From: Ureibacillus sinduriensis BLB-1 = JCM 15800
GTDB taxonomy: Bacteria; Bacillota; Bacilli; Bacillales_A; Planococcaceae
Assembly (NCBI RefSeq): GCF_000772955.1
Contig: NZ_JPVO01000044.1
Coordinates: 1 to 64,000, forward strand
Direction: 5' to 3'
Length of the DNA: 64,000 nt
Each line of letters starts with the position of its first letter. Position 1 is the stretch's first letter. Position numbers and translations under genes: made by a program. Below the pieces are notes generated by a model. It was given only the letters and a program-made list of their open reading frames with translations. It did no database searches and had not been told where the DNA came from. Of the stretch, positions 1 to 64,000 are shown in pieces.

Positions 1-60
1 GAGCATCGGCTCGACGCAGATGACGCTGTTAGCCGACGTGTCATCGCACTTCGCAAAAGT

Positions 61-112
61 AGCGTCGATGGTAGATGGGGGCAGCCCTGTGAGAGTAGGA
101 CGTCGCTAGGTA
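61..112 (+). rRNA. rrf: 5S rRNA, 3' part only
   Basis: The stretch GATGGTAG..GGGG..CCCTGTGAGAGTAGGACG is the conserved 3' half of bacterial 5S rRNA (loop E and helix IV region plus the 3' strand of helix I). A normal T-tailed terminator follows. The preceding 60 bases do not contain the expected conserved 5' half (no CACACCCGTTCCCAT or CCGAACACGGAAGTTAAG), although the window has room for half of it. The gene is therefore broken or chimeric here, or the window edge sits on a misassembled rRNA repeat. Confidence applies to the identity of the 3' part, not to a functional gene. Confidence 0.6.
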
Positions 113-117
113 TGTAG

Positions 118-146
118 AAACCACTGAATATTCAGTGGTTTTTTAT
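118..146 (+). terminator. rrn operon terminator
   Basis: The inverted repeat AAACCACTGAA / TTCAGTGGTTT has a very short loop and is followed by a T run. It lies directly after the 5S-like 3' end and fits the end of a ribosomal RNA operon. Confidence 0.8.
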
Positions 147-243
147 TGTTAAAACGGTGCCAAAAAGAAGCAGAAATACAAAGAAATCTTAATGAAAAAA
201 GGATTAATAGAATTGACGCTTCAGACTGTAAAAGGAGCGCAAA

Positions 244-273
244 TTGTATATAAGTGAAATTTGATGGTATGAT
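244..273 (+). promoter_or_regulatory. possible sigma-A promoter of the mscS-like gene
   Basis: TTGTAT at 244-249 and TATGAT at 268-273 are separated by 18 bp, and a TG one base before the -10 box makes it an extended -10. It lies about 70 bp upstream of the channel gene start. Confidence 0.4.
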
Positions 274-342
274 TATAAAAGTTTTATATAAAATGAATAC
301 ATAGTTTCAACTTATTGACTCGGTAGATAGGAGCATATAGAA

Positions 343-1431
343 ATGAATATTTCGATTCGTTGGCTATATCCAAATTTAGTCGTACCAACCTTATATGATA
401 TTATAGTTGCGATCATTATCGTTGTGCTAGGATGGTTGCTTCAACATTACATATTAAAATATATAATAAGAAAAATAGCAGGTTTCTTCGAAAAGAAATC
501 TAAACTAATGACAGCAAGAATCATTGAACATTTTAGCCGAGAGATACGCCACGCAATATTTACCGGCATCATTTTCTTTGCAATTTCATACTTGATCGAG
601 GTTTCTTTATTTAAAAATTCATCAATCCTGAACCTTTTTTATTCATTGATGGTTTTCTATTTCATTAAAGGAGTAATCGATGTTCTAAACTATTACGCCA
701 ATCACCCTGAAGCGTTTCATTTGGATATTAGTAAATCCACTCGATTAACGCCTTTTACACTGCGGGTTATTAATGCATTACTCGCTATTTTGGCCATTGT
801 ATTAATTGCATCATTGTGGCAATTTAATTTGAATGGATTCCTGACGGGCATCGGTCTTACCAGTGTGGCACTTGCATTTGGGATAAGGGATACTTCTTCG
901 CATATTTTTGGGGGACTATCAATGGCCTTTGACAAGCCATTCAAAGTAGGCGATATGGTAGCTACAGAGGATAATAAAATTGAGGGGGTCATCCTGGATA
1001 TAAACCTTCGTTCCACCCTCATTGCCACATCTGATAAAGGAACTGTTTATGTACCGAATGCTTATTTAATGAACAGACCCATCTATAATTTAACAACCAG
1101 GGAGAAGCGCAAAATTCAGTCCTATTACTATCTATCTTCAATGCATACGGAAGAAGAAGTGAGAAGCTTTTGTAATGTAGTAAAAAAACAAATTATACTC
1201 CATCCGAATATTTCTAAAAATGAATTGATCCTTGTTTATATTGATGAGTTTCACGCAAATTACTATCGACTGCTTGTCAGCTACTTTATCCCATCAAATG
1301 ACATACAAGCAAAATATGAAGTACAGCAAGATATATTATTTGTTATTAAACAAGAAATCGATAACGCTTCCCTAACAATAGTGAACCCTGATTTTTTAAA
1401 GCCGAACGAAAATGAAAGTACCGCAAATTAG
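343..1431 (+). CDS. MscS-family mechanosensitive ion channel
   Basis: A 362-aa membrane protein that probably releases solutes through a stretch-gated pore on hypo-osmotic shock. The N-terminal half has about four to five hydrophobic segments (near residues 16-36, 70-115, 138-160 and 165-185). The pore-lining helix and start of the beta domain are recognisable as GIGLTSVALAFGIRDT..HIFGG followed by DKPFKVGD, the hallmark of MscS beta domains. The C-terminal part is an alpha/beta cytoplasmic cage. Start ATG 343 has the SD-like GATAGGAG. It is monocistronic, between the rRNA terminator and a bidirectional terminator. Family is secure; the exact subfamily (MscS, YnaI-type or other) is not. Confidence 0.88.
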   Translation: MNISIRWLYPNLVVPTLYDIIVAIIIVVLGWLLQHYILKYIIRKIAGFFEKKSKLMTARIIEHFSREIRHAIFTGIIFFAISYLIEVSLFKNSSILNLFYSLMVFYFIKGVIDVLNYYANHPEAFHLDISKSTRLTPFTLRVINALLAILAIVLIASLWQFNLNGFLTGIGLTSVALAFGIRDTSSHIFGGLSMAFDKPFKVGDMVATEDNKIEGVILDINLRSTLIATSDKGTVYVPNAYLMNRPIYNLTTREKRKIQSYYYLSSMHTEEEVRSFCNVVKKQIILHPNISKNELILVYIDEFHANYYRLLVSYFIPSNDIQAKYEVQQDILFVIKQEIDNASLTIVNPDFLKPNENESTAN

Positions 1432-1433
1432 TA

Positions 1434-1470
1434 AAAAGGAGTAAAAACGATATTGTTTTTACTCCTTTAC
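1434..1470. terminator. bidirectional terminator between mscS-like and PepSY genes
   Basis: A long near-perfect inverted repeat (AAAGGAGTAAAAAC / GTTTTTACTCCTTT) has A-rich and T-rich flanks. It serves the rightward channel gene and the leftward PepSY gene, which converge here. Confidence 0.85.
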
Positions 1471-1478
1471 TTTATGCA

Positions 1479-1970
1479 TTAGTCATCGTAACGATCATCA
1501 TCGTCATCATACCGATCATCGTCATCGTCGTCGTCATACCGATCATCATCATCATCATCAAAGCGGTCATCATCCAGGTTTTGTTGATTCGTTTTTGCTG
1601 TGTTTTGAGTTGCTCCATTTGTATTTATGTCTGTATTTTTTGAGGTACTGGAATTAGAATTTCGTTCATCATCATCGTGGTCATCTTTAGTTTTCTTTAG
1701 TAATTTACCTGTCAGGGCGTCGTATTTCAAATCGTACTCCGCATCGGCAGTAACTATTTCCACTTCATACACCTTTCTTGTTCCTTCTATGTCGAAATCG
1801 ATTTCCGTAATGTCACCTTTAACTTCGGCTAATGCAATTTTTTTGATTTCATTTTTTGTTAAAACTTTGGATGTATCAGCTGAACCGACTAGATTCCCTC
1901 CCGAGACGGCGATGATTCCTCCTATTGCCATCACTCCTAATAAAGCGGGTACCAAAATAATTTTCTTCAT
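1479..1970 (-). CDS. PepSY-domain exported protein with Asp-rich tail (YkoI-like)
   Basis: This 163-aa protein has an uncleaved or cleaved N-terminal hydrophobic segment (residues 4-24), then one PepSY domain (about 37-95, with the KVYEVEIVTADAEYDLKYDA core), a Ser/Thr/Asn linker, and a C-terminus made almost only of Asp with repeated RYDDDDD units. PepSY domains occur in extracytoplasmic proteins and in some cases restrain proteases; the acidic tail suggests binding of divalent cations or cationic peptides (inference). SD AAAGGAG is 8 nt before the ATG. It lies next to a YkoG/YkoH-like two-component system, as ykoI does in B. subtilis, and has its own upstream site at 2042-2060. Confidence 0.8.
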   Translation of the reverse strand: MKKIILVPALLGVMAIGGIIAVSGGNLVGSADTSKVLTKNEIKKIALAEVKGDITEIDFDIEGTRKVYEVEIVTADAEYDLKYDALTGKLLKKTKDDHDDDERNSNSSTSKNTDINTNGATQNTAKTNQQNLDDDRFDDDDDDRYDDDDDDDRYDDDDDRYDD

Positions 1971-2041
1971 TTTTTTCTCTCCTTTAACTTATTTGATACC
2001 TTTATAATACTGTTGGTAAATTAGGAGAAGGAGAGAGAAAG

Positions 2042-2060
2042 ATTAGAATTTCATTAGAAA
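2042..2060 (-). promoter_or_regulatory. candidate response-regulator site upstream of the Asp-rich PepSY gene
   Basis: Read on the minus strand this is TTTCTAATGAAATTCTAAT: two TTCTAAT half-sites with an 11-bp period, the geometry of OmpR-family direct-repeat sites. The first half with its flank (TTTCTAATGAA) recurs upstream of the response-regulator gene at 4970-4980. Binding by the neighbouring regulator is inferred. Confidence 0.45.
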
Positions 2061-2074
2061 GCCATTAATGTCTT

Positions 2075-2851
2075 CTAATCATCATCGTTTTCCTCATTAT
2101 TGTCTTCTTCGGAGTCATCACCATCATCGACATCGTCGTCTTGCTCGTAATCAGACACGGACATTACTTTTCCGGAAACAGCGTGTATTTGGAACGTTGC
2201 TTCCTCATTTTCTCCGTCTATTTCGACGAGGTAATAGCCCCCGTCATTGGCGCCCTCATAAACTACATATTCGACTGTACCGTTAAGTTGAGATAGAGCG
2301 ATTTGTTTTGCTTTCTCACTAGAAATAATAGTAGCTGCTTGGGCATTAGGAGCGTTCTGCTGTTTTACATCTTCGGTAAGTATTTCACCAGTAATCGCGT
2401 TAACTAGAAGAGTTTTTAAAATCTCTTGCTCTGAAATTTCCACTATATAATGCGGCTCTTCTTCCGCGTCCTGAAGGCTAATGGAGCGAACGGTGCCTAT
2501 CTGCTGATTACTTAATAATGCACGAATTTCTTCTTTTGTTTTTATGTCAGTCGACACATCAGGCGGGGTCTTGCCGCCATTCTTGCTCAGCTGGAGAATT
2601 GTTCCGGTTTCCGAATCGACTTGAAAATCATAATTGAGATTATTTCTAAGTACGTTCATATAGAAAATGCCGTTCTTCTCTTCAATTGATTCGACAGAGC
2701 CTCCGTAGAGATTTGAAATTAAGTCAGATGCTTCCTGGGCACTTATCTTTTCAGTTGCAAAGAATCGGTCTGAAATTAGCCAAATAACAAACACAGTAAC
2801 GGTGATCATCAGCATGACCAAAGAAATCATCCATTTAGAATAGGTTGTCAT
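2075..2851 (-). CDS. membrane-anchored double PepSY protein (YkoJ-like)
   Basis: From ATG 2851 this is 258 aa: one N-terminal transmembrane segment (about residues 9-28), then a large outside part with two or more PepSY-like repeats (near 35-95, 100-165 and 175-235), ending in a strongly acidic tail (DDDVDDGDDSEEDNN). An upstream TTG at 2905 is possible but unlikely: the ATG has the SD AGGAGGGAGG and forms an ATGA overlap with the kinase stop, giving translational coupling. The order regulator-kinase-PepSY-PepSY matches ykoGHIJ of B. subtilis. A likely role is to sense or modulate at the cell surface with the kinase; the function is not known. Confidence 0.82.
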   Translation of the reverse strand: MTTYSKWMISLVMLMITVTVFVIWLISDRFFATEKISAQEASDLISNLYGGSVESIEEKNGIFYMNVLRNNLNYDFQVDSETGTILQLSKNGGKTPPDVSTDIKTKEEIRALLSNQQIGTVRSISLQDAEEEPHYIVEISEQEILKTLLVNAITGEILTEDVKQQNAPNAQAATIISSEKAKQIALSQLNGTVEYVVYEGANDGGYYLVEIDGENEEATFQIHAVSGKVMSVSDYEQDDDVDDGDDSEEDNNEENDDD

Positions 2852-4218
2852 CTTCCTCCCTCCTTGCCTCCTTCTAAGTTGTATGGTATCAACAATGTAA
2901 AGCAAGTCCCAGATCCTAGTTTACTTTGGACATTGATATGGATTTGAAGTTTTTCGGAAAGCTCCCTCGCGATGGCAAGACCTAACCCTGCACCTCCAGT
3001 TTTTCTATTACGATCTTGATTCACGCGGTAAAAACGATCAAAAAGATGCGGAATCTGATCTTGCGCAATGCCTTCCCCAAAGTCATGTATAGATACCGTT
3101 ATGGATTTCTCTTCCTTTGCTGCAGTGATGATAATTTTGTCCTCACTATATTTCCGTGCATTATCTAGTAAAATAAATAAAAGCTGCTTTAGTTTCTGTT
3201 CATCTGATTGAATAAACAGAGACGAACCTCCATGTAGTTCCACTGTTCTGTTATAGGCTTGGCGCATTTGGGAGGCCGTGCTTTCCAGAAGAAGGGACAG
3301 ATCAATTTCCTTTAAAGATAGCGAGGTGTCCTCTTTATTCTTGGCCAACTCCAGCATTTGGATAATTAAATCATTCATCCGGCGCGATTCATTTACAATT
3401 GCACCAAGGGCTTCGGTAGCTACCTGTTCATTCGTGAAACCCCTGCGCAATAGTAATTTCGCATAGCTTTCGATAACCGTAAGCGGAGTTTTAAGTTCGT
3501 GGGAAGCATTCGATACAAATTGTTCTTGCTTTCGGTAGTTTGTTTCAAGAGCTTCCATCATACCGTTGAAAGTACGCCCTATTTCTGCGAGTTCATCTTT
3601 TCCTGTCTCGGCTTTGTCCACTTTTTCATAGTTACCGCTTGATCCGCTTTTTTTCATGGCAAGGGCCAAACGTTCCAGTGGCTTTAAAATAATTCGGCTA
3701 AGGGCCATATTCGATAATAGAAGGGGGATAGCTATAATAGTAGTGGCAGCAACAAGTATCAATTTCAATAAATCCGCATTGCTTGCCACTTCATTTAAAG
3801 GCTGTATAAGCTGCAGTTTTACTACACTGCCATCCACCCAAATAGCTGGAGTTTCAATCATGATGACAGGAACTCCATCAATTTCGCTTTTGGCATAGGT
3901 GTCGTCTTTAGATTGTTGTAAATTGAATTTTTCAAATTCCAATGAGGCGTGAACAGATTGGATTGGTTTACCTTCATCATTCAATACGCGAACTGCGCCA
4001 TCCGTCGGCATATAAGCCCGTAGTATAATGGATGGATCTGTAGCATCGGTCAATTGGTTAAAAGAAGTTAAAAGTTCCTCGCCGCGCCCTTTTAATTGCT
4101 CATATTCCGTATTTATAGCGAGGCGTTCATATAACAGATAGACACCTGTATTCATCAATGCCAATAAAATAAGCATAAGCAAGGTGGTAAAAAGGTGAAT
4201 TTTCGTCCTAAGTTTCAT
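2848..4218 (-). CDS. sensor histidine kinase (YkoH-like)
   Basis: A 456-aa membrane kinase. There are two transmembrane helices (about residues 8-30 and 150-172) bounding an extracellular sensor of about 120 aa, then HAMP (about 172-230), HisKA with the phospho-acceptor motif SHELKTPL (about residue 240), and HATPase_c with N box LDNARKYSE, G1 DFGEGI and G2 GGAGLGLAI. It autophosphorylates and passes phosphate to the regulator encoded just upstream, whose gene overlaps its start by 11 nt. The stimulus is unknown; two PepSY proteins downstream suggest an envelope signal. Confidence 0.93.
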   Translation of the reverse strand: MKLRTKIHLFTTLLMLILLALMNTGVYLLYERLAINTEYEQLKGRGEELLTSFNQLTDATDPSIILRAYMPTDGAVRVLNDEGKPIQSVHASLEFEKFNLQQSKDDTYAKSEIDGVPVIMIETPAIWVDGSVVKLQLIQPLNEVASNADLLKLILVAATTIIAIPLLLSNMALSRIILKPLERLALAMKKSGSSGNYEKVDKAETGKDELAEIGRTFNGMMEALETNYRKQEQFVSNASHELKTPLTVIESYAKLLLRRGFTNEQVATEALGAIVNESRRMNDLIIQMLELAKNKEDTSLSLKEIDLSLLLESTASQMRQAYNRTVELHGGSSLFIQSDEQKLKQLLFILLDNARKYSEDKIIITAAKEEKSITVSIHDFGEGIAQDQIPHLFDRFYRVNQDRNRKTGGAGLGLAIARELSEKLQIHINVQSKLGSGTCFTLLIPYNLEGGKEGGR

Positions 4219-4924
4219 GAGTGGACTCCTTTAATGCATAACCAACACCACGTACCGTTTTAATAATCGCCGTTGAATTTACTGAGCCGAGCTTTTGCCG
4301 AAGATAGCGTATATAAACATCCACTACATTGGTGTCGCCGAAGTAATCAAAGCCCCATACTGCTTCCAGAATTTGTTCTCTTGTTAGTACTTGTTTTGGA
4401 TGTTTGAGCAAATAAAGAAGCAAATCGTATTCTCTGGGTGTTAAATCTATTGACTCTTCAAAGTAAAGCACCTCACGGGTTTGTTCATGAATTGAAAGCT
4501 GGCCGTAACTTAATAGATGGGTGTCGTTGTCAGCGAGCGGAAGTACAGCACTTTGTGATTTAGCAAAGCGAATAAAATTCCGGATACGTGCCAATAGTTC
4601 ATCAATTTCGAAGGGCTTTGTTACATAATCGTTCGCACCCAGATCCAAACCCTTCACTTTATCTTCCACTTCGCTTTTTGCTGTCAGTAAAATGACGGGA
4701 GTGGCTTGTTCTGTAGCACGGATCCTCTTTAAAACGTCCAGGCCATGCATCTCGGGCAGCATTAAATCAAGGAGGATCAAATCAAAGCTTCCTTCCCTAT
4801 ATTTGATCAAGCCACTCGTTCCTGTATAAGCAATATCCACTTGATAGCCCTCAAACTCCAACTCAAGTTGTAAAACGCGGGCAATATTTTCTTCATCTTC
4901 AATAATCAAAATATTATATGACAT
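4208..4924 (-). CDS. OmpR/PhoB-family response regulator (YkoG-like)
   Basis: From ATG 4924 this is 238 aa; a GTG at 4936 is an equally open alternative start. The receiver domain (about 1-118) has acidic residues EDEE, phospho-acceptor Asp in LILLDLMLPE and the conserved Lys in YVTKPFE. The C-terminal winged helix (about 140-235) has LTPREYDLL and VRGVGYAL. The first 40 residues (ILIIEDEENIARVLQLELEF) resemble B. subtilis YkoG closely from memory. It is the first gene of a leftward four-gene cluster and probably autoregulates through the site at 4970-4980. Confidence 0.93.
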   Translation of the reverse strand: MSYNILIIEDEENIARVLQLELEFEGYQVDIAYTGTSGLIKYREGSFDLILLDLMLPEMHGLDVLKRIRATEQATPVILLTAKSEVEDKVKGLDLGANDYVTKPFEIDELLARIRNFIRFAKSQSAVLPLADNDTHLLSYGQLSIHEQTREVLYFEESIDLTPREYDLLLYLLKHPKQVLTREQILEAVWGFDYFGDTNVVDVYIRYLRQKLGSVNSTAIIKTVRGVGYALKESTHET

Positions 4925-4962
4925 TTCATCACTCACTTTTTATCTTCTTATATAGAATCATA

Positions 4963-4981
4963 CAAAATCTTCATTAGAAAA
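4963..4981 (-). promoter_or_regulatory. candidate autoregulatory site of the YkoG-like operon
   Basis: The minus-strand sequence TTTTCTAATGAAGATTTTG shares TTTCTAATGAA with the site upstream of the Asp-rich PepSY gene. It lies just upstream of a TATGAT-like -10 and about 40 bp from the regulator start. Poor -35 matches fit activator-dependent promoters. Inferred from the shared motif only. Confidence 0.45.
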
Positions 4982-5158
4982 TAATGAGAAAACCCTTCAT
5001 ATCAAAAAAATTAATTCGACAAAATATTTGTATTACAGAATTTAGAATACTAAGATAATGTAAATGCATTTTGAATTGTCCAAGGATTTTTATTCAAATA
5101 TAATTTTAACGTAAAACTTTGGTAAAATATTAAATACAATGGTCGAAAGGAACTTTAT

Positions 5159-5347
5159 ATGGGTAAAAATCAAATATGGTTTGAAGTGGAAGAAAACGAA
5201 ACAATTGAACAATGCCTGGAACGTATGAAGGAAAAGGGTTACATGGCTATGGGACGTAAAGAAGAGCCAGTTTTTCATGTGGTGAATGGAGAACCAACCT
5301 ATTTGCGTCAAAAAATACAATTTAAAGGAATATTGATGGAAGAATGA
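5159..5347 (+). CDS. NETI-motif small protein (YebG-like)
   Basis: A 62-aa cytosolic protein with the family-defining block ENETIEQCLERMKEKGY near residues 13-29. It belongs to the NETI family of Firmicutes, whose function is unknown. B. subtilis yebG occupies the same place just before the purE promoter. SD GAAAGGAA precedes the ATG. It lies upstream of the PurR-controlled promoter and so is probably transcribed separately. Confidence 0.85.
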   Translation: MGKNQIWFEVEENETIEQCLERMKEKGYMAMGRKEEPVFHVVNGEPTYLRQKIQFKGILMEE

Positions 5348-5362
5348 AAAGGTTTCAATCCA

Positions 5363-5406
5363 AAAACCGAACATTACTGTTTTCTGAAAATTTATCGTTC
5401 GCATTT
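5363..5406 (+). promoter_or_regulatory. PurR operator (two inverted PurBoxes)
   Basis: AAAACCGAACATT at 5363-5375 fits the known PurBox consensus (AWWWCCGAACWWT) exactly. ATCGTTCGCATTT at 5394-5406 is a second box in inverted orientation with two differences. They are 18 bp apart, close to the usual 16-17 bp, and lie directly upstream of the pur promoter as in B. subtilis. PurR represses here when PRPP is low. Confidence 0.82.
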
Positions 5407-5411
5407 TATCG

Positions 5412-5440
5412 TTGATTTTCTATTCATGGATTGTTAAAAT
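5412..5440 (+). promoter_or_regulatory. pur operon promoter
   Basis: TTGATT at 5412-5417 and TAAAAT at 5435-5440 are separated by exactly 17 bp, predicting transcription from about 5447. The PurBoxes lie just upstream and the riboswitch starts about 105 nt into the transcript, the expected order. Confidence 0.8.
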
Positions 5441-5553
5441 GGGATTAGGAAATGAATTTTGGAATGCAAAACTGATTTTGGAACTTTTACTATGTTGTAT
5501 GCTCTTTTGCAATACTTCTTGGTAAGAGGGTACAAAATTGATAAAAATATTAT

Positions 5554-5622
5554 CCCACATATATGCTAGAGGATATGGCTCTAGTGTCTCTACCCGACAC
5601 CGAAAATGTTGGACTATGCGGG
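5554..5622 (+). ncRNA. purine (guanine-type) riboswitch aptamer
   Basis: P2 is CTAGAG (5566-5571) with loop GATATGG and CTCTAG (5579-5584). P3 is CCGACA (5594-5599) with loop CCGAAAA and TGTTGG (5607-5612). The junction TCTACC and the 3' ACTATG are the conserved core, and P1 closes CCCACATA with TATGCGGG. The C in ACTATG (5614) corresponds to C74, which specifies guanine/hypoxanthine over adenine. With the terminator at 5691-5750 it forms an OFF switch that shuts the pur operon when guanine is plentiful. Confidence 0.93.
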
Positions 5623-5690
5623 AAAGCAAGCTGTCGACATTTGGAATGTAGGTGAGTACGATGTTCACTTCATGCTCTTTCTATTCCCTG

Positions 5691-5750
5691 TCCTCAAGTA
5701 CTCTGCTTTCTTCGCGTAAGAGAGAGTGGATTATTTGAGGGCTTTTTATT
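5691..5750 (+). terminator. riboswitch-controlled terminator
   Basis: CCTCAA..ACTCT..TTCTT pairs with AAGAGAGAGT..TTGAGG, followed by GCTTTTTATT. It lies about 70 nt after the aptamer and about 200 nt before purE, so ligand binding probably allows this hairpin to form. Confidence 0.8.
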
Positions 5751-5947
5751 ATACAAAAACAAATCATAGCTAAAATTTGTATCCATGATGCCGTGCTGAC
5801 AGATTGGTGTGAAAATCACGCCAGCTCATGATGGGTCTCCGGTGCTAGGAAACCTTGAATCTATGTTCCATGGCAATAAAGTTGAAGTTTTTATGATAGT
5901 CAAAGCGTCATCGTTAAAGCGGGGCGAAGATTGAAGGAGAGATTGGT
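5751..5947 (+). other. post-terminator leader of purE
   Basis: These 197 bases lie between the riboswitch terminator and purE. I see no conserved coding region; only the SD GAAGGAGA just before the purE ATG is recognisable. Confidence 0.6.
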
Positions 5948-6436
5948 ATGAATCCAAAAATCGGTGTCATTATGGGAAGTTCCAGTGACTGGGAAACGAT
6001 GAAACATGCATGTGATATTCTTGATGAATTACAAGTTCCATATGAAAAGCAAGTTGTTTCTGCACATCGTACACCTGATCTTATGTTTGAGTATGCGGAA
6101 AGTGCCCGTTCAAGAGGAATCCAGGTCATTATTGCTGGTGCAGGGGGAGCGGCGCATTTACCGGGAATGGTAGCTGCCAAAACAACACTGCCTATCATTG
6201 GGGTACCGGTTCAATCAAAAGCGTTAAATGGATTGGATTCGCTGTTGTCCATCGTGCAAATGCCGGGTGGTGTGCCAGTTGCCACTGTTGCCATCGGGAA
6301 GGCTGGAGCTACAAATGCAGGGCTGCTGGCAGCGCAAATATTATCCATTACCGATAATGAACTGGCCGACAAACTGGAAGCACGTCGCCAAACCATAAAG
6401 GAGCAAGTGCTGGAAAGCTCAGGTGATTTATCATGA
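5948..6436 (+). CDS. purE: N5-carboxyaminoimidazole ribonucleotide mutase
   Basis: A 162-aa class I PurE, the usual length. It converts N5-CAIR to CAIR in de novo purine synthesis. The N-terminal [13 protein letters not shown] phosphate-binding motif, SAHRTPD and the glycine-rich [11 protein letters not shown] are all present. SD GGAGAG precedes ATG 5948. It is the first gene of the pur operon and its end overlaps purK by 4 nt, so the two enzymes, which act in succession, are translationally coupled. Confidence 0.97.
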
Positions 6437-7557
6437 CTAAGATGATTTTCCCTGGACAGACGATTGGAATCATCGGCGGTGGCCAATTAGGCCGCATGAT
6501 GGCCCTTTCAGCAAAAGAAGCGGGTTATAAAATTGCCGTACTTGAGCCGTCGATGGATTCTCCTTGTGGGCAAGTTGCGGATATCCGAATTGTAGCTCCA
6601 TATGATGATGAAGCTGCATTAGAAGAATTAGCGGACGTAAGTGACGTAATTACTTTTGAATTTGAAAACATAGATTATGAAGGTTTAAAAAGACTAGCAG
6701 AAATTGCATATGTTCCACAAGGGGCCGAACTAGTCCGCATCACTCAAAATCGTGTAACGGAAAAGGCTGCCATTGTTGAGGCCGGTTGTCCTGTTGCACC
6801 ATACATAGTCGCAGATGATTACGATGAATTAGTGAATCAAATCGACAAAATTGGATATCCAAGTATTGTGAAAACTTCAAGTGGTGGCTATGATGGTAAA
6901 GGTCAACAACAATTAAATTCCAAAGAGGATTTACCATTGGCTAAAAGTTTGTTTGAACATTCCCAATGTGTAGCCGAAAGGTTTATTCCTTTTGAGAAAG
7001 AGATATCCGTCATTGTTCAGAGAAATGGGCAAGGGGAAACTTATTGTCTTCCGGTTGGGGAGAATATCCATGTTCATCACATTTTGCATGAAACGCTTGT
7101 GCCTGCGCGTATCTCCGGTGAAACCTATAACAGAGCTGTTGAGGCTGCCAAAAAAATAGCGGATCGCCTGGAGCTTGTCGGAACCTTGGCAGTGGAAATG
7201 TTCGTGTTGGGGAATGGCGAAATCATCATTAATGAGCTTGCGCCTAGACCACATAATTCCGGACATTATTCTATCGAGGCTTGTAATGTTTCTCAGTTTG
7301 AGCAACATATTCGTGCGGTTTGTGGTTGGCCGCTTCGCGTACCGAAACTGTTGAAACCGTCTATTATGGTGAATATTTTAGGGCAACATGTCATGCCGTT
7401 ATGCAATTCAATTTCTAAGCATGCTGATTGGTCCATCCATCTTTATGGGAAAACTGAGGCAAAAGTGAATCGTAAAATGGGTCATGTAACAATTTTGACG
7501 GATAATATTGACGACACACTTAATGAAATCGAACATTCCGGCATTTGGTCGGAATAA
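6433..7557 (+). CDS. purK: N5-carboxyaminoimidazole ribonucleotide synthase
   Basis: A 374-aa ATP-grasp enzyme making N5-CAIR from AIR, bicarbonate and ATP. The N-terminal preATP-grasp fold has [11 protein letters not shown], the central ATP-grasp has [10 protein letters not shown] and [14 protein letters not shown], and [17 protein letters not shown] is the metal- and substrate-binding segment. It overlaps purE by 4 nt and is followed 14 nt later by purB. Confidence 0.97.
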
Positions 7558-7571
7558 AAGGAGAAGAAAAC

Positions 7572-8870
7572 ATGATCGAACGTTATACACGTCCGGAAAT
7601 GGGCGCAATTTGGACAGAAGAAAACAAATTTAAATCTTGGCTGGAAGTTGAAATTCTAGCTTGTGAAGCATGGGCTGAACTTGGTGAAATTCCAAAAGAA
7701 GATGTCGCTTTGCTTCGTCAGAACGCTTCATTTGATATCAATCGCATATATGAAATAGAACAGGAAACTCGTCACGATGTGGTGGCTTTCACTCGAGCTG
7801 TATCTGAAACTTGCGGAGAAGAACGCAAATGGGTTCACTACGGTTTAACTTCAACTGATGTGGTAGATACGGCGTTATCTTATTTAATCAAACAAGCGAA
7901 CGTGATTTTACGTAAAGATATCGTGAACTTTATCGAAATCTTAACTGAAAAAGCAAAAGAATATAAATACACGGTTATGATGGGTCGTACTCATGGTGTA
8001 CATGCTGAGCCAACTACATTCGGTTTAAAGCTTGCATTATGGCGCGAAGAAATGAAGCGTAACCTTGAGCGTTTTGATACGGCTGCTAATGTGATTGAGA
8101 CTGGTAAAATGTCAGGAGCAGTGGGAACTTATGCCAACATCGATCCTTTTGTTGAACAGTATGTTTGCGAGAAATTAGGATTGCAAGCCGCACCGATCTC
8201 AACACAAACTTTACAACGTGATCGTCATGCACAATACTTCTCAACACTGGCGTTAATCGCAACATCTATCGAGAAATTTGCAACAGAAATACGTGGTCTG
8301 CAAAAATCAGAAACGCGAGAAGTTGAAGAAGCGTTTGCTAAAGGCCAAAAAGGATCATCAGCAATGCCTCATAAGCGTAACCCGATCGGTTCTGAAAATA
8401 TGACAGGTATTGCGCGATTATTGCGCGGCTATATGTTAACAGCTTATGAAAACGTATCGTTATGGCATGAGAGAGATATTTCGCATTCTTCAGCAGAGCG
8501 CGTTATTATCCCAGATGCAACAATCGGTCTGAACTACATGTTAAACCGTTTCGGCAATATCGTGAAAAACTTGACTGTGTTCCCGGAAAACATGAAACGT
8601 AATATGGATCGCACATTCGGTTTGATTTACTCACAACGTATCCTGCTTGCGTTAATCGAAAAGGGATTGGTGCGTGAGGAAGCTTATGATACGGTTCAAC
8701 CATTGACGGCAATTGCATGGGATGAACAAAAACAATTCCGGCCATTAGTAGAAGGAAATGAAAAAATTACTTCCCTTTTATCAAAAGAAGAAATTGAAGA
8801 TTGCTTCGACTATAACTACCACATTAAAAATGTAGATATGATTTTCGAACGTCTTGGACTTAACGACTAG
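7572..8870 (+). CDS. purB: adenylosuccinate lyase
   Basis: A 432-aa enzyme of the fumarase/aspartase superfamily. It acts twice in purine synthesis, releasing fumarate from SAICAR and from adenylosuccinate. The signature loop [11 protein letters not shown] is intact, with the TSTDVVDTA and [10 protein letters not shown] active-site segments. The chosen ATG (7572) has AAAGGAGA 8 nt upstream and starts [10 protein letters not shown] as in close relatives; an in-frame extension to 7545 would overlap purK and has no ribosome site. Confidence 0.97.
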
Positions 8871-8975
8871 CATTTCGTTGAAGTAACCTCAATGTATAGG
8901 CGAAGCCTCCGGCGAACAAATACGTCAAGGCGAATTTGATTAACTTTAACGGGATATAAGTATCAACCTAACAAT

Positions 8976-9007
8976 CATTCATCTCCTACGTCTGTGGGAG
9001 ATGAATG
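8976..9007 (+). other. intercistronic hairpin upstream of purC
   Basis: CATTCATCTCC (8976-8986) pairs perfectly with GGAGATGAATG (8997-9007) around a 10-nt loop, ending about 12 nt before the purC ribosome site. There is no T run, so it is not a classic terminator. It may be an RNA processing, stability or translation element, or a remnant. Confidence 0.55.
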
Positions 9008-9030
9008 GAAACTAATTGGAGGCATGCGTC

Positions 9031-9741
9031 ATGAATAAAGGTCAGCTTTTATACGAAGGAAAAGCAAAACGTTTATACCAGACTGAACAAGAAGATATCT
9101 TGTTCGTGGAGTATAAAAATAGTGCTACTGCATTTAATGGTGAAAAGAAAGCGGAAATAGACGGAAAAGGTATACTAAACAACCGCATTACGACAGTAAT
9201 TTTCGAAAAATTGAAAACGCATGGTATTGATTCACACTTTGTGGAACGCATCTCCGATAATGAACAGCTTGTTCGTAAAGTGGAGATTATCCCAATCGAG
9301 GTAGTGGTTCGTAATATCGCTGCGGGCAGTCTTGCGAAACGACTTGGGTTTGAAGAAGGGACACCATTAAACCGTACCATTGTAGAGTTCTACTATAAAG
9401 ATGATGCTTTGGGGGATCCACTTATCAATAACGATCATATCGATATTTTAGGGATTGCCACAAAAGATGAAGTCGAAACTCTTTACGAACTAGGTTTGAA
9501 GGTTAATAGTGTTCTACAACCAATTTTTGAAGAAGTCGGCGTTATTTTAGTAGACTTTAAGCTTGAATTCGGCCGTGACAAGGATGGAAATGTACTGCTG
9601 GCTGATGAAATCTCCCCGGATACTTGCCGTCTTTGGGATGCAGAAACAAAACAAAAGCTGGATAAAGATGTATTCCGACGCGATTTAGGTAGTTTGACGC
9701 AAAGTTATGAAATTGTTCTTAATAGACTTGGAGGAAAATAG
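9031..9741 (+). CDS. purC: phosphoribosylaminoimidazole-succinocarboxamide synthase
   Basis: A 236-aa SAICAR synthetase joining CAIR and aspartate with ATP. Typical segments are LYEGKAKRLY, NGEKKAEIDGKG, VVRNIAAGSLAKRLG and DEISPDTCRLWD. ATG 9031 is preferred over an in-frame TTG at 9016 because GGAGG sits 8 nt upstream of the ATG. A 160-bp gap with a stable hairpin separates it from purB, while purS follows after 2 nt. Confidence 0.97.
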   Translation: MNKGQLLYEGKAKRLYQTEQEDILFVEYKNSATAFNGEKKAEIDGKGILNNRITTVIFEKLKTHGIDSHFVERISDNEQLVRKVEIIPIEVVVRNIAAGSLAKRLGFEEGTPLNRTIVEFYYKDDALGDPLINNDHIDILGIATKDEVETLYELGLKVNSVLQPIFEEVGVILVDFKLEFGRDKDGNVLLADEISPDTCRLWDAETKQKLDKDVFRRDLGSLTQSYEIVLNRLGGK

Positions 9742-9743
9742 AA

Positions 9744-9992
9744 ATGGCTAAAGTTAAAATTTACGTTACATTACGCGAAAGTGTGCTTGATCCACAAGGT
9801 TCGGCAGTTCAAGGTTCATTGGTGAAAATGGGCTACAACGAAGTGCAAGATATCCGTATCGGAAAGTATTTGGAAGTAGTTATTGGTGATACAGAGCGCG
9901 ATCTTGATTCATTAGTAAAAGAAATGTGCGAGAAGCTTCTTGCAAATACAGTGATTGAAGATTACCGCTATGAAGTCGAGGAGGCAAACTAA
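9744..9992 (+). CDS. purS: phosphoribosylformylglycinamidine synthase subunit PurS
   Basis: An 82-aa small subunit of the three-part FGAM synthase of Gram-positives. It starts [21 protein letters not shown], the standard PurS start, and carries the [12 protein letters not shown] strand. It bridges PurQ and PurL for ammonia transfer. SD GGAGG precedes, and purQ follows after 2 nt. Confidence 0.96.
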
Positions 9993-9994
9993 TC

Positions 9995-10675
9995 ATGAAA
10001 TTCGCAGTACTCGTTTTCCCTGGGTCAAACTGTGACATCGATATGTATCATGCGATTAAAGATGAGCTGGGTGAAGAAGTAGAATACGTATGGCATGACG
10101 CAACAGATTTAAGCGAATTTGATGGTGTTTTGATACCTGGTGGTTTCTCTTATGGTGACTATTTGCGTTGTGGTGCAATGGCAAACCAATCCAATGTAAT
10201 GGCTGAAGTGAAAAAGTTTGCCCAAGCAGGTAAACCGGTGCTTGGTGTATGTAACGGATTCCAAATTTTAACTGAGGCAGGTTTGCTTCCAGGAGCATTG
10301 CTCCGAAACAAAAATTTGAAATTCATGTGTCGTACTGTAGGTTTAAAGGTGACAAACAACGATACATTATTCACAAATCAATACGAAGCTGGCGAAGTCA
10401 TCAATATTCCGATTGCACATGGGGAAGGAAATTACTTCTGTGACGACAAAACGCTGGCGGAGTTGAAAGCAAATAATCAAATCGTCTTTACATATTCAGG
10501 TGAAAATCCAAACGGCAGTTTAGAGGATATCGCCGGAATTATAAATGAGCGCGGAAATGTCCTTGGCATGATGCCCCATCCGGAACGTGCGGTGGATGCA
10601 TTATTGGGGAGCAACGACGGTCTAAAGGTATTTAAATCTATAGTAAAAATGTGGAGGGAATCACATGTCAGCTAG
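9995..10675 (+). CDS. purQ: phosphoribosylformylglycinamidine synthase subunit PurQ
   Basis: A 226-aa class I glutamine amidotransferase providing ammonia to PurL. The nucleophile is Cys86 in [21 protein letters not shown] and the His-Glu pair in [10 protein letters not shown] complete the site. Its end overlaps purL by 11 nt, fitting coupled production of the subunits. Confidence 0.97.
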
Positions 10676-12893
10676 TTTGGAACCAACTAAAGAGCAAATC
10701 AAAGAACAAAAGCTATATGCCGGGATGGGTATGTCGGATGAGGAATTTGCGATGGTGGAGAACATCCTGGGACGCCTTCCAAACTGGACTGAAACCGGGT
10801 TATTCTCAGTCATGTGGTCTGAACACTGTTCTTATAAAAATTCAAAACCGGTTTTGCGCAAGTTCCCAACTAAAGGACCACAAGTGTTGCAAGGTCCTGG
10901 TGAAGGAGCCGGGATTGTCGATATTGGGGATGAACAAGCGGTAGTTTTCAAAATGGAGTCACATAATCATCCTTCAGCCATCGAGCCTTATCAAGGGGCG
11001 GCAACTGGTGTCGGTGGGATTATCCGCGACGTTTTCTCAATGGGTGCACGTCCGATTGCGATGCTAAACTCATTACGCTTTGGTGAATTACAATCAAAGC
11101 GAGGAAAATATCTATTTGAAGAAGTTGTTGCAGGGATTGCAGGTTACGGGAACTGTATCGGTATTCCGACTGTAGGTGGAGAGATTCAATTCGACCCATG
11201 TTATGAAGGGAACCCACTTGTTAATGCAATGTGTGTCGGGTTAATTGACCATAAAGATATTCAGCGAGGTATTGCTGCCGGAGTTGGTAACACAGTGATG
11301 TACGTAGGTGCCAAAACTGGTCGTGATGGTATTCATGGTGCCACATTCGCATCGGAAGAACTGTCAGAAGCTTCTGAAGAAAAGCGTCCTGCCGTTCAAG
11401 TTGGAGACCCATTCATGGAAAAACTTCTACTTGAAGCTTGTCTGGAAGTTGTCAAATCAGACGCACTTGTAGGGATTCAGGATATGGGTGCAGCGGGTCT
11501 TACTTCATCGTCGGCTGAAATGGCTTCCAAAGCCGGTTCTGGTGTGGAAATGAACCTGGATTTGGTACCTCAACGTGAAACGGGCATGACAGCTTATGAA
11601 ATGATGCTATCAGAATCGCAAGAACGCATGCTTTTAGTTGTAAAAAAAGGCCGTGAAGATGAAATTAAAGCTATTTTCGATAAATATGGCCTGGATGCTG
11701 TGGCAATTGGACGAGTTACAGATGATAAGATGCTTCGTCTAGTACATAAAGGAGAAGTGGTTGCAGAGGTTCCTGCTGATGCTCTCGCGGAAGATGCGCC
11801 AGTTTACAATAAGCCTTCTAAAGAGCCTGCTTACTTCGCCGAGTTCCAAGCAATCGAGAATAGTGAACCCGAAGTTGCTGACTATAAAGAAACATTATTA
11901 AATTTACTACAGGCGCCAACTGTTGCTTCAAAAGAGTGGGTTTATGATCAGTATGATTATCAAGTTCGCACGAATACAATTGTTGCACCAGGTTCGGATG
12001 CGGCCGTGTTACGTGTGCGTGGTACGAATAAAGGGCTGGCGATGACAACTGACTGTAATTCTCGTTATATTTTCCTAGACCCTGAAATGGGTGGGAAAAT
12101 CGCGGTTGCAGAAGCAGCACGCAATATCGTTGCTTCTGGCGGGAGACCACTTGCAATTACAGACTGCCTAAACTTTGGGAATCCAGAGAAACCAGAGATA
12201 TTCTGGCAAATCGAAAAATCAGCCGATGGTATATCGGCAGCATGTACGGCACTGAATGCCCCGGTTATCGGGGGGAATGTTTCACTCTATAACGAACGTT
12301 CCGGTGAAGCAGTGTATCCGACACCGACAATCGGTATGGTCGGTTTAGTGGAAGATTTGGCCCATGTAACAACTCAGCAAGTGAAGGCTGCCGGGGATAT
12401 AGTATACCTTGTAGGAGAAACAGCTACAGAATTCGGAGGATCAGAACTTCAAAAGCTGATTTTCGGCAAGATTTTCGGTAAAGCGCCTCATATTGATTTA
12501 GAGGTGGAAGCAAACCGCCAAGAAGCGATTTTGGCTGCTATTCGTGAAGGTTTATTGCAATCTGCGCATGATGTTTCAGAAGGCGGTGTAGCAGTGGCTT
12601 TGGCTGAAAAAACTTTCGGGGCGCAGGACCTGGGTGTTCATGTAACTTTGGAAGGTTCCGCTGTGACTGCTTTATTCAGTGAAACTCAATCCCGTTTCAT
12701 TGTAACGGTGAAAGAGGAAAAGGCAGCAGCGTTTGAAAGATTAATTCCGGAAGCCAAGAAAATCGGTATCGTAACAGATGATGCGCTAATTTCAATTAAC
12801 GGTGATACTGGCATTCTTTTAGAAGGAACAGTGGAGGAATTCCGTTCAGCTTGGAAAGGAGCTATCCCATGCTTGGTGAAATCAGAGGCTTAA
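10665..12893 (+). CDS. purL: phosphoribosylformylglycinamidine synthase subunit PurL
   Basis: A 742-aa small-type PurL that makes FGAM from FGAR, ATP and ammonia. It has a tandem AIRS-like fold: the first half carries [15 protein letters not shown] and [23 protein letters not shown], the second half [11 protein letters not shown] and [12 protein letters not shown] 10665 has GGAGGGAATCAC upstream, inside the purQ end. Its end overlaps purF by 25 nt. Confidence 0.97.
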
Positions 12894-14293
12894 ACGAGGA
12901 ATGCGGAGTATTCGGCATTTGGGGACATCCTGATGCCGCACAATTAAGTTATTATGGCCTGCATGCCCTTCAACACCGCGGCCAAGAAGGAGCCGGTATC
13001 GTCGTGACAGACGGTCAAGCGCTTCGAGCGGTAAAGGGAGAAGGGCTTGTAAATGATGTGTTTAATGAAGAGAACCTCAGCAATGCCAAAGGTTACGGAG
13101 CCATTGCCCATGCGAGGTATACGACGGCTGGTGGTGGCGGAATCGAAAATGTGCAGCCACTATTATTCCGATCTTCTACCGGCACATTGGCCATAGCCCA
13201 TAATGGAAACCTGGTCAATGCAAATCATTTAAAACAACATTTAGAGAAATCGGGCAGCATTTTCCAATCGACATCGGATACTGAAGTTGTAGTTCACTTA
13301 ATCAAAAAAAGCAAAAAGCCTGGTTTCCGTGCACAAGTAAAAGAATCCCTTTCTTTATTGAAAGGTGCCTTTTCCTTCTTAATTATCACAAAAGAAGGGA
13401 TGATGGTGGCCCGGGATCGCAACGGATTACGCCCATTATCTTTTGGTAGATTGGGAGATGCCTATGTTGTCGCTTCGGAGACTTGTGCTTTTGATTTAAT
13501 CGGTGCAGAGTTTGTTCGTGAAGTTGAACCGGGTGAGTTATTGGTAATTACAGATCAAGGTATTGAAGAAGATCGCTTTGTGGAAATGGAAAAACGGGCA
13601 ATGTGCGCTATGGAGTATGTTTACTTTGCGCGTCCTGACTCCAACATCGACGAGATAAACATCCATGCGGCACGTAAACGTATGGGGAGGCAGTTGGCAA
13701 AAGAATGTTTCGGAATCGAAGCCGACGTAGTAACGGGTGTTCCGGATTCCTCGATTTCAGCGGCAATCGGTTTTGCTGAAGAAAGCGGTATTCCTTATGA
13801 GCTGGGCTTAATTAAAAATCGCTATACAGGTCGTACGTTCATTCAACCAACACAAGAATTGCGTGAACGTGGAGTGAAAATGAAGCTTTCCCCTGTTGTG
13901 CAGGTGGTAAAAGGCAAACGTGTCGTCATGGTGGACGATTCCATTGTACGCGGTACGACTTCACGCAGAATTGTCAACATGTTAAAAGAAGCAGGTGCGA
14001 CAGAAGTTCATGTCGTCATTTCATCGCCACCGATGAAAAATCCTTGTTTCTATGGGATTGATACATCAACAAGTGAAGAGCTGATTGCATCCAGTAAAAG
14101 TGTAGAAGATATCTGTGAAGCGATTGGGGCGGATACGTTAACATTCCTTTCTGCTGATGGTCTAGTGGAGGCGACTGGCCGTGCATTTGACGATGAGACT
14201 CGAGGGCTTTGCATGGCTTGTTTCACAGGAGAATATCCAACAGAAATATTCCCGGATACAGTTTTGCCGCACGTGAAGGAACTACAGCATTAA
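12869..14293 (+). CDS. purF: amidophosphoribosyltransferase
   Basis: A 474-aa enzyme catalysing the committed step, PRPP plus glutamine to phosphoribosylamine. It starts [16 protein letters not shown]; the nucleophile is Cys12 after removal of an 11-residue propeptide, as in B. subtilis. The four 4Fe-4S cysteines of the Bacillus type are visible ([22 protein letters not shown]). The PRPP loop [12 protein letters not shown] is intact. ATG 12869 follows AAAGGAG inside the purL end; an upstream TTG at 12851 has no ribosome site. Confidence 0.97.
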
Positions 14294-14353
14294 ACATTTG
14301 TATGTAGATACAATTTACTGAAGTGAACGGATAATGAGGAGGATTCAGAAGTC

Positions 14354-15412
14354 ATGTCAAAAGCATATGAACAAGCGGGCGTTAATATTGAAGCTGGTTA
14401 CGAGGCAGTAAACCGAATGAAATCCCATGTTGAACGTACAAATCGTCTAGGTGTTATGGGAACGTTTGGCGGCTTCGGAGGCATGTTTGACCTGTCCTCT
14501 TTAAACTTGAAAGAACCGGTTCTTATTTCAGGAACGGATGGGGTTGGGACAAAGCTGAAGCTCGCATTTATGGTCGACAAGCATGATACGATCGGCGTTG
14601 ATTGTGTAGCCATGTGTGTCAATGATATCGTCGCTCAAGGTGCAGAGCCATTGTATTTCTTGGATTATGTGGCGGTAGGAAAGGCCGAACCTGCAAAAAT
14701 TGAACAAATCGTAAAAGGTGTCGCGGATGGATGCGTACAAGCCGGCAGTGCTTTAATCGGCGGAGAAACAGCTGAAATGCCGGGACTTTACGAAGAAGAT
14801 GAATATGATTTGGCAGGCTTTGCAGTGGGTGCTTGTGAAAAAGCGGAAGTGGTTACCGGTGAGGAGATTTCGGAGGGTGACGTTCTTATCGGTTTGGCAT
14901 CAAGCGGTGTTCATTCCAACGGTTATTCTCTAGTTCGTAAAATCGTCTTTGCCGATAACTCTTTCGCTGTTGATGAGGTTGTGAAAGATTATGAAGATCT
15001 TGGCCCAATCGGGGAAGCTCTACTGGTCCCGACTAAAATTTACGCGAAAGCTGTACTGGAAATCCTGAAACAAGCAACTGTACATGGCATGGCTCATGTA
15101 ACTGGTGGTGGTTTCTATGAAAATTTACCACGTATGATGCCCGAAGGATTGGCGACTGAAATCGATTTGGGTTCATGGCCGGTACTGCGAATTTTTGAAT
15201 TTTTGAAGGACAAAGGCGCTTTAGCTGATAAAGATTTATACAATGTATTTAATATGGGAATTGGATTTGTTCTTTCCGTGCCGGCTTCTGAAGCAGATAA
15301 AGTTCTTGCAGTTGCTTTAGAAAACGGGGAAAAAGCATATAAAATTGGCCGAGTCGTTAAAGGGGAAGGTGTCGTATTTAACGGGCAACATGATGGGAGT
15401 TTAGGAGAATGA
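14354..15412 (+). CDS. purM: phosphoribosylformylglycinamidine cyclo-ligase
   Basis: A 352-aa AIR synthetase that closes the imidazole ring of FGAM using [42 protein letters not shown] and [14 protein letters not shown] are standard. SD GAGGAGG is 8 nt before the ATG. A 60-nt spacer with a small hairpin (TTGTAT/ATACAA) separates it from purF; it overlaps purN by 4 nt. Confidence 0.97.
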
Positions 15413-15993
15413 CAACCAAAATTGCCGTTTTTGCTTCAGGAAGCGGAAGTAATTTTCAAGCAATCCAGCAAGCAATCGACATTGGAAAACTGGATGCACA
15501 AATCGAAATCGTTATAACAGATAAGCCGGACGCAGTTGTTGTAAAACGGGCAAAAAACTTTAACATCCCAGTATTTTCATTTAGTCCCAAGCGATTTGAA
15601 ACGAAGGGCGCTTACGAGCAGGAGATCATCGAAATTTTAAAAGAGCATCAAGTAGAATGGGTGATTCTTGCTGGATACATGCGTTTAATAGGTCACACAC
15701 TGCTATCGGCTTTTTCGAATCGAATCGTCAATATTCATCCATCCTTACTGCCTTCGTTTCCAGGTAAGGATGCCATTGGCCAAGCGATGGAGCATGGTGT
15801 GAAGGTAACGGGGGTAACGGTCCACCTTGTAGATGAGGGAATGGATACGGGACCGATACTTAGCCAGGCTGCAGTGGAGGTGGTCGAAGGAAATCGCGCC
15901 GCAACTGAGGCCCGCATTCATGCGGTTGAACACGAGCTCTATACAAGTACATTGCAAAAGCTGTTTGAAAATGAAAACAAACTTGTCCATTAA
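15409..15993 (+). CDS. purN: phosphoribosylglycinamide formyltransferase
   Basis: A 194-aa folate-dependent GAR transformylase. [11 protein letters not shown] binds the phosphate, and the catalytic Asn-His-Asp set is in [13 protein letters not shown] and [10 protein letters not shown]. Its ATG overlaps the purM stop (ATGA). It is followed by a 114-nt spacer with a hairpin before purH. Confidence 0.96.
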
Positions 15994-16021
15994 AAGATGG
16001 ACTCTTACATCTTGTTGTTCA

Positions 16022-16065
16022 TTTCGAGGTAAGCATCATTTAAATAATCTATGGTGCCCTCGAAA
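16022..16065 (+). other. intercistronic hairpin upstream of purH
   Basis: TTTCGAGG (16022-16029) pairs with CCTCGAAA (16058-16065); inside, GCATCAT pairs with ATGGTGC with one G-U and a 3-nt bulge. No T run follows. Like the hairpin before purC it may affect processing or translation of part of the pur mRNA. Confidence 0.5.
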
Positions 16066-16107
16066 AACAATACATAAATTTATCTACATAAATTGGAGGT
16101 CTTTTTC

Positions 16108-17634
16108 GTGACGAAACGTGCACTTATCAGTGTTTCTAATAAAGAGGGTATTCTGGAATTTGCAAAAGAATTGGTGGCATTGGATTACGAGATCCTATCA
16201 ACGGGTGGTACGAAAAAAATGCTGCAAGATAACAATGTTCCGGTAACAGCGGTGGATGAGGTAACAAAGTTCCCGGAGATTCTTGATGGCCGAGTGAAAA
16301 CATTGAATCCATTCATTCACGGGGGGCTTCTGGGCAAATTCGACGAACCTTCTCACCAAGCGCAAATGAATGAACATGGAATCGAACCGATTGAAATTGT
16401 TTGTGTAAATCTGTATCCGTTTGTAGAAACAATTTCAAAACCGGATGTAACATGGGATGATGCTATTGAAAATATCGATATCGGCGGTCCGACAATGTTA
16501 CGTTCCGCAGCGAAAAACCACCAATATGTAACAGTTATTGTAGATTCAAGTGATTATGCGAAAGTGCTCGCAGAATTGAAGGGCCAGGGGGCAACTACGC
16601 TTGAAACACGCAAGCGTTTAGCGGCAAAAGTATTCCGTCACACAGCAGCATACGATTCTTATATCTCGAACTACTTAACAGAAGAAGAGTTCCCTGAGAA
16701 CCTTACAATGACATATGAGTTAAAACAAACTTTACGTTACGGTGAAAATCCTCATCAAAAAGCCGCGTTCTACCAAAAACGTTTAGCATCGGATTTTTCT
16801 TTAGCTTATGCGACTCAGTTACATGGAAAAGAATTATCTTATAATAATATTCAAGACGGGAACGCAGCACTTCAGATTGTTAAGGAATTCGATATTCCCG
16901 CCGCAGTTGCGGTTAAGCATATGAACCCTTGTGGAGTTGGTACTGGTGCGAGTATCGAGGAAGCATTCGATAAAGCATATGAAGCAGATCCAACATCAAT
17001 TTTCGGGGGAATTATAGCATTAAATCGTGAAGTGGATGTAGCTACTGCTGAAAAATTAAGCGGTATTTTCTTAGAAATCATTATTGCCCCATCATTTACA
17101 GAAGAAGCCTTGGCAATCTTGACTCAAAAGAAAAATATCCGTTTAATGACCATCAACTGTGCACAACAGAACCAGGATAAATTGAAAGTCGTCTCAGTCG
17201 AGGGCGGTTTGTTAGTTCAAGAGGATGATACTTTCGGATTGGCTGAAGCGGACGTGAAAGTGGTAACGGATCGTGAGCCTACCGAGGAAGAATGGGAAGC
17301 CTTGAAATTAGGATGGGCAGTAGTAAAACATGTGAAATCCAACGCTATCGTCGTAACCGATGCACAAATGACATTAGGCGTTGGCGCGGGACAAATGAAC
17401 CGTGTCGGATCTGCAAAAATTGCTCTTGAACAAGCAGGTTCCAAAGCGAAAGGTGCAGCCTTGGCATCGGACGCATTCTTCCCGATGAGCGACACAGTGG
17501 AAACAGCCGCAGCAGCAGGCATTACGGCTATCATTCAACCAGGCGGCTCCATTAAAGACCAGGACTCTATCGATAAAGCAAATGAGTATGGGATTGCTAT
17601 GGTATTTACAGGCGTGCGTCATTTTAAACACTAA
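16108..17634 (+). CDS. purH: bifunctional AICAR transformylase / IMP cyclohydrolase
   Basis: A 508-aa enzyme for the last two steps to IMP. The N-terminal cyclohydrolase (about 1-190) has [15 protein letters not shown] and [19 protein letters not shown]; the C-terminal transformylase (about 200-508) has [21 protein letters not shown] and [14 protein letters not shown] 16108 is chosen because GGAGG lies 8 nt upstream. One oddity is residue 67: the motif reads [10 protein letters not shown] where almost all family members have TLHP. A strong terminator follows, so purD needs its own transcription or read-through. Confidence 0.96.
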
Positions 17635-17662
17635 TTTTGAATACAGTAAGAAGTGGTTCAAT

Positions 17663-17693
17663 AACGCTCGGCAATGAGCCGGGCGTTTTTTTT
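17663..17693 (+). terminator. pur operon terminator after purH
   Basis: AACGCTCGGC (17663-17672) pairs with GCCGGGCGTT (17678-17687, one G-U) and is followed by a run of eight T. It separates purEKBCSQLFMNH from purD. Confidence 0.88.
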
Positions 17694-17719
17694 GAAAGTA
17701 TAAAGAACGGGTATTAAGC

Positions 17720-18435
17720 AGGTTGCGTGTAAACTAGCGTAACTCGCAATTAAACGAGCAATTCGTAAGTAAAGAAGTGTAAACCTCGAACAAAGTGGGA
17801 AAAGTCGCAAGTAAACAGGTGTAGTTTGCTAGTGAAAAGTGAAATTTGCTCGTGATCTAGTGAAAAGCGATTGAGAGAAGTTCCGCTCCGCTCGTAATCT
17901 AGAGAAAAGCGCTCGAGAGAAGTTGCACTCCGCTCGTAATCAAGCGTAAAGCGCTCGAGAAGTAGCGCTTCGCTCGTAATCAAGCGAAAAGCGCTCGAAA
18001 GAGGTTCCGCTCCGCTCGTAATCAAGCGTAAAGCGCTCGAAAAGTAGCGCTCCGCTCGTAATCAAGCGAAAAGCGCTCGAAAGAAGTAGCGCTCCGCTCG
18101 TAATCAAGAGAAAAGCGCTCGAGAAGTAGCGCTTCGCTCGTAATCAAGCGAAAAGCGCTCGAGAAGTTGCGCCTCGCTCGTAATCAAGTGAAAAGCGCTC
18201 GAAAGAGGTTCCACTCCGCTCGTAATCAAGCGAAAAGCGCTCGAAAGAGGTTCCGCTCCGCTCGTAATCAAGAGAAAAACGCTCGAGGAGTTCTACTTCG
18301 CTCGTAATCTAGAGAAATTCGCTCGCAAACATATAGGAAGCGCTCTTAACCAAGCGCTCCGCCCGTAAACGCGTTCAACTCGCTCATAACGTGGGGGAAA
18401 ACGCTCGTGAACACTCACGTTAGCTCGCAACAAAC
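17720..18435. repeat. tandem array of 40/43-bp hairpin-forming repeats between purH and purD
   Basis: About 11-12 head-to-tail units of type CGCTCGTAATCAAGCGAAAA followed by GCGCTCGA(A/G)A and a variable GAAGTAGCGCTC or GAGGTTCCGCTC end. The best copies lie at about 17889-18310. Unit length alternates between 40 and about 42-43 bp, and both edges decay into degenerate copies. Each unit is an imperfect palindrome (AGCGCTTCGCT..AGCGAAAAGCGCT), so the array would fold as a row of stem-loops. No gene is credible here: minus-strand open frames just translate the repeat (SLERFSLDYERS). Function unknown; possibly a REP/BIME-like element. Confidence 0.9.
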
Positions 18436-18479
18436 CTTAAAAGTATTCGATACAATAAAAAATATAGGAGGCATTTCAC

Positions 18480-19736
18480 ATGAACATTCTAGTTATTGGT
18501 AGTGGTGGACGTGAACATGCTATTGCAAAGAAATTTAATGATTCTCCTTCTGTAAGTAGGGTATTTGTCGCACCAGGTAATGATGGGATGAGGCAAGATG
18601 CGGAAGTGATTCCTTTGGATGTAATGGATTTTGCAGGATTGGCCCAGTTTGCAAAGGAAAATCAAGTTGATTTAACCTTTGTTGGACCTGAACAACCTCT
18701 GGCTGGCGGAATTGTGGACTTTTTCCAAGCAAGGGGGCTGCAAGTTTTTGGACCGACAAAAGCGGCCGCTCAAATAGAAGGCAGTAAATCGTATGCTAAG
18801 GAAATGATGAAAAAGTATAATATCCCAACAGCTGCGTATGAGACATTTACCGATGCATCCGCGGCCATTGCGTATATTGAACGACAGGGTGCACCGATTG
18901 TAGTGAAGGCGGACGGATTGGCAGCGGGCAAAGGCGTAATTGTGGCCATGACGGAACAAGAGGCAATCGATGCAGTGAATGATATGATTGGCAATCAACG
19001 CTTCGGGGAATCTTCTTCCCGTGTGGTAATTGAAGAGTTTTTGGATGGTGAGGAATTTTCCTTTATGTCTTTCGTTCATAAAGGGCAAATCTATCCGATG
19101 GTTATTGCACAAGATCATAAACGCGCATTTGATGGCGATAAAGGACCGAATACTGGGGGCATGGGGGCCTATTCTCCGGTACCCCAAATCTCACAGGAGT
19201 CTATTTCGAGAGCGTATGCCGAAATCGTTGAACCCACAGTAAAGGCGATGGAAGAAGCAGGCGTTTCATTTACGGGAATCCTTTACGCAGGGCTAATTTT
19301 AACTAAGCAGGGGCCTAAAGTGATTGAATTCAATGCACGATTCGGAGATCCCGAAACACAAGTGGTTCTCCCACGAATGGCGTCAGACTTTGGTTTGTTT
19401 ATGAAAGCGCTGATGGAAGAAAAAGACTTCGATCTGCAATGGTCTGACGAAGCAATGTTAGGTGTTGTCATTGCCGCAGAGGGTTATCCGGGGGATGTGG
19501 TTAAAGGAAATCCACTTCCGGATTTAAATTCCTTGACGGAGGAGTATCATGTATATCATGCGGGAACAAAGCTTGTCGGTGAACAATTTGTCGGCAATGG
19601 TGGACGTGTGCTTTTAGTCGCTGCGAAGGCCAAAACATTAAAAGAAGCCAAGGAAAAAGTATACACAGGTATTGAACAACAGCAGTGGGACAACTTTTTC
19701 TATCGTCAAGATATCGGTTGGAGAACTTTCCAATAA
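18480..19736 (+). CDS. purD: phosphoribosylamine-glycine ligase
   Basis: A 418-aa ATP-grasp enzyme making GAR from phosphoribosylamine and glycine. It has GSGGREHAIAKK at the N-terminus, VVKADGLAAGKGV, GPNTGGMGAYSPVP and EFNARFGDPETQVVLPR. SD ATAGGAGG precedes the ATG. It lies in the expected order after purH but is separated by a terminator and about 700 bp of repeats. A TACAAT at 18451-18456 could be a -10 box of its own promoter, though no good -35 is seen. Confidence 0.97.
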   Translation: MNILVIGSGGREHAIAKKFNDSPSVSRVFVAPGNDGMRQDAEVIPLDVMDFAGLAQFAKENQVDLTFVGPEQPLAGGIVDFFQARGLQVFGPTKAAAQIEGSKSYAKEMMKKYNIPTAAYETFTDASAAIAYIERQGAPIVVKADGLAAGKGVIVAMTEQEAIDAVNDMIGNQRFGESSSRVVIEEFLDGEEFSFMSFVHKGQIYPMVIAQDHKRAFDGDKGPNTGGMGAYSPVPQISQESISRAYAEIVEPTVKAMEEAGVSFTGILYAGLILTKQGPKVIEFNARFGDPETQVVLPRMASDFGLFMKALMEEKDFDLQWSDEAMLGVVIAAEGYPGDVVKGNPLPDLNSLTEEYHVYHAGTKLVGEQFVGNGGRVLLVAAKAKTLKEAKEKVYTGIEQQQWDNFFYRQDIGWRTFQ

Positions 19737-19742
19737 TAAAAT

Positions 19743-19780
19743 GGCAAGAGGTATAGCCACCTCTTGCCTAATTTATTTTA
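19743..19780 (+). terminator. purD terminator
   Basis: GGCAAGAGG (19743-19751) pairs with CCTCTTGCC (19760-19768) around an 8-nt loop, followed by a T-rich tail. The next gene is on the opposite strand, so it may work in both directions. Confidence 0.8.
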
Positions 19781-19836
19781 TCGGGCTTGCAACTCGCTAA
19801 ACGCAAGCGTTATGCCCGTAATTTTAAAAAAACAGG

Positions 19837-20328
19837 TCACTTATTTTGTTTGCCTGAATTGGAACCCGCAGCAGTTTTTACGGCTTGTGTCGCGGCATTT
19901 TTCAATGAATCGTTTTGTGTTGCGTTCGATACGATTTGCCCTACTTCCGATGCAGCTTTTTCGACACTGCTGGAGCCAGTATGCGATGAATTGTTGTTGG
20001 AAGAGCCGGAACCTGAATTGTTTGATGATGTTCCGCCACCCCATTTCTCTGTATAGAAATCGTTATAAGCATTCATAATGCTATCGCCATCTAAATACTC
20101 ATCAAAAGTAGTTGCCACCGCTTGTTTTACATTGGAATTGATTAAAGCTTTTGTTGGACAATAAAGAAAAATTCCTTCAGCCACTTTCATGGCACCTGCA
20201 GCAACGAAAAGAGCACCTAGACCTCGGTTACCTGATTCCTTGGCCAAATGGGCAATACCGCAAGCTGTTAATCCAGTACCAAGAGCTAAACGGACAAAAC
20301 CACTTTTTTCTGAAATGTTTTCCTCCAT
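19837..20328 (-). CDS. DUF2892-like membrane protein with Ser/Asn-rich tail
   Basis: From ATG 20328 this is 163 aa (AAAGGAG 8 nt upstream; a GTG three codons earlier overlaps that site). Residues 10-62 hold two hydrophobic helices in the pattern RLALGTGLTACGIAHLA..GALFVAAGAMKVAEGIFLYCP, which resembles the DUF2892 (YgaP-type inner membrane) domain. The rest is hydrophilic, with a low-complexity GGGTSSNNSGSGSSNNNSS linker and a short helical end. No function is known. It is inserted between purD and yerA and is transcribed against both. Confidence 0.65.
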   Translation of the reverse strand: MEENISEKSGFVRLALGTGLTACGIAHLAKESGNRGLGALFVAAGAMKVAEGIFLYCPTKALINSNVKQAVATTFDEYLDGDSIMNAYNDFYTEKWGGGTSSNNSGSGSSNNNSSHTGSSSVEKAASEVGQIVSNATQNDSLKNAATQAVKTAAGSNSGKQNK

Positions 20329-20529
20329 GTAAACCACTCCTTTGTAAAGTTAATTTTTGTACCAAATAAATATCTTTTCTTTAAAAAAATGCTGTGATAC
20401 GATAAAATCACTATATTTTTTCTAAATACTCAATAAATAATTGGACAATTTTTGAGCAAAGTTAGTATGTGCGTATAAAAATCAATTAACCAAAATAAAT
20501 TTTATAAGTAATAGAAAGGAGTGTTAACT

Positions 20530-22260
20530 TTGCCAGAAACTACCTGGAAGATTCACGAAATACGAAAGCAAGTTGCTGTGATCGACGGAAAACTAGCACC
20601 ATCAATGGTTTTAAAAAATGCTCGCTTTCTACATAGTGTGCTTAAAAAATGGCTATTAGGTAATATATGGATATTAGGCGATCGAATAGTCTATGTCGGA
20701 CAAGAGATGCCGGCCGATCTTTCTTGCACTGATGTCATCGATTTGGAACATAAGGTAGTTGTACCCGGATATATCGAGCCGCATGTACATCCTACTCAAT
20801 TATATAATCCACATTCATTTGCTGACTTTGCCGCTCAAACGGGAACTACAACTTTCATAGCAGACAACATGACCTTGGCCCTTTCATTGACAAATCAGAA
20901 AGCGTTTACATTTATGGATGAACTAAAGAAACTACCCTTTACCTTTTACTGGTGGGCTCGGTTTGATTCACAATCAGAGCTTCAAAATGAGGACGAAATT
21001 TTCACCAATAAATCTGTTCTGGAATGGCTAGGCAGGGATGATGTGCTTCTTGGCGGCGAGCTGACAGGATGGCCGCGTTTAATCCATGGAGATGACCTGA
21101 TGTTGCATTGGATGCAGGCAGCAAAACTGAAAGGGAAAAAGATTGAAGGGCACTTTCCGGGAGCATCGGAAAAAACAATTGCACGAATGAAGCTTTTTGG
21201 AGCCGATAGTGATCATGAAGCCATGACGGTAGAAGAGGTGGAAAGAAGAATAATGCATGGTTTGGATGTAACATTGCGGCATTCTTCCATACGACCGGAT
21301 TTGCCGCAATTATTAAGAGGGATACAGGAGAGGGAATTGGACATTTTTGATCATCTAATGATGACAACTGATGGTTCCACTCCAGCTTTCCATGAAGATG
21401 GTGTAATGAATAAATGCATTCGCATAGCTTTGGAAGAGGGAGTTTCCCCAATTCATGCCTACAATATGGCCTCATACAATATTGCTCGATATTATAATAA
21501 GGCTCACCTGCATGGTTTAATTGCTACCGGTCGTTTCGCTAACCTAAATATTTTGGAAAATGAGTTTTCCCCTAACCCGGAGGCTGTTTTATCCAAAGGC
21601 ATCTGGTTAAAGCGTGATTATAAGAAAGTAAATGCACTTCCTGAAATCAATTGGAATCATTTCGACGACTTTACAATTCCCTTCGAATTAAATGATGATG
21701 ATTTCCAATTTTCGATGCCGATAGGAATTCATCTAATAAATGAAGTCATTACTAAACCTTTTTCTATTAATCTTCAATCTAGTAAAAAAGAATTGCCTCT
21801 TGGTGAAGATGAAAGCTATCTAATGTTGATCGATCGCAAAGGGAAATGGCGCGTTAACACGATGCTGAAAGGATTTGATACGCAAATAAAAGGATTTGCT
21901 TCCTCTTACTCGAATACTGGAGAAATAATTTTAATAGGAAAAAGCATAGAAGATATGAAGTTAGCATTTAATGAGTTAAAGAGATTAAATGGTGGAATTG
22001 TTCTGGCGGAAAACAAAGAAGTAATTGCGACTATCCCTCTTAAAATAAATGGCAAACTGTTCGATGGGAGTATGGAACAATTGATAAAGCATGAAAAACT
22101 TCTGACGTCCGCTCTAAAGGAAAGAGGATATCGCCATACAGATGCAATCTATACCTTATTCTTTTTACAATCCACGCATTTACCATATATTCGTATCACG
22201 CCACAAGGTATTTATGATGTCATGAAAAAGAAAGTGATGTTGCCTGCTGTGATGCGCTAA
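20530..22260 (+). CDS. adenine deaminase-like amidohydrolase (YerA)
   Basis: From TTG 20530 this is 576 aa; AAAGGA lies 9 nt before the TTG, whereas GTG 20521 touches it. It has an amidohydrolase-superfamily fold with the metal motif PGYIEPHVHPTQ (HxH), EGHFPGAS and FDHLMMTTDGSTP, then the C-terminal segment seen in adenine deaminases. It matches the B. subtilis yerA position and type (annotated there as a putative adenine deaminase). Its likely role is purine salvage (adenine to hypoxanthine) or a related deamination; the substrate is not proven. Confidence 0.85.
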   Translation: MPETTWKIHEIRKQVAVIDGKLAPSMVLKNARFLHSVLKKWLLGNIWILGDRIVYVGQEMPADLSCTDVIDLEHKVVVPGYIEPHVHPTQLYNPHSFADFAAQTGTTTFIADNMTLALSLTNQKAFTFMDELKKLPFTFYWWARFDSQSELQNEDEIFTNKSVLEWLGRDDVLLGGELTGWPRLIHGDDLMLHWMQAAKLKGKKIEGHFPGASEKTIARMKLFGADSDHEAMTVEEVERRIMHGLDVTLRHSSIRPDLPQLLRGIQERELDIFDHLMMTTDGSTPAFHEDGVMNKCIRIALEEGVSPIHAYNMASYNIARYYNKAHLHGLIATGRFANLNILENEFSPNPEAVLSKGIWLKRDYKKVNALPEINWNHFDDFTIPFELNDDDFQFSMPIGIHLINEVITKPFSINLQSSKKELPLGEDESYLMLIDRKGKWRVNTMLKGFDTQIKGFASSYSNTGEIILIGKSIEDMKLAFNELKRLNGGIVLAENKEVIATIPLKINGKLFDGSMEQLIKHEKLLTSALKERGYRHTDAIYTLFFLQSTHLPYIRITPQGIYDVMKKKVMLPAVMR

Positions 22261-22273
22261 AGGAGCGAATTCT

Positions 22274-23317
22274 ATGCGTATAAATGGATTACTTGCAGTA
22301 GCGGCCTGTATTTGTCTGCTTGCTGGATGCAGCGGCACAGAGGAAGAGGCGGGGAAGAAGGGAAATACGACCGAGGAAAAGGCAGTGCCGGTTTCTGGGG
22401 ATATCGGCTTACCATACATTATGCCATTTACAGGTGAGCCTTTAGAAGATGAAGTGACACAGCGTCCAATTTTGGCAACGATCAATAATTATCCGGATGC
22501 CCGACCACAATCAGGAATAGCATCTGCCGACGTTATTTATGAAATGTTGGCTGAGGGCGATGTTACAAGATTCTTAGCGTTATTTCATTCTGAAATCCCT
22601 GAAACCATCGGACCCATCCGCAGTGCCAGGGATTACTTTATCGAGTTGGCGGCAGGGCTTGACGCTTTCTACATCGCCCACGGCTACAGCCCAGAAGCGC
22701 AGCAGCTTTTAGCAAGTGGAATGGTTGATCATGTGAACGGTATGCAGTACGACGGAACTTTATTTAAACGTTCAACGGCACGAGTTGCACCTCATAATTC
22801 CTATTTTCTGGGTGAAAATATCGAAACTGCGGCCGCGGAAGTGAGCACTTCACTTCTTTATCAGAAAAAAGTATCGTATACTTTTTATAAAGAAGATGAA
22901 AGTGTTAAAATAGGAACTGAGGCTGAATCGGTGGCAGTCACATATAGCCATAATGATTCATTTAATAGCTTGTACACTTATAATACAGATCGGAACATTT
23001 ATACACGACAATCAGGGGAAATCTTGACAATAGATGAATTGACGAATGAACCACTTGCACTCTCAAATGTCTTATTTTTTGAAATGGGTCACTCGATTAT
23101 CGATAATGAAGGTCGACGGGAGATTGATTTAACTTCCGGCGGCCCGGCCCTTGTGTTTCAACAGGGGGTAATGCGAGAGGTGCAATGGGAAAATATTGAT
23201 GGGGTATTGAAAGCGGTAGAAAATGATGGCAGTGAAGTGAAACTGGTTCCCGGAAAAACGTGGGTGCACTTTGTCCCTTCAAAACCAGGAATGACAATAT
23301 CGGTAAAATATTCGTAG
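22274..23317 (+). CDS. DUF3048 lipoprotein (YerB-like)
   Basis: A 347-aa lipoprotein. The signal peptide has the lipobox LLAGC (Cys19), followed by a Glu/Lys/Thr-rich linker. The DUF3048 part starts near residue 50 (RPILATINNYPDARPQSGIASADVIYEMLAEGD) and continues to the C-terminal beta-rich region. Function unknown, probably envelope related. It follows yerA after 13 nt with SD AAAGGAG and precedes yerC, as in B. subtilis. Confidence 0.88.
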   Translation: MRINGLLAVAACICLLAGCSGTEEEAGKKGNTTEEKAVPVSGDIGLPYIMPFTGEPLEDEVTQRPILATINNYPDARPQSGIASADVIYEMLAEGDVTRFLALFHSEIPETIGPIRSARDYFIELAAGLDAFYIAHGYSPEAQQLLASGMVDHVNGMQYDGTLFKRSTARVAPHNSYFLGENIETAAAEVSTSLLYQKKVSYTFYKEDESVKIGTEAESVAVTYSHNDSFNSLYTYNTDRNIYTRQSGEILTIDELTNEPLALSNVLFFEMGHSIIDNEGRREIDLTSGGPALVFQQGVMREVQWENIDGVLKAVENDGSEVKLVPGKTWVHFVPSKPGMTISVKYS

Positions 23318-23341
23318 CAAATACGAAAGGATGAATTATAC

Positions 23342-23659
23342 ATGCAAATCGAAAAAATTCGTGGGCATCAAACCGACCAATTATTTAAAGCGGTATTAGA
23401 ACTGAAAGATTTGGAAGAATGCTATAAGTTTTTTGATGACTTATGTACTATAAGCGAAATACAATCATTGGCACAACGTTTTGAAGTTGCCCACTTATTG
23501 CGTTTAAAGAAAACATACGAATCAATCAAAAAAGAAACAGGTGCCTCTACTGCCACGATTTCTCGTGTACGACGCTGTTTCGATTATGGCAACGACACAT
23601 ATGATGAAATGTTGGGACGTCTTTATCCAGACGAAAAACCGTTCCAAGCTTCAAAATAA
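23342..23659 (+). CDS. TrpR-like protein YerC
   Basis: A 105-aa all-helical protein of the TrpR/YerC-YecD family. The helix-turn-helix is in ETGASTATISRVRRCFDYG (about residues 65-83), preceded by EIQSLAQRFEVAHLL. It is probably a small DNA-binding regulator, target unknown. It is conserved between yerB and pcrB in Bacillus. SD AAAGGATG precedes the ATG. Confidence 0.88.
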   Translation: MQIEKIRGHQTDQLFKAVLELKDLEECYKFFDDLCTISEIQSLAQRFEVAHLLRLKKTYESIKKETGASTATISRVRRCFDYGNDTYDEMLGRLYPDEKPFQASK

Positions 23660-23671
23660 TAACAACAAACT

Positions 23672-23726
23672 AAAAAAGCCTGTTTAGTTAGTCGAAAGAG
23701 AAAAGACTTGCTAAACGGCTTTTTAT
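23672..23726 (+). terminator. terminator after yerC
   Basis: AAAAAGCC.TGTTTAG pairs with CTAAAC.GGCTTTTT around an A-rich loop, with a T run. It ends the yerA-yerB-yerC unit before pcrB. Confidence 0.82.
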
Positions 23727-23873
23727 GTTCTCCCAAAAAGAAACTTGCAGCCGGAAAAATACATATAGGAGAATGAAAACTTTTTTGCTTTAGTCCGGTT
23801 TACGTTATACTTGTAAACGAATATAGATACTTAAAAATATGGAAAATCAGCGCTGATAGGTGGGGGAAAGTGA

Positions 23874-24566
23874 ATGGATTATAGAGAGTGGCGGCATGTG
23901 TTCAAAATCGACCCGGCAAAGGAGATTTCGGAGGAAGCACTGGAAAAAGTGTGTGAATCTGGAACAGATGTCATTTTAGTTGGTGGAACAGATGATGTTA
24001 CAATAGATAATGTGATAGATATTTTACTTCGTGTGAGACGTTTTTCGGTGCCGGTAGCATTGGAAATCTCAAATGTGGAGGCCATTTTGGCGGGCTTTGA
24101 TTACTACTTTATCCCAAGTGTTTTAAACAGTCAAAATACAAAATGGGTAAAGGATCTCCATCACGAGGCCATAAAAGAATATGGTGATATTTTAGTGTGG
24201 GACGAGCTAGTGGCTGAAGGATACTGTGTATTAAATCCGGATTGTAAGGTGGCACAGGTAACGGATGCGAAAACGGACTTAACAAAAGAAGACGTAATTG
24301 CTTATGCCCGCTTGGCTGAAAACTATTTTAAATTGCCGATATTCTACCTTGAATATAGTGGTGCTTATGGCGACAAAGAAATTGTCGCTTCTGTCAAAGA
24401 GGTTTTAAGCGATACGCGTCTTTTTTATGGCGGGGGAATTGCAAGCCCCGAACAAGCGGAAGAAATGGCGCGCTTGGCGGATACAGTTGTCGTTGGAAAC
24501 ATCATCTATGATGATTTGAAGCAAGCACTGAAAACAGTAGAGGCTGTAAAAAACTCAAGGATATAA
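23874..24566 (+). CDS. pcrB: heptaprenylglyceryl phosphate synthase
   Basis: A 230-aa TIM-barrel prenyltransferase that transfers a heptaprenyl chain to glycerol-1-phosphate, the bacterial counterpart of archaeal GGGP synthase. Motifs include [20 protein letters not shown] and the phosphate-binding [12 protein letters not shown] and [22 protein letters not shown] precedes the ATG. It heads the conserved pcrB-pcrA-ligA-camS run. Confidence 0.95.
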
Positions 24567-24634
24567 TAAAGTTCACAAGTACGGATAAGTTCGTTATAAT
24601 AATGGAACAAATGTTTGTATAAAGGCGGTGCACT

Positions 24635-26890
24635 ATGGAACAAATAACCAAAAACTTACTCAATGGCATGAATCCACAACAAGCTGAAGCAGTAAAAACA
24701 ACAGACGGACCACTGCTGATTATGGCGGGGGCCGGATCTGGCAAAACACGTGTTTTAACACATCGTATTGCCTACTTGGTTGTTGAAAAGGAAGTCTATC
24801 CTTCTAAAATTCTGGCAATCACATTCACTAATAAAGCGGCACGGGAAATGCGCGAAAGAATCGATAAGCTGCTCGGCAACGGTACAACAGAAAGCATGTG
24901 GGTATCCACATTCCACTCAATGTGTGTGCGTATTTTAAGACGCAATGTGGATCGGATCGGCATTTCAAAAAACTTCTCAATTTTGGATTCAAGTGACCAA
25001 TTAACAGTTGTGAAAAATGTTTTAAAAGAGCTGAACATAGACCCGAAACGCTATGAGCCAAGAGCAGTATTGAATGCAATCAGCTCTGCAAAGAATGAAT
25101 GTATTACGGCAGATATGTACAAAGCAAACAGCAACCCCAACAATCCATACGAAAAAGTAGTCTCTCAAGTATATGAAGGATATGAAAAAAGACTTCGACG
25201 AAATCAATCACTAGATTTTGACGATTTAATCATGACAACGATTACCCTTTTTGAACGGGTACCTGAAGTGTTGGAATTCTATCAAAATAAATTCCAATAC
25301 ATACATGTGGACGAGTATCAAGATACCAATCACTCCCAATATAAGCTCGTTCAATTACTTGCACAAAAATTTAAGAACATCTGTGTAGTAGGGGATTCAG
25401 ACCAATCGATTTATCGTTGGCGCGGAGCTGATATCGGCAACATCCTTTCATTTGAAAAGGATTACCCGAATGCGAAAGTAATCCTGCTTGAGCAAAATTA
25501 CCGTTCTACAAAACGAATCCTGCAAGCCGCCAATGACGTAATTGAGCATAATGAAAGCCGATATCCAAAAAAATTGCGAACTGAAAACCTGGATGGTGAA
25601 AAGCTCGTTCTTTACAAAGCGTCAAACGAGCAGGATGAAGCACAATTTGTCGTCCAAACGATTCAAAAGTTGATGGAAAAGGAAAATCGCACCCTGGATG
25701 ATTTTGCCGTTCTTTACCGGACAAATGCCCAGTCTCGGGTCATGGAGGAAGTTCTCGTAAAATCGAATATGACCTACCAAATTGTGGGCGGTACTAAGTT
25801 CTATGATCGTAAAGAGATCAAAGATTTATTAGCTTACTTGCGTTTAATTGCGAATAATGATGATGACCTATCTTTGGCAAGGATTATTAATGAACCGAAG
25901 CGAAGCATCGGGGCAACTTCATTTGAAAAAATCGCTTCCTATGCAATCGGGCAAGATCGTTCCATTTTTGATGCCATGAAAGAAGTTTTGTTCATGGGGA
26001 TAACAGGAAGAGCCGCAAGCAGTGTCGAGAAATTCCATCAGCTAATCGAAGACTTCACAAAGATGCAGGAATATTTATCGGTGACTGAGCTTGTGGAGCA
26101 AGTCATTGAGAAATCCGGTTATCGAGCGATGCTGGAAAATGAAAAGACGATAGAGGCAGAAAGCCGTTTAGAAAACATAGAGGAATTTTTATCCGTTACG
26201 AAGGCTTTTGAAGAGCGAAGCGAAGATAAATCGCTGATCTCCTTTTTAACTGACTTAAGTCTGGTCGCGGACATTGATACATTAGATAAAGAAGATACCT
26301 CAAAAGGCAGTATTATTTTAATGACAATGCACTCTGCTAAAGGTTTGGAATTTCCAGTAGTATTCATTATCGGGATGGAGGAAAACATTTTCCCTCATTC
26401 ACGTTCATTGGATGATGCGGCTGAAATGGAGGAAGAACGTCGCTTGGCATATGTCGGCATAACCCGTGCAGAACAAAGGCTGTATTTAACATGTGCTGCA
26501 GCACGGACACTCTTTGGTCGTTCAAGCTACAATATGCCATCCCGATTCCTACAAGAAATTTCGGATGATGTAATCGAGCAAATATCCAAATCAGGAAATC
26601 GGTTTGATGGAGATGAGTTGCCTTTTGGAGCAGGTAGAAGCCGAGTTCAAAGCCAAAGAAGACGAACAATAGGCAATGTCCAAACGAAGCCCCAACTAGC
26701 AAGCTTGCAATCCACGGGCGGCAATCAGATGGAATGGAAAGCCGGAGATAAAGCACTTCATGGTAAATGGGGCACTGGTACGGTCGTTAGTGTGAAGGGT
26801 GAAGGTGATGGCCTTGAATTGGATATTGCCTTCCCGAATGTTGGAATTAAGCGTTTATTGGCAAAATTTGCGCCCATTACAAAAGGATAA
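24635..26890 (+). CDS. pcrA: ATP-dependent DNA helicase PcrA
   Basis: A 751-aa superfamily 1A 3'-5' helicase (UvrD/Rep/PcrA). Motif I is [11 protein letters not shown], motif Ia [10 protein letters not shown], motif [10 protein letters not shown], motif [17 protein letters not shown], motif IV QNYRST, motif [11 protein letters not shown] and motif VI YVGITRA. The C-terminal Tudor-like domain (about 700-750, [18 protein letters not shown]) binds RNA polymerase in relatives. It acts in repair, rolling-circle replication and clearing of protein from DNA. SD AAAGGCGG precedes the ATG. Confidence 0.97.
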
Positions 26891-26935
26891 TATTAATGAT
26901 AAATGAGCACTTATCTTGAACAGAAGAGTATTTAA

Positions 26936-28960
<2,025 letters not shown>

Positions 28961-28974
28961 AGGAGCTTCAAACG

Positions 28975-30153
28975 ATGAACCGATTTCGCTGGATTCCGGC
29001 GGTGGTCGTTGTTGCAATGCTAGCAGGTTGTGTGCCTTCATTTAAAGAAGATACAGAAGTGTTAAAAAATACAGATGAAACTGAAAGCGTAGTTGAAACG
29101 ACAATCATCCCAAGTATGCAATTGAACGATAATTATTATAGAACGCTGGTACCATATAAAGAAAGTGCCAGCCGTGGATTAGTCGTGTCGAATCTATATA
29201 CAAAATATGACATAAAAGAAGTCGAAGAAGGTTTAATGCGACTCTCGCAAAACGTATATGATACCGAGAATTACTACTTCCAGGAAGGGCAATATTTAGA
29301 TACTGATACGGTGAGTAATTGGCTTGCAAGAAGCAATCAAAATAAAGATGAACCCGAGGAACTGCGCGGGTTAAATCCTCCTGATGTGGATGCCAATGGG
29401 GCACCGTTAAGTCCGGAAGTAAGGGCGAAAGAAGCACCGATATATTTAGCTCATGTAGTTGAACAAAATTACCTAGTAAAGACAGATGATAACAAAGTAA
29501 AACTTGGAGGCATCTCTATCGGACTTGCGTTAAACTCCATTTATTACTACCAGAAAGAACAATACGGCGATACATTTGAAGAACCTATTCCGGATGCGGA
29601 GATTGAAAAAAAGGGAAAAGAGATTGCGGAAGTGGTGATTTCCCGTCTGCGTCAACGTACAGAACTTCAAGATGTACCGATAGTGATTGGGTTATTTAAA
29701 CAGGCTCCCAATAACTCCATCGTCCCAGGCGCATATTTTTCATATAGTGTTTCGGAAAAAGGCCAAAATTCTGTAGGGGATTGGCAAGGCATCAATGAGA
29801 AGTATGTTACGTTCCCGATGTCCGCTCCCGATGAACTCTATCGGGATATAAATACAAGTTTCCAAAACTTCAAACAGGACGTCGATAAATATTTCTCAAA
29901 TTATACGAGTGTGATTGGGAAAGGGTTCTATCAAAACAATAGGCTAAGTAAATTATCGATTGAAGTGCCCATCCAATTTTACGGTACGACCGAAATCATT
30001 GGGTTTACGCAGTATATATCCGGGGTCATTATGCAACAGTTGCCTCTTGATGTGGACATAGAAGTAAGCATCACTTCCATTAATGGTGCAGAGGCACTGA
30101 TCATGAAAGAAGCCAATGAAAAAGAACCTTTTGTTCATATTTATGACTACTAA
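28975..30153 (+). CDS. camS: CamS family sex-pheromone-type lipoprotein
   Basis: A 392-aa lipoprotein (YerH/CamS). Start ATG 28975 has AAAGGAG upstream; the longer frame overlaps ligA out of frame. The signal peptide is MNRFRWIPAVVVVAMLAGC with lipid Cys19. The mature part has the two-repeat CamS fold. In staphylococci and enterococci such signal peptides give short hydrophobic pheromones (cAM373 from CamS); the residues before the Cys here (VVVAMLAG) are of that kind, but activity is speculation. Confidence 0.9.
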   Translation: MNRFRWIPAVVVVAMLAGCVPSFKEDTEVLKNTDETESVVETTIIPSMQLNDNYYRTLVPYKESASRGLVVSNLYTKYDIKEVEEGLMRLSQNVYDTENYYFQEGQYLDTDTVSNWLARSNQNKDEPEELRGLNPPDVDANGAPLSPEVRAKEAPIYLAHVVEQNYLVKTDDNKVKLGGISIGLALNSIYYYQKEQYGDTFEEPIPDAEIEKKGKEIAEVVISRLRQRTELQDVPIVIGLFKQAPNNSIVPGAYFSYSVSEKGQNSVGDWQGINEKYVTFPMSAPDELYRDINTSFQNFKQDVDKYFSNYTSVIGKGFYQNNRLSKLSIEVPIQFYGTTEIIGFTQYISGVIMQQLPLDVDIEVSITSINGAEALIMKEANEKEPFVHIYDY

Positions 30154-30186
30154 AAAGGTGCAGTCCAAAGGGGCTGCGCTTTTTTC
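30153..30186 (+). terminator. camS terminator
   Basis: AAAAGG.TGCAG pairs with CTGCGCTTTT, followed by a T run. It ends the pcrB-pcrA-ligA-camS block. Confidence 0.78.
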
Positions 30187-30382
30187 TTGCAGGTTCACAT
30201 ACTCAAGTCAAATCTCGCCTCCAATTTAAACTAAGTTAAGTAATTTCAGATCCACATGTTTGAATTTAGGCAACATAAGGCGATAATAGATTTTGATTCA
30301 GTGTATTAAAATGGCAGCAAAATTAAATCATTACCATAAGTTACGAACATTGACAGGAAAGTTCGTGTTTTTATCCAAATTT

Positions 30383-30411
30383 ATGATTTATTTCACTAAA
30401 GATGGTACAAT
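30383..30411 (+). promoter_or_regulatory. probable gatCAB promoter
   Basis: TACAAT at 30406-30411 with a TG one base upstream forms an extended -10; the -35 region is only a partial match. It lies about 45 bp upstream of the gatC ATG. Confidence 0.45.
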
Positions 30412-30454
30412 TAATGATTATTGCCACGCTTTAGAATTTCGGAGGTGTAAATTA

Positions 30455-30748
30455 ATGGCGAAATTATCAAAAGAAGAAGTAAAACACGTTGCACATTTAG
30501 CTCGACTTGCTATTACTGATGAAGAGGCTGAAAAATTTGCAGACCAATTAGGGAAGATTACTGACTTCGCACAAACATTAAATGAGCTGGACACTACAAA
30601 TGTGGAACCAACATCACACGTCCTGCCAATCGTAAATGTGATGCGTGAAGACGTTGCACAAGAAGGTCTTAACCGTGATGTTATGATGTTAAACGTAAAA
30701 GAACAAGTGGGCGGTCAAGTAAAAGTACCACCAATTTTGGAAGACTAA
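30455..30748 (+). CDS. gatC: Asp-tRNA(Asn)/Glu-tRNA(Gln) amidotransferase subunit C
   Basis: A 97-aa subunit that clamps GatA and GatB. Starts [20 protein letters not shown], the usual form, with [19 protein letters not shown] near the end. ATG 30455 has GGAGGTG 9 nt upstream; the open frame continues upstream to 30293 but without a ribosome site. It is the first gene of gatCAB. Confidence 0.96.
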
Positions 30749-30776
30749 AAAAAAGAGAGCAAAAGGAGGCAGCCTT

Positions 30777-32240
30777 ATGACGGTATTCAAACTTTCATCA
30801 AAAGAATTACAAGAAGGCTTACATAATGGCGAATTTAAGATCGCTGATTTAACGAACGAAGCATTTGCTCGTATCGAAAACCTGGATAACGATGTACAAG
30901 CTTTCTTGGCTTTAAATAAAGAAAAAGCAACCGAACAAGCCGCACAAATGGATCAAGTACCATTTGAAGAACGTGGACCACTATTCGGTTTGCCTATCGG
31001 TGTGAAAGACAACATCGTAACAGAGGGGCTAGAAACAACATGTGCATCAAAAATATTGGAAGGTTTCATCCCAATTTATGATGCAACAGTGGTGAAAAAA
31101 CTGCGTGAAGCGGGCATGGTCACAGTCGGGAAGCTAAATATGGATGAATTCGCAATGGGTTCTTCAAATGAAAACTCCGCTTATAAAACAACAAAAAACC
31201 CATGGAACCTAAACGCTGTACCAGGGGGATCTTCAGGTGCATCAGCGGCATCGGTTGCAGCTGGTGAAGTACCATTCTCTCTAGGGTCAGATACGGGTGG
31301 TTCAATCCGTCAACCAGCGTCTTATTGTGGAGTTGTAGGAATGAAACCTACATATGGCCGTGTGTCACGTTTCGGTTTGGTGGCATTTGCTTCATCACTA
31401 GACCAAATCGGGCCAATCACAAGAAATGTATACGATAATGCACTACTTTTAGAAGCGATTGCAGGTGTTGACCCGAACGATTCAACTTCAGCAGACGTTC
31501 CGGTTCCAAACTATGTAGCTAAGTTAGATGGCGACATCAAAGGCCTACGAATTGCAGTTCCAAAGGAATACCTAGGAGAAGGTGTGAAGGAAGAAGTAAA
31601 AAATTCGGTATTACAGGCTCTTGAAGTACTAAAAGGACTGGGAGCTACAGTTGATGAAGTTTCACTTCCTCACTCTAAGTACGCTTTAGCAGCATATTAT
31701 ATCTTGTCATCTTCAGAGGCTTCTTCCAACCTTTCACGTTTCGACGGTATCCGTTATGGCTTCCGTGCAGAAGGCGTAAAAAACTTGATGGAACTATACA
31801 AAGAAACACGCGCACAAGGCTTTGGCGACGAAGTAAAACGCCGTATCATGCTGGGCACTTACTCTTTAAGTGCCGGAACTTACGATGCTTACTATAAAAA
31901 GGCGCAACAAGCGCGTACTTTAATTAAACAAGACTACGATAAAGTATTTGAAAACTATGACGTAATTATAGGGCCGACTGCACCTACAGCTGCATTTGAG
32001 ATTGGTGCCAATATTGATGACCCAATGACGATGTACGCTAATGACATCTTAACGATTCCGATAAATCTTGCGGGTGTTCCTGCTATTTCAATTCCATGTG
32101 GTTTTGATAACGGGCTTCCTTTAGGCTTGCAAATTATCGGGAAACATTTCGATGAGGAAACTATCTATCGCACGGCTCACGCTTATGAGCAAGCAACTGA
32201 ATTCCATAAACAAACTCCTCAACTTTGGGAGGGTAAATAA
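30777..32240 (+). CDS. gatA: Asp-tRNA(Asn)/Glu-tRNA(Gln) amidotransferase subunit A
   Basis: A 487-aa amidase-signature glutaminase producing ammonia for transamidation of Glu-tRNA(Gln). The Ser-cisSer-Lys triad is visible as Lys77 (GVKDN), Ser152 (PGGSSGASA) and Ser176 (DTGGSIRQP). SD AAAGGAGG precedes the ATG. gatB follows after 2 nt. The presence of the complex implies that tRNA(Gln) is charged indirectly. Confidence 0.97.
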
Positions 32241-32242
32241 TT

Positions 32243-33688
32243 ATGAACTTTGAAACAGTTATCGGATTAGAAGTACACGTTGAGTTAAAAACAAATTCGA
32301 AAATTTTCTCTCCAGCACCAAATCATTTTGGGGCGGAGCCGAACACAAATACAACAGTAATCGACCTTGGTTATCCAGGAGTATTGCCGGTATTGAATAA
32401 AAATGTTGTCGATTATGCAATGAAAGCAGCATTGGCGCTTAACATGGATATCAACCAACAAACAAAATTCGACCGTAAAAACTATTTCTACCCAGACAAT
32501 CCAAAAGCATATCAAATCTCTCAATTTGATAAGCCAATCGGTGAAAACGGCTGGATAGAGATTGAAATTGAAGGTACGGATGGTCAGCCGGGCTATACGA
32601 AGAGAATCGGGATTACACGCCTTCATATGGAAGAAGATGCTGGAAAATTAACACATGGAGACGGTTATTCTTTAGTTGACTTTAACCGTCAAGGAACACC
32701 ACTTGTGGAAATCGTATCTGAACCAGATATCCGCACACCTGCGGAAGCTTATGCGTATCTTGAAAAATTAAAAGCGATTATTCAATATACGGGTGTTTCC
32801 GATGTGCGTATGGAAGAAGGCTCACTTCGCTGTGACGCCAATATCTCCATCCGCCCTTATGGCCAGGAAGAATTCGGTACAAAAGCAGAGCTTAAAAACT
32901 TAAACTCATTCAACTTTGTGCGAAAAGGTCTTGAATATGAGGAAGTTCGCCAAGCGGAAGTGTTAATGTCCGGTGGAGAAATTAAACAAGAGACTCGCCG
33001 TTTTGACGAAAAAACGGGCAAAACGATCTTGATGCGTGTTAAAGAGGGAACAGACGATTACCGTTACTTCCCGGAACCGGACTTAGTGGATCTCCATATT
33101 GATGATGAATGGTTGGAACGCGTAAGAGCTTCAATTCCTGAGCTTCCAGATGCTCGTAAAAAACGCTACGTTGAAGAACTTGGCTTAAATAATTACGATG
33201 CAAGTGTGCTAGTTGTCAACAAAGTAATTTCTGATTTCTTTGATGAAATGGTCGCACAAGGAGCAGACGCAAAACTTTCTGCCAACTGGTTAATGGGCGA
33301 TGTTTCAGCCTACTTGAATGCAGAACAAAAAGAGCTTGCCGATACTCCATTAACACCTGAAAACTTAGCTGGAATGATTAAACTTATTGCAGATGGCACT
33401 ATTTCGTCAAAAATTGCGAAAAAAGTATTCACGGAGCTTGTGAAAAACGGGGGAGACGCAAACGAAATCGTTAAAGCAAAAGGTTTGGTTCAAATCTCGG
33501 ATCCATCTGTCCTTCTTGGCTTAGTAACAGAAGTATTGGATGCAAACCCACAATCGATTGAAGACTTTAAAAACGGGAAAGACCGTGCAATTGGCTTCTT
33601 GGTAGGCCAAATTATGAAAGCTTCAAAGGGACAAGCAAACCCACCAATGGTAAACAAAATCTTGCTTGAAGAAATTAATAAAAGATAA
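32243..33688 (+). CDS. gatB: Asp-tRNA(Asn)/Glu-tRNA(Gln) amidotransferase subunit B
   Basis: A 481-aa kinase/transamidase subunit that phosphorylates the Glu of mischarged tRNA and amidates it. [36 protein letters not shown] and the tRNA-binding C-terminal YqeY-like domain ([14 protein letters not shown]) are present. It sits 2 nt after gatA, and a terminator lies about 40 nt downstream. Confidence 0.97.
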
Positions 33689-33727
33689 GTCCAAAACCGG
33701 ATTTTGAAATCACGTAATGGTTCCATA

Positions 33728-33776
33728 ATAGCCCCCCGTAAGTTAAATGTTCAATTTGGCTTTGGGGGCTATTTTT
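33728..33776 (+). terminator. gatCAB terminator
   Basis: ATAGCCCCC pairs with GGGGGCTAT (33764-33772) around a loop of about 26 nt and is followed by TTTTTA. Confidence 0.8.
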
Positions 33777-33848
33777 AGTAGAAACAGAAAAATTGTATTT
33801 CGTTTGAATCCCGGGCAAAATGGGATTATTAAGAGTGGAGGTTTTATA

Positions 33849-34412
33849 ATGAAAACTGAACAGCAATATTTTGAAGAATCAATGACAATGGCCGAATACA
33901 TGGATCAAATGAAGACGAGTCTAAAAGAGCCAAGCTTCCTAGTATATGAAAACTTTGAAGTGAACCCGGAAGATGAGGTATTCGAATTATTGAAAGCAAG
34001 AAAACCTCATATTTTGGCGATAACAGAAGACTGGTGCGGGGATGCTATGTTAAATAACCCGGTAATCCGGAAAATTGCCGAAGAAGCCCGTTTAGAGATT
34101 CGCTGTGCATTCCGTGATGCGGATACCGATTTAATTGATCGCTATTTAACAAATGGCGGACGCGGCATACCTATCTACCTGATCTTGAGTGAACAAGGCG
34201 AGGTTATTGGAAAATGGGGTCCGCGTGCCAAGGTGCTGCAACAGTTGGTAATGGATATGCGAGCGCAACTTCCGGATAAAGATGACCCTTTATTTGAAGA
34301 AAAACAAAAAGAGATGTATACTAACTTGCAGGAGAAATATGTAAAAGACCCACAATGTTCTAAATGGGTATACGAAGATATGAAGACTGTCATCTCGGAA
34401 GCGTTATCATAA
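33849..34412 (+). CDS. thioredoxin-like protein with a single active-site cysteine
   Basis: From ATG 33849 (SD GTGGAGG) this is 187 aa; an open extension to 33747 runs through the gatB terminator and is rejected. The thioredoxin fold is recognisable by HILAITEDWCGDAMLNNPVI and by the cis-Pro segment GGRGIPIYLIL. The active site is WCGDA: Cys63 has no partner at the CxxC position, so it is a monothiol type, as in the thioredoxin_9-like family. Likely redox or chaperone role; no partner is evident. Confidence 0.8.
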   Translation: MKTEQQYFEESMTMAEYMDQMKTSLKEPSFLVYENFEVNPEDEVFELLKARKPHILAITEDWCGDAMLNNPVIRKIAEEARLEIRCAFRDADTDLIDRYLTNGGRGIPIYLILSEQGEVIGKWGPRAKVLQQLVMDMRAQLPDKDDPLFEEKQKEMYTNLQEKYVKDPQCSKWVYEDMKTVISEALS

Positions 34413-34429
34413 TATAGATTTAGGTGGAA

Positions 34430-34468
34430 GTTCTCTTCAATTTCAAAAAATTTGTCATTGAAGGGAAC
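34430..34468 (+). terminator. hairpin between thioredoxin-like gene and dgkB
   Basis: GTTCTCTTCAAT (34430-34441) pairs with ATTGAAGGGAAC (34457-34468, one G-U) around a T-rich loop; only a weak CTCTTT follows. It may be a partial terminator or a stability element. Confidence 0.5.
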
Positions 34469-34522
34469 CTCTTTGCGCCAAAATATGTTCTTACATAATA
34501 AAAGGTATAGGATGGAAAAAAT

Positions 34523-35449
34523 ATGAAAAGAGCAAGAATCATTTATAATCCAACATCGGGTAGAGAGCTTTTTCGGAGACATTTGCCTGAAGTACTAGAG
34601 AAATTAGAAACTGCAGGCTATGAAACATCTTGTCATGCAACAACTTGTGAAGGAGATGCCAAGAAAGCTGCTGCCCATGCTGTTGAACGTGGTTTCGATA
34701 TTATTATTGCTGCAGGCGGTGATGGGACTTTAAATGAAGTAGTAGCTGGGATGAGCCCTTATGAAAAACGGCCAAAGCTAGGAGTCGTGCCAATGGGGAC
34801 AACCAATGATTTTGCCCGGGCAATCCGAGTTCCAAGAAAAATCGACGAAGCAATCGATATTATTGTAAAAGGCGATACAATTCCGGTGGATGTTGGATTA
34901 ATAGATGATGACCGCTACTTCATCAATATCGCAGCGGGTGGCCGGATTACCGAATTGACTTATGAAGTCCCGAGCAAGATGAAAACACTGCTTGGGCAAC
35001 TTGCATATTACTTAAAAGGAATTGAAATGATTCCTTCAATTAAAGCCACGACTATGCGGATTGAGTATGATGATGAGGTATTCGAAGGGGAAGCCATGAT
35101 GTTCCTATGTGGCTTAACCAATTCGGTAGGGGGATTCGAAAAAATTGCCCCCGACGCAAGCATTAACGATGGCCTCTTCACCATGATGATTCTAAAAAAA
35201 TGCACTATCGCGGATTTTGTTAGAATCGCTTCATTGGCTTTACGTGGGGAACATTTAAACGACCCGAACGTAATCTACCAAAAAGCAAGTGTGGTCAAAG
35301 TCACTTCAACCATCGATGAAGAAAACATCCACATCAACCTAGATGGAGAATACGGTGGCGATGCACCAGTAACCTTCACCAACTTAAAAAGACATATTGA
35401 AGTATTCGTCCCAATCGACGATATACGAGATTTGGATCGGGTCGAATAA
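34523..35449 (+). CDS. dgkB: diacylglycerol kinase DgkB-type
   Basis: A 308-aa soluble lipid kinase of the DAGK catalytic family, recycling diacylglycerol (from lipoteichoic acid synthesis) to phosphatidic acid. It has YNPTSGRE at the N-terminus, AAGGDGTLNEVV and PMGTTNDFARA; the C-terminal NDGLF and INLDGEYGG segments are typical. The B. subtilis homologue yerQ/dgkB also lies between gatCAB and rlmCD. A terminator follows. Confidence 0.93.
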   Translation: MKRARIIYNPTSGRELFRRHLPEVLEKLETAGYETSCHATTCEGDAKKAAAHAVERGFDIIIAAGGDGTLNEVVAGMSPYEKRPKLGVVPMGTTNDFARAIRVPRKIDEAIDIIVKGDTIPVDVGLIDDDRYFINIAAGGRITELTYEVPSKMKTLLGQLAYYLKGIEMIPSIKATTMRIEYDDEVFEGEAMMFLCGLTNSVGGFEKIAPDASINDGLFTMMILKKCTIADFVRIASLALRGEHLNDPNVIYQKASVVKVTSTIDEENIHINLDGEYGGDAPVTFTNLKRHIEVFVPIDDIRDLDRVE

Positions 35450-35453
35450 CTAC

Positions 35454-35508
35454 TACCCCGTACGATGGTTAGTTTAGCAACTGCACTAACCGCTGTATGG
35501 GGTTTTTG
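35454..35508 (+). terminator. dgkB terminator
   Basis: ACCCCGTAC..GGTTAG pairs with CTAACC..GTATGGGGT and is followed by TTTTTG; a long, strong stem. Confidence 0.82.
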
Positions 35509-35509
35509 T

Positions 35510-35787
35510 GTGCACTTTATAAGGATGATTCTGCTGTTTAGATGTATCGCTCTTTGAATGGTTTCGTGAGGCTGTTTGAACCGCGAGTGATATGAAGCCC
35601 TATAGGATAGTTCTTTACAATTAAGAAGCGCTTCATGAATGAGACGAAGCTTTCTATGCATTAGAAAAGTGCACCATGTATTCCCGCATGACGCAGGCTT
35701 TCGGAACAGAAAATAAAGACGACTCAATTTTCTTTTGAGTCGTCTTTATTTATGCTACTATAAAAGCACTGAAATGGAGGACGGAAG
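35510..35787 (+). other. gene-free spacer upstream of rlmCD
   Basis: About 280 bases. Only the 3' end is readable: an inverted repeat AAAGACGACTCAA / TTGAGTCGTCTTT near 35713-35749 with a T-rich tail, then TATAAAA and the rlmCD ribosome site GGAGGA. The hairpin looks like a terminator placed just before the gene, but no promoter is evident upstream of it. I see no gene in the rest. Confidence 0.5.
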
Positions 35788-37149
35788 ATGGTAGCACCAG
35801 TTAAGAAAAATGATCGCAAAACAGTTTATATAGAAGATTTAACCCATGATGGCAATGGCGTAGCCAAAATTGATGGGTATCCTTTGTTTATCCAGGGAGC
35901 CTTGCCTGAAGAAACCGTGGAAGTTCATGTTTTAAAAACATTAAAAAATTACGGATTTGCGAAGATCGTGGACATTGTAATAGAATCGCCGGATCGAGTG
36001 AAGGCGCCTTGTATTTATTTTGGGAAATGCGGGGGATGCCAGCTTCAACATTTATCCTATGAAGGACAGCTGAAATGGAAGGAAAGCATGGTTCGAAATG
36101 TAATGAAGCGAATTGGGAAAATTGATGCCCCTGTCCTGCCCGTAAAAGGGATGCAGGATCCATGGAATTACCGAAACAAGTCCCAGATTCCTTTTTCCAT
36201 GACGGAAACAGGACCCATTGCGGGCTTTTATAAATCAAAATCGCACGAAATTGTGGATATGGAACGCTGTTTAATCCAGGTTAGCGAAGCGGATGCGATG
36301 ATGGCCAACCTGAAAAAAGAACTTATGGATATTGGCTTGCAACCATATAACGAAGCTTCGCAACAGGGAATGTTGCGCCATGTCGTTGTTCGCAAAGGGA
36401 GAGCAACTGGGGAAGTCATGGTTGTGCTTGTTACAAATAAACATAAATTCCCACAAAAAGATGCGGCAATCTCTTTAATTCAAAAGCTTGTTCCGAATGT
36501 GACATCGATCGTTCAGAATGTAAATATTGAAAAAACAAATGTGATTCTTGGAAATGAAACGGTCACACTGTGGGGGAAAGATTTCATCGAGGATACAATT
36601 GGCGGCGTACGATTTGAGATATCGGCCCGGTCGTTCTATCAAGTGAACCCAATTCAAACGGAAGTTCTGTACAAACAAGCTCTCGATTATGCACAGCTGA
36701 CTGGCAACGAGCGAGTGATTGACGCTTACTGTGGTATCGGAACGATTTCATTATTCTTGGCACAAAAGGCAAAATCCGTCATGGGTGTGGAAATCGTGGA
36801 GCAAGCGATAGAAGACGCGAAACGCAATTCAGATTTAAATGGCTTCACTAACACTTACTTTGAAGCAGGTCCAGCAGAAGAGGTCATCCCGCGCTGGTAC
36901 GCCGATGGGAAAGAAGCGGACGTATTAGTTGTCGACCCTCCACGCAAGGGATGCGACGAAGCGTTATTAACCACAATCATCGAACAAAAACCAAAACGTG
37001 TTGTATACGTGTCATGCAACCCTGGCACACTCGCCCGTGATCTTCGCGTCCTGGAAGATGGCGGCTACAAAACAGTGGAAATCCAGCCAGTGGACATGTT
37101 CCCGCAGACGACACATTGCGAAGCGGTCGCTTGGTTGGAACTAGCTTGA
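35788..37149 (+). CDS. rlmCD: 23S rRNA (uracil) methyltransferase RlmCD/RumA type
   Basis: A 453-aa SAM-dependent enzyme making m5U in 23S rRNA (one homologue does both U747 and U1939 in B. subtilis). The N-terminal TRAM domain covers about 10-65; the 4Fe-4S cysteines are Cys75, Cys81 and Cys84 (CIYFGKCGGC) plus one in DMERCLIQ; the Rossmann domain has DAYCGIGTISLFLA; the catalytic loop is YVSCNPGTLARDL. SD GGAGGA precedes the ATG. Which uridines it modifies here is inferred. Confidence 0.93.
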   Translation: MVAPVKKNDRKTVYIEDLTHDGNGVAKIDGYPLFIQGALPEETVEVHVLKTLKNYGFAKIVDIVIESPDRVKAPCIYFGKCGGCQLQHLSYEGQLKWKESMVRNVMKRIGKIDAPVLPVKGMQDPWNYRNKSQIPFSMTETGPIAGFYKSKSHEIVDMERCLIQVSEADAMMANLKKELMDIGLQPYNEASQQGMLRHVVVRKGRATGEVMVVLVTNKHKFPQKDAAISLIQKLVPNVTSIVQNVNIEKTNVILGNETVTLWGKDFIEDTIGGVRFEISARSFYQVNPIQTEVLYKQALDYAQLTGNERVIDAYCGIGTISLFLAQKAKSVMGVEIVEQAIEDAKRNSDLNGFTNTYFEAGPAEEVIPRWYADGKEADVLVVDPPRKGCDEALLTTIIEQKPKRVVYVSCNPGTLARDLRVLEDGGYKTVEIQPVDMFPQTTHCEAVAWLELA

Positions 37150-37155
37150 TATAGC

Positions 37156-37194
37156 AAAAGGGCCTAGAGAAAATTTCTCTAGGCCTTTTTTTAT
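37156..37194 (+). terminator. rlmCD terminator
   Basis: AAAGGGCCTAGAGAAA pairs with TTTCTCTAGGCCTTT, nearly without loop, followed by a T run. Confidence 0.88.
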
Positions 37195-37362
37195 TGAAAC
37201 ATCAGCAAACTTAGCAAGACCGCTGATCCTCCAAAATTACGTACGGAATATGCACATTTTACTCCAATCGAAATACAGCAAGATTTGGAAAGTCTTCATC
37301 ATCTTTTGATGTTATTTTTAAATTATAAATAATGAAGAAAGCAGACTGGAGGCGGAAACAAA

Positions 37363-38232
37363 CTAACATTCTGAATCAATAGGGTGTTTTTTAATGGGTA
37401 CGTAAAGATGATAGGATGAATCAAGCTTATGAACGCTTTCAAAAGCTTGAATCAGTTCAATGTTGGACTCCTCCGCTTGTTGTTTGGAGATTTTTAAAAA
37501 CCTAGCAAAGTCAGTACTAAGTACATCCCCTATGTCGAGAATGTCACCGAAATATTTGAACTTAGCACAAAATATTAGAGGTACATCGATGGTAAAGTAA
37601 TATGGTTTATGGATCTGGATATCGTAAGGGATACCGAATAGAACTTTAAAACGAGTTGAATCCGGCTGGCAATTTGAATAGATGACATAGCAGGGGCTAT
37701 TAAGGGAATGATCAATGTTATCCATAAGCATCCTCGAATGTGATCGGATTTTTTCCTTATAGTTTTCAGTTGCTAGGTCAACTTCAAATGCAATCCCACA
37801 AATTCTTGAGGCATTGAAGTCTTGAAGGGTAAAATCGGTGACTATATCACCATTGATGTTTTTGATCGGTTTTTTTACAACGCTCGGGATGGGCGATTGA
37901 GAAATAGCTTCAATATTTTCTTTCAGTTTGCTTGGAGCCAAACCATATTGTCGTTTGAAGGCACGCGTGAAGGATGATGGTGTTCCAAAGTTAAGGCGAT
38001 ATGAAATATCCGTTAAGGATAACTTTTCGTCTTGAATCAAATTGATGGACTTATTTAATCTTCTGGAAAGTAAGTAGTTGTTAAATGAGCACCCCATCAT
38101 TGCGGAAAAAAGTCTATGGAAATAGTACTTGGAGATGCAGAAGTGATTTGAAACTGATTCCAATGATAAGGATTCTTCCACATTATCCTCAATGTAGTTT
38201 AATGCCTTTTCAACTAACTCATAATGTTCCAT
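37363..38232 (-). CDS. AraC-family regulator with GyrI-like effector domain
   Basis: From ATG 38232 this is 289 aa. The AraC double helix-turn-helix is N-terminal (about residues 5-105, with ALNYIEDNVEESLSLESVS and GTPSSFTRAFKRQYGLAP), and the C-terminal half (about 140-285) resembles a GyrI-like small-molecule binding domain (ARICGIAFEVD...YVPI). It probably responds to an organic ligand and controls the divergent membrane-protein gene 89 bp away and itself. A longer start at 38277 lacks a ribosome site. Confidence 0.85.
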   Translation of the reverse strand: MEHYELVEKALNYIEDNVEESLSLESVSNHFCISKYYFHRLFSAMMGCSFNNYLLSRRLNKSINLIQDEKLSLTDISYRLNFGTPSSFTRAFKRQYGLAPSKLKENIEAISQSPIPSVVKKPIKNINGDIVTDFTLQDFNASRICGIAFEVDLATENYKEKIRSHSRMLMDNIDHSLNSPCYVIYSNCQPDSTRFKVLFGIPYDIQIHKPYYFTIDVPLIFCAKFKYFGDILDIGDVLSTDFARFLKISKQQAEESNIELIQAFESVHKLDSSYHLYVPIKKHPIDSEC

Positions 38233-38320
38233 TATATCACCCTTCCTGTTTTTTACAATTTTTAAATAGTTTAACATACAAAATTAAAAAAATAATAATT
38301 GGTTTTCAAGGAGGTAAACG

Positions 38321-38995
38321 ATGAACAAAGCGCATGAAATAAAGGAATATAAGATAAAGATAACAGGAGCGGACCTTAAAAGGTTTACAGGTTTTTTTGC
38401 AATATTGGCGGGAATTTTATACATCGCCATTCAATTTATCCATCCATCTGAAAATATAGCTTCTGTTGCCGCAAGTTCATGGGTCGTAGTTTCATGCTTG
38501 AGCATTGCTATGTCCCTATTCTTTTTGGTAGGAACTTTAGGGATCTATACGGTACAAGTTGAACAGGCGGGTTGGATTGGTCTGATTGGATACTTGTCCT
38601 TTAGTTTGTTTTGGTTGATTTCAATGATTTTCAGTTTCGTGGAAGCATTTGTTTTACCGCTGCTCATAAACGATGCCCCCAAATTTGTGGTAGGTATATT
38701 GGGACTTTTTGGTGAGAATAAGAGTGAGGTTAACCTTGGCATTTTCACGCAATTGGCGCCAATAGCTGGGGTACTTTATATGCTTGGGGGCCTATTATTA
38801 GGAATCGCAATTTTTCGAGCTAAAGTCTTTCCACGCTTTGCGGGCTTATTACTTTCGTTTGCTGCAGTAGTGACTTTGGCAACTGCAATCATTCCCCACC
38901 CGTTTGATCGGCTATTAGCCTTACCAATGGGAGTAGCTTTAATTTGGCTAGGCTGCATTTGTTGGTTAGATACAAAAGACACATCAAAACAATAG
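38321..38995 (+). CDS. integral membrane protein, function unknown
   Basis: A 224-aa protein with about six hydrophobic helices (near 22-40, 48-72, 82-112, 118-135, 142-165, 170-215), short loops and a cytosolic N-terminus. No catalytic motif is visible; the overall pattern resembles DUF4386-type membrane proteins, which I cannot confirm. SD AAGGAGG is 7 nt before the ATG. It is divergent from the AraC/GyrI-like regulator, which suggests inducible expression. Confidence 0.65.
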   Translation: MNKAHEIKEYKIKITGADLKRFTGFFAILAGILYIAIQFIHPSENIASVAASSWVVVSCLSIAMSLFFLVGTLGIYTVQVEQAGWIGLIGYLSFSLFWLISMIFSFVEAFVLPLLINDAPKFVVGILGLFGENKSEVNLGIFTQLAPIAGVLYMLGGLLLGIAIFRAKVFPRFAGLLLSFAAVVTLATAIIPHPFDRLLALPMGVALIWLGCICWLDTKDTSKQ

Positions 38996-39329
38996 ATATA
39001 AAAGAGCGAAGCTACTTGAAATAACTTCACCTGCACCTTGCGTAGCCGTAAACACCCCGCACAATGGGCGGTGGTTGGAGTAGTAATGAAAAAGGGCGAA
39101 ATCCGATGGGGGATCGTTCTTTTTTTATAATGTCAAAACAAGGATAGCATTAGCTTCATGTACTGATCCATCTTATAATAACGGGTTTATGGCTATTACA
39201 CTGCAAATGGCTGTAACTCGTTATTTTTTATCTTGCAAAAATGTAACTTTAATTAAACCTAAACCAATATGTGGTCATCGGTCCCACTGGTAAGATAATA
39301 ACAAATAATAAGTTTGGGAGGAATCAGAA
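38996..39329 (+). other. spacer with weak terminator
   Basis: About 330 bases without a credible gene. A hairpin near 39089-39127 (AAAGGGCGAAATCC / GGGATCGTTCTTT, followed by T7) probably terminates the membrane-protein gene. The last 30 bases carry GGGAGGA, the ribosome site of the next gene. Confidence 0.5.
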
Positions 39330-39761
39330 TTGAAAAATTTCGATTTGAAAAAGCCATTAATAACAATACTAGTGATCATTCTTTTGTCAGTGGGAACTTT
39401 CTTTGGATATGAATACGTTACTGAACCAAAAATTGTGGATGGTGTTATGTCAAAAAATATTGATGAAAAGGGGGAACCGATCGACGTAACGACTACGTTT
39501 GCTCCAGGGGATACGATTTATTTTAGTGCAAAGCAGAACCGGTTCTGGACTGATAAAGCGCAGGTCGTATGGTATAAAGGTGAAATTGCAACAGAGAACC
39601 GTTTTTTAGTTGAGGAAGAAGTCATCGTGAACAAAGCGAATTATTTCACGGCCAACCTATCAGTTCCAGAGGGGCTTGAAGAAGGTCATTACGGTGTTAC
39701 TATTTATGTAAAAGGTTCAGAGATTATGGAAACAAATGCTGAATTTGATGTGAAAAAATAG
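39330..39761 (+). CDS. small membrane-anchored extracytoplasmic protein
   Basis: A 143-aa protein starting at TTG 39330 (GGGAGGA 8 nt upstream). It has one N-terminal transmembrane segment (about 9-28) and an outside domain of alternating beta strands (YFSAKQNRFWTDKAQVVWYKGE ends in a YGVTIYVKG strand), perhaps Ig-like. No known family recognised. It precedes a BceAB-type transporter by 39 nt and may be an accessory ligand-binding subunit, an inference from position only. Confidence 0.65.
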   Translation: MKNFDLKKPLITILVIILLSVGTFFGYEYVTEPKIVDGVMSKNIDEKGEPIDVTTTFAPGDTIYFSAKQNRFWTDKAQVVWYKGEIATENRFLVEEEVIVNKANYFTANLSVPEGLEEGHYGVTIYVKGSEIMETNAEFDVKK

Positions 39762-39800
39762 AGAAGTAATCCATTAAACGGATGATTGTGGAGGAAAATG

Positions 39801-40568
39801 ATGCAAAATATATTAAGTGTGGAAAAAATTGAAAAGTATTATGGCAACAAAGGCAATATTACGAAAGCAATCGACAATATAAGCTTCAAGGTAGATGAGG
39901 GCGAATTTTTAGGGATAATGGGCCCTTCAGGCAGCGGCAAGACGACTCTCTTGAATTGTATTTCAACGATTGATAATGTCACAACGGGGAAAATTATTAT
40001 AAATAACAAAGATATTACGGTCCTTAAGGCAAAAGGTTTAGAAGAATTTAGACGTGATGAACTAGGTTTTATTTTCCAAGACTTCAACCTTCTTGACACA
40101 CTGACTGCTTATGAAAATATAGCGCTAGCCTTAACGATACAAAATAGAGGAATAAAAGAGATAAGTAACCTGATTAAAAATGTTGCGAAAAAACTTGAAA
40201 TTACTGAAATACTTAATAAATATCCTTTTCAAATGTCAGGGGGACAAAAGCAAAGGGTAGCTAGTGCAAGGGCAATCGTTACTGAACCCTCTCTTATTTT
40301 GGCGGATGAGCCTACTGGCGCTTTGGATTCAAAGTCCTCTAGATTACTTTTGGATTCATTTGAAAAGCTTAATAAGGCATACCATTCGACGATACTGATG
40401 GTTACCCATGATTCCTTTACCGCAAGTTATGCGAATAGAATCTTGTTTATTAAAGATGGCAAGATTTTTAATGAACTTATACGTGGAAATGATACGAGAA
40501 AGGAATTCTTCAATAAAATAATTGAAGTGGTTACTTTACTTGGAGGCGATATCGGCAATGTTCTCTAA
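39801..40568 (+). CDS. BceA/MacB-type ABC transporter ATP-binding protein
   Basis: From ATG 39801 this is 255 aa (GGAGG upstream; a second ATG sits at 39798). Walker A is GPSGSGKTT, the Q loop is FIFQDFN, signature MSGGQKQRVASARAI, Walker B LILADEPTGALDS and switch His MVTHD. The ADEPTGALDS form is typical of peptide-sensing BceA/MacB ATPases. It energises the permease encoded next, whose start overlaps its end by 11 nt. No two-component genes adjoin, unlike most Bce modules. Confidence 0.92.
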   Translation: MQNILSVEKIEKYYGNKGNITKAIDNISFKVDEGEFLGIMGPSGSGKTTLLNCISTIDNVTTGKIIINNKDITVLKAKGLEEFRRDELGFIFQDFNLLDTLTAYENIALALTIQNRGIKEISNLIKNVAKKLEITEILNKYPFQMSGGQKQRVASARAIVTEPSLILADEPTGALDSKSSRLLLDSFEKLNKAYHSTILMVTHDSFTASYANRILFIKDGKIFNELIRGNDTRKEFFNKIIEVVTLLGGDIGNVL

Positions 40569-42570
40569 AATCGCAATCAACAATGTAAAAAGAAGCTTTA
40601 GGGACTATTCAATATACTTTTTGACATTGACCCTGGCAGTATGTATATTTTACAGCTTCAATTCGATTGAATCCCAGGATGCCATAAAGGAATGGATGAA
40701 AAAGGATGCTGATCTGCTATTAACGCTAAATAAACTTATGGCTGGAACATCTGTATTTGTATCTTTCGTTCTTGGTGGGCTAATTATATATGCAAATAAA
40801 ATCTTAATTAAAAAGCGAAAAAAAGAGTTAGGGATTTACATGACATTAGGAATGTCAAAAGGTAAAATATCAAAAATTTTAATCTTTGAGACTCTTTTAA
40901 TAGGTATGTTGTCCCTAATCGCCGGTATTATACTTGGCATTATCTTATCGCAAGGTCTGTCCATACTTGTTGCTAATATCATGTTGATTAACGTGGACGA
41001 ATATCAGTTTGTTATTTCACTTAGCGCAATCGTTAAATCGATTGTCTACTTTGGAATAATTTATCTTCTCGTCATGATGTTCAACCAGTTTACTATTTCA
41101 AAATATAAACTGATTGATATGCTGAATGCGTCAAAGAAAAATGAAGAAGTGAAATTGAAAAATAGATTTGTATCGCTGATAATATTTATTGTGGCTGTGG
41201 GATTGTTAGGAACAGCTTACGCTAGAATATTGGAAACCGGCTTAGATGCAGAAGATTCCGATTTGCTTATTATGGTCCTGATGGGTGTGATTGGAACACT
41301 GTTATTCTTTTTCAGTCTTTCAAGCTTCTTTATCCAAGTTGTGCAAAGCTACAAAAAAATATATCTTAAAGATATAAATATATTTATAGTAAGACAGATC
41401 AACAATAAGATTAATACTAACTTTCTATCCATGACGTTAATTTGCCTAATGCTCTTTTTAACAATTACACTTTTGTTTGCTGCATTTGATTTAAAAGGAA
41501 CGATGGATAGACAATCAGCAGGAAACAAAGCTTTTGATGCTTCAGCCTTTCTCATAGTGGATGAGGAAAACAAAGAACCAAAGGTGAATGATGTTGAAGA
41601 ATACTTAAAAGACATAAATTTTAAATTCGAATCTTATGAAAAACATTCCTTTTATAGTGAATACAAACTTAATCTTACTATAGAAGATTTGTTATCAAAG
41701 TATTTAAGCAGGCAGGAGAAAATTGATCTTCAGGAAGGATACTTAGATGGCCCTATATCGGCGATGAAAATATCAGATTATAATTCAATCATCCAGCTTA
41801 AAGGGGAAAAAGCTATTGACCTAAAGGAGAATGAAATCTTAGTTGTATCTAACTACGATCAGGTGAATAATGCGCTACCGGAGTATATTGAAAACGAGGA
41901 TATCATCCATATTGAGGACAATGCTTATACCATCAAAAATAAAACTCCTATAAAGGAAAATATAAAGACCAAAGGCAGCGGCGAGTTCTTTATCCTCATC
42001 ATTCCTGATAACTTTAACGGCGACCTTCAATTAGAGTTCACAAGTTTTAATGTAGTTTATGACAAGAAGTATTATGAAGAGTCAGAAGAGAAGTTTTCTA
42101 AGCTATTCAATGAACTCTTGGAGGACAAATATCGAGACATCAATCCATCATTAGTAATTGGAAAAACAAAGGAACAAGTATTAGCTAGAGAAAATGGTAC
42201 AGCAGCATTGATTGTATTCCTTGGTCTATTTTTGGGCCTCATATTCATTATAACTAGTGCAGCGGTGATGGCATTGCAGCAATTATCTGATGCCAGTGAC
42301 AGCGTGGAACGGTACAATTCCCTAAAGAAAATTGGTGTTACTGAAAAATTAATAAACAATGCAATATTGAAACAAAGTTTGATCTATTTCATGGTACCAT
42401 TAAGCCTGGCAGTCGTCCATTCAATAGTTGGAATAACAGCTGTTAGTAAATATTTCACATTTCATTACCAAGGCATTGTTATAAGTTCTTTACTGCTTGC
42501 CATTATATATGGTGCATACTTTTATGCAACATACGTTGGTGTTAAAAATATCGTGAAAAATAGTAATTAG
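40558..42570 (+). CDS. BceB-type ABC transporter permease
   Basis: A 670-aa FtsX-family permease. The N-terminal TM (about 18-38), paired FtsX segments (LGIYMTLGMSKGKI), and a large outside domain of about 200 aa between the middle helices (about 330-545) are the BceB design for bacitracin/antimicrobial-peptide sensing. The C-terminal FtsX block has NSLKKIGVTEKLI. ATG 40558 has GGAGG 11 nt upstream; an in-frame ATG 36 nt earlier lies deeper in the ATPase gene. Probable role: peptide antibiotic sensing or detoxification; substrate unknown. Confidence 0.87.
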   Translation: MFSKIAINNVKRSFRDYSIYFLTLTLAVCIFYSFNSIESQDAIKEWMKKDADLLLTLNKLMAGTSVFVSFVLGGLIIYANKILIKKRKKELGIYMTLGMSKGKISKILIFETLLIGMLSLIAGIILGIILSQGLSILVANIMLINVDEYQFVISLSAIVKSIVYFGIIYLLVMMFNQFTISKYKLIDMLNASKKNEEVKLKNRFVSLIIFIVAVGLLGTAYARILETGLDAEDSDLLIMVLMGVIGTLLFFFSLSSFFIQVVQSYKKIYLKDINIFIVRQINNKINTNFLSMTLICLMLFLTITLLFAAFDLKGTMDRQSAGNKAFDASAFLIVDEENKEPKVNDVEEYLKDINFKFESYEKHSFYSEYKLNLTIEDLLSKYLSRQEKIDLQEGYLDGPISAMKISDYNSIIQLKGEKAIDLKENEILVVSNYDQVNNALPEYIENEDIIHIEDNAYTIKNKTPIKENIKTKGSGEFFILIIPDNFNGDLQLEFTSFNVVYDKKYYEESEEKFSKLFNELLEDKYRDINPSLVIGKTKEQVLARENGTAALIVFLGLFLGLIFIITSAAVMALQQLSDASDSVERYNSLKKIGVTEKLINNAILKQSLIYFMVPLSLAVVHSIVGITAVSKYFTFHYQGIVISSLLLAIIYGAYFYATYVGVKNIVKNSN

Positions 42571-42695
42571 TAGAGTTGCTATTTAACATATGATTATGGG
42601 TGCTGATTTGTATTTAGAGTGGCCAAACATTTACAAAAGCTAAACGGCAATAATAGGTGCCACTAAGCTCAGCATATTGTGAAATGATTGTTTTC

Positions 42696-42734
42696 AAGGA
42701 CGTATTCCTCATATTGGGATGCGTTCTTTTCGTG
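42696..42734 (+). terminator. bceAB-like operon terminator
   Basis: AAGGACGTATTCC pairs with GGGATGCGTTCTT (two G-U pairs) and is followed by TTCG; a modest T tail. Confidence 0.6.
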
Positions 42735-42847
42735 TGTATGCAAGTAATCGGGGAAAACTTGTTTAGCAATTATATCAACCCAGCTATTCATAATAACCTT
42801 CCAGTAGGAAATACTGTATAAACAAATTGATGATGGAGGACAAAAGT

Positions 42848-43651
42848 ATGCCGGAATTGCCGGAGATGGAAACATATAGAACATTATTGGAATCATTGAT
42901 AGGTGGGCAAAAGATTTCGGACGTTGAGATTGGGCGGGAAAAATCGATTAATGAACCGGTCGAACAGTTTGTTGCGCAAGTTTCAAATCAAACTATCAAA
43001 TCAATTGCTAGAAGAGCAAAGTATTTAATTTTCCACCTGCAGGATGATTCGTATTTACTGTTACATTTGATGCTTGGAGGATGGATGTTTTATGGCAAAG
43101 AAGAAGATAAACCAAACAGGACAATTCAAGTAAAGCTTTCCTTTGGGGAGCAGCATCTATATTTCATTGGACTGCGATTAGGCTATCTGCATCTATTAAC
43201 ACCAGAAGAGGTTGAGAAAGAGTTGGGGAAACTGGGTCCGGAAGTGCTTGATCCCGATTTTACGTTGGATGCCTTTCAACAAATAATGCAAAAAAGAAAA
43301 GGAACGATTAAAACAACATTGATCAATCAAGAAGTATTGGCTGGAATAGGCAATGGGTATTCTGATGAAATTCTTTGGCATGCCGAAATCCGTCCTGATA
43401 AAAAAATCAATGAACTGGATATCCAACAATTAACGCGGGCTTATTACTCGATTCAATTTATTCTTGAAAAAGGAATCAAACAAGGTGGATATATGGAAAA
43501 TCCACTATATAAAGGCGATGGAAAAACAGGAGGCTATCAATTTTATGTTTACGATAGAGAAGGCCAAGAATGTTCTCGTTGCAATACGATTATTATAGAA
43601 AAAGAAATCTCTTCACGCAAAACCTTCCTTTGCCCCAATTGCCAGCAATAA
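42848..43651 (+). CDS. formamidopyrimidine-DNA glycosylase (Fpg/Nei family)
   Basis: From ATG 42848 (SD GGAGGA) this is 267 aa. It begins MPELPEMETY: Pro2 is the catalytic nucleophile and Glu3 the proton donor; Lys in RRAKYLIF is conserved. The H2TH region (IGNGYSDEILWHAEIRPD) and a C-terminal zinc finger (CSRCNTIII..CPNCQ) complete it. It excises oxidised bases such as 8-oxoguanine. It lies outside polA context, so it may be a second paralogue rather than the main MutM. Confidence 0.9.
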   Translation: MPELPEMETYRTLLESLIGGQKISDVEIGREKSINEPVEQFVAQVSNQTIKSIARRAKYLIFHLQDDSYLLLHLMLGGWMFYGKEEDKPNRTIQVKLSFGEQHLYFIGLRLGYLHLLTPEEVEKELGKLGPEVLDPDFTLDAFQQIMQKRKGTIKTTLINQEVLAGIGNGYSDEILWHAEIRPDKKINELDIQQLTRAYYSIQFILEKGIKQGGYMENPLYKGDGKTGGYQFYVYDREGQECSRCNTIIIEKEISSRKTFLCPNCQQ

Positions 43652-43814
43652 GTAAATTGAAAAAGTACACAAATATATAAAGTTTCATTCATACGCGCTT
43701 TCCAGAGCCAGAGCTTTTGAACTTTTTGAAGACCATTATTTAATCTAATCTATAGGTAATTTGAAGAATAAAATTACATTTTACCTTGTGATAAAATATA
43801 TTGTCAATAATAAT

Positions 43815-43843
43815 TTGTTATTTTTTCAGAAAAATGTTATAAT
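43815..43843 (+). promoter_or_regulatory. strong sigma-A promoter
   Basis: TTGTTA (43815-43820) and a perfect TATAAT (43838-43843) are 17 bp apart, with TG just before the -10. It predicts transcription from about 43850, only about 20 nt upstream of a terminator hairpin. Confidence 0.75.
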
Positions 43844-43849
43844 AATTAC

Positions 43850-43925
43850 TTACAAATGTATTTCAACCGTATCCTTAATTCCGCTGTATTTATGTAGATC
43901 GAATTAAGGATACGGTTTTTTATAT
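43850..43925 (+). ncRNA. candidate short terminated transcript (sRNA or leader)
   Basis: The promoter at 43815-43843 would start an RNA of about 75 nt ending in a terminator whose 15-bp stem is perfect (CCGTATCCTTAATTC / GAATTAAGGATACGG) with an 18-20 nt loop and six T. This is either a small RNA or a leader-attenuator for the 284-aa gene 120 bp downstream. No riboswitch or T-box motif is seen. Existence of the RNA is inferred from promoter plus terminator. Confidence 0.45.
43868..43925 (+). terminator. strong intrinsic terminator
   Basis: Perfect 15-bp inverted repeat followed by TTTTTTATAT, between the Fpg-like gene and the 284-aa gene. It could also stop read-through from the glycosylase gene. 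Confidence 0.85.
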
Positions 43926-44044
43926 CCTTTTTTAACCATGGAAAAAGTCAAACGGTTGTGAACCTTTAAGGTGTTAGTTGAATAAATCTATTAATTTTCT
44001 AGAAAATTATAACCGAGTTTTTATTCTTAAGGAGGACTAAGATA

Positions 44045-44899
44045 ATGAACTTAATTAATAAGAAAGTTACACACGAGCTTTTTGGCATTGGTAGCATAGT
44101 CAAGCATAATCATTCTAGTATTGAAATAAAATTCGCATCGGAGAATAAAATGTTTGTTTTCCCGGATGTATTTGTAAAGCACTTAAGAATTCATGATAAA
44201 AGTGATGGTATATCACTCGAAAAAATTATACAAAAAAAAGAAATTGAACGAAAGGAAGCAGAATGGAATAAGGAAGAGGATAGAAAACTTCAACGGAAAA
44301 ACCAGGAACTTCGCTTAAAACACGAAAAACTGATGAAAAATCATAAACTTCATTCCGAATCACAAATGGTTTTTTGGTGTGACACAGAAGAACATATAAA
44401 AACTTTTTCAGAGTGGAGGGTATTTTCAGGAGAAATTAAAAGTGGCAATAATAAGGGGAAACCAAACAAAGCTATCCGATTACATCAAAATAGCGCCGTC
44501 CTACTAACTTCAATAGATTCACGCATGAGGGAAAAAGACAGACGTATACTAGGTGTCTATATGGTGAATGAAGATTTTATTGGTAAACTTTGTGAAGATG
44601 GATATGTTCCTGCTCATACAAAATACAAACTCCAACTTACAGAACAGGAATCGGATCAGCTTCTTTTCTGGGAGTATTATGCAAATGAGAAGTCCCCCGA
44701 CAAAATGACATGGAATACAGGTAAATACCGTTATTTTAGTAATATATGGATGGCTCAAATTTTGCTTGATATAATTGCGTTGAAAAGTGATCCAAAGGAG
44801 CGAGAGATGGCGCAACAATTTTTTAAATATTTTTGTAAAATGAATCAGATAACAGCTAATGAGCTAACAAAGCCTAATGGCACATTGATGCGTATTTAG
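44045..44899 (+). CDS. uncharacterised protein with Tudor/SH3-like N-terminus and coiled coil
   Basis: A 284-aa cytosolic protein I cannot assign. Residues 4-47 (KKVTHELFGIGSIVKHNHSS...FPDVFVKHL) look like the small Tudor/SH3-like domain found at the end of PcrA. Residues about 55-105 are a highly charged helix, probably a coiled coil. The remaining 180 aa are a compact alpha/beta domain (MVFWCDTEEH.., ILGVYMVNEDF, TGKYRYFSNIWMAQILLDI) which might be a PUA/EVE-type fold, a guess. SD AAGGAGG precedes the ATG. It stands alone downstream of a strong promoter-terminator unit. Confidence 0.7.
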   Translation: MNLINKKVTHELFGIGSIVKHNHSSIEIKFASENKMFVFPDVFVKHLRIHDKSDGISLEKIIQKKEIERKEAEWNKEEDRKLQRKNQELRLKHEKLMKNHKLHSESQMVFWCDTEEHIKTFSEWRVFSGEIKSGNNKGKPNKAIRLHQNSAVLLTSIDSRMREKDRRILGVYMVNEDFIGKLCEDGYVPAHTKYKLQLTEQESDQLLFWEYYANEKSPDKMTWNTGKYRYFSNIWMAQILLDIIALKSDPKEREMAQQFFKYFCKMNQITANELTKPNGTLMRI

Positions 44900-45600
44900 T
44901 TTTTAACCGGAAAATCAGTTTATAAGTTTATTTCTTCAATTCACAACAACTGTGTAAATGTTCAGATCAACTAAGATTGTCGCTATTTCACTTCAGATGA
45001 GAATAAATAGAATCATTTATCAATATAAGCTTCTTCATTAAAGAAAAAATGTCAAAGAACGAAATTCCTGTGGGAAAGTTCGTTCTTTTTTCTATTGCAC
45101 CAATAAAAGGAAAAAATATTTGTGTTGGAATAATTTAACGAACGCTGATAGTGTTGCTTGTGATGTTAGCCAACTACATAAAACTAATATACCCGTGTTT
45201 TTATACCTTTTTTAGGGTGGGTCTATGGAATGGCTAACTTAGTACCCGTTGAAACATATATAGCAGAACAGCTCGAAGTAGGATAATGCACGCAGAAACA
45301 ATCTGCTTTTACTGCAAAACTTCCACATTGCCCCTATAGCTTCTTCCCAAGTAAAAATTCTAGTTGAAGAGGAAACTGTGTGAAGGTAAACTTAATAATC
45401 TAGGTTATACTATAATAATGACCGATTTACTTAAACCGGATATCTCCAAATGACTATATTGATTCTTCACACTATTTGAGGCATGCTTGGTTGGGTATTT
45501 ATTATAAACTAATAATAATAGAATAGACGCGGCATCTATGCTTTAGCTTGGGATGAGAGTTTGACAGTGTATCCAGGATGCGCAATGAAAGGATTTGAAT
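44900..45600 (+). other. 700-bp spacer with one terminator
   Basis: A clear terminator lies at 45054-45092 (AAAGAACGAA / TTCGTTCTTT with a T run), closing the 284-aa gene. Beyond it, 45095-45590 holds no convincing gene on either strand; a TATACTATAAT near 45406-45416 may be part of the promoter for the dihydrouridine synthase gene. A short frame near 45229 (MANLVPVETYIAEQLEVG) has no ribosome site and may be a relic. Confidence 0.55.
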
Positions 45601-46581
45601 TTGAAAATGAATGATAATTTCTGGCGTGATTTGCCACGTCCATTTTTTGTACTGGCACCGATGGAAGATGTGACGGATACGGTTTTCCGTCATGTAGTAA
45701 GTAAAGCCGGTCGGCCGGATGTATTTTTTACAGAGTTTACAAACTCGGATAGCTATTGTCACCCGGAGGGCATGAAGAGCGTGCGTGGCCGGTTGCTATT
45801 TACTGAAGATGAGCAACCTATGGTGGCGCATATTTGGGGGGATAATCCGGATTATTTCCGTCAAATGAGTATCGGCATGGCGGAACTGGGATTTAAAGGC
45901 CTCGATATTAACATGGGCTGCCCCGTACCGAATGTGGCATCGAGGGGGAAAGGCAGTGGCCTTATTCTACGTCCGGACGTTGCCGCTGAACTTATTCAAG
46001 CTGCGAAAGTGGGCGGATTGCCTGTAAGTGTGAAAACGAGACTTGGCTTTGAGGATATAAATGAGTGGGAAGAATGGCTGACGCATATTTTGAAACAGGA
46101 TATTGCGAACCTTTCCATTCATTTACGTACAAGAAAAGAAATGAGTGCTGTAGATGCCCATTGGGAGCTCATACCGGAAATCAAGAAATTGCGCGACCGG
46201 ATTGCACCGGATACTTTAATAACTATCAACGGAGATATTCCCGACCGCCAAGTAGGGCTACAGCTTGCAGAAAAGTATGGGATAGATGGCGTGATGATCG
46301 GGCGTGGTATCTTTAAAAATCCTTTTGCTTTTGAAAAAGAGCCAAAAGAGCATAGCAGCAAGGAATATTTGGATCTTCTTAGATATCAGTTGGATCTTCA
46401 TGATCAATATATAGAAGAATTGCCACGTGCTGTTACGGGACTTCATCGTTTCTTCAAAATATATGTCAAAGGTTTCCGCGGTGCAGGCGAGTTAAGAAAT
46501 CAATTGATGAACACAAAATCAACAGATGAAGTACGTGCATTGCTTGATGCTTTTGAAGCGAACAATGTTGATGCTGAATAG
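45601..46581 (+). CDS. tRNA-dihydrouridine synthase
   Basis: From TTG 45601 (AAAGG 8 nt upstream) this is 326 aa; ATG 45607 and TTG 45595 are alternatives. FMN-dependent TIM barrel: [14 protein letters not shown] binds FMN and the catalytic Cys107 lies in [26 protein letters not shown] and [12 protein letters not shown] bind the phosphate. It reduces uridine in tRNA D-loop or nearby. It belongs to the Dus family (COG0042); paralogue-specific position not determinable. Confidence 0.9.
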
Positions 46582-46676
46582 TCTAATCCAGATTACAAAC
46601 TTTGCAATTTATTTAGTTAGAGATTTGTATGCTTGGAGCAGCCAATCAGAAATAGTCAATTTAATAAATAAAGAAA

Positions 46677-46717
46677 AAAGAACGTATTTCTTCAGTAGAG
46701 AGATACGTTCTTTCTTA
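46677..46717. terminator. bidirectional terminator between dus and ptrB-like genes
   Basis: AAAGAACGTAT pairs with ATACGTTCTTT around a 15-nt loop, with A and T runs on the outer sides. The two genes converge here. Confidence 0.82.
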
Positions 46718-46762
46718 TAGGAAATACTAGCAGGTGTCAACAACGAAAGCTAGATAAACCCT

Positions 46763-48814
46763 TTATTCCACTGTAACACCAAGCTTATCAAGAATGAAGG
46801 CATAGCATTCAGCAGCTTCTTTTAAGTGATTGAAACGGCCAGATGCTCCGAAATGTCCTGCGCCCATATTGGTTTTAAGCACAAGCGTATTGCTGTCTGT
46901 TTTCATTGAACGTAAACGGGCAACCCATTTTGCTGGCTCCCAATAACCTACACGCGGGTCGTTTATGCCTGTGGTGATATAGAAGTGAGGATAGTCTTTT
47001 GCTTCCACATTATCATAAGGGCTATACGACTTCATATAAAAATAGTCTTTTTGATTACGAGGATTACCCCATTCATCCCACTCTAATGTAGTAAGAGGAA
47101 TCGTTTCATCAAGCATTGTTGTCAAGACATCAACGAACGGCACTTCAGGTACTATCACCTGAAATAGCTCTGGGGCCATATTGGCAACTGCACCTACAAG
47201 CAATCCACCAGCACTACCACCACGTGCAGCCATTTTACTAGGCGTTGTGTATGCTTGTTGAATTAAATGGTTCGCGGCAGCAATGAAGTCCGTAAATGAG
47301 TTTCGTTTATGCTGCATTTTACCGTTTTCATACCAATTACGGCCCATTTCAGAGCCACCGCGTACTTGCACAGTGACCATGACAACACCTTTATCGAGTA
47401 TAGGTAATCGATACGAGCTGAAATAAGGATCGCTACTATAACCATAAGAACCATATCCCGAAAGAATTAATGGTGCTGGTCCAGATTGAAGTGCATCTTC
47501 ACGATATAAAACCGTCATAGGAATTTTTACGCCATCTTCAGCTATTGCCCACAATTGCTCTTGACGATAGTTGGGTGGATAATAGTCCCCACTTACTGGA
47601 GCCACTTGTAAGCTTTGTTTCTCTCCAGTTTGCAAATTTAACCCGTAAGTTGTTTTTGGTGTAATTAATGACTCGAATTGGATTAATACTTCTTTAGCAT
47701 CATAGCTTTGTTGATCTAAAATGCCGACTGTATAGATGGGTTCGTTCCATTCTAACTGAACAACCTCACCATCTCGAAGCACCCAAATTTGTGTTAAACC
47801 ATTTTCTCGCCCTAAAAGAAGTAAGGTATTTTGGAACGGATACACCCCTTGAAGGAAGCGTTTTTCATCGTATGGCAATACATTTTCGCGTGCATGGAAA
47901 TCGGATATAGGACAACGAAGAAGCTGGAAATTTAACGCTTCTTCATTTGTTAGAATGAGCAGGTCATTTTCCCAATGTTCGACATCATATTCTATTCCTA
48001 TGCGTCGTTCATCTACCAACCTTAAGGGTGATAAAGGAAGTTCTGCATTTAGTAAGCGGATTTCAGTTGTTGTGCTCGATTTTGAATAAACAATAATGAA
48101 ACTTTCGCTTTGTGTTTTAGCTATGAATAATGTAAACGTTACGTCTTTTTCTTCGTAAAGTAACTCGTCATCCCCAATTTCACTACCTACACGGTGACGC
48201 CATAATTGGAATGGACGTTGAAACTCATCCACTGTGATGTAAAAAATATACCCGCCACAGCTGCTCCATTCTATACTGCTGTACAGATAGACATTTGGAA
48301 TCCTATCATTTAGAAGTTCACCCGTTTCCAAGTTTTTTATGTAGGCGGTATAGCGGTCTGAGCCATCACGGTTTTCTAAATATACTAGTAGATTATGATT
48401 AGATGAGATTCGCTGCTCGGTCACACTTAAATAGCCTCCTTCGACGGCCAGCTGATTTAAGTCGAGTATTACTTCTTCCTCTACAGTTGATAAAAGATCC
48501 CGACTAACTGCTTTTTTGCGGGCATAAATAGGGTATTGATTGTCTTTATCTAAGCGAGAATAGTAGAAAAATGGCCCATGTTGGACCGGAACCTTTATTT
48601 CTGAATCGGGAACACGGTCTACCATACTTTGGTAAATTTGTTCAGTCTGTTTCTTTAAAGACTCCATAATTTCAGCATAGTACCGGTTTTCTTCTTCTAA
48701 ATAGTGAATCACTTCTTGATTAGTACGTTCCTTAAGCCAATAAAAGTCATCTTCTCGTCGGTCGCCATGTAATTCATGAGAATAAGGAATGCGTTTTGCT
48801 ACAGGTAGATTCAT
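46763..48814 (-). CDS. ptrB: oligopeptidase B (S9A prolyl oligopeptidase family)
   Basis: A 683-aa serine peptidase, normal length. It has an N-terminal seven-bladed beta-propeller (about 70-400) and a C-terminal alpha/beta hydrolase. Catalytic Ser is in ARGGSAGG (about residue 533), Asp in NDPRV (about 619) and His in GAGHFGASG (about 654). HGDRREDDFYWLKER near the start is typical. It cleaves short peptides after Lys/Arg in the cytosol. No signal peptide. Monocistronic, with an AGGAGA ribosome site. Confidence 0.93.
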   Translation of the reverse strand: MNLPVAKRIPYSHELHGDRREDDFYWLKERTNQEVIHYLEEENRYYAEIMESLKKQTEQIYQSMVDRVPDSEIKVPVQHGPFFYYSRLDKDNQYPIYARKKAVSRDLLSTVEEEVILDLNQLAVEGGYLSVTEQRISSNHNLLVYLENRDGSDRYTAYIKNLETGELLNDRIPNVYLYSSIEWSSCGGYIFYITVDEFQRPFQLWRHRVGSEIGDDELLYEEKDVTFTLFIAKTQSESFIIVYSKSSTTTEIRLLNAELPLSPLRLVDERRIGIEYDVEHWENDLLILTNEEALNFQLLRCPISDFHARENVLPYDEKRFLQGVYPFQNTLLLLGRENGLTQIWVLRDGEVVQLEWNEPIYTVGILDQQSYDAKEVLIQFESLITPKTTYGLNLQTGEKQSLQVAPVSGDYYPPNYRQEQLWAIAEDGVKIPMTVLYREDALQSGPAPLILSGYGSYGYSSDPYFSSYRLPILDKGVVMVTVQVRGGSEMGRNWYENGKMQHKRNSFTDFIAAANHLIQQAYTTPSKMAARGGSAGGLLVGAVANMAPELFQVIVPEVPFVDVLTTMLDETIPLTTLEWDEWGNPRNQKDYFYMKSYSPYDNVEAKDYPHFYITTGINDPRVGYWEPAKWVARLRSMKTDSNTLVLKTNMGAGHFGASGRFNHLKEAAECYAFILDKLGVTVE

Positions 48815-49034
48815 GAAATTCTCCTCTCTATATACAGATATAAATAATTTCGAGATAGTTTCCTTGAAACCCTTTTTACTCTTTTGTATGATGCTAATTT
48901 ATTGGTCCTATACCTCAGCATATTAATTTTTGAAACCCCAAATACCCATAAATTTACACTTACCCATCCCATTTATTGTATACTGTAAATATCCTGATAA
49001 ACTAGTAGGAAAGTCTTTCTCTAGGAGATTTACG

Positions 49035-49724
49035 ATGAAAATAGATTGTTTAATTGTAGACGACGAAATTGTTTTAGCAGAAACAACTTGCGAGTATTTT
49101 AATATGTTTGAGGTCAAAACGGCATTTGTTACGAGTGTGCAAGAGTGCGAGCGTTTTTTGGAGAAACATGAGCCATCATTGCTTCTTCTAGACATCAATC
49201 TGGGGAATGAATCCGGGTTTGACTTATGTAAAAAGTTGCGTAAAACCACGCAAATTCCGATCCTCTTTATAAGTGCACGTTCGAGTGATGACGACGTTCT
49301 CATTGCGCTAAACATAGGTGGGGATGACTACATACAAAAGCCATATACGCTAAGCATTTTATTGGCAAAAGTGAAAGCGGTGCTCAAAAGGTACGGCGGA
49401 AGTTCCAATCTACCGCAAGAAGCAATAGAATTTGGACATATCCAAATTGATGCAAAGCTCCATCGTGTACGTGTAGATGGTGTATCTATTCAGCTGAAAA
49501 CGATGGAATATAAACTTCTTTATTATTTGGCTAAAAATAAAAATCGTATCCTTACAAAAGAAGAATTGTTTCAAAACGTATGGGAAGATTCTTTTGTAGG
49601 GGATGGGACCCTCAATGTACATATCCGGCATTTGCGCGAGAAGATTGAACGAAACCCAAAGGATCCCCAATTTATAAAAACAGTATGGGGAGTGGGATAT
49701 GTGTTAGAGGATAACAATCTATGA
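49035..49724 (+). CDS. OmpR-family response regulator
   Basis: From ATG 49035 (CTAGGAGA upstream) this is 229 aa; an upstream open frame to 48930 has no site. Receiver domain with DDE, phospho-acceptor Asp in LLLLDINLGNESG and Lys in YIQKPYT; winged helix with LKTMEYKLLYYLA and KTVWGVGYVLE. It overlaps the kinase gene by 4 nt. It likely controls the ABC transporter downstream through direct repeats at 51043-51061. Confidence 0.93.
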   Translation: MKIDCLIVDDEIVLAETTCEYFNMFEVKTAFVTSVQECERFLEKHEPSLLLLDINLGNESGFDLCKKLRKTTQIPILFISARSSDDDVLIALNIGGDDYIQKPYTLSILLAKVKAVLKRYGGSSNLPQEAIEFGHIQIDAKLHRVRVDGVSIQLKTMEYKLLYYLAKNKNRILTKEELFQNVWEDSFVGDGTLNVHIRHLREKIERNPKDPQFIKTVWGVGYVLEDNNL

Positions 49725-50989
49725 GGATCAAACTGCTATTTCTCATGGTTTTGGTTGTTTTTGCTCTGGGAATTGTCTCCTCAATCATCATCATTAACAA
49801 TAAGGCTATATCAGAAGTGGATCTTGTCGCCGTGAATGACGTGGTGAAAACCGCCGAAAAAAATTGGGGTAAAATAAGTGAAGATACCTTTCGCAATAGT
49901 GAACTAAAACTACCCTTTTCGATTATAGATGTTACGGGGAATGTGATTTACCAAACAATGGGCAATCAGTTCAACAATATAGACGATGCCATAAAAAATA
50001 GAGATCAATTAATAGATTTGAAACTAAATAACGATATTGTAGGGAAAATAATTATCCGAAATGATGAAGAAGAAATGATGGCACAAATGAAACGTGAATT
50101 AATCGTTTCCATTACTTCAATCTTTGCTTTTTTAATGATAATTTGTACTGTGATGATGGGGTATATAGACAGAAATTTGTTGAAGCCTTTTAAGCAACTT
50201 CAAAACTTTGCGGTAAATGTGGCAAGAGGCAATTTGGCGATACCTTTAAATATGGACAGGAATAATTATTTTGGAGCGTTTACGGAAAGTTTTGATTTAT
50301 TGCGGGAAGAACTAGGGTGTGCCCGTCAGAGAGAGTATGAATCGAACCGTAGCAAGAAGGAGCTTGTTGCCACATTGAGTCATGATATCAAGACGCCCGT
50401 TGCTTCAATCAAAGCAGTAAGTGAGTTAATGCTTATGCAAGCTAAGGACGATAAGGTGATAAAGCACGTGAATATTATAAATTCGAAAGCAGAGCAGATC
50501 AATCTACTAGTGACAGATATGTTTCACGCCACGTTGGAAGAACTGCAACAATTAAAGCTAACCATAACAGAGGAATCGAGCAAAGTGCTTGAAAATATGA
50601 TTGAAAGTGTCAATTATGATAACGAAATCGACTATGAACCAATCCCGGAATGTATTATATTAATGGATCCTGTTCGGTTGCAGCAAGTAATCGACAACAT
50701 CATCAGTAATTCCTACAAATATGCAGGAACAAAAGTGAGAATTGCGGCTTCAATCAATGACGGGTATCTCGAGCTCCACTTTATAGATTATGGGCCGGGT
50801 GTCAGCGAAGGGGAGCTGCCGCTATTATTCAATAAATATTATCGCGGAAAGAATGTTGAAGGCAGTAATGGGTCAGGCCTTGGCCTTTTTATTTCGAAAT
50901 ACTTCATGGAAAATATGGAAGGCGAAATTGGTTGTTTTAACTGGAAATGCGGTTTTACAGTTGTCTTGAAAGTCAAGCTTGCCTTTTGA
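49721..50989 (+). CDS. sensor histidine kinase
   Basis: A 422-aa membrane kinase. Two TM helices (about 5-24 and 127-149) bracket a sensor of about 100 aa; HAMP about 149-200; HisKA with SHDIKTPVASI; HATPase_c with IISNSYKYAG, DYGPGV and GSGLGLFIS. Partner of the regulator just upstream (ATGA overlap). Together with the following ABC genes it forms a regulator-kinase-transporter module. Confidence 0.93.
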   Translation: MRIKLLFLMVLVVFALGIVSSIIIINNKAISEVDLVAVNDVVKTAEKNWGKISEDTFRNSELKLPFSIIDVTGNVIYQTMGNQFNNIDDAIKNRDQLIDLKLNNDIVGKIIIRNDEEEMMAQMKRELIVSITSIFAFLMIICTVMMGYIDRNLLKPFKQLQNFAVNVARGNLAIPLNMDRNNYFGAFTESFDLLREELGCARQREYESNRSKKELVATLSHDIKTPVASIKAVSELMLMQAKDDKVIKHVNIINSKAEQINLLVTDMFHATLEELQQLKLTITEESSKVLENMIESVNYDNEIDYEPIPECIILMDPVRLQQVIDNIISNSYKYAGTKVRIAASINDGYLELHFIDYGPGVSEGELPLLFNKYYRGKNVEGSNGSGLGLFISKYFMENMEGEIGCFNWKCGFTVVLKVKLAF

Positions 50990-51042
50990 CTCCGTTAGGA
51001 ATGAGTGTTTCGCTGGCTGGCATTAAGCCGAAGCGAAAAGAT

Positions 51043-51097
51043 TTAAGAATCAGTTAAGAATTGCACAAAGATTTAATAAGAATTCATTTTGTATGAT
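51043..51097 (+). promoter_or_regulatory. regulated promoter of the ABC transporter
   Basis: Two TTAAGAAT copies (51043-51050 and 51054-51061) lie 11 bp apart, a period typical for OmpR-family dimers. A TATGAT -10 follows at 51092-51097 without a good -35. This is what an activator-dependent promoter looks like; binding by the neighbouring regulator is inferred. A related TTAATAAGAAT lies at 51072-51082. Confidence 0.5.
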
Positions 51098-51128
51098 AAG
51101 ACTGTAATCTACATTACGGTCTTTTTTC
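51097..51128 (+). terminator. terminator after the kinase gene
   Basis: AAGACTGTAAT pairs with ATTACGGTCTT (one G-U) around a 4-nt loop, followed by T6. The left arm overlaps the likely start point of the promoter at 51092-51097, so RNA starting there would miss the full left arm. Confidence 0.75.
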
Positions 51129-51161
51129 TTTGAGTGGAAGATAAGGGGAGTGCTCTAAAAC

Positions 51162-51923
51162 ATGTCGAAGACAATTATTAAAACGGAAAAGCTATGTAAA
51201 ACCTTTTCGAGCGGTGGGATTCAGCAACATGTATTGAAAAATTTGGATATCGAATTATTGGAGGGTGATTTTACAATCATAATGGGCAGTTCGGGTTCGG
51301 GAAAATCCACGCTTCTTTATGCTTTGAGTGGGATGGATAAAGCAACATTGGGCGAGATCGAATTTGAAGGAAAAAGCCTGGCCAAATTAAATAACGATCA
51401 ACTGGCGATATTCAGAAGAAACCATTGCGGTTTTGTCTTTCAACAAATTTATTTGCTAGACAACATGAGTGTACTAGATAATGTACTGGCAAGCGGACTG
51501 TTAGTAAATAAAAATCGGCGTGAAACCGTAAAAAAAGCGAAAGAATTGTTGGTGAAAGTAGGAATTGATGAAAAGTCCTGGTCCAAATTTCCGAGCCAAC
51601 TTTCCGGCGGCGAAGCTCAACGGGTTGGCATTGTACGCGCATTAATAAATAATCCGAGAATTTTATTTGCAGATGAACCAACAGGAGCATTAAACTCTGC
51701 ATCCAGTGATAGTGTTTTGGATGTTTTAACAAAAGTAAATCGCGATGGGCAAAGTATTGTCATGGTCACGCATGATATAAAAACTGCATTACGAGGGAAC
51801 CGTATTTTATATTTGCGGGACGGTGTCATTTATGGTGATTTGCCGTTGGGCGGTTACGATGAACAAAAGAATCCCGAACGGCATGAAGAACTCAAGGTTT
51901 TTCTAGCCGAGATGGGGTGGTAG
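51162..51923 (+). CDS. ABC transporter ATP-binding protein (MacB/BceA type)
   Basis: A 253-aa ATPase. Walker A GSSGSGKST, Q loop FVFQQIYLLDNMS, signature LSGGEAQRVGIVRAL, Walker B ILFADEPTGALNS and switch His MVTHD. The Walker B extension matches the LolD/MacB/BceA group that powers FtsX-like permeases. SD AAGGGGAG precedes the ATG; the permease follows after 1 nt. Confidence 0.92.
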   Translation: MSKTIIKTEKLCKTFSSGGIQQHVLKNLDIELLEGDFTIIMGSSGSGKSTLLYALSGMDKATLGEIEFEGKSLAKLNNDQLAIFRRNHCGFVFQQIYLLDNMSVLDNVLASGLLVNKNRRETVKKAKELLVKVGIDEKSWSKFPSQLSGGEAQRVGIVRALINNPRILFADEPTGALNSASSDSVLDVLTKVNRDGQSIVMVTHDIKTALRGNRILYLRDGVIYGDLPLGGYDEQKNPERHEELKVFLAEMGW

Positions 51924-51924
51924 G

Positions 51925-54273
51925 ATGAAAATTATGAACTTGGCCATGGCCAATATAAAAAAAAGCAAATCTGCTACCATTTCATTATTTATATTCATTT
52001 TGGTTGCGGCATTGCTCCTGAATATTGGCCTAATGGTGATTACGCAACTAAATACATTTTTTGATCAAAAAGCGGAACAATTAAAAGATGGCCATGTAAT
52101 GGTCGTGATGGATCAAGCGAGTTATCAGCCTTCACTTGAAGATTTTTTGGCGAACTATTCCGGGATAAAAGAGACCGAGACGGAAGAGATAATCCATATG
52201 AACCTTGCCAATTATAAATTTGGTAACGGTGAACTGACGAACAGTGCGATAATTTTTAATGCGGATGCTGATCGGACAATCGGACCATTCAAATTAATAG
52301 AGAAATTCAATACATGGAATCCCAATGATATTTATGTTCCTTATAGCTTCAAAACAGATGGGGGTTATACATTGGGGGACGACTTCACCATTTTTTATCA
52401 AGGACAGGACTATAAATATCGCATTGCAGGATTCTTCGAAACAACGATGATGGGTACAAATAATAACGGCGTGATGAAATTTATGTTGCCAAAGACCTCC
52501 TACCAATCACTAATGACCAAAATTGACAATCACTCAAAAGCGGTGATTGTCTCCGCTGTGATGGAAGATAGAGCAGATGCCCCGGTATTGGAAAATGACT
52601 TCATCCATTACATTAAGGAATCCCTTGGGGAGGAAACGGCATCAAACAGTATTTTTGGGTTGAATATAGAAGTGGTTAAAAGTGTAAATACATTGACGAT
52701 TAATATCATTGCAACCATACTATTGGCGTTTGCAGCAATTATCGTAATTGTTTGCTTAATTGTGATTAAGTACCGTGTGTCCAATAATATAGAAGATGGA
52801 ATGGCGAATATAGGAGTGCTGAAAGCGATTGGCTATACAAGTGGACAAATTTTTGGATCAATCATTCTGCAGTATATCTTGATTGCCCTTTTTGCTAGTA
52901 TGCTTGGAATAGCGCTGTCATATGCTCTTATGCCATTGATCGGAAGTATAATTTCAACTATTTCTGGATTAATATGGATCCAGCGTTTTGATATGGTCGT
53001 TAATTTGGCTTGCATATTAGTTATAACGATTTGTATTTTTTTCGTAACATTGGCATCGGCATTTCGTGTTCGGAAAATCCTGCCTGTAGCCGCACTTCGC
53101 GGGGGGATTCAAACACATAGCTTCAGAAAAAATCACATCCCTTTGGAAAGCGCTAAAGGCGACGTTCATTTCCTGCTTGCTGTTAAGTCATTATTGGGGA
53201 ATTCAAAACAGAATATAATGATTAGTTTGATTGTAATGGCGTTAACTTTCGCCACAATCTTTTCAGTTGTGCTATATTATAACATTGCTTCGGATAAAAC
53301 CGCATTTGTGGGCTTATTCGGCTCGGAACCGGCGAATGTATATATCGCTATGAAGCCAGATATAAATACAAAAGATCTGATGGCTGGCATTGAACAAATG
53401 GAGCAAGTCCGCAAAGTGAATATATTGGATACAATTGAGACAAAAATTGATGGTCAAACGGTTTATACAAATGTAACAACCGACTATAGCCAGTTAGAGA
53501 ACAATGTTGTTTATGAAGGGCGTCAGCCGAAGCATGAAAATGAAATCTCCATCTCCTGGATTATTTCAGGGCTAATCAATAAAGGAATCGGTGATACGGT
53601 CGAAGTGGAATATGGAAGTGAGACAGAGAGCTTTCTAGTAACGGGCCTTAGTCAATCGATTGGTAATTTGGGACAGATTGGTTCATTAACAATGGATGGT
53701 ATCCAACAATTACAACCAGATTATAAAGGCAAGGTACTTTATGTATATTTGGATGGAATATCGAACGGAGATTTTATTAAAAATGTACAAGAACAGTACA
53801 GCGAAGATATTATTGAAACTTTGGATATCGATAAAAATATAGAAAGCCAAACAAGTATGTATACAGCGGCAGTATTTGCAATCATGCTGTTGGTGCTGGC
53901 AATAAATGTGCTCGTTGTTGTCATGATTCTATATTTAGTCATTAAAACGATGATTACAAAGCGAAAGAAAGAGTTTGGTGTAATGAAGGCATTGGGGTAT
54001 TCAACCTTTCAGTTGATGACCCAAATATCCATCAGTTTTCTGCCCGTGGTCATTACAGGTGTTTTGATTGGTGGTGTGTTGGGTCTATTTTTCACTAATC
54101 CGATGCTATCCATACTGCTTTCAAGTGCGGGTGTTAAACGTCTGGATTTTATTATCCACCTACCGATTATTTTAATGTTTTGTCTGGGAATCATAGTTAT
54201 TGCGTATATTGTCTCAATGTTGGTATCTCTGAAAATTAGGAAAATATCCGCCTACAGTTTAATGACAGAATAG
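51925..54273 (+). CDS. FtsX-family ABC transporter permease, two FtsX units
   Basis: A 782-aa permease. TM1 (about 18-40) is followed by a large outside domain (about 45-250), three TM helices with an FtsX core (about 255-400; ANIGVLKAIGYTSGQIFG), a second anchor at about 430-450, a second outside domain (about 460-645), and a final FtsX core (about 650-780; FGVMKALGYSTFQLM). This duplicated layout occurs in MacB-like/YknZ-type mechanotransmission or lipoprotein/peptide exporters. With the ATPase and two-component system it probably handles an envelope or antimicrobial signal; substrate unknown. Confidence 0.87.
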   Translation: MKIMNLAMANIKKSKSATISLFIFILVAALLLNIGLMVITQLNTFFDQKAEQLKDGHVMVVMDQASYQPSLEDFLANYSGIKETETEEIIHMNLANYKFGNGELTNSAIIFNADADRTIGPFKLIEKFNTWNPNDIYVPYSFKTDGGYTLGDDFTIFYQGQDYKYRIAGFFETTMMGTNNNGVMKFMLPKTSYQSLMTKIDNHSKAVIVSAVMEDRADAPVLENDFIHYIKESLGEETASNSIFGLNIEVVKSVNTLTINIIATILLAFAAIIVIVCLIVIKYRVSNNIEDGMANIGVLKAIGYTSGQIFGSIILQYILIALFASMLGIALSYALMPLIGSIISTISGLIWIQRFDMVVNLACILVITICIFFVTLASAFRVRKILPVAALRGGIQTHSFRKNHIPLESAKGDVHFLLAVKSLLGNSKQNIMISLIVMALTFATIFSVVLYYNIASDKTAFVGLFGSEPANVYIAMKPDINTKDLMAGIEQMEQVRKVNILDTIETKIDGQTVYTNVTTDYSQLENNVVYEGRQPKHENEISISWIISGLINKGIGDTVEVEYGSETESFLVTGLSQSIGNLGQIGSLTMDGIQQLQPDYKGKVLYVYLDGISNGDFIKNVQEQYSEDIIETLDIDKNIESQTSMYTAAVFAIMLLVLAINVLVVVMILYLVIKTMITKRKKEFGVMKALGYSTFQLMTQISISFLPVVITGVLIGGVLGLFFTNPMLSILLSSAGVKRLDFIIHLPIILMFCLGIIVIAYIVSMLVSLKIRKISAYSLMTE

Positions 54274-54291
54274 TTTTTCAAATTGCATTAT

Positions 54292-54329
54292 AAGAACGCA
54301 ATCCTATTGAGGGAAGGCGTTCTTTTTTT
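54292..54329 (+). terminator. ABC operon terminator
   Basis: AAGAACGC..TCC pairs with GGA..GCGTTCTT and is followed by T7. Confidence 0.8.
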
Positions 54330-54425
54330 AACTCCTACAACTTCAACAAAAAAGGCAAGCATAAAAAAACAATGAAAAGCCATTATAACCTGTAAGTCAG
54401 AAAACAGTTTATAAGGAGAGAAACA

Positions 54426-55481
54426 ATGAGGAATTTAGTACGAATGGCAATTGTAGGCATGTTAGTCTTTGGCATTTGTATAAGTGGAGCAATAAGTACC
54501 AATGCCCAAGTCCAACCTGTACCTAATGCGGGGGTTTTCATCAATGGAAAAGTTGTCAGCGGAATCAACCCGATTATAGAAAATGGCTCGTACTACTTGC
54601 CATTTATAGAACTTGCCAAAATCTTAAATTACAATAGCATCAAATTTGAGGAAAATACAAAGACCTATGAGATCACGGATGGCTCAACTATTATCCGGAT
54701 AACGATGGGTGGGACAAAGGCCAGAAAAGGTAATGAATATATAAATATTGAGCCCCCTAGATGGATTAATGAAACAGCATATGTTTCACTTCATGCCGGT
54801 GGAGCTATATTCAATTCCTACATTACCTTTAAAAAGGAAAATGGCTCGATTCAAATCCAAAACCCTGCCCAAAAATATGTAGTGCATAAAGGGGATACAC
54901 TCTATAATATTGCCCGCATCCACCATATCACTGTCGAGGAATTGAAAAAGGCAAACAATCTTGCAACGAACGTAATCCATGATGGACAAGTATTAACCAT
55001 CCCAAATCCTGATGGATCCAAAGGCGAAATGGAGCCTGCAAAAGAGCATGAGCCGGTCAAGAACAATAGCAGTGACTCCATAGCGCAGCAAGTGAAGAAA
55101 ATTCTTGAAGATTCCAAGAACTACATCGGGGCGAAATATAAATATGGAGCTACATTGGCGGAAGCACCAAAATTATTTGACTGTTCGTCCTATACGCAAT
55201 TTGTATTTGGAAATGCCGGTATCCAGCTGCCGAGGGTATCCAGGGATCAGGCGAGCAAAGGTATAGCGGTTTCAGCTTCAAACCTGCAAGCGGGAGATTT
55301 AATGTTTTTCACAATGAATGACACGTATACAGATGGAAGAGTCGCACACGTTGGGATTTATATGGGTGATGGAAATATGATTCATGCTTCAACATCAAAA
55401 GGTGTGATGATTACAACCAATGTTCTGAAAAATCCGTATTGGTCGAAGAATTATCTATTTTCAAAGCGAGTGATCCAATAA
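54426..55481 (+). CDS. secreted LysM-NlpC/P60 peptidoglycan hydrolase with copper amine oxidase-type N-domain
   Basis: A 351-aa exported enzyme. A signal peptide (residues 1-27, ending TNA) leads to a copper amine oxidase N-like domain (about 35-145, VFINGKVV..LPFIELAKIL), a LysM (about 150-193, YVVHKGDTLYNIARIH) and a C-terminal NlpC/P60 peptidase (about 222-350). Catalytic Cys253 is in FDCSSYTQF, with His308 (RVAHVG) and His320 (MIHAS). It cleaves peptide stems in the wall. SD AAGGAGAG precedes the ATG. Isolated gene. Confidence 0.92.
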   Translation: MRNLVRMAIVGMLVFGICISGAISTNAQVQPVPNAGVFINGKVVSGINPIIENGSYYLPFIELAKILNYNSIKFEENTKTYEITDGSTIIRITMGGTKARKGNEYINIEPPRWINETAYVSLHAGGAIFNSYITFKKENGSIQIQNPAQKYVVHKGDTLYNIARIHHITVEELKKANNLATNVIHDGQVLTIPNPDGSKGEMEPAKEHEPVKNNSSDSIAQQVKKILEDSKNYIGAKYKYGATLAEAPKLFDCSSYTQFVFGNAGIQLPRVSRDQASKGIAVSASNLQAGDLMFFTMNDTYTDGRVAHVGIYMGDGNMIHASTSKGVMITTNVLKNPYWSKNYLFSKRVIQ

Positions 55482-55508
55482 ATTTGGACAGAGAATCATG
55501 TAATTAAT

Positions 55509-55550
55509 AAAGAAGGCACATCGGAGCAATTCGAATGTTGCCTTCTTTTT
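55509..55550 (+). terminator. terminator after NlpC/P60 gene
   Basis: AAGAAGGCA..AT pairs with the TTGCCTTCTT side around a loop near CATCGGAGCAATTCGAATG, followed by TTTTT. Confidence 0.75.
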
Positions 55551-55569
55551 GTCTTGTTCAAATCCGTTA

Positions 55570-55631
55570 TTGACAAAGCAATCTTCCAGCAATAAAATAA
55601 ATCGTACAAGATGTATCGTGTACGATTTATT
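55570..55631 (+). promoter_or_regulatory. promoter and palindromic operator of the marR-MMPL operon
   Basis: TTGACA (55570-55575) and TAAAAT (55593-55598) are 17 bp apart, a near-consensus promoter. A perfect 13-bp inverted repeat AATAAATCGTACA (55596-55608) / TGTACGATTTATT (55619-55631) with a 10-bp spacer overlaps the -10 box and start point. This is a classic place for autorepression by the MarR protein encoded next. Confidence 0.82.
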
Positions 55632-55648
55632 TTGGGAGGGATTAAAAA

Positions 55649-56152
55649 TTGAATAGGGCTAAGTTTATTGGTGAATCCATTGATTTTATCCATCGCTATA
55701 CGATGAAAAGTTTGCAGAAAACAGCCGAAGAGCATGGAGTCACTATTCCGCAAATAAGGGTGATTGCTGATGTATATGCCCATAAAACGGTCAGCATTAA
55801 GCAACTTTCTCAAAATTTGAAAATGACCCAAAGTACAGTATCAGATATTGTTGAAAGACTGATTGTAAAGGAGTTGCTGGAGAAAAGGCCAAACCAAAAG
55901 GATAAACGCCTCGTAGACATCTCGCTAAATCCCAAATTGGTTGAAAAGATTGATGAAAGCATTTCGGAAATGGCCAATCAGGCATTGGTCGGGGCAATCG
56001 ATCTTCTAACTCCCGACGAACAGGATATTGTGGAGAAGGGTATGAAATTACTAGTTTCGGCGGTAAGAGAAAAAATGATTACCGAAGGAATGGACAACTA
56101 TGATTTCATCGATATTTTGTACTTCTCCGAAAAAGACAAACAAGGAAAATAA
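55649..56152 (+). CDS. MarR-family transcriptional repressor
   Basis: A 167-aa protein starting at TTG 55649 (GGGAGGG 8 nt upstream). The winged helix (about 25-100) has VSIKQLSQNLKMTQSTVSDIVERLI and the wing KRPNQKDKRLVDISL. It resembles YdgG of B. subtilis, which also precedes an MMPL transporter. It likely represses its own operon through the palindrome at 55596-55631 and lets go on binding a drug or phenolic ligand. Confidence 0.9.
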   Translation: MNRAKFIGESIDFIHRYTMKSLQKTAEEHGVTIPQIRVIADVYAHKTVSIKQLSQNLKMTQSTVSDIVERLIVKELLEKRPNQKDKRLVDISLNPKLVEKIDESISEMANQALVGAIDLLTPDEQDIVEKGMKLLVSAVREKMITEGMDNYDFIDILYFSEKDKQGK

Positions 56153-56176
56153 CAAGCAACTATTGGAGGATGAAAA

Positions 56177-59100
56177 GTGAAAAGTATCATTAAAGGGCGC
56201 TGGGCCATTTTTGCAATTTGGCTTGTTGCTACAATCGTTCTGACAGTTATTCAGCCCGATATTAACGCAATACTGCGGCAACAGGGCCAAGAAGGCACAA
56301 ATAGTGACAGTCCTTCTGTTATCGCAGGGGATATTTTGGGAAAAATGAATACGACTGAAGGAACGGATAATCTAATCGTCTTTTATAATGAAAATAAATT
56401 ATCCGATGAGGAAATGCTGCAAATAGGGGATGCGGTTGAATCAATCCGTGATAGCAGCTCAGAGCTTGGCGTTACGGAGATGATCGATCCATTCGGTATG
56501 CCGGATGCAAAAAGCTCTTTAATCTCCGAAGATGGCACAACCTTGATGGTGAGCTACAAGCTTGATAAACAAGGACGGGAAATTGACGATATCAAGGAAC
56601 TTTTTGAAAAGAAATTGGAACCTGTTCCCGTAGAGCACTACCTTAGCGGGGAAGACTTTATTAATAACGACTATCTAAAAGCATCTCAAGCGGGTGTTGA
56701 GAAAAGTGCTGCATTGACAGTGATTTTTATACTAATAGTGCTGGTCATCGCCTTTAGATCGATTGTTACACCTTTTATTTCACTGGTGCTGGTTGCATTT
56801 TCTTATCTTGTATCGATGGGAATCGCGGCACAATTAATTGACAAAGCGGGCTTCCCGATAACGAGTCTTACACAAATGCTGTTAGTGTTGATTCTCTTCG
56901 GGATTGGTACAGATTACAACATCCTATTATTTAATCGATTTAAGGAAGAATTGGCGCATGGGCACTCAGTAGATGACTCGATCATTAATACGTACAAGAC
57001 AGCCGGAAAAACAATTGCCTATAGTATTCTCACTGTATTCATCGCCTTTCTGGCACTGGTTTTCTCGGAATCGCCAATCTATAAATCCGGTGTGGTGGTT
57101 GTCATCGGAGTAACCATATTATTGATAGAAATCTTGACCTTGACACCTTTTATGATGAAAGTGTTAGGGAAGAAGATATTCTGGCCATCCAAAAATGTTG
57201 AAGGCCATAAAGAAAATAAATTCTGGGAAAAGACCTCTTCATTTGGTACGAAGCACCCGATTCTTATTACGATCGTCATTCTGGTCATCATTTTACCGAT
57301 GATCATACTTCATGAAGAGAAGCTTAATTTCGATACAGTTGGTGAGCTTGGTGATGCATATCCTTCATCAAAAGCTATCAATCTAGTAGCAGATCACTTT
57401 GGTAAAGGCCAAGCGATGCCTGCCACTGTCGTCATTGAGAGCAATGAAGCGCTCGACAATAATGATTCTCTAGCGGTTATTGATAATATTACAGAGCGAT
57501 TGAATGATCTAGAAGGAGTTAAGATGGTTTCTTCAGTCACTCAGCCGCAAGGTAAGCAAATCGCGGATTTTTATGTGGACAGCCAAATGGGGACTGTTAC
57601 AGAAGGGATTTCACAGACGCAAGATGGGGTTGACCAAATCTATAATGGTTTGACTGAAGCTCAAGAAGGTCTTGAATCCGCTGACTTTTCCCAAGTCAAT
57701 CAAATGGTTGATGGGACCGCAAAACTTCAAGACGGACTGACTGCTTTAACTGACGGCCTGGAACAGATTCAAGCAGGGATCGATGATGGGACGAATAATC
57801 CACAAACAATTTTCAACGGGTTGGCTGCAGTTGAAAAGAATCTCTCCAATATGAGTGGCGGAATTGCATTGCTTGCAGAGAGTTATGGGAAAATGCAGGA
57901 TGGTTATACCGAAATGGGCACTCACTATCAAGATGCGACCAATGCCTTGGTCGGAGTTAAAGGTGCAATTGCCCAAATGAAATCGATGATAGATTCATTA
58001 GGAAATAGTTATGTAGATTCTGATAGTGATGAAAATTTCCTGGCGTTGAAACAAGCAATTGATGGGCTCTCAACATCATTAGCCCAAATTACGCCGGAGA
58101 GTATTGACGTATTAAACAAAAATTATAATTCGGTCACTGCAGGCTTTGCCACTGCAAACGAAAATCTGGCAAGTATGAAAGACGGTCTATCCCAGATGGC
58201 TGGTGGTTTGAAAAAGTTGAAGGATGGACTTGGACAAGCTTCTTCAGGCATTGAAACAGTTGTAGCCAATATGAACACAGTAAATGCCGGATTGAGTGAA
58301 ATGAAGGCAGGTCAGCAGCAGCTTGTAGCAGGGCTAAATGGATTCGGTGAATTTGGCGAAAGATTAACAGATGTCAATAATGGGCTGGAAGGAATATCGA
58401 ATGGACTTGAGCAAACAAATGGCTATTTGACACAGCTTAATACAAACAAGACATTTTTCATCCCAGAGGAAGCATTAACAAATGAGGAATTTAAGAAATC
58501 GTTGGACGCATTCATGTCCGAGGATCGCAAAATCACAAAGATGACGATAGTTTTAAAGGATGACCCTTATTCTGATGAAGCCTTGGCAACAATCAATACA
58601 ATCAATGACACGCTTTTTGCTGGGTTAAAAGGGTCGGTACTTTCTGATGCGAAAAGTGGCACAGTGGGAACGAGTGCAACTACAAACGATATGAATGAAG
58701 TTTTATCGGGAGATTTAAGCAGAACAACGGTTATCGTGATCATTGGTGTACTGCTTGTTCTATTCCTGGTGATCCGTTCATTCTGGACGCCGGTATTTAT
58801 TACGGCATCGCTCATTGGAGCGTATTATACGGCGATGTTTATCATCAATTTTATCTTCTTGGATTTGTTGGGGTACGATGGAATTTCCTCCTTTGTCCCA
58901 TTCTTCTCCTTTATCATCATTGTTGCCCTGGGAGTGGACTACAGTATATTCTTGATGATGCGCTTTAAGGAATATCCGGATCTATCGCCAAAAGAAGCAA
59001 TCGTTTTGGCCTCCAAGCATACAGGGGGTGTTATCATCTCGGCCGTTATTATACTTGGCGGTACATTTGCCACATTAATGCCGGCTGGAATAATTCTGTT

Positions 59101-59236
59101 GACGGAATTAGCGATTGCGGTTATTACAGGATTGACTGTCCTTTGCTTTATTTTGCTGCCGCTCTTTGTTCCGGCGTTGATGGCGCTGCCGGATGCACTA
59201 GCATCTTATGTTTCCAAGAGAAAAGACAATAGTTAA
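56177..59236 (+). CDS. MMPL-family RND-type transporter (YdgH-like)
   Basis: A 1019-aa exporter starting at GTG 56177 (GGAGG upstream). The RND/MMPL plan is doubled: TM1, an outside loop, then about five TM helices (about 170-340), and again near 850-1010. LFGIGTDYNILLFNRF and ALGVDYSIFLMMRF are the two proton-relay TM segments with Asp. Between them the second outside domain is enlarged by a long helical region (about 475-765) with repeated GL..M..GL units (DGLSQMAGGLKKLKDGL). It follows marR by 24 nt and probably exports lipophilic compounds or lipids. Confidence 0.92.
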   Translation: MKSIIKGRWAIFAIWLVATIVLTVIQPDINAILRQQGQEGTNSDSPSVIAGDILGKMNTTEGTDNLIVFYNENKLSDEEMLQIGDAVESIRDSSSELGVTEMIDPFGMPDAKSSLISEDGTTLMVSYKLDKQGREIDDIKELFEKKLEPVPVEHYLSGEDFINNDYLKASQAGVEKSAALTVIFILIVLVIAFRSIVTPFISLVLVAFSYLVSMGIAAQLIDKAGFPITSLTQMLLVLILFGIGTDYNILLFNRFKEELAHGHSVDDSIINTYKTAGKTIAYSILTVFIAFLALVFSESPIYKSGVVVVIGVTILLIEILTLTPFMMKVLGKKIFWPSKNVEGHKENKFWEKTSSFGTKHPILITIVILVIILPMIILHEEKLNFDTVGELGDAYPSSKAINLVADHFGKGQAMPATVVIESNEALDNNDSLAVIDNITERLNDLEGVKMVSSVTQPQGKQIADFYVDSQMGTVTEGISQTQDGVDQIYNGLTEAQEGLESADFSQVNQMVDGTAKLQDGLTALTDGLEQIQAGIDDGTNNPQTIFNGLAAVEKNLSNMSGGIALLAESYGKMQDGYTEMGTHYQDATNALVGVKGAIAQMKSMIDSLGNSYVDSDSDENFLALKQAIDGLSTSLAQITPESIDVLNKNYNSVTAGFATANENLASMKDGLSQMAGGLKKLKDGLGQASSGIETVVANMNTVNAGLSEMKAGQQQLVAGLNGFGEFGERLTDVNNGLEGISNGLEQTNGYLTQLNTNKTFFIPEEALTNEEFKKSLDAFMSEDRKITKMTIVLKDDPYSDEALATINTINDTLFAGLKGSVLSDAKSGTVGTSATTNDMNEVLSGDLSRTTVIVIIGVLLVLFLVIRSFWTPVFITASLIGAYYTAMFIINFIFLDLLGYDGISSFVPFFSFIIIVALGVDYSIFLMMRFKEYPDLSPKEAIVLASKHTGGVIISAVIILGGTFATLMPAGIILLTELAIAVITGLTVLCFILLPLFVPALMALPDALASYVSKRKDNS

Positions 59237-59287
59237 CTTAGGACAAAATGAGGATATCCATAGTTATGCATATCTATTATTATTAAT

Positions 59288-59324
59288 CAGGAGCGGTTGT
59301 TCATATTGAACAATCGCTCTTTTG
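59288..59324 (+). terminator. MMPL operon terminator
   Basis: GAGCGGTTGTTCA pairs with TGAACAATCGCTC (one G-U) around a 3-nt loop, followed by TTTT. Confidence 0.85.
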
Positions 59325-59376
59325 CTAGTTTTGAAAGTCAGAAAGATATTTAAAGAAGTTAAAATATAGGAAATGA

Positions 59377-59405
59377 TTGAAAAAATGATATGATACTGAT
59401 ATGAA
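59377..59405 (+). promoter_or_regulatory. possible rsbQP promoter
   Basis: TTGAAA (59377-59382) and TATGAA (59400-59405) are 17 bp apart and lie about 28 bp before the rsbQ start. It fits sigma-A rather than sigma-B. Confidence 0.4.
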
Positions 59406-59432
59406 TAGAGATATTGGAAAGGGGAAATCATT

Positions 59433-60275
59433 TTGAGCCTGGATACTATTAGACGAAATAACGTACATATTAGTGGCAAGGGGGAGAAAGCAATCATTTT
59501 TGCGGCTGGTTTTGGATGCGACCAAACAGTTTGGAAAGATGTTTCACCCGCTTTTGAAGAGGAATACCAAGTTATTTTATTTGATTATGTTGGTATGGGC
59601 AGTTCAGACGTTTCAGCTTTTGACCCTGCTAAATATAGTAAACTATCTGGTTACGTGCAGGACGTCATAGATGTTTGTTCGGCTTTAAATTTAAAGGACG
59701 CGATATTTGTCGGGCATTCCGTAAGTAGTATGATCGGTTTATTGGCATCTATTGAAAAACCGGAATACTTTTCACAATTGATTATGATCGCACCTTCACC
59801 GTGCTATTTGAATGATCCTCCCCAATATAAAGGTGGTTTTGAAAGAGAAGACTTGGAAGGTCTATTGGCCATGATGGAGAAAAACTATATAGGTTGGGCC
59901 AATGCTTTCTCTATGAATCTTATAAATAATAATAAGCGTACGGATGTGGCAAAAAATTTAGAAGATCGTTTCTGCTCAACGGATCCTTTCATTGCTAATA
60001 CTTTTGCAAGGGCATGCTTCTTTACGGATAATCGCCCTGATATCGCAAAAGCGACTATCCCTTCACTTATTTTGCAGTGCTCTGAGGATATAATTGCACC
60101 GAGGGAAGTTGGCGAATATTTGAATACCAATATGCCAAAAAGTTCACTAACATACTTGAATGCAATTGGTCACTGCCCGCATATGAGTGACCCCGATGAA
60201 ACGATCGAGACGATAAAAAATTACTTAACTGATCGAGCTACATTACTGATTGGGGAGGGTGTAGGTGAAGTTTAA
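59433..60275 (+). CDS. rsbQ: alpha/beta hydrolase RsbQ, energy-stress activator
   Basis: A 280-aa protein starting at TTG 59433 (AAAGGGG upstream). The hydrolase triad is visible at the same numbers as in B. subtilis RsbQ: Ser96 (GHSVSS), Asp219 (CSEDII) and His247 (GHCPHM). RsbQ is required with RsbP to signal low energy to sigma-B. Its stop is immediately followed by the GTG start of the phosphatase gene, supporting a functional pair. Confidence 0.9.
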
Positions 60276-61484
60276 GTGGACGAATTAATAGATAATGCAC
60301 CATGTGGATTTTTAACTCTAACGAAAAACGGTATAATTCAATCCATTAATAGGACATTGCTTGAGATTTTGCAATGGCCATCACCTAAACTTCTTATAGG
60401 GAAACATTTTAATGAGATACTGCCTAATTCAGCACAAATCTTTATGCAGCTTTACTTCATTCCGCTTATTAAATCTAAGCACAATGTCGAGGAAATGTAT
60501 ATTTCATTGCTTGCAAAAAGCGGGGCTGAAATTCCAGTTTTATTAAATGCATCTCTTCAGAAAAACAATGAAATCATATGTGTGATTGTCCCGATGTACA
60601 ATCGGAATGCATTTGAGGATGAAATCATCAATGCCAAGAAAATGGCTGAAAATGCTTTTCGGGAAAAAGAAAAGACGCTTATAGAATTGGAGTGTGCCCT
60701 TGAATCACTTGAAGGCAAGCAACAGGAACTTCTTATAGCCAATAAACAGAATGCAAAATTCAAGATGGATACCGAGCGGGAATTGCAGCTTGCAAAAAGA
60801 ATACAAGAAACGGCCCTTACAAAAGATATTGTTAATGATCAAATACAAATGTTATCCTATTATCATGCTTCAAAAGCATTGTCGGGGGATATTTATGGGT
60901 TTTATCAAGTAACACCGGAAAAATATGGGGTTATCTTGTTGGATGTAATGGGGCATGGAATATCGTCAGCCTTAATTACGATGTCACTTCAATCGTTGTT
61001 TCAGAAGTTGATTTCGCAAGGAGTAAGTGCGGAAAGTGTAGTGCAGGAGCTGGACCAATATTTGCATGAATTATTCAGGAATAACCAAGATGCATGGCAT
61101 TATTGCACGGCTATTTACTTAAATATTGATACTAGTAATCAGACTGTCGAATACATTAATGCAGGGCATCCACCTGCGATACTGCAAAACTTGAATGGCG
61201 AGCAGCAAGAACTGTTGGCAACCAGCCCTCCTTTGGGGACATTTGAAAATATTGCTTATAAAACAAAAACGATAAACTATGAGCAGGGAACGAGAATTCT
61301 ATTATATACCGATGGAGTGTCGGAGGCCTTTGAGATCAACACTCTCAATTACTTGCTGCATGACTCGTTATCAAGCCCGGTTTCAGAGACAAAAGAAATT
61401 ATTCAAAGCGCACTGGAAAATAGGGAAAATAAATTCGAAAAATACAACAATGATGATCAATGTTTCATTTTGATTGAGTTGTAA
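60276..61484 (+). CDS. rsbP: PAS-PP2C phosphatase RsbP
   Basis: A 402-aa phosphatase starting at GTG 60276 directly after the rsbQ stop. A PAS domain (about 1-115, GFLTLTKNGIIQSINRTLLEIL), a coiled coil (about 115-180), and a PPM/SpoIIE-type domain (about 190-400) with the metal Asp in SGDIYGF, DVMGHGISSALI, NAGHPPAIL and YTDGVSEAF. It dephosphorylates RsbV-P to free sigma-B during energy stress. Length matches B. subtilis RsbP. The sigma-B operon itself is not in this window. Confidence 0.92.
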   Translation: MDELIDNAPCGFLTLTKNGIIQSINRTLLEILQWPSPKLLIGKHFNEILPNSAQIFMQLYFIPLIKSKHNVEEMYISLLAKSGAEIPVLLNASLQKNNEIICVIVPMYNRNAFEDEIINAKKMAENAFREKEKTLIELECALESLEGKQQELLIANKQNAKFKMDTERELQLAKRIQETALTKDIVNDQIQMLSYYHASKALSGDIYGFYQVTPEKYGVILLDVMGHGISSALITMSLQSLFQKLISQGVSAESVVQELDQYLHELFRNNQDAWHYCTAIYLNIDTSNQTVEYINAGHPPAILQNLNGEQQELLATSPPLGTFENIAYKTKTINYEQGTRILLYTDGVSEAFEINTLNYLLHDSLSSPVSETKEIIQSALENRENKFEKYNNDDQCFILIEL

Positions 61485-61536
61485 CTATATTTCATCAAGA
61501 GAGAATTACTCAAAGATTTATTCTCTTGATTGACAG

Positions 61537-61576
61537 GAAAAGGGATCGAAATTTAACTCATTTCGATCCCTTTTGG
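61537..61576. terminator. bidirectional terminator between rsbP and hemAT-like genes
   Basis: AAAAGGGATCGAAAT pairs with ATTTCGATCCCTTTT around a 7-nt loop; both flanks suit transcription from either side. Confidence 0.88.
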
Positions 61577-61589
61577 GCTGTATATTTCT

Positions 61590-62888
61590 TTAATATTCAT
61601 TCATCGTATCATTCAGTTGATCGGCTAGTTTGGATACCTTCATACCCGCTTCACCTATTTCGTGCAATGTGCGTGTAAAATTAGCCATTTGCTCATTATT
61701 TCGTTCGTTTTGTTCCCTATTTGTGTTGCTTGCTGTCAGGATTTCATCAAAACTTTTTGCTGTTTCTTGGACATTTTGATTAGCCGATAACGATTTATCA
61801 TTAACATTATTGATTTGTTGGACGACATTTTCAATTTGCTTCGTTGTTGTGATAACCAATTCCGTTATATTACTTGAAGAGAACTTTGTCTGCTCGGCTA
61901 ACTTCTTCACTTCTGCCGCTACTACAGAAAACCCTTTTCCGTTCTCCCCGGCTCTTGCCGCTTCAATCGCTGCATTGAGGGCCAAAAGGTTTGTTTGGTC
62001 GGCAATGGAAGTGATCACTTCGACGATGTTTCCAATTTCTCTTGAATTCGTTTCAAGGGAGCTGATGCTTGATTTGATTTCAGTTACACTTTCGTTTAAA
62101 GAAGCGGTTTCCTCGATAACCGAATCTAACTGGTTTCTTCCTTTTGAGGAAATTTTCGATGTTAGGATAGAAGATTGCATCCCCTCATTTAGATCTGTTT
62201 TCATAATTTCTGAACGTTGAACAACGCCGGCAATCGTTGACTCAACTTCTTCGGACATTGCAGCAAGTTCTTCAGTGATGGTCCCGATTGTTTGTTTCAC
62301 GTTCTGTTTTGCCTGAATTACCTGCTGGACCGTTTCTGCAATTTGCAATTCTTGCAGTGCGGATAAGCAAAGTAGTGTTTCCAGGTTGAATAATTTATTT
62401 AGAACACTGGAAGCAAGTGCCAGGCTTTCCATATCATGATCAAATTTCCTTTTAAGAATATCGAGTATGTTGTTGACGAGCATCTGGTAAGCACAGAGGT
62501 ACCATTTTATCTCGACGCCTGACTTCAGATAGAAACCGCCAAGTCGTTTCCGAATAAGTGTATAATTATCATCAATGATTCCACTGAACAAGCCTACAAT
62601 GTATTTTTTGGAATTTGCTAAATCAACTCCAATTGGTGTCATGTCCACCACTTTTCGTATGCCATCATGCAGATTGTTGTAAACAGGTGCATATATCTCC
62701 TCGATATGTTCGTGAATAATAGGCTGCAGAGCTTTGGCTACAGCCAAGTCCTGTATCGTAAGGTTCATAATAGATAACTGTAATTCTAGTTCATTATCTT
62801 TTAATATTTGTATCTTTACATCTTGTATATGTCGTTCGCTTTCTAGTTTCAATTTAGAGATTTGTTGTTTTTTTGTTAAAAATCCCAT
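61590..62888 (-). CDS. HemAT-like globin-coupled chemoreceptor with Tyr at the heme-ligand position
   Basis: A 432-aa soluble transducer without TM segments: a sensor globin domain (about 25-180, ending in [11 protein letters not shown] and LNKLFNLE) and an MCP signalling domain (about 190-432; core [40 protein letters not shown]). Tyr70 matches the distal Tyr of B. subtilis HemAT. At the proximal site, aligned on KWY, the B. subtilis IASIHLRIGL reads [10 protein letters not shown] here, so the heme-binding His is Tyr120. Oxygen sensing is therefore doubtful or differently ligated. Converges with rsbP. Confidence 0.88.
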
Positions 62889-63137
62889 GATCGGTTCCCT
62901 GCTTCCAAATGATTTATAATATAGTCTTGAGTAATAAAGTTAAATATATGAAAATAATATCATAACCATTGAATGTGGACTATATCTTTTTTACTGGTTT
63001 TTTGGACATGAATGGATATAGGTACTAAAAATGTGTCTAGGAATTTTTAAATATAAGATAGATAATCGAGATGGGCTGGATGAATCCGCCATTTTATAAT
63101 TTATATACACATTCCAAGCAGAAAGAGGAGGTTAATC

Positions 63138-64000
63138 ATGACACTGCAGCAATTGAAATATGTAATCGAAGTTGCGAGGAGTCGGTCCATCAGTAAGGCT
63201 GCTCAAAATTTGTTTATTAGCCAACCAAGCTTGTCCAATGCGCTGAAAGAGTTGGAGAATGAAATTGGAATAATGATTTTCTCCAGGACGAATAAAGGCA
63301 TTATACTGACAGCGGAAGGGGAGGAGTTTTTAGGTTATGCAAGGCAGGTAGTCGAACAAGTGGCGCTTCTAGAAAACCGATATTCAAACACCCAATCGAT
63401 ACAACAACATTTCTCTGTTTCGGCGCAGCACTACGCATTTGCTGTCAGTGCATTTGTGCGGTTGTTAAAAGAGTACAAAAGAGACGAGTACGAATTCACG
63501 CTAAGGGAAACAAAGACCTATGAGATTATTGAAGATGTTAAAAATCTGCGAAGTGAAATTGGCATACTATATGTAAATGATTTCAATAGGAACGTCATTC
63601 AGAAATTCCTTAGGGAAGGTAACCTCATTTTTCACGAACTATTCGAAGCTAAGCCACATGTCTTTATAAGTTCGGGGAATCCGCTCGCGAAGCAAGAATT
63701 TGTGACATTGCCGGATTTGATTCCTTATCCGTATCTTTCCTTTGAACAAGGTGATTATAATTCTTTCTACTTTTCTGAGGAAATCTTAAGCACTTTATCG
63801 AGGCCAAAAAATATACGTGTTAGTGATCGAGCGACACTATTTAATTTACTAATCGGATTAAATGGGTACACCATTTCTACGGGAGTGATTAGTCAGGAAT
63901 TAAATGGCAAAGAGATTGTGTCGGTTCCTTTACGTGTGGATGAAAGAATTACCGTCGGGTATATTACACACAAAAATGTGACAAATACCCCTCTGGCGAA
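63138..64000 (+). CDS. LysR-family transcriptional regulator, cut by window end
   Basis: Open from ATG 63138 (AGAGGAGG 8 nt upstream) to the last base, about 287 codons, so only a short C-terminus is missing. The N-terminal winged helix reads MTLQQLKYVIEVARSRSISK then AAQNLFISQPSLSNALKELE; the rest is a two-lobed substrate-binding domain. Target unknown; it resembles CmbR/CysL-like members for sulfur amino acid control only loosely. It is transcribed away from the globin chemoreceptor, 249 bp apart. Confidence 0.88.
   Translation, partial: MTLQQLKYVIEVARSRSISKAAQNLFISQPSLSNALKELENEIGIMIFSRTNKGIILTAEGEEFLGYARQVVEQVALLENRYSNTQSIQQHFSVSAQHYAFAVSAFVRLLKEYKRDEYEFTLRETKTYEIIEDVKNLRSEIGILYVNDFNRNVIQKFLREGNLIFHELFEAKPHVFISSGNPLAKQEFVTLPDLIPYPYLSFEQGDYNSFYFSEEILSTLSRPKNIRVSDRATLFNLLIGLNGYTISTGVISQELNGKEIVSVPLRVDERITVGYITHKNVTNTPLA

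Follow-up and report, generated by a model that had tools for sequence, protein, structure and literature searches.

Between purH and purD of Ureibacillus sinduriensis BLB-1 lie 845 bases, counted from the purH stop (17634) to the purD start (18480), in which a terminator comes first and an array of tandem repeats next (Table 1). What kind of element is this array, and does it belong to the purine locus or to the chromosome at large? We find that it is one member of a group of intergenic arrays scattered over the genomes of this bacterial family. Coordinates refer to the window, i.e. the whole stretch of 64,000 nucleotides that was analysed (NZ_JPVO01000044.1, positions 1 to 64,000).

Table 1 Features of the purH-purD region in the window.
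Feature	Coordinates	Strand	Basis and remarks
purH	16093..17634	+	ORF list; 513 aa from TTG start as listed
Intrinsic terminator 3' of purH	17663..17687	+	Terminator scan; 10-pair stem, then T run
Degenerate 5' array edge	17720..17847	+	Sequence, fuzzy core list; decayed CGTAA/AGTAAA-like cores, steps of about 20-21 bp
Well-preserved array	17848..18325	+	TRF, unit table, exact cores; 11.6 x 40/42 bp
Degenerate 3' array edge	18326..18435	+	Fuzzy core list; decayed cores, steps of about 19-21 bp
purD ribosome-binding site AGGAGG	18466..18471	+	Direct reading of sequence
purD	18480..19736	+	ORF list, 418 aa; matched in 61/61 genomes searched

PurD of the window is 91% identical to that of Ureibacillus aquaedulcis, the nearest named species. 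No purD promoter was reported when the + strand was scanned from 17500 to 18600. By eye, a terminator similar to the one 3' of purH follows this gene in many same-genus gaps, and C-terminal letters of purH recur directly before purD in relatives. Elsewhere in the window, upstream of the pur genes, a purine riboswitch aptamer (RF00167, 5537-5636, 78.7 bits) is the only Rfam match at gathering score; none falls in the array. A separate TRF hit (1494-1574) stems from the Asp-rich repetitive tail of a small protein on the - strand (1479-1970), labelled PepSY-like by its letters.

The tandem array that an earlier note had described between the two genes is borne out by TRF, which reports a period of 42 with 86% matches and a period of 82 with 5.8 copies. 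Its units measure 40 and 42 bp, correcting the 40 and 43 bp proposed there, and each is made of two units of about 21 bp. The half-units alternate between CGCTCGTAATC and CGCTCGAA/GA, i.e. CGCTCGA(A/G), mostly 21 or 19 bp apart. Decayed units extend beyond both ends; these edges are degenerate as claimed, but cores persist in them at about 20-21 bp. Those of the 3' edge read GCTCTTAACC, GCCCGTAAAC, GCTCATAAC, GCTCGTGAAC and GCTCGCAAC. Allowing up to three mismatches, CGCTCGTAATCAAG has 19 matches in the window against 4.25 expected, a number reached by 0 of 100 shuffles. The same note had taken the array for neither a gene nor a CRISPR. No gene is evident: the mixture of 40 and 42 bp maintains no reading frame across the array, and a 91-aa ORF overlapping it is listed on the - strand (17750-18025). 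Nor is it a CRISPR: the stretches between cores recur among the 40/42-bp units, unlike the unique spacers of similar length that separate identical CRISPR repeats.

The 4.0-Mb genome contains the 14-base core CGCTCGTAATCWAG 11 times, and every copy lies within the window array. Taken alone, this exact core would wrongly suggest a one-off; the family becomes visible through a degenerate core. Once the core letters may vary, the array proves dispersed in the genome and in relatives, a possibility raised in the earlier note, and the dispersed entity is the degenerate core together with its two-turn spacing. With a relaxed core, the window's own genome (G000) carries arrays at C4:44-1013, C1:56-83 (both contig starts), C55:35978-36210 and C1:620650, and further places at C6:80231 and C8:15307. 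Contigs start or end in or beside arrays at the starts of G000:C4, G000:C1 and G006:C21 and at the end of G008:C12; draft assemblies are therefore likely to be interrupted at arrays, whose actual copy numbers may be higher.

The purH-purD gap of 24 other same-genus genomes often holds arrays with other cores, and in some genomes none: CGCACATAA in G018 and G023, CGCCCATAA in G003, CGCACGTAA in G011, CGCAAGTAA or CGCAAATAA in G004, G005 and G006, and GGACAAAA in G002, G014 and G012. Named species with an array at this place are Ureibacillus aquaedulcis, U. xyleni, U. manganicus, Lysinibacillus telephonicus and L. endophyticus; in U. thermosphaericus and L. macroides the gap has none. Across 30 gaps counted, the cores lie on the purD strand with the sole exception of one core in G014. 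Relatives' arrays, built on CGC-NN-R-TAA or GGACAAAA cores, occupy many other gaps as well. A second repeat type (TAAGTGATCCAAT-like, or TTGGATCACTTA on the opposite strand), spaced about 21 bp, adjoins GGACAAAA arrays in the G002 purH-purD gap and at L181 3400-4367; how it is oriented with respect to the main family is ambiguous.

When genomes were searched for the degenerate core, pairs or triples of cores were required; five loci (L193, L212, L192, L196 and L213) were picked up by likeness to the window's letters. Of 200 genomes in the family, 97 have a CGCNNRTAA core pair, though many of the single hits may be chance; the reversed-pattern control gives up to 3 pairs per genome and never 4, and at least 5 pairs are found in 47 of the 200 (counted from the table). 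Among 299 genomes of the class, core triples appear in 7, five of them among the 28 of the own family and two among the three of family f33; the other 268 have none (by eye). As these counts cover CGCNNRTAA only, they are lower bounds for the wider class. The two f33 genomes, G289 and G432, contain dense TCGCCAATAA arrays, with 57 and 67 triple matches. Seven of 25 same-genus genomes, outside the GGACAAAA group, have 0-1 pair matches, so that the arrays seem dispensable. The gap DNA had no match in plasmids; in viral contigs, 12 stretches gave one triple match each.

In a table of core spacing, with one chain of at least three cores per locus (70 of 80 fetched loci, 12 genomes, search range 12-29), 539 of 541 intervals are 18-21 bp long: 21 bp in 347, 20 in 128, 19 in 36 and 18 in 28, with single intervals of 22 and 27. 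Spacing is 20 in G065 and 21 in G187 and G107. In G005, G004, G006, G008, G002 and G014 one unit in every few is shorter; mean spacing there is 20.4-20.9, and several of their arrays show higher-order repeats of 82 or 102-103 bp.

Cores and spacers behave differently. In most genomes examined the core is common to the arrays and the spacers vary; since the search pattern fixed CGC and the trailing A, only NN and the spacers count as evidence. Within each of the ten CGC-type genomes the information at NN amounts to 0.9-2.0 bits, against 0-0.7 bits at spacer positions 12-17 in eight of the ten. These positions are less free in G000 (0.7-1.1 bits) and in G008 (0.3-2.0, a single array), and the final spacer bases ahead of the next core are partly conserved.

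The NN letters also form a dialect, which tends to hold across a whole genome and to change from one orthologous locus to another. Modal NN is AA in G005, G006, G065 and G077, TC in G000 and G008, AC with AA in G004, CG in G187 and GG in G107 and G212, and arrays deviating from their genome's mode include L205, L214, L216, L241, L245 and L250. It is shared by 190 of 260 within-genome array pairs versus 418 of 2296 between-genome pairs, and by 7 of 39 pairs that compare an orthologous locus between two species, orthology being set by flanking-protein matches (e.g. L175/L192/L195/L208 and L177/L202/L213; L191, with GGACAAAA, and L193, with CGCTC, match as a single locus). Excluding G000 and G008, where some arrays had been found by likeness to the window's letters, leaves 180 of 250 versus 407 of 1895. 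Agreement within a genome ranges from 21/45 (G004) to 55/55 (G107), with 15/28 in G187.

In eight closed or nearly closed chromosomes, orientation was tabulated for the 58 arrays of which the flanks had been fetched. We located dnaA in seven single-contig chromosomes and one four-contig genome, and took the point opposite as the terminus; L242 lies within 50 kb of this assumed terminus, and the array nearest to the origin is 255 kb away. Fifty-three of the 58 arrays are co-directional with replication, versus 81 of 116 flanking genes. Where the flanking genes disagree, in convergent and divergent gaps, 28 of 31 arrays follow replication (binomial p 2e-6 if independent; as orthologous arrays are not independent, the orientation p-values are optimistic). 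Relative to the array, both genes run with it in 23 gaps and against it in 4, while 24 gaps are convergent and 7 divergent; this excess of convergent over divergent gaps argues that promoters are not the target. At L181 the automatic call had taken a small ORF as left neighbour; the actual one is a 350-aa gene on the array strand. The window array lies on the purD strand, which is co-directional with replication in G005, G014 and G002.

The five head-on arrays come from only three loci: L230 with L249 (one locus by letters, two species), L232 with L247 (another, likewise in two species) and L233. GC skew of the flanks, read on the array strand, is positive for 48 of the 53 co-directional arrays, for 0 of the 5 head-on ones and for all 18 draft-genome arrays; L193, L197, L208 and L212 (contig ends or weak pair) were left out. 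At least 11 further arrays among the matches listed, all co-directional by reckoning, would make it 64 of 69: the purD site in G005, G014 and G002, six arrays in G212 and two in G077. Left out of the counts are four pair-only places in G187, also co-directional, and a weak pair of two unlike cores at G062 C1:497485, which would be head-on.

Composition is tied to the strand too. The array strand has 38% A versus 18% T, and purines exceed half in 67 of 70 arrays. Mean spacer purine content on that strand is 0.66 in co-directional arrays (50 arrays) and 0.20-0.55 in the five head-on ones, which shows that an array may have pyrimidine-rich spacers. Whichever direction the cores take, the spacers thus seem to have the composition of their chromosome strand, and the polarity of the arrays might merely reflect that composition.

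Could the repeats act as nucleic-acid structure? Each unit had been described as an imperfect hairpin, a claim that the + strand does not sustain: against dinucleotide-preserving shuffles, the window array scores z +0.73 as RNA (76 of 100 shuffles at least as good) and z +0.94 as DNA (81 of 100). The - strand RNA is weakly positive (z -2.14), and with mononucleotide shuffles the values are -1.86 (+) and -4.9 (-), so that some - strand foldability remains. Of 16 arrays from relatives, 2 have a z below -2 for the + strand and 4 for the - strand, too few for a common fold; L175 (z -6.1) and L207 (z -4.5) stand apart from most arrays on the - strand against dinucleotide shuffles. That the array is a REP/BIME-type palindrome, as the earlier note had considered, mobilised by a RAYT transposase is therefore scarcely credible. 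It shares with these elements its repetition and intergenic dispersal, the window unit has AGCGCT-like self-complementary letters and the - strand value is weakly in favour, but the + strand has no hairpin signal as RNA or DNA, the units run head-to-tail on one strand and not as inverted pairs, and cores found in relatives, CGCAAATAA and GGACAAAA among them, are not palindromic. Also put forward in the earlier note, a structured RNA upstream of purD is disfavoured too: no Rfam match reaches gathering score in the array, and many relatives' arrays sit in convergent gaps with no gene starting downstream. Improbable, though less so than REP/BIME, is a transcribed element acting in the RNA after the upstream gene, e.g. 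as a protein-binding or decay-blocking tail. In its favour, 48 of the 58 arrays come after a same-strand gene, 24 of these with no terminator seen on that strand on either side of the array, and + strand folding exceeds that of shuffles in a few arrays (L207, z -2.4; L253, z -3.0). Yet in 21 of the 48, and likewise after purH, a terminator-like site stands between gene and array, so that the mixed terminator positions give no transcription rule; arrays in convergent gaps follow replication in 21 of 24, and the window array lacks a + strand fold signal. L244 opposes both flanking genes yet runs with replication, and so does L207, as judged by its skew (+0.091) and by the strand of purD on its contig. 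Intrinsic curvature, in which phased A-tracts would bend the DNA and the array be a mechanical spacer, strikes us as very improbable. Two-turn spacing and A-rich units invite it, and a wedge model yields z of at least 2 in 8 of 22 arrays (3.5 for a 145-bp part of the window array, 8.4 for L210, 11.6 for L213); the same model gives negative z in another 8 of the 22, an inconsistency that speaks against it.

We favour a polar, helically phased protein-binding array, at somewhat below an even chance; protein binding was already suggested in the earlier note and is still the best functional reading of these sequences. The unit comprises a core of about 9-10 bp (CGC-NN-R-TAA) and a freer spacer, together two helical turns long, so that the cores face one side of the DNA. 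A putative DNA-binding protein would recognise the core, with a single protein or dimer on each unit, and would assemble along the array in one direction. With that direction tied to the replication fork, the bound array would be a polar mark on the chromosome arm, serving a fork-coupled or chromosome-organising step rather than purD regulation, and copy number would shift by slippage or unequal exchange. A species' core dialect would change together at all loci because one putative protein reads them all. The conserved core, the freer spacers and the near absence of intervals longer than two turns form the pattern expected of a protein bound to one face of the helix, and the tie to the fork suggests polar use; GC skew and gap types may be added on this side. 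Against it count the apparent dispensability, the satellite-like higher-order repeats, the decayed edges, the link to composition, the five head-on arrays, dialect mixing in G004 and G187 and the less free spacers of G000 and G008. About as likely is a non-functional satellite, growing by strand-biased slippage or unequal exchange at replication while recombination spreads units from one intergenic locus to another and homogenises the genome's dialect. Its higher-order repeats (about 82 and 102-103 bp), decayed edges, patchy presence, excess of convergent gaps, excess of A over T and of purines, and the tracking of orientation with spacer purine content all fit this origin, and Borg tandem repeats with an A bias on the coding strand offer a parallel (PMC9879509, in the part available). 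Copying of whole units, however, would not leave spacers differing among arrays more than the core, as they do in most genomes; only 2 of 541 intervals exceed 21 bp, and the arrays persist at orthologous loci while their letters tend to shift with the genome's other arrays.

If the protein-binding array is functional, it offers a testable system of array, dialect and co-varying reader protein. A bolder version, which we think rather unlikely, makes the arrays polar landmarks of a chromosome-wide system: the putative protein's specificity would drift with the core dialect, and the fixed direction relative to the fork would tell the cell which way a chromosome arm runs, for use in segregation, in guiding condensin or a translocase, or in fork passage. 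If non-functional, the arrays would show that in ordinary bacterial chromosomes satellites grow with a strand bias and are homogenised across the genome.

The closest known kind are the STAR elements of Staphylococcus, a genus of the same class of bacteria; the arrays are not assigned to STAR, as core, spacing, shared loci and polarity differ. According to the part of Purves et al. (2012, PMC3532100) available, STAR elements are interspersed intergenic direct repeats with a short core and spacers, variable in copy number and of unknown function; their 14-bp GC-rich cores are spaced at least 40 bp, most loci have a single motif and the maximum is 7, and the loci differ in each species. The arrays likewise are interspersed intergenic direct repeats with spacers, but with a CGCNNRTAA core, 18-21-bp spacing and up to dozens of copies, at orthologous loci shared between species with altered letters, and with replication-linked orientation; the words 'orientation' and 'leading strand' are absent from the main text of PMC3532100. 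The STAR core TNTGTTGNGGCCC has 0 matches on either strand of the purH-purD gap, as has TGTTGNGGCCC with up to two mismatches. Repeats of CTTTGGTCGGG/TTCTGGCCGGA type, STAR-like by eye, were seen in the pre-purD gaps L092 and G036.

In working principle the arrays resemble parC/ParR, with tandem direct repeats near two helical turns: the available part of PMC9426499 describes 20-bp direct repeats of pSK41 parC bound by ParR in a higher-order structure, the repeats varying by family. There, parC is a plasmid site near parM, unlike the many chromosomal arrays here. With Borg repeats they share A bias and unit size; those are, in the part of PMC9879509 at hand, perfect, 43-65% in ORFs and of independent origins in archaeal extrachromosomal elements, whereas the arrays have related cores within one genome, imperfect units and intergenic positions. 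The TAACTGA direct repeats of Beggiatoaceae, again from part of the source (PMC4679880), are similarly dispersed, intergenic and short-cored, but are set apart by a 7-nt core common to distant phyla and, in one genome, placement mostly just upstream of start codons; a post-transcriptional role has been proposed for them. In the literature searched, covered in part and mostly as titles and abstract openings, no description of the arrays was found, and phased direct units strongly linked to replication direction are not among the dispersed bacterial repeat kinds met there. By eye, repeats of about 21 bp are also present before purD in Sutcliffiella rhizosphaerae (TATGTCCGAAA) and Mesobacillus maritimus (TCGTAGAGTAAAC), at L100 and L130, and the class may therefore extend beyond CGCNNRTAA.
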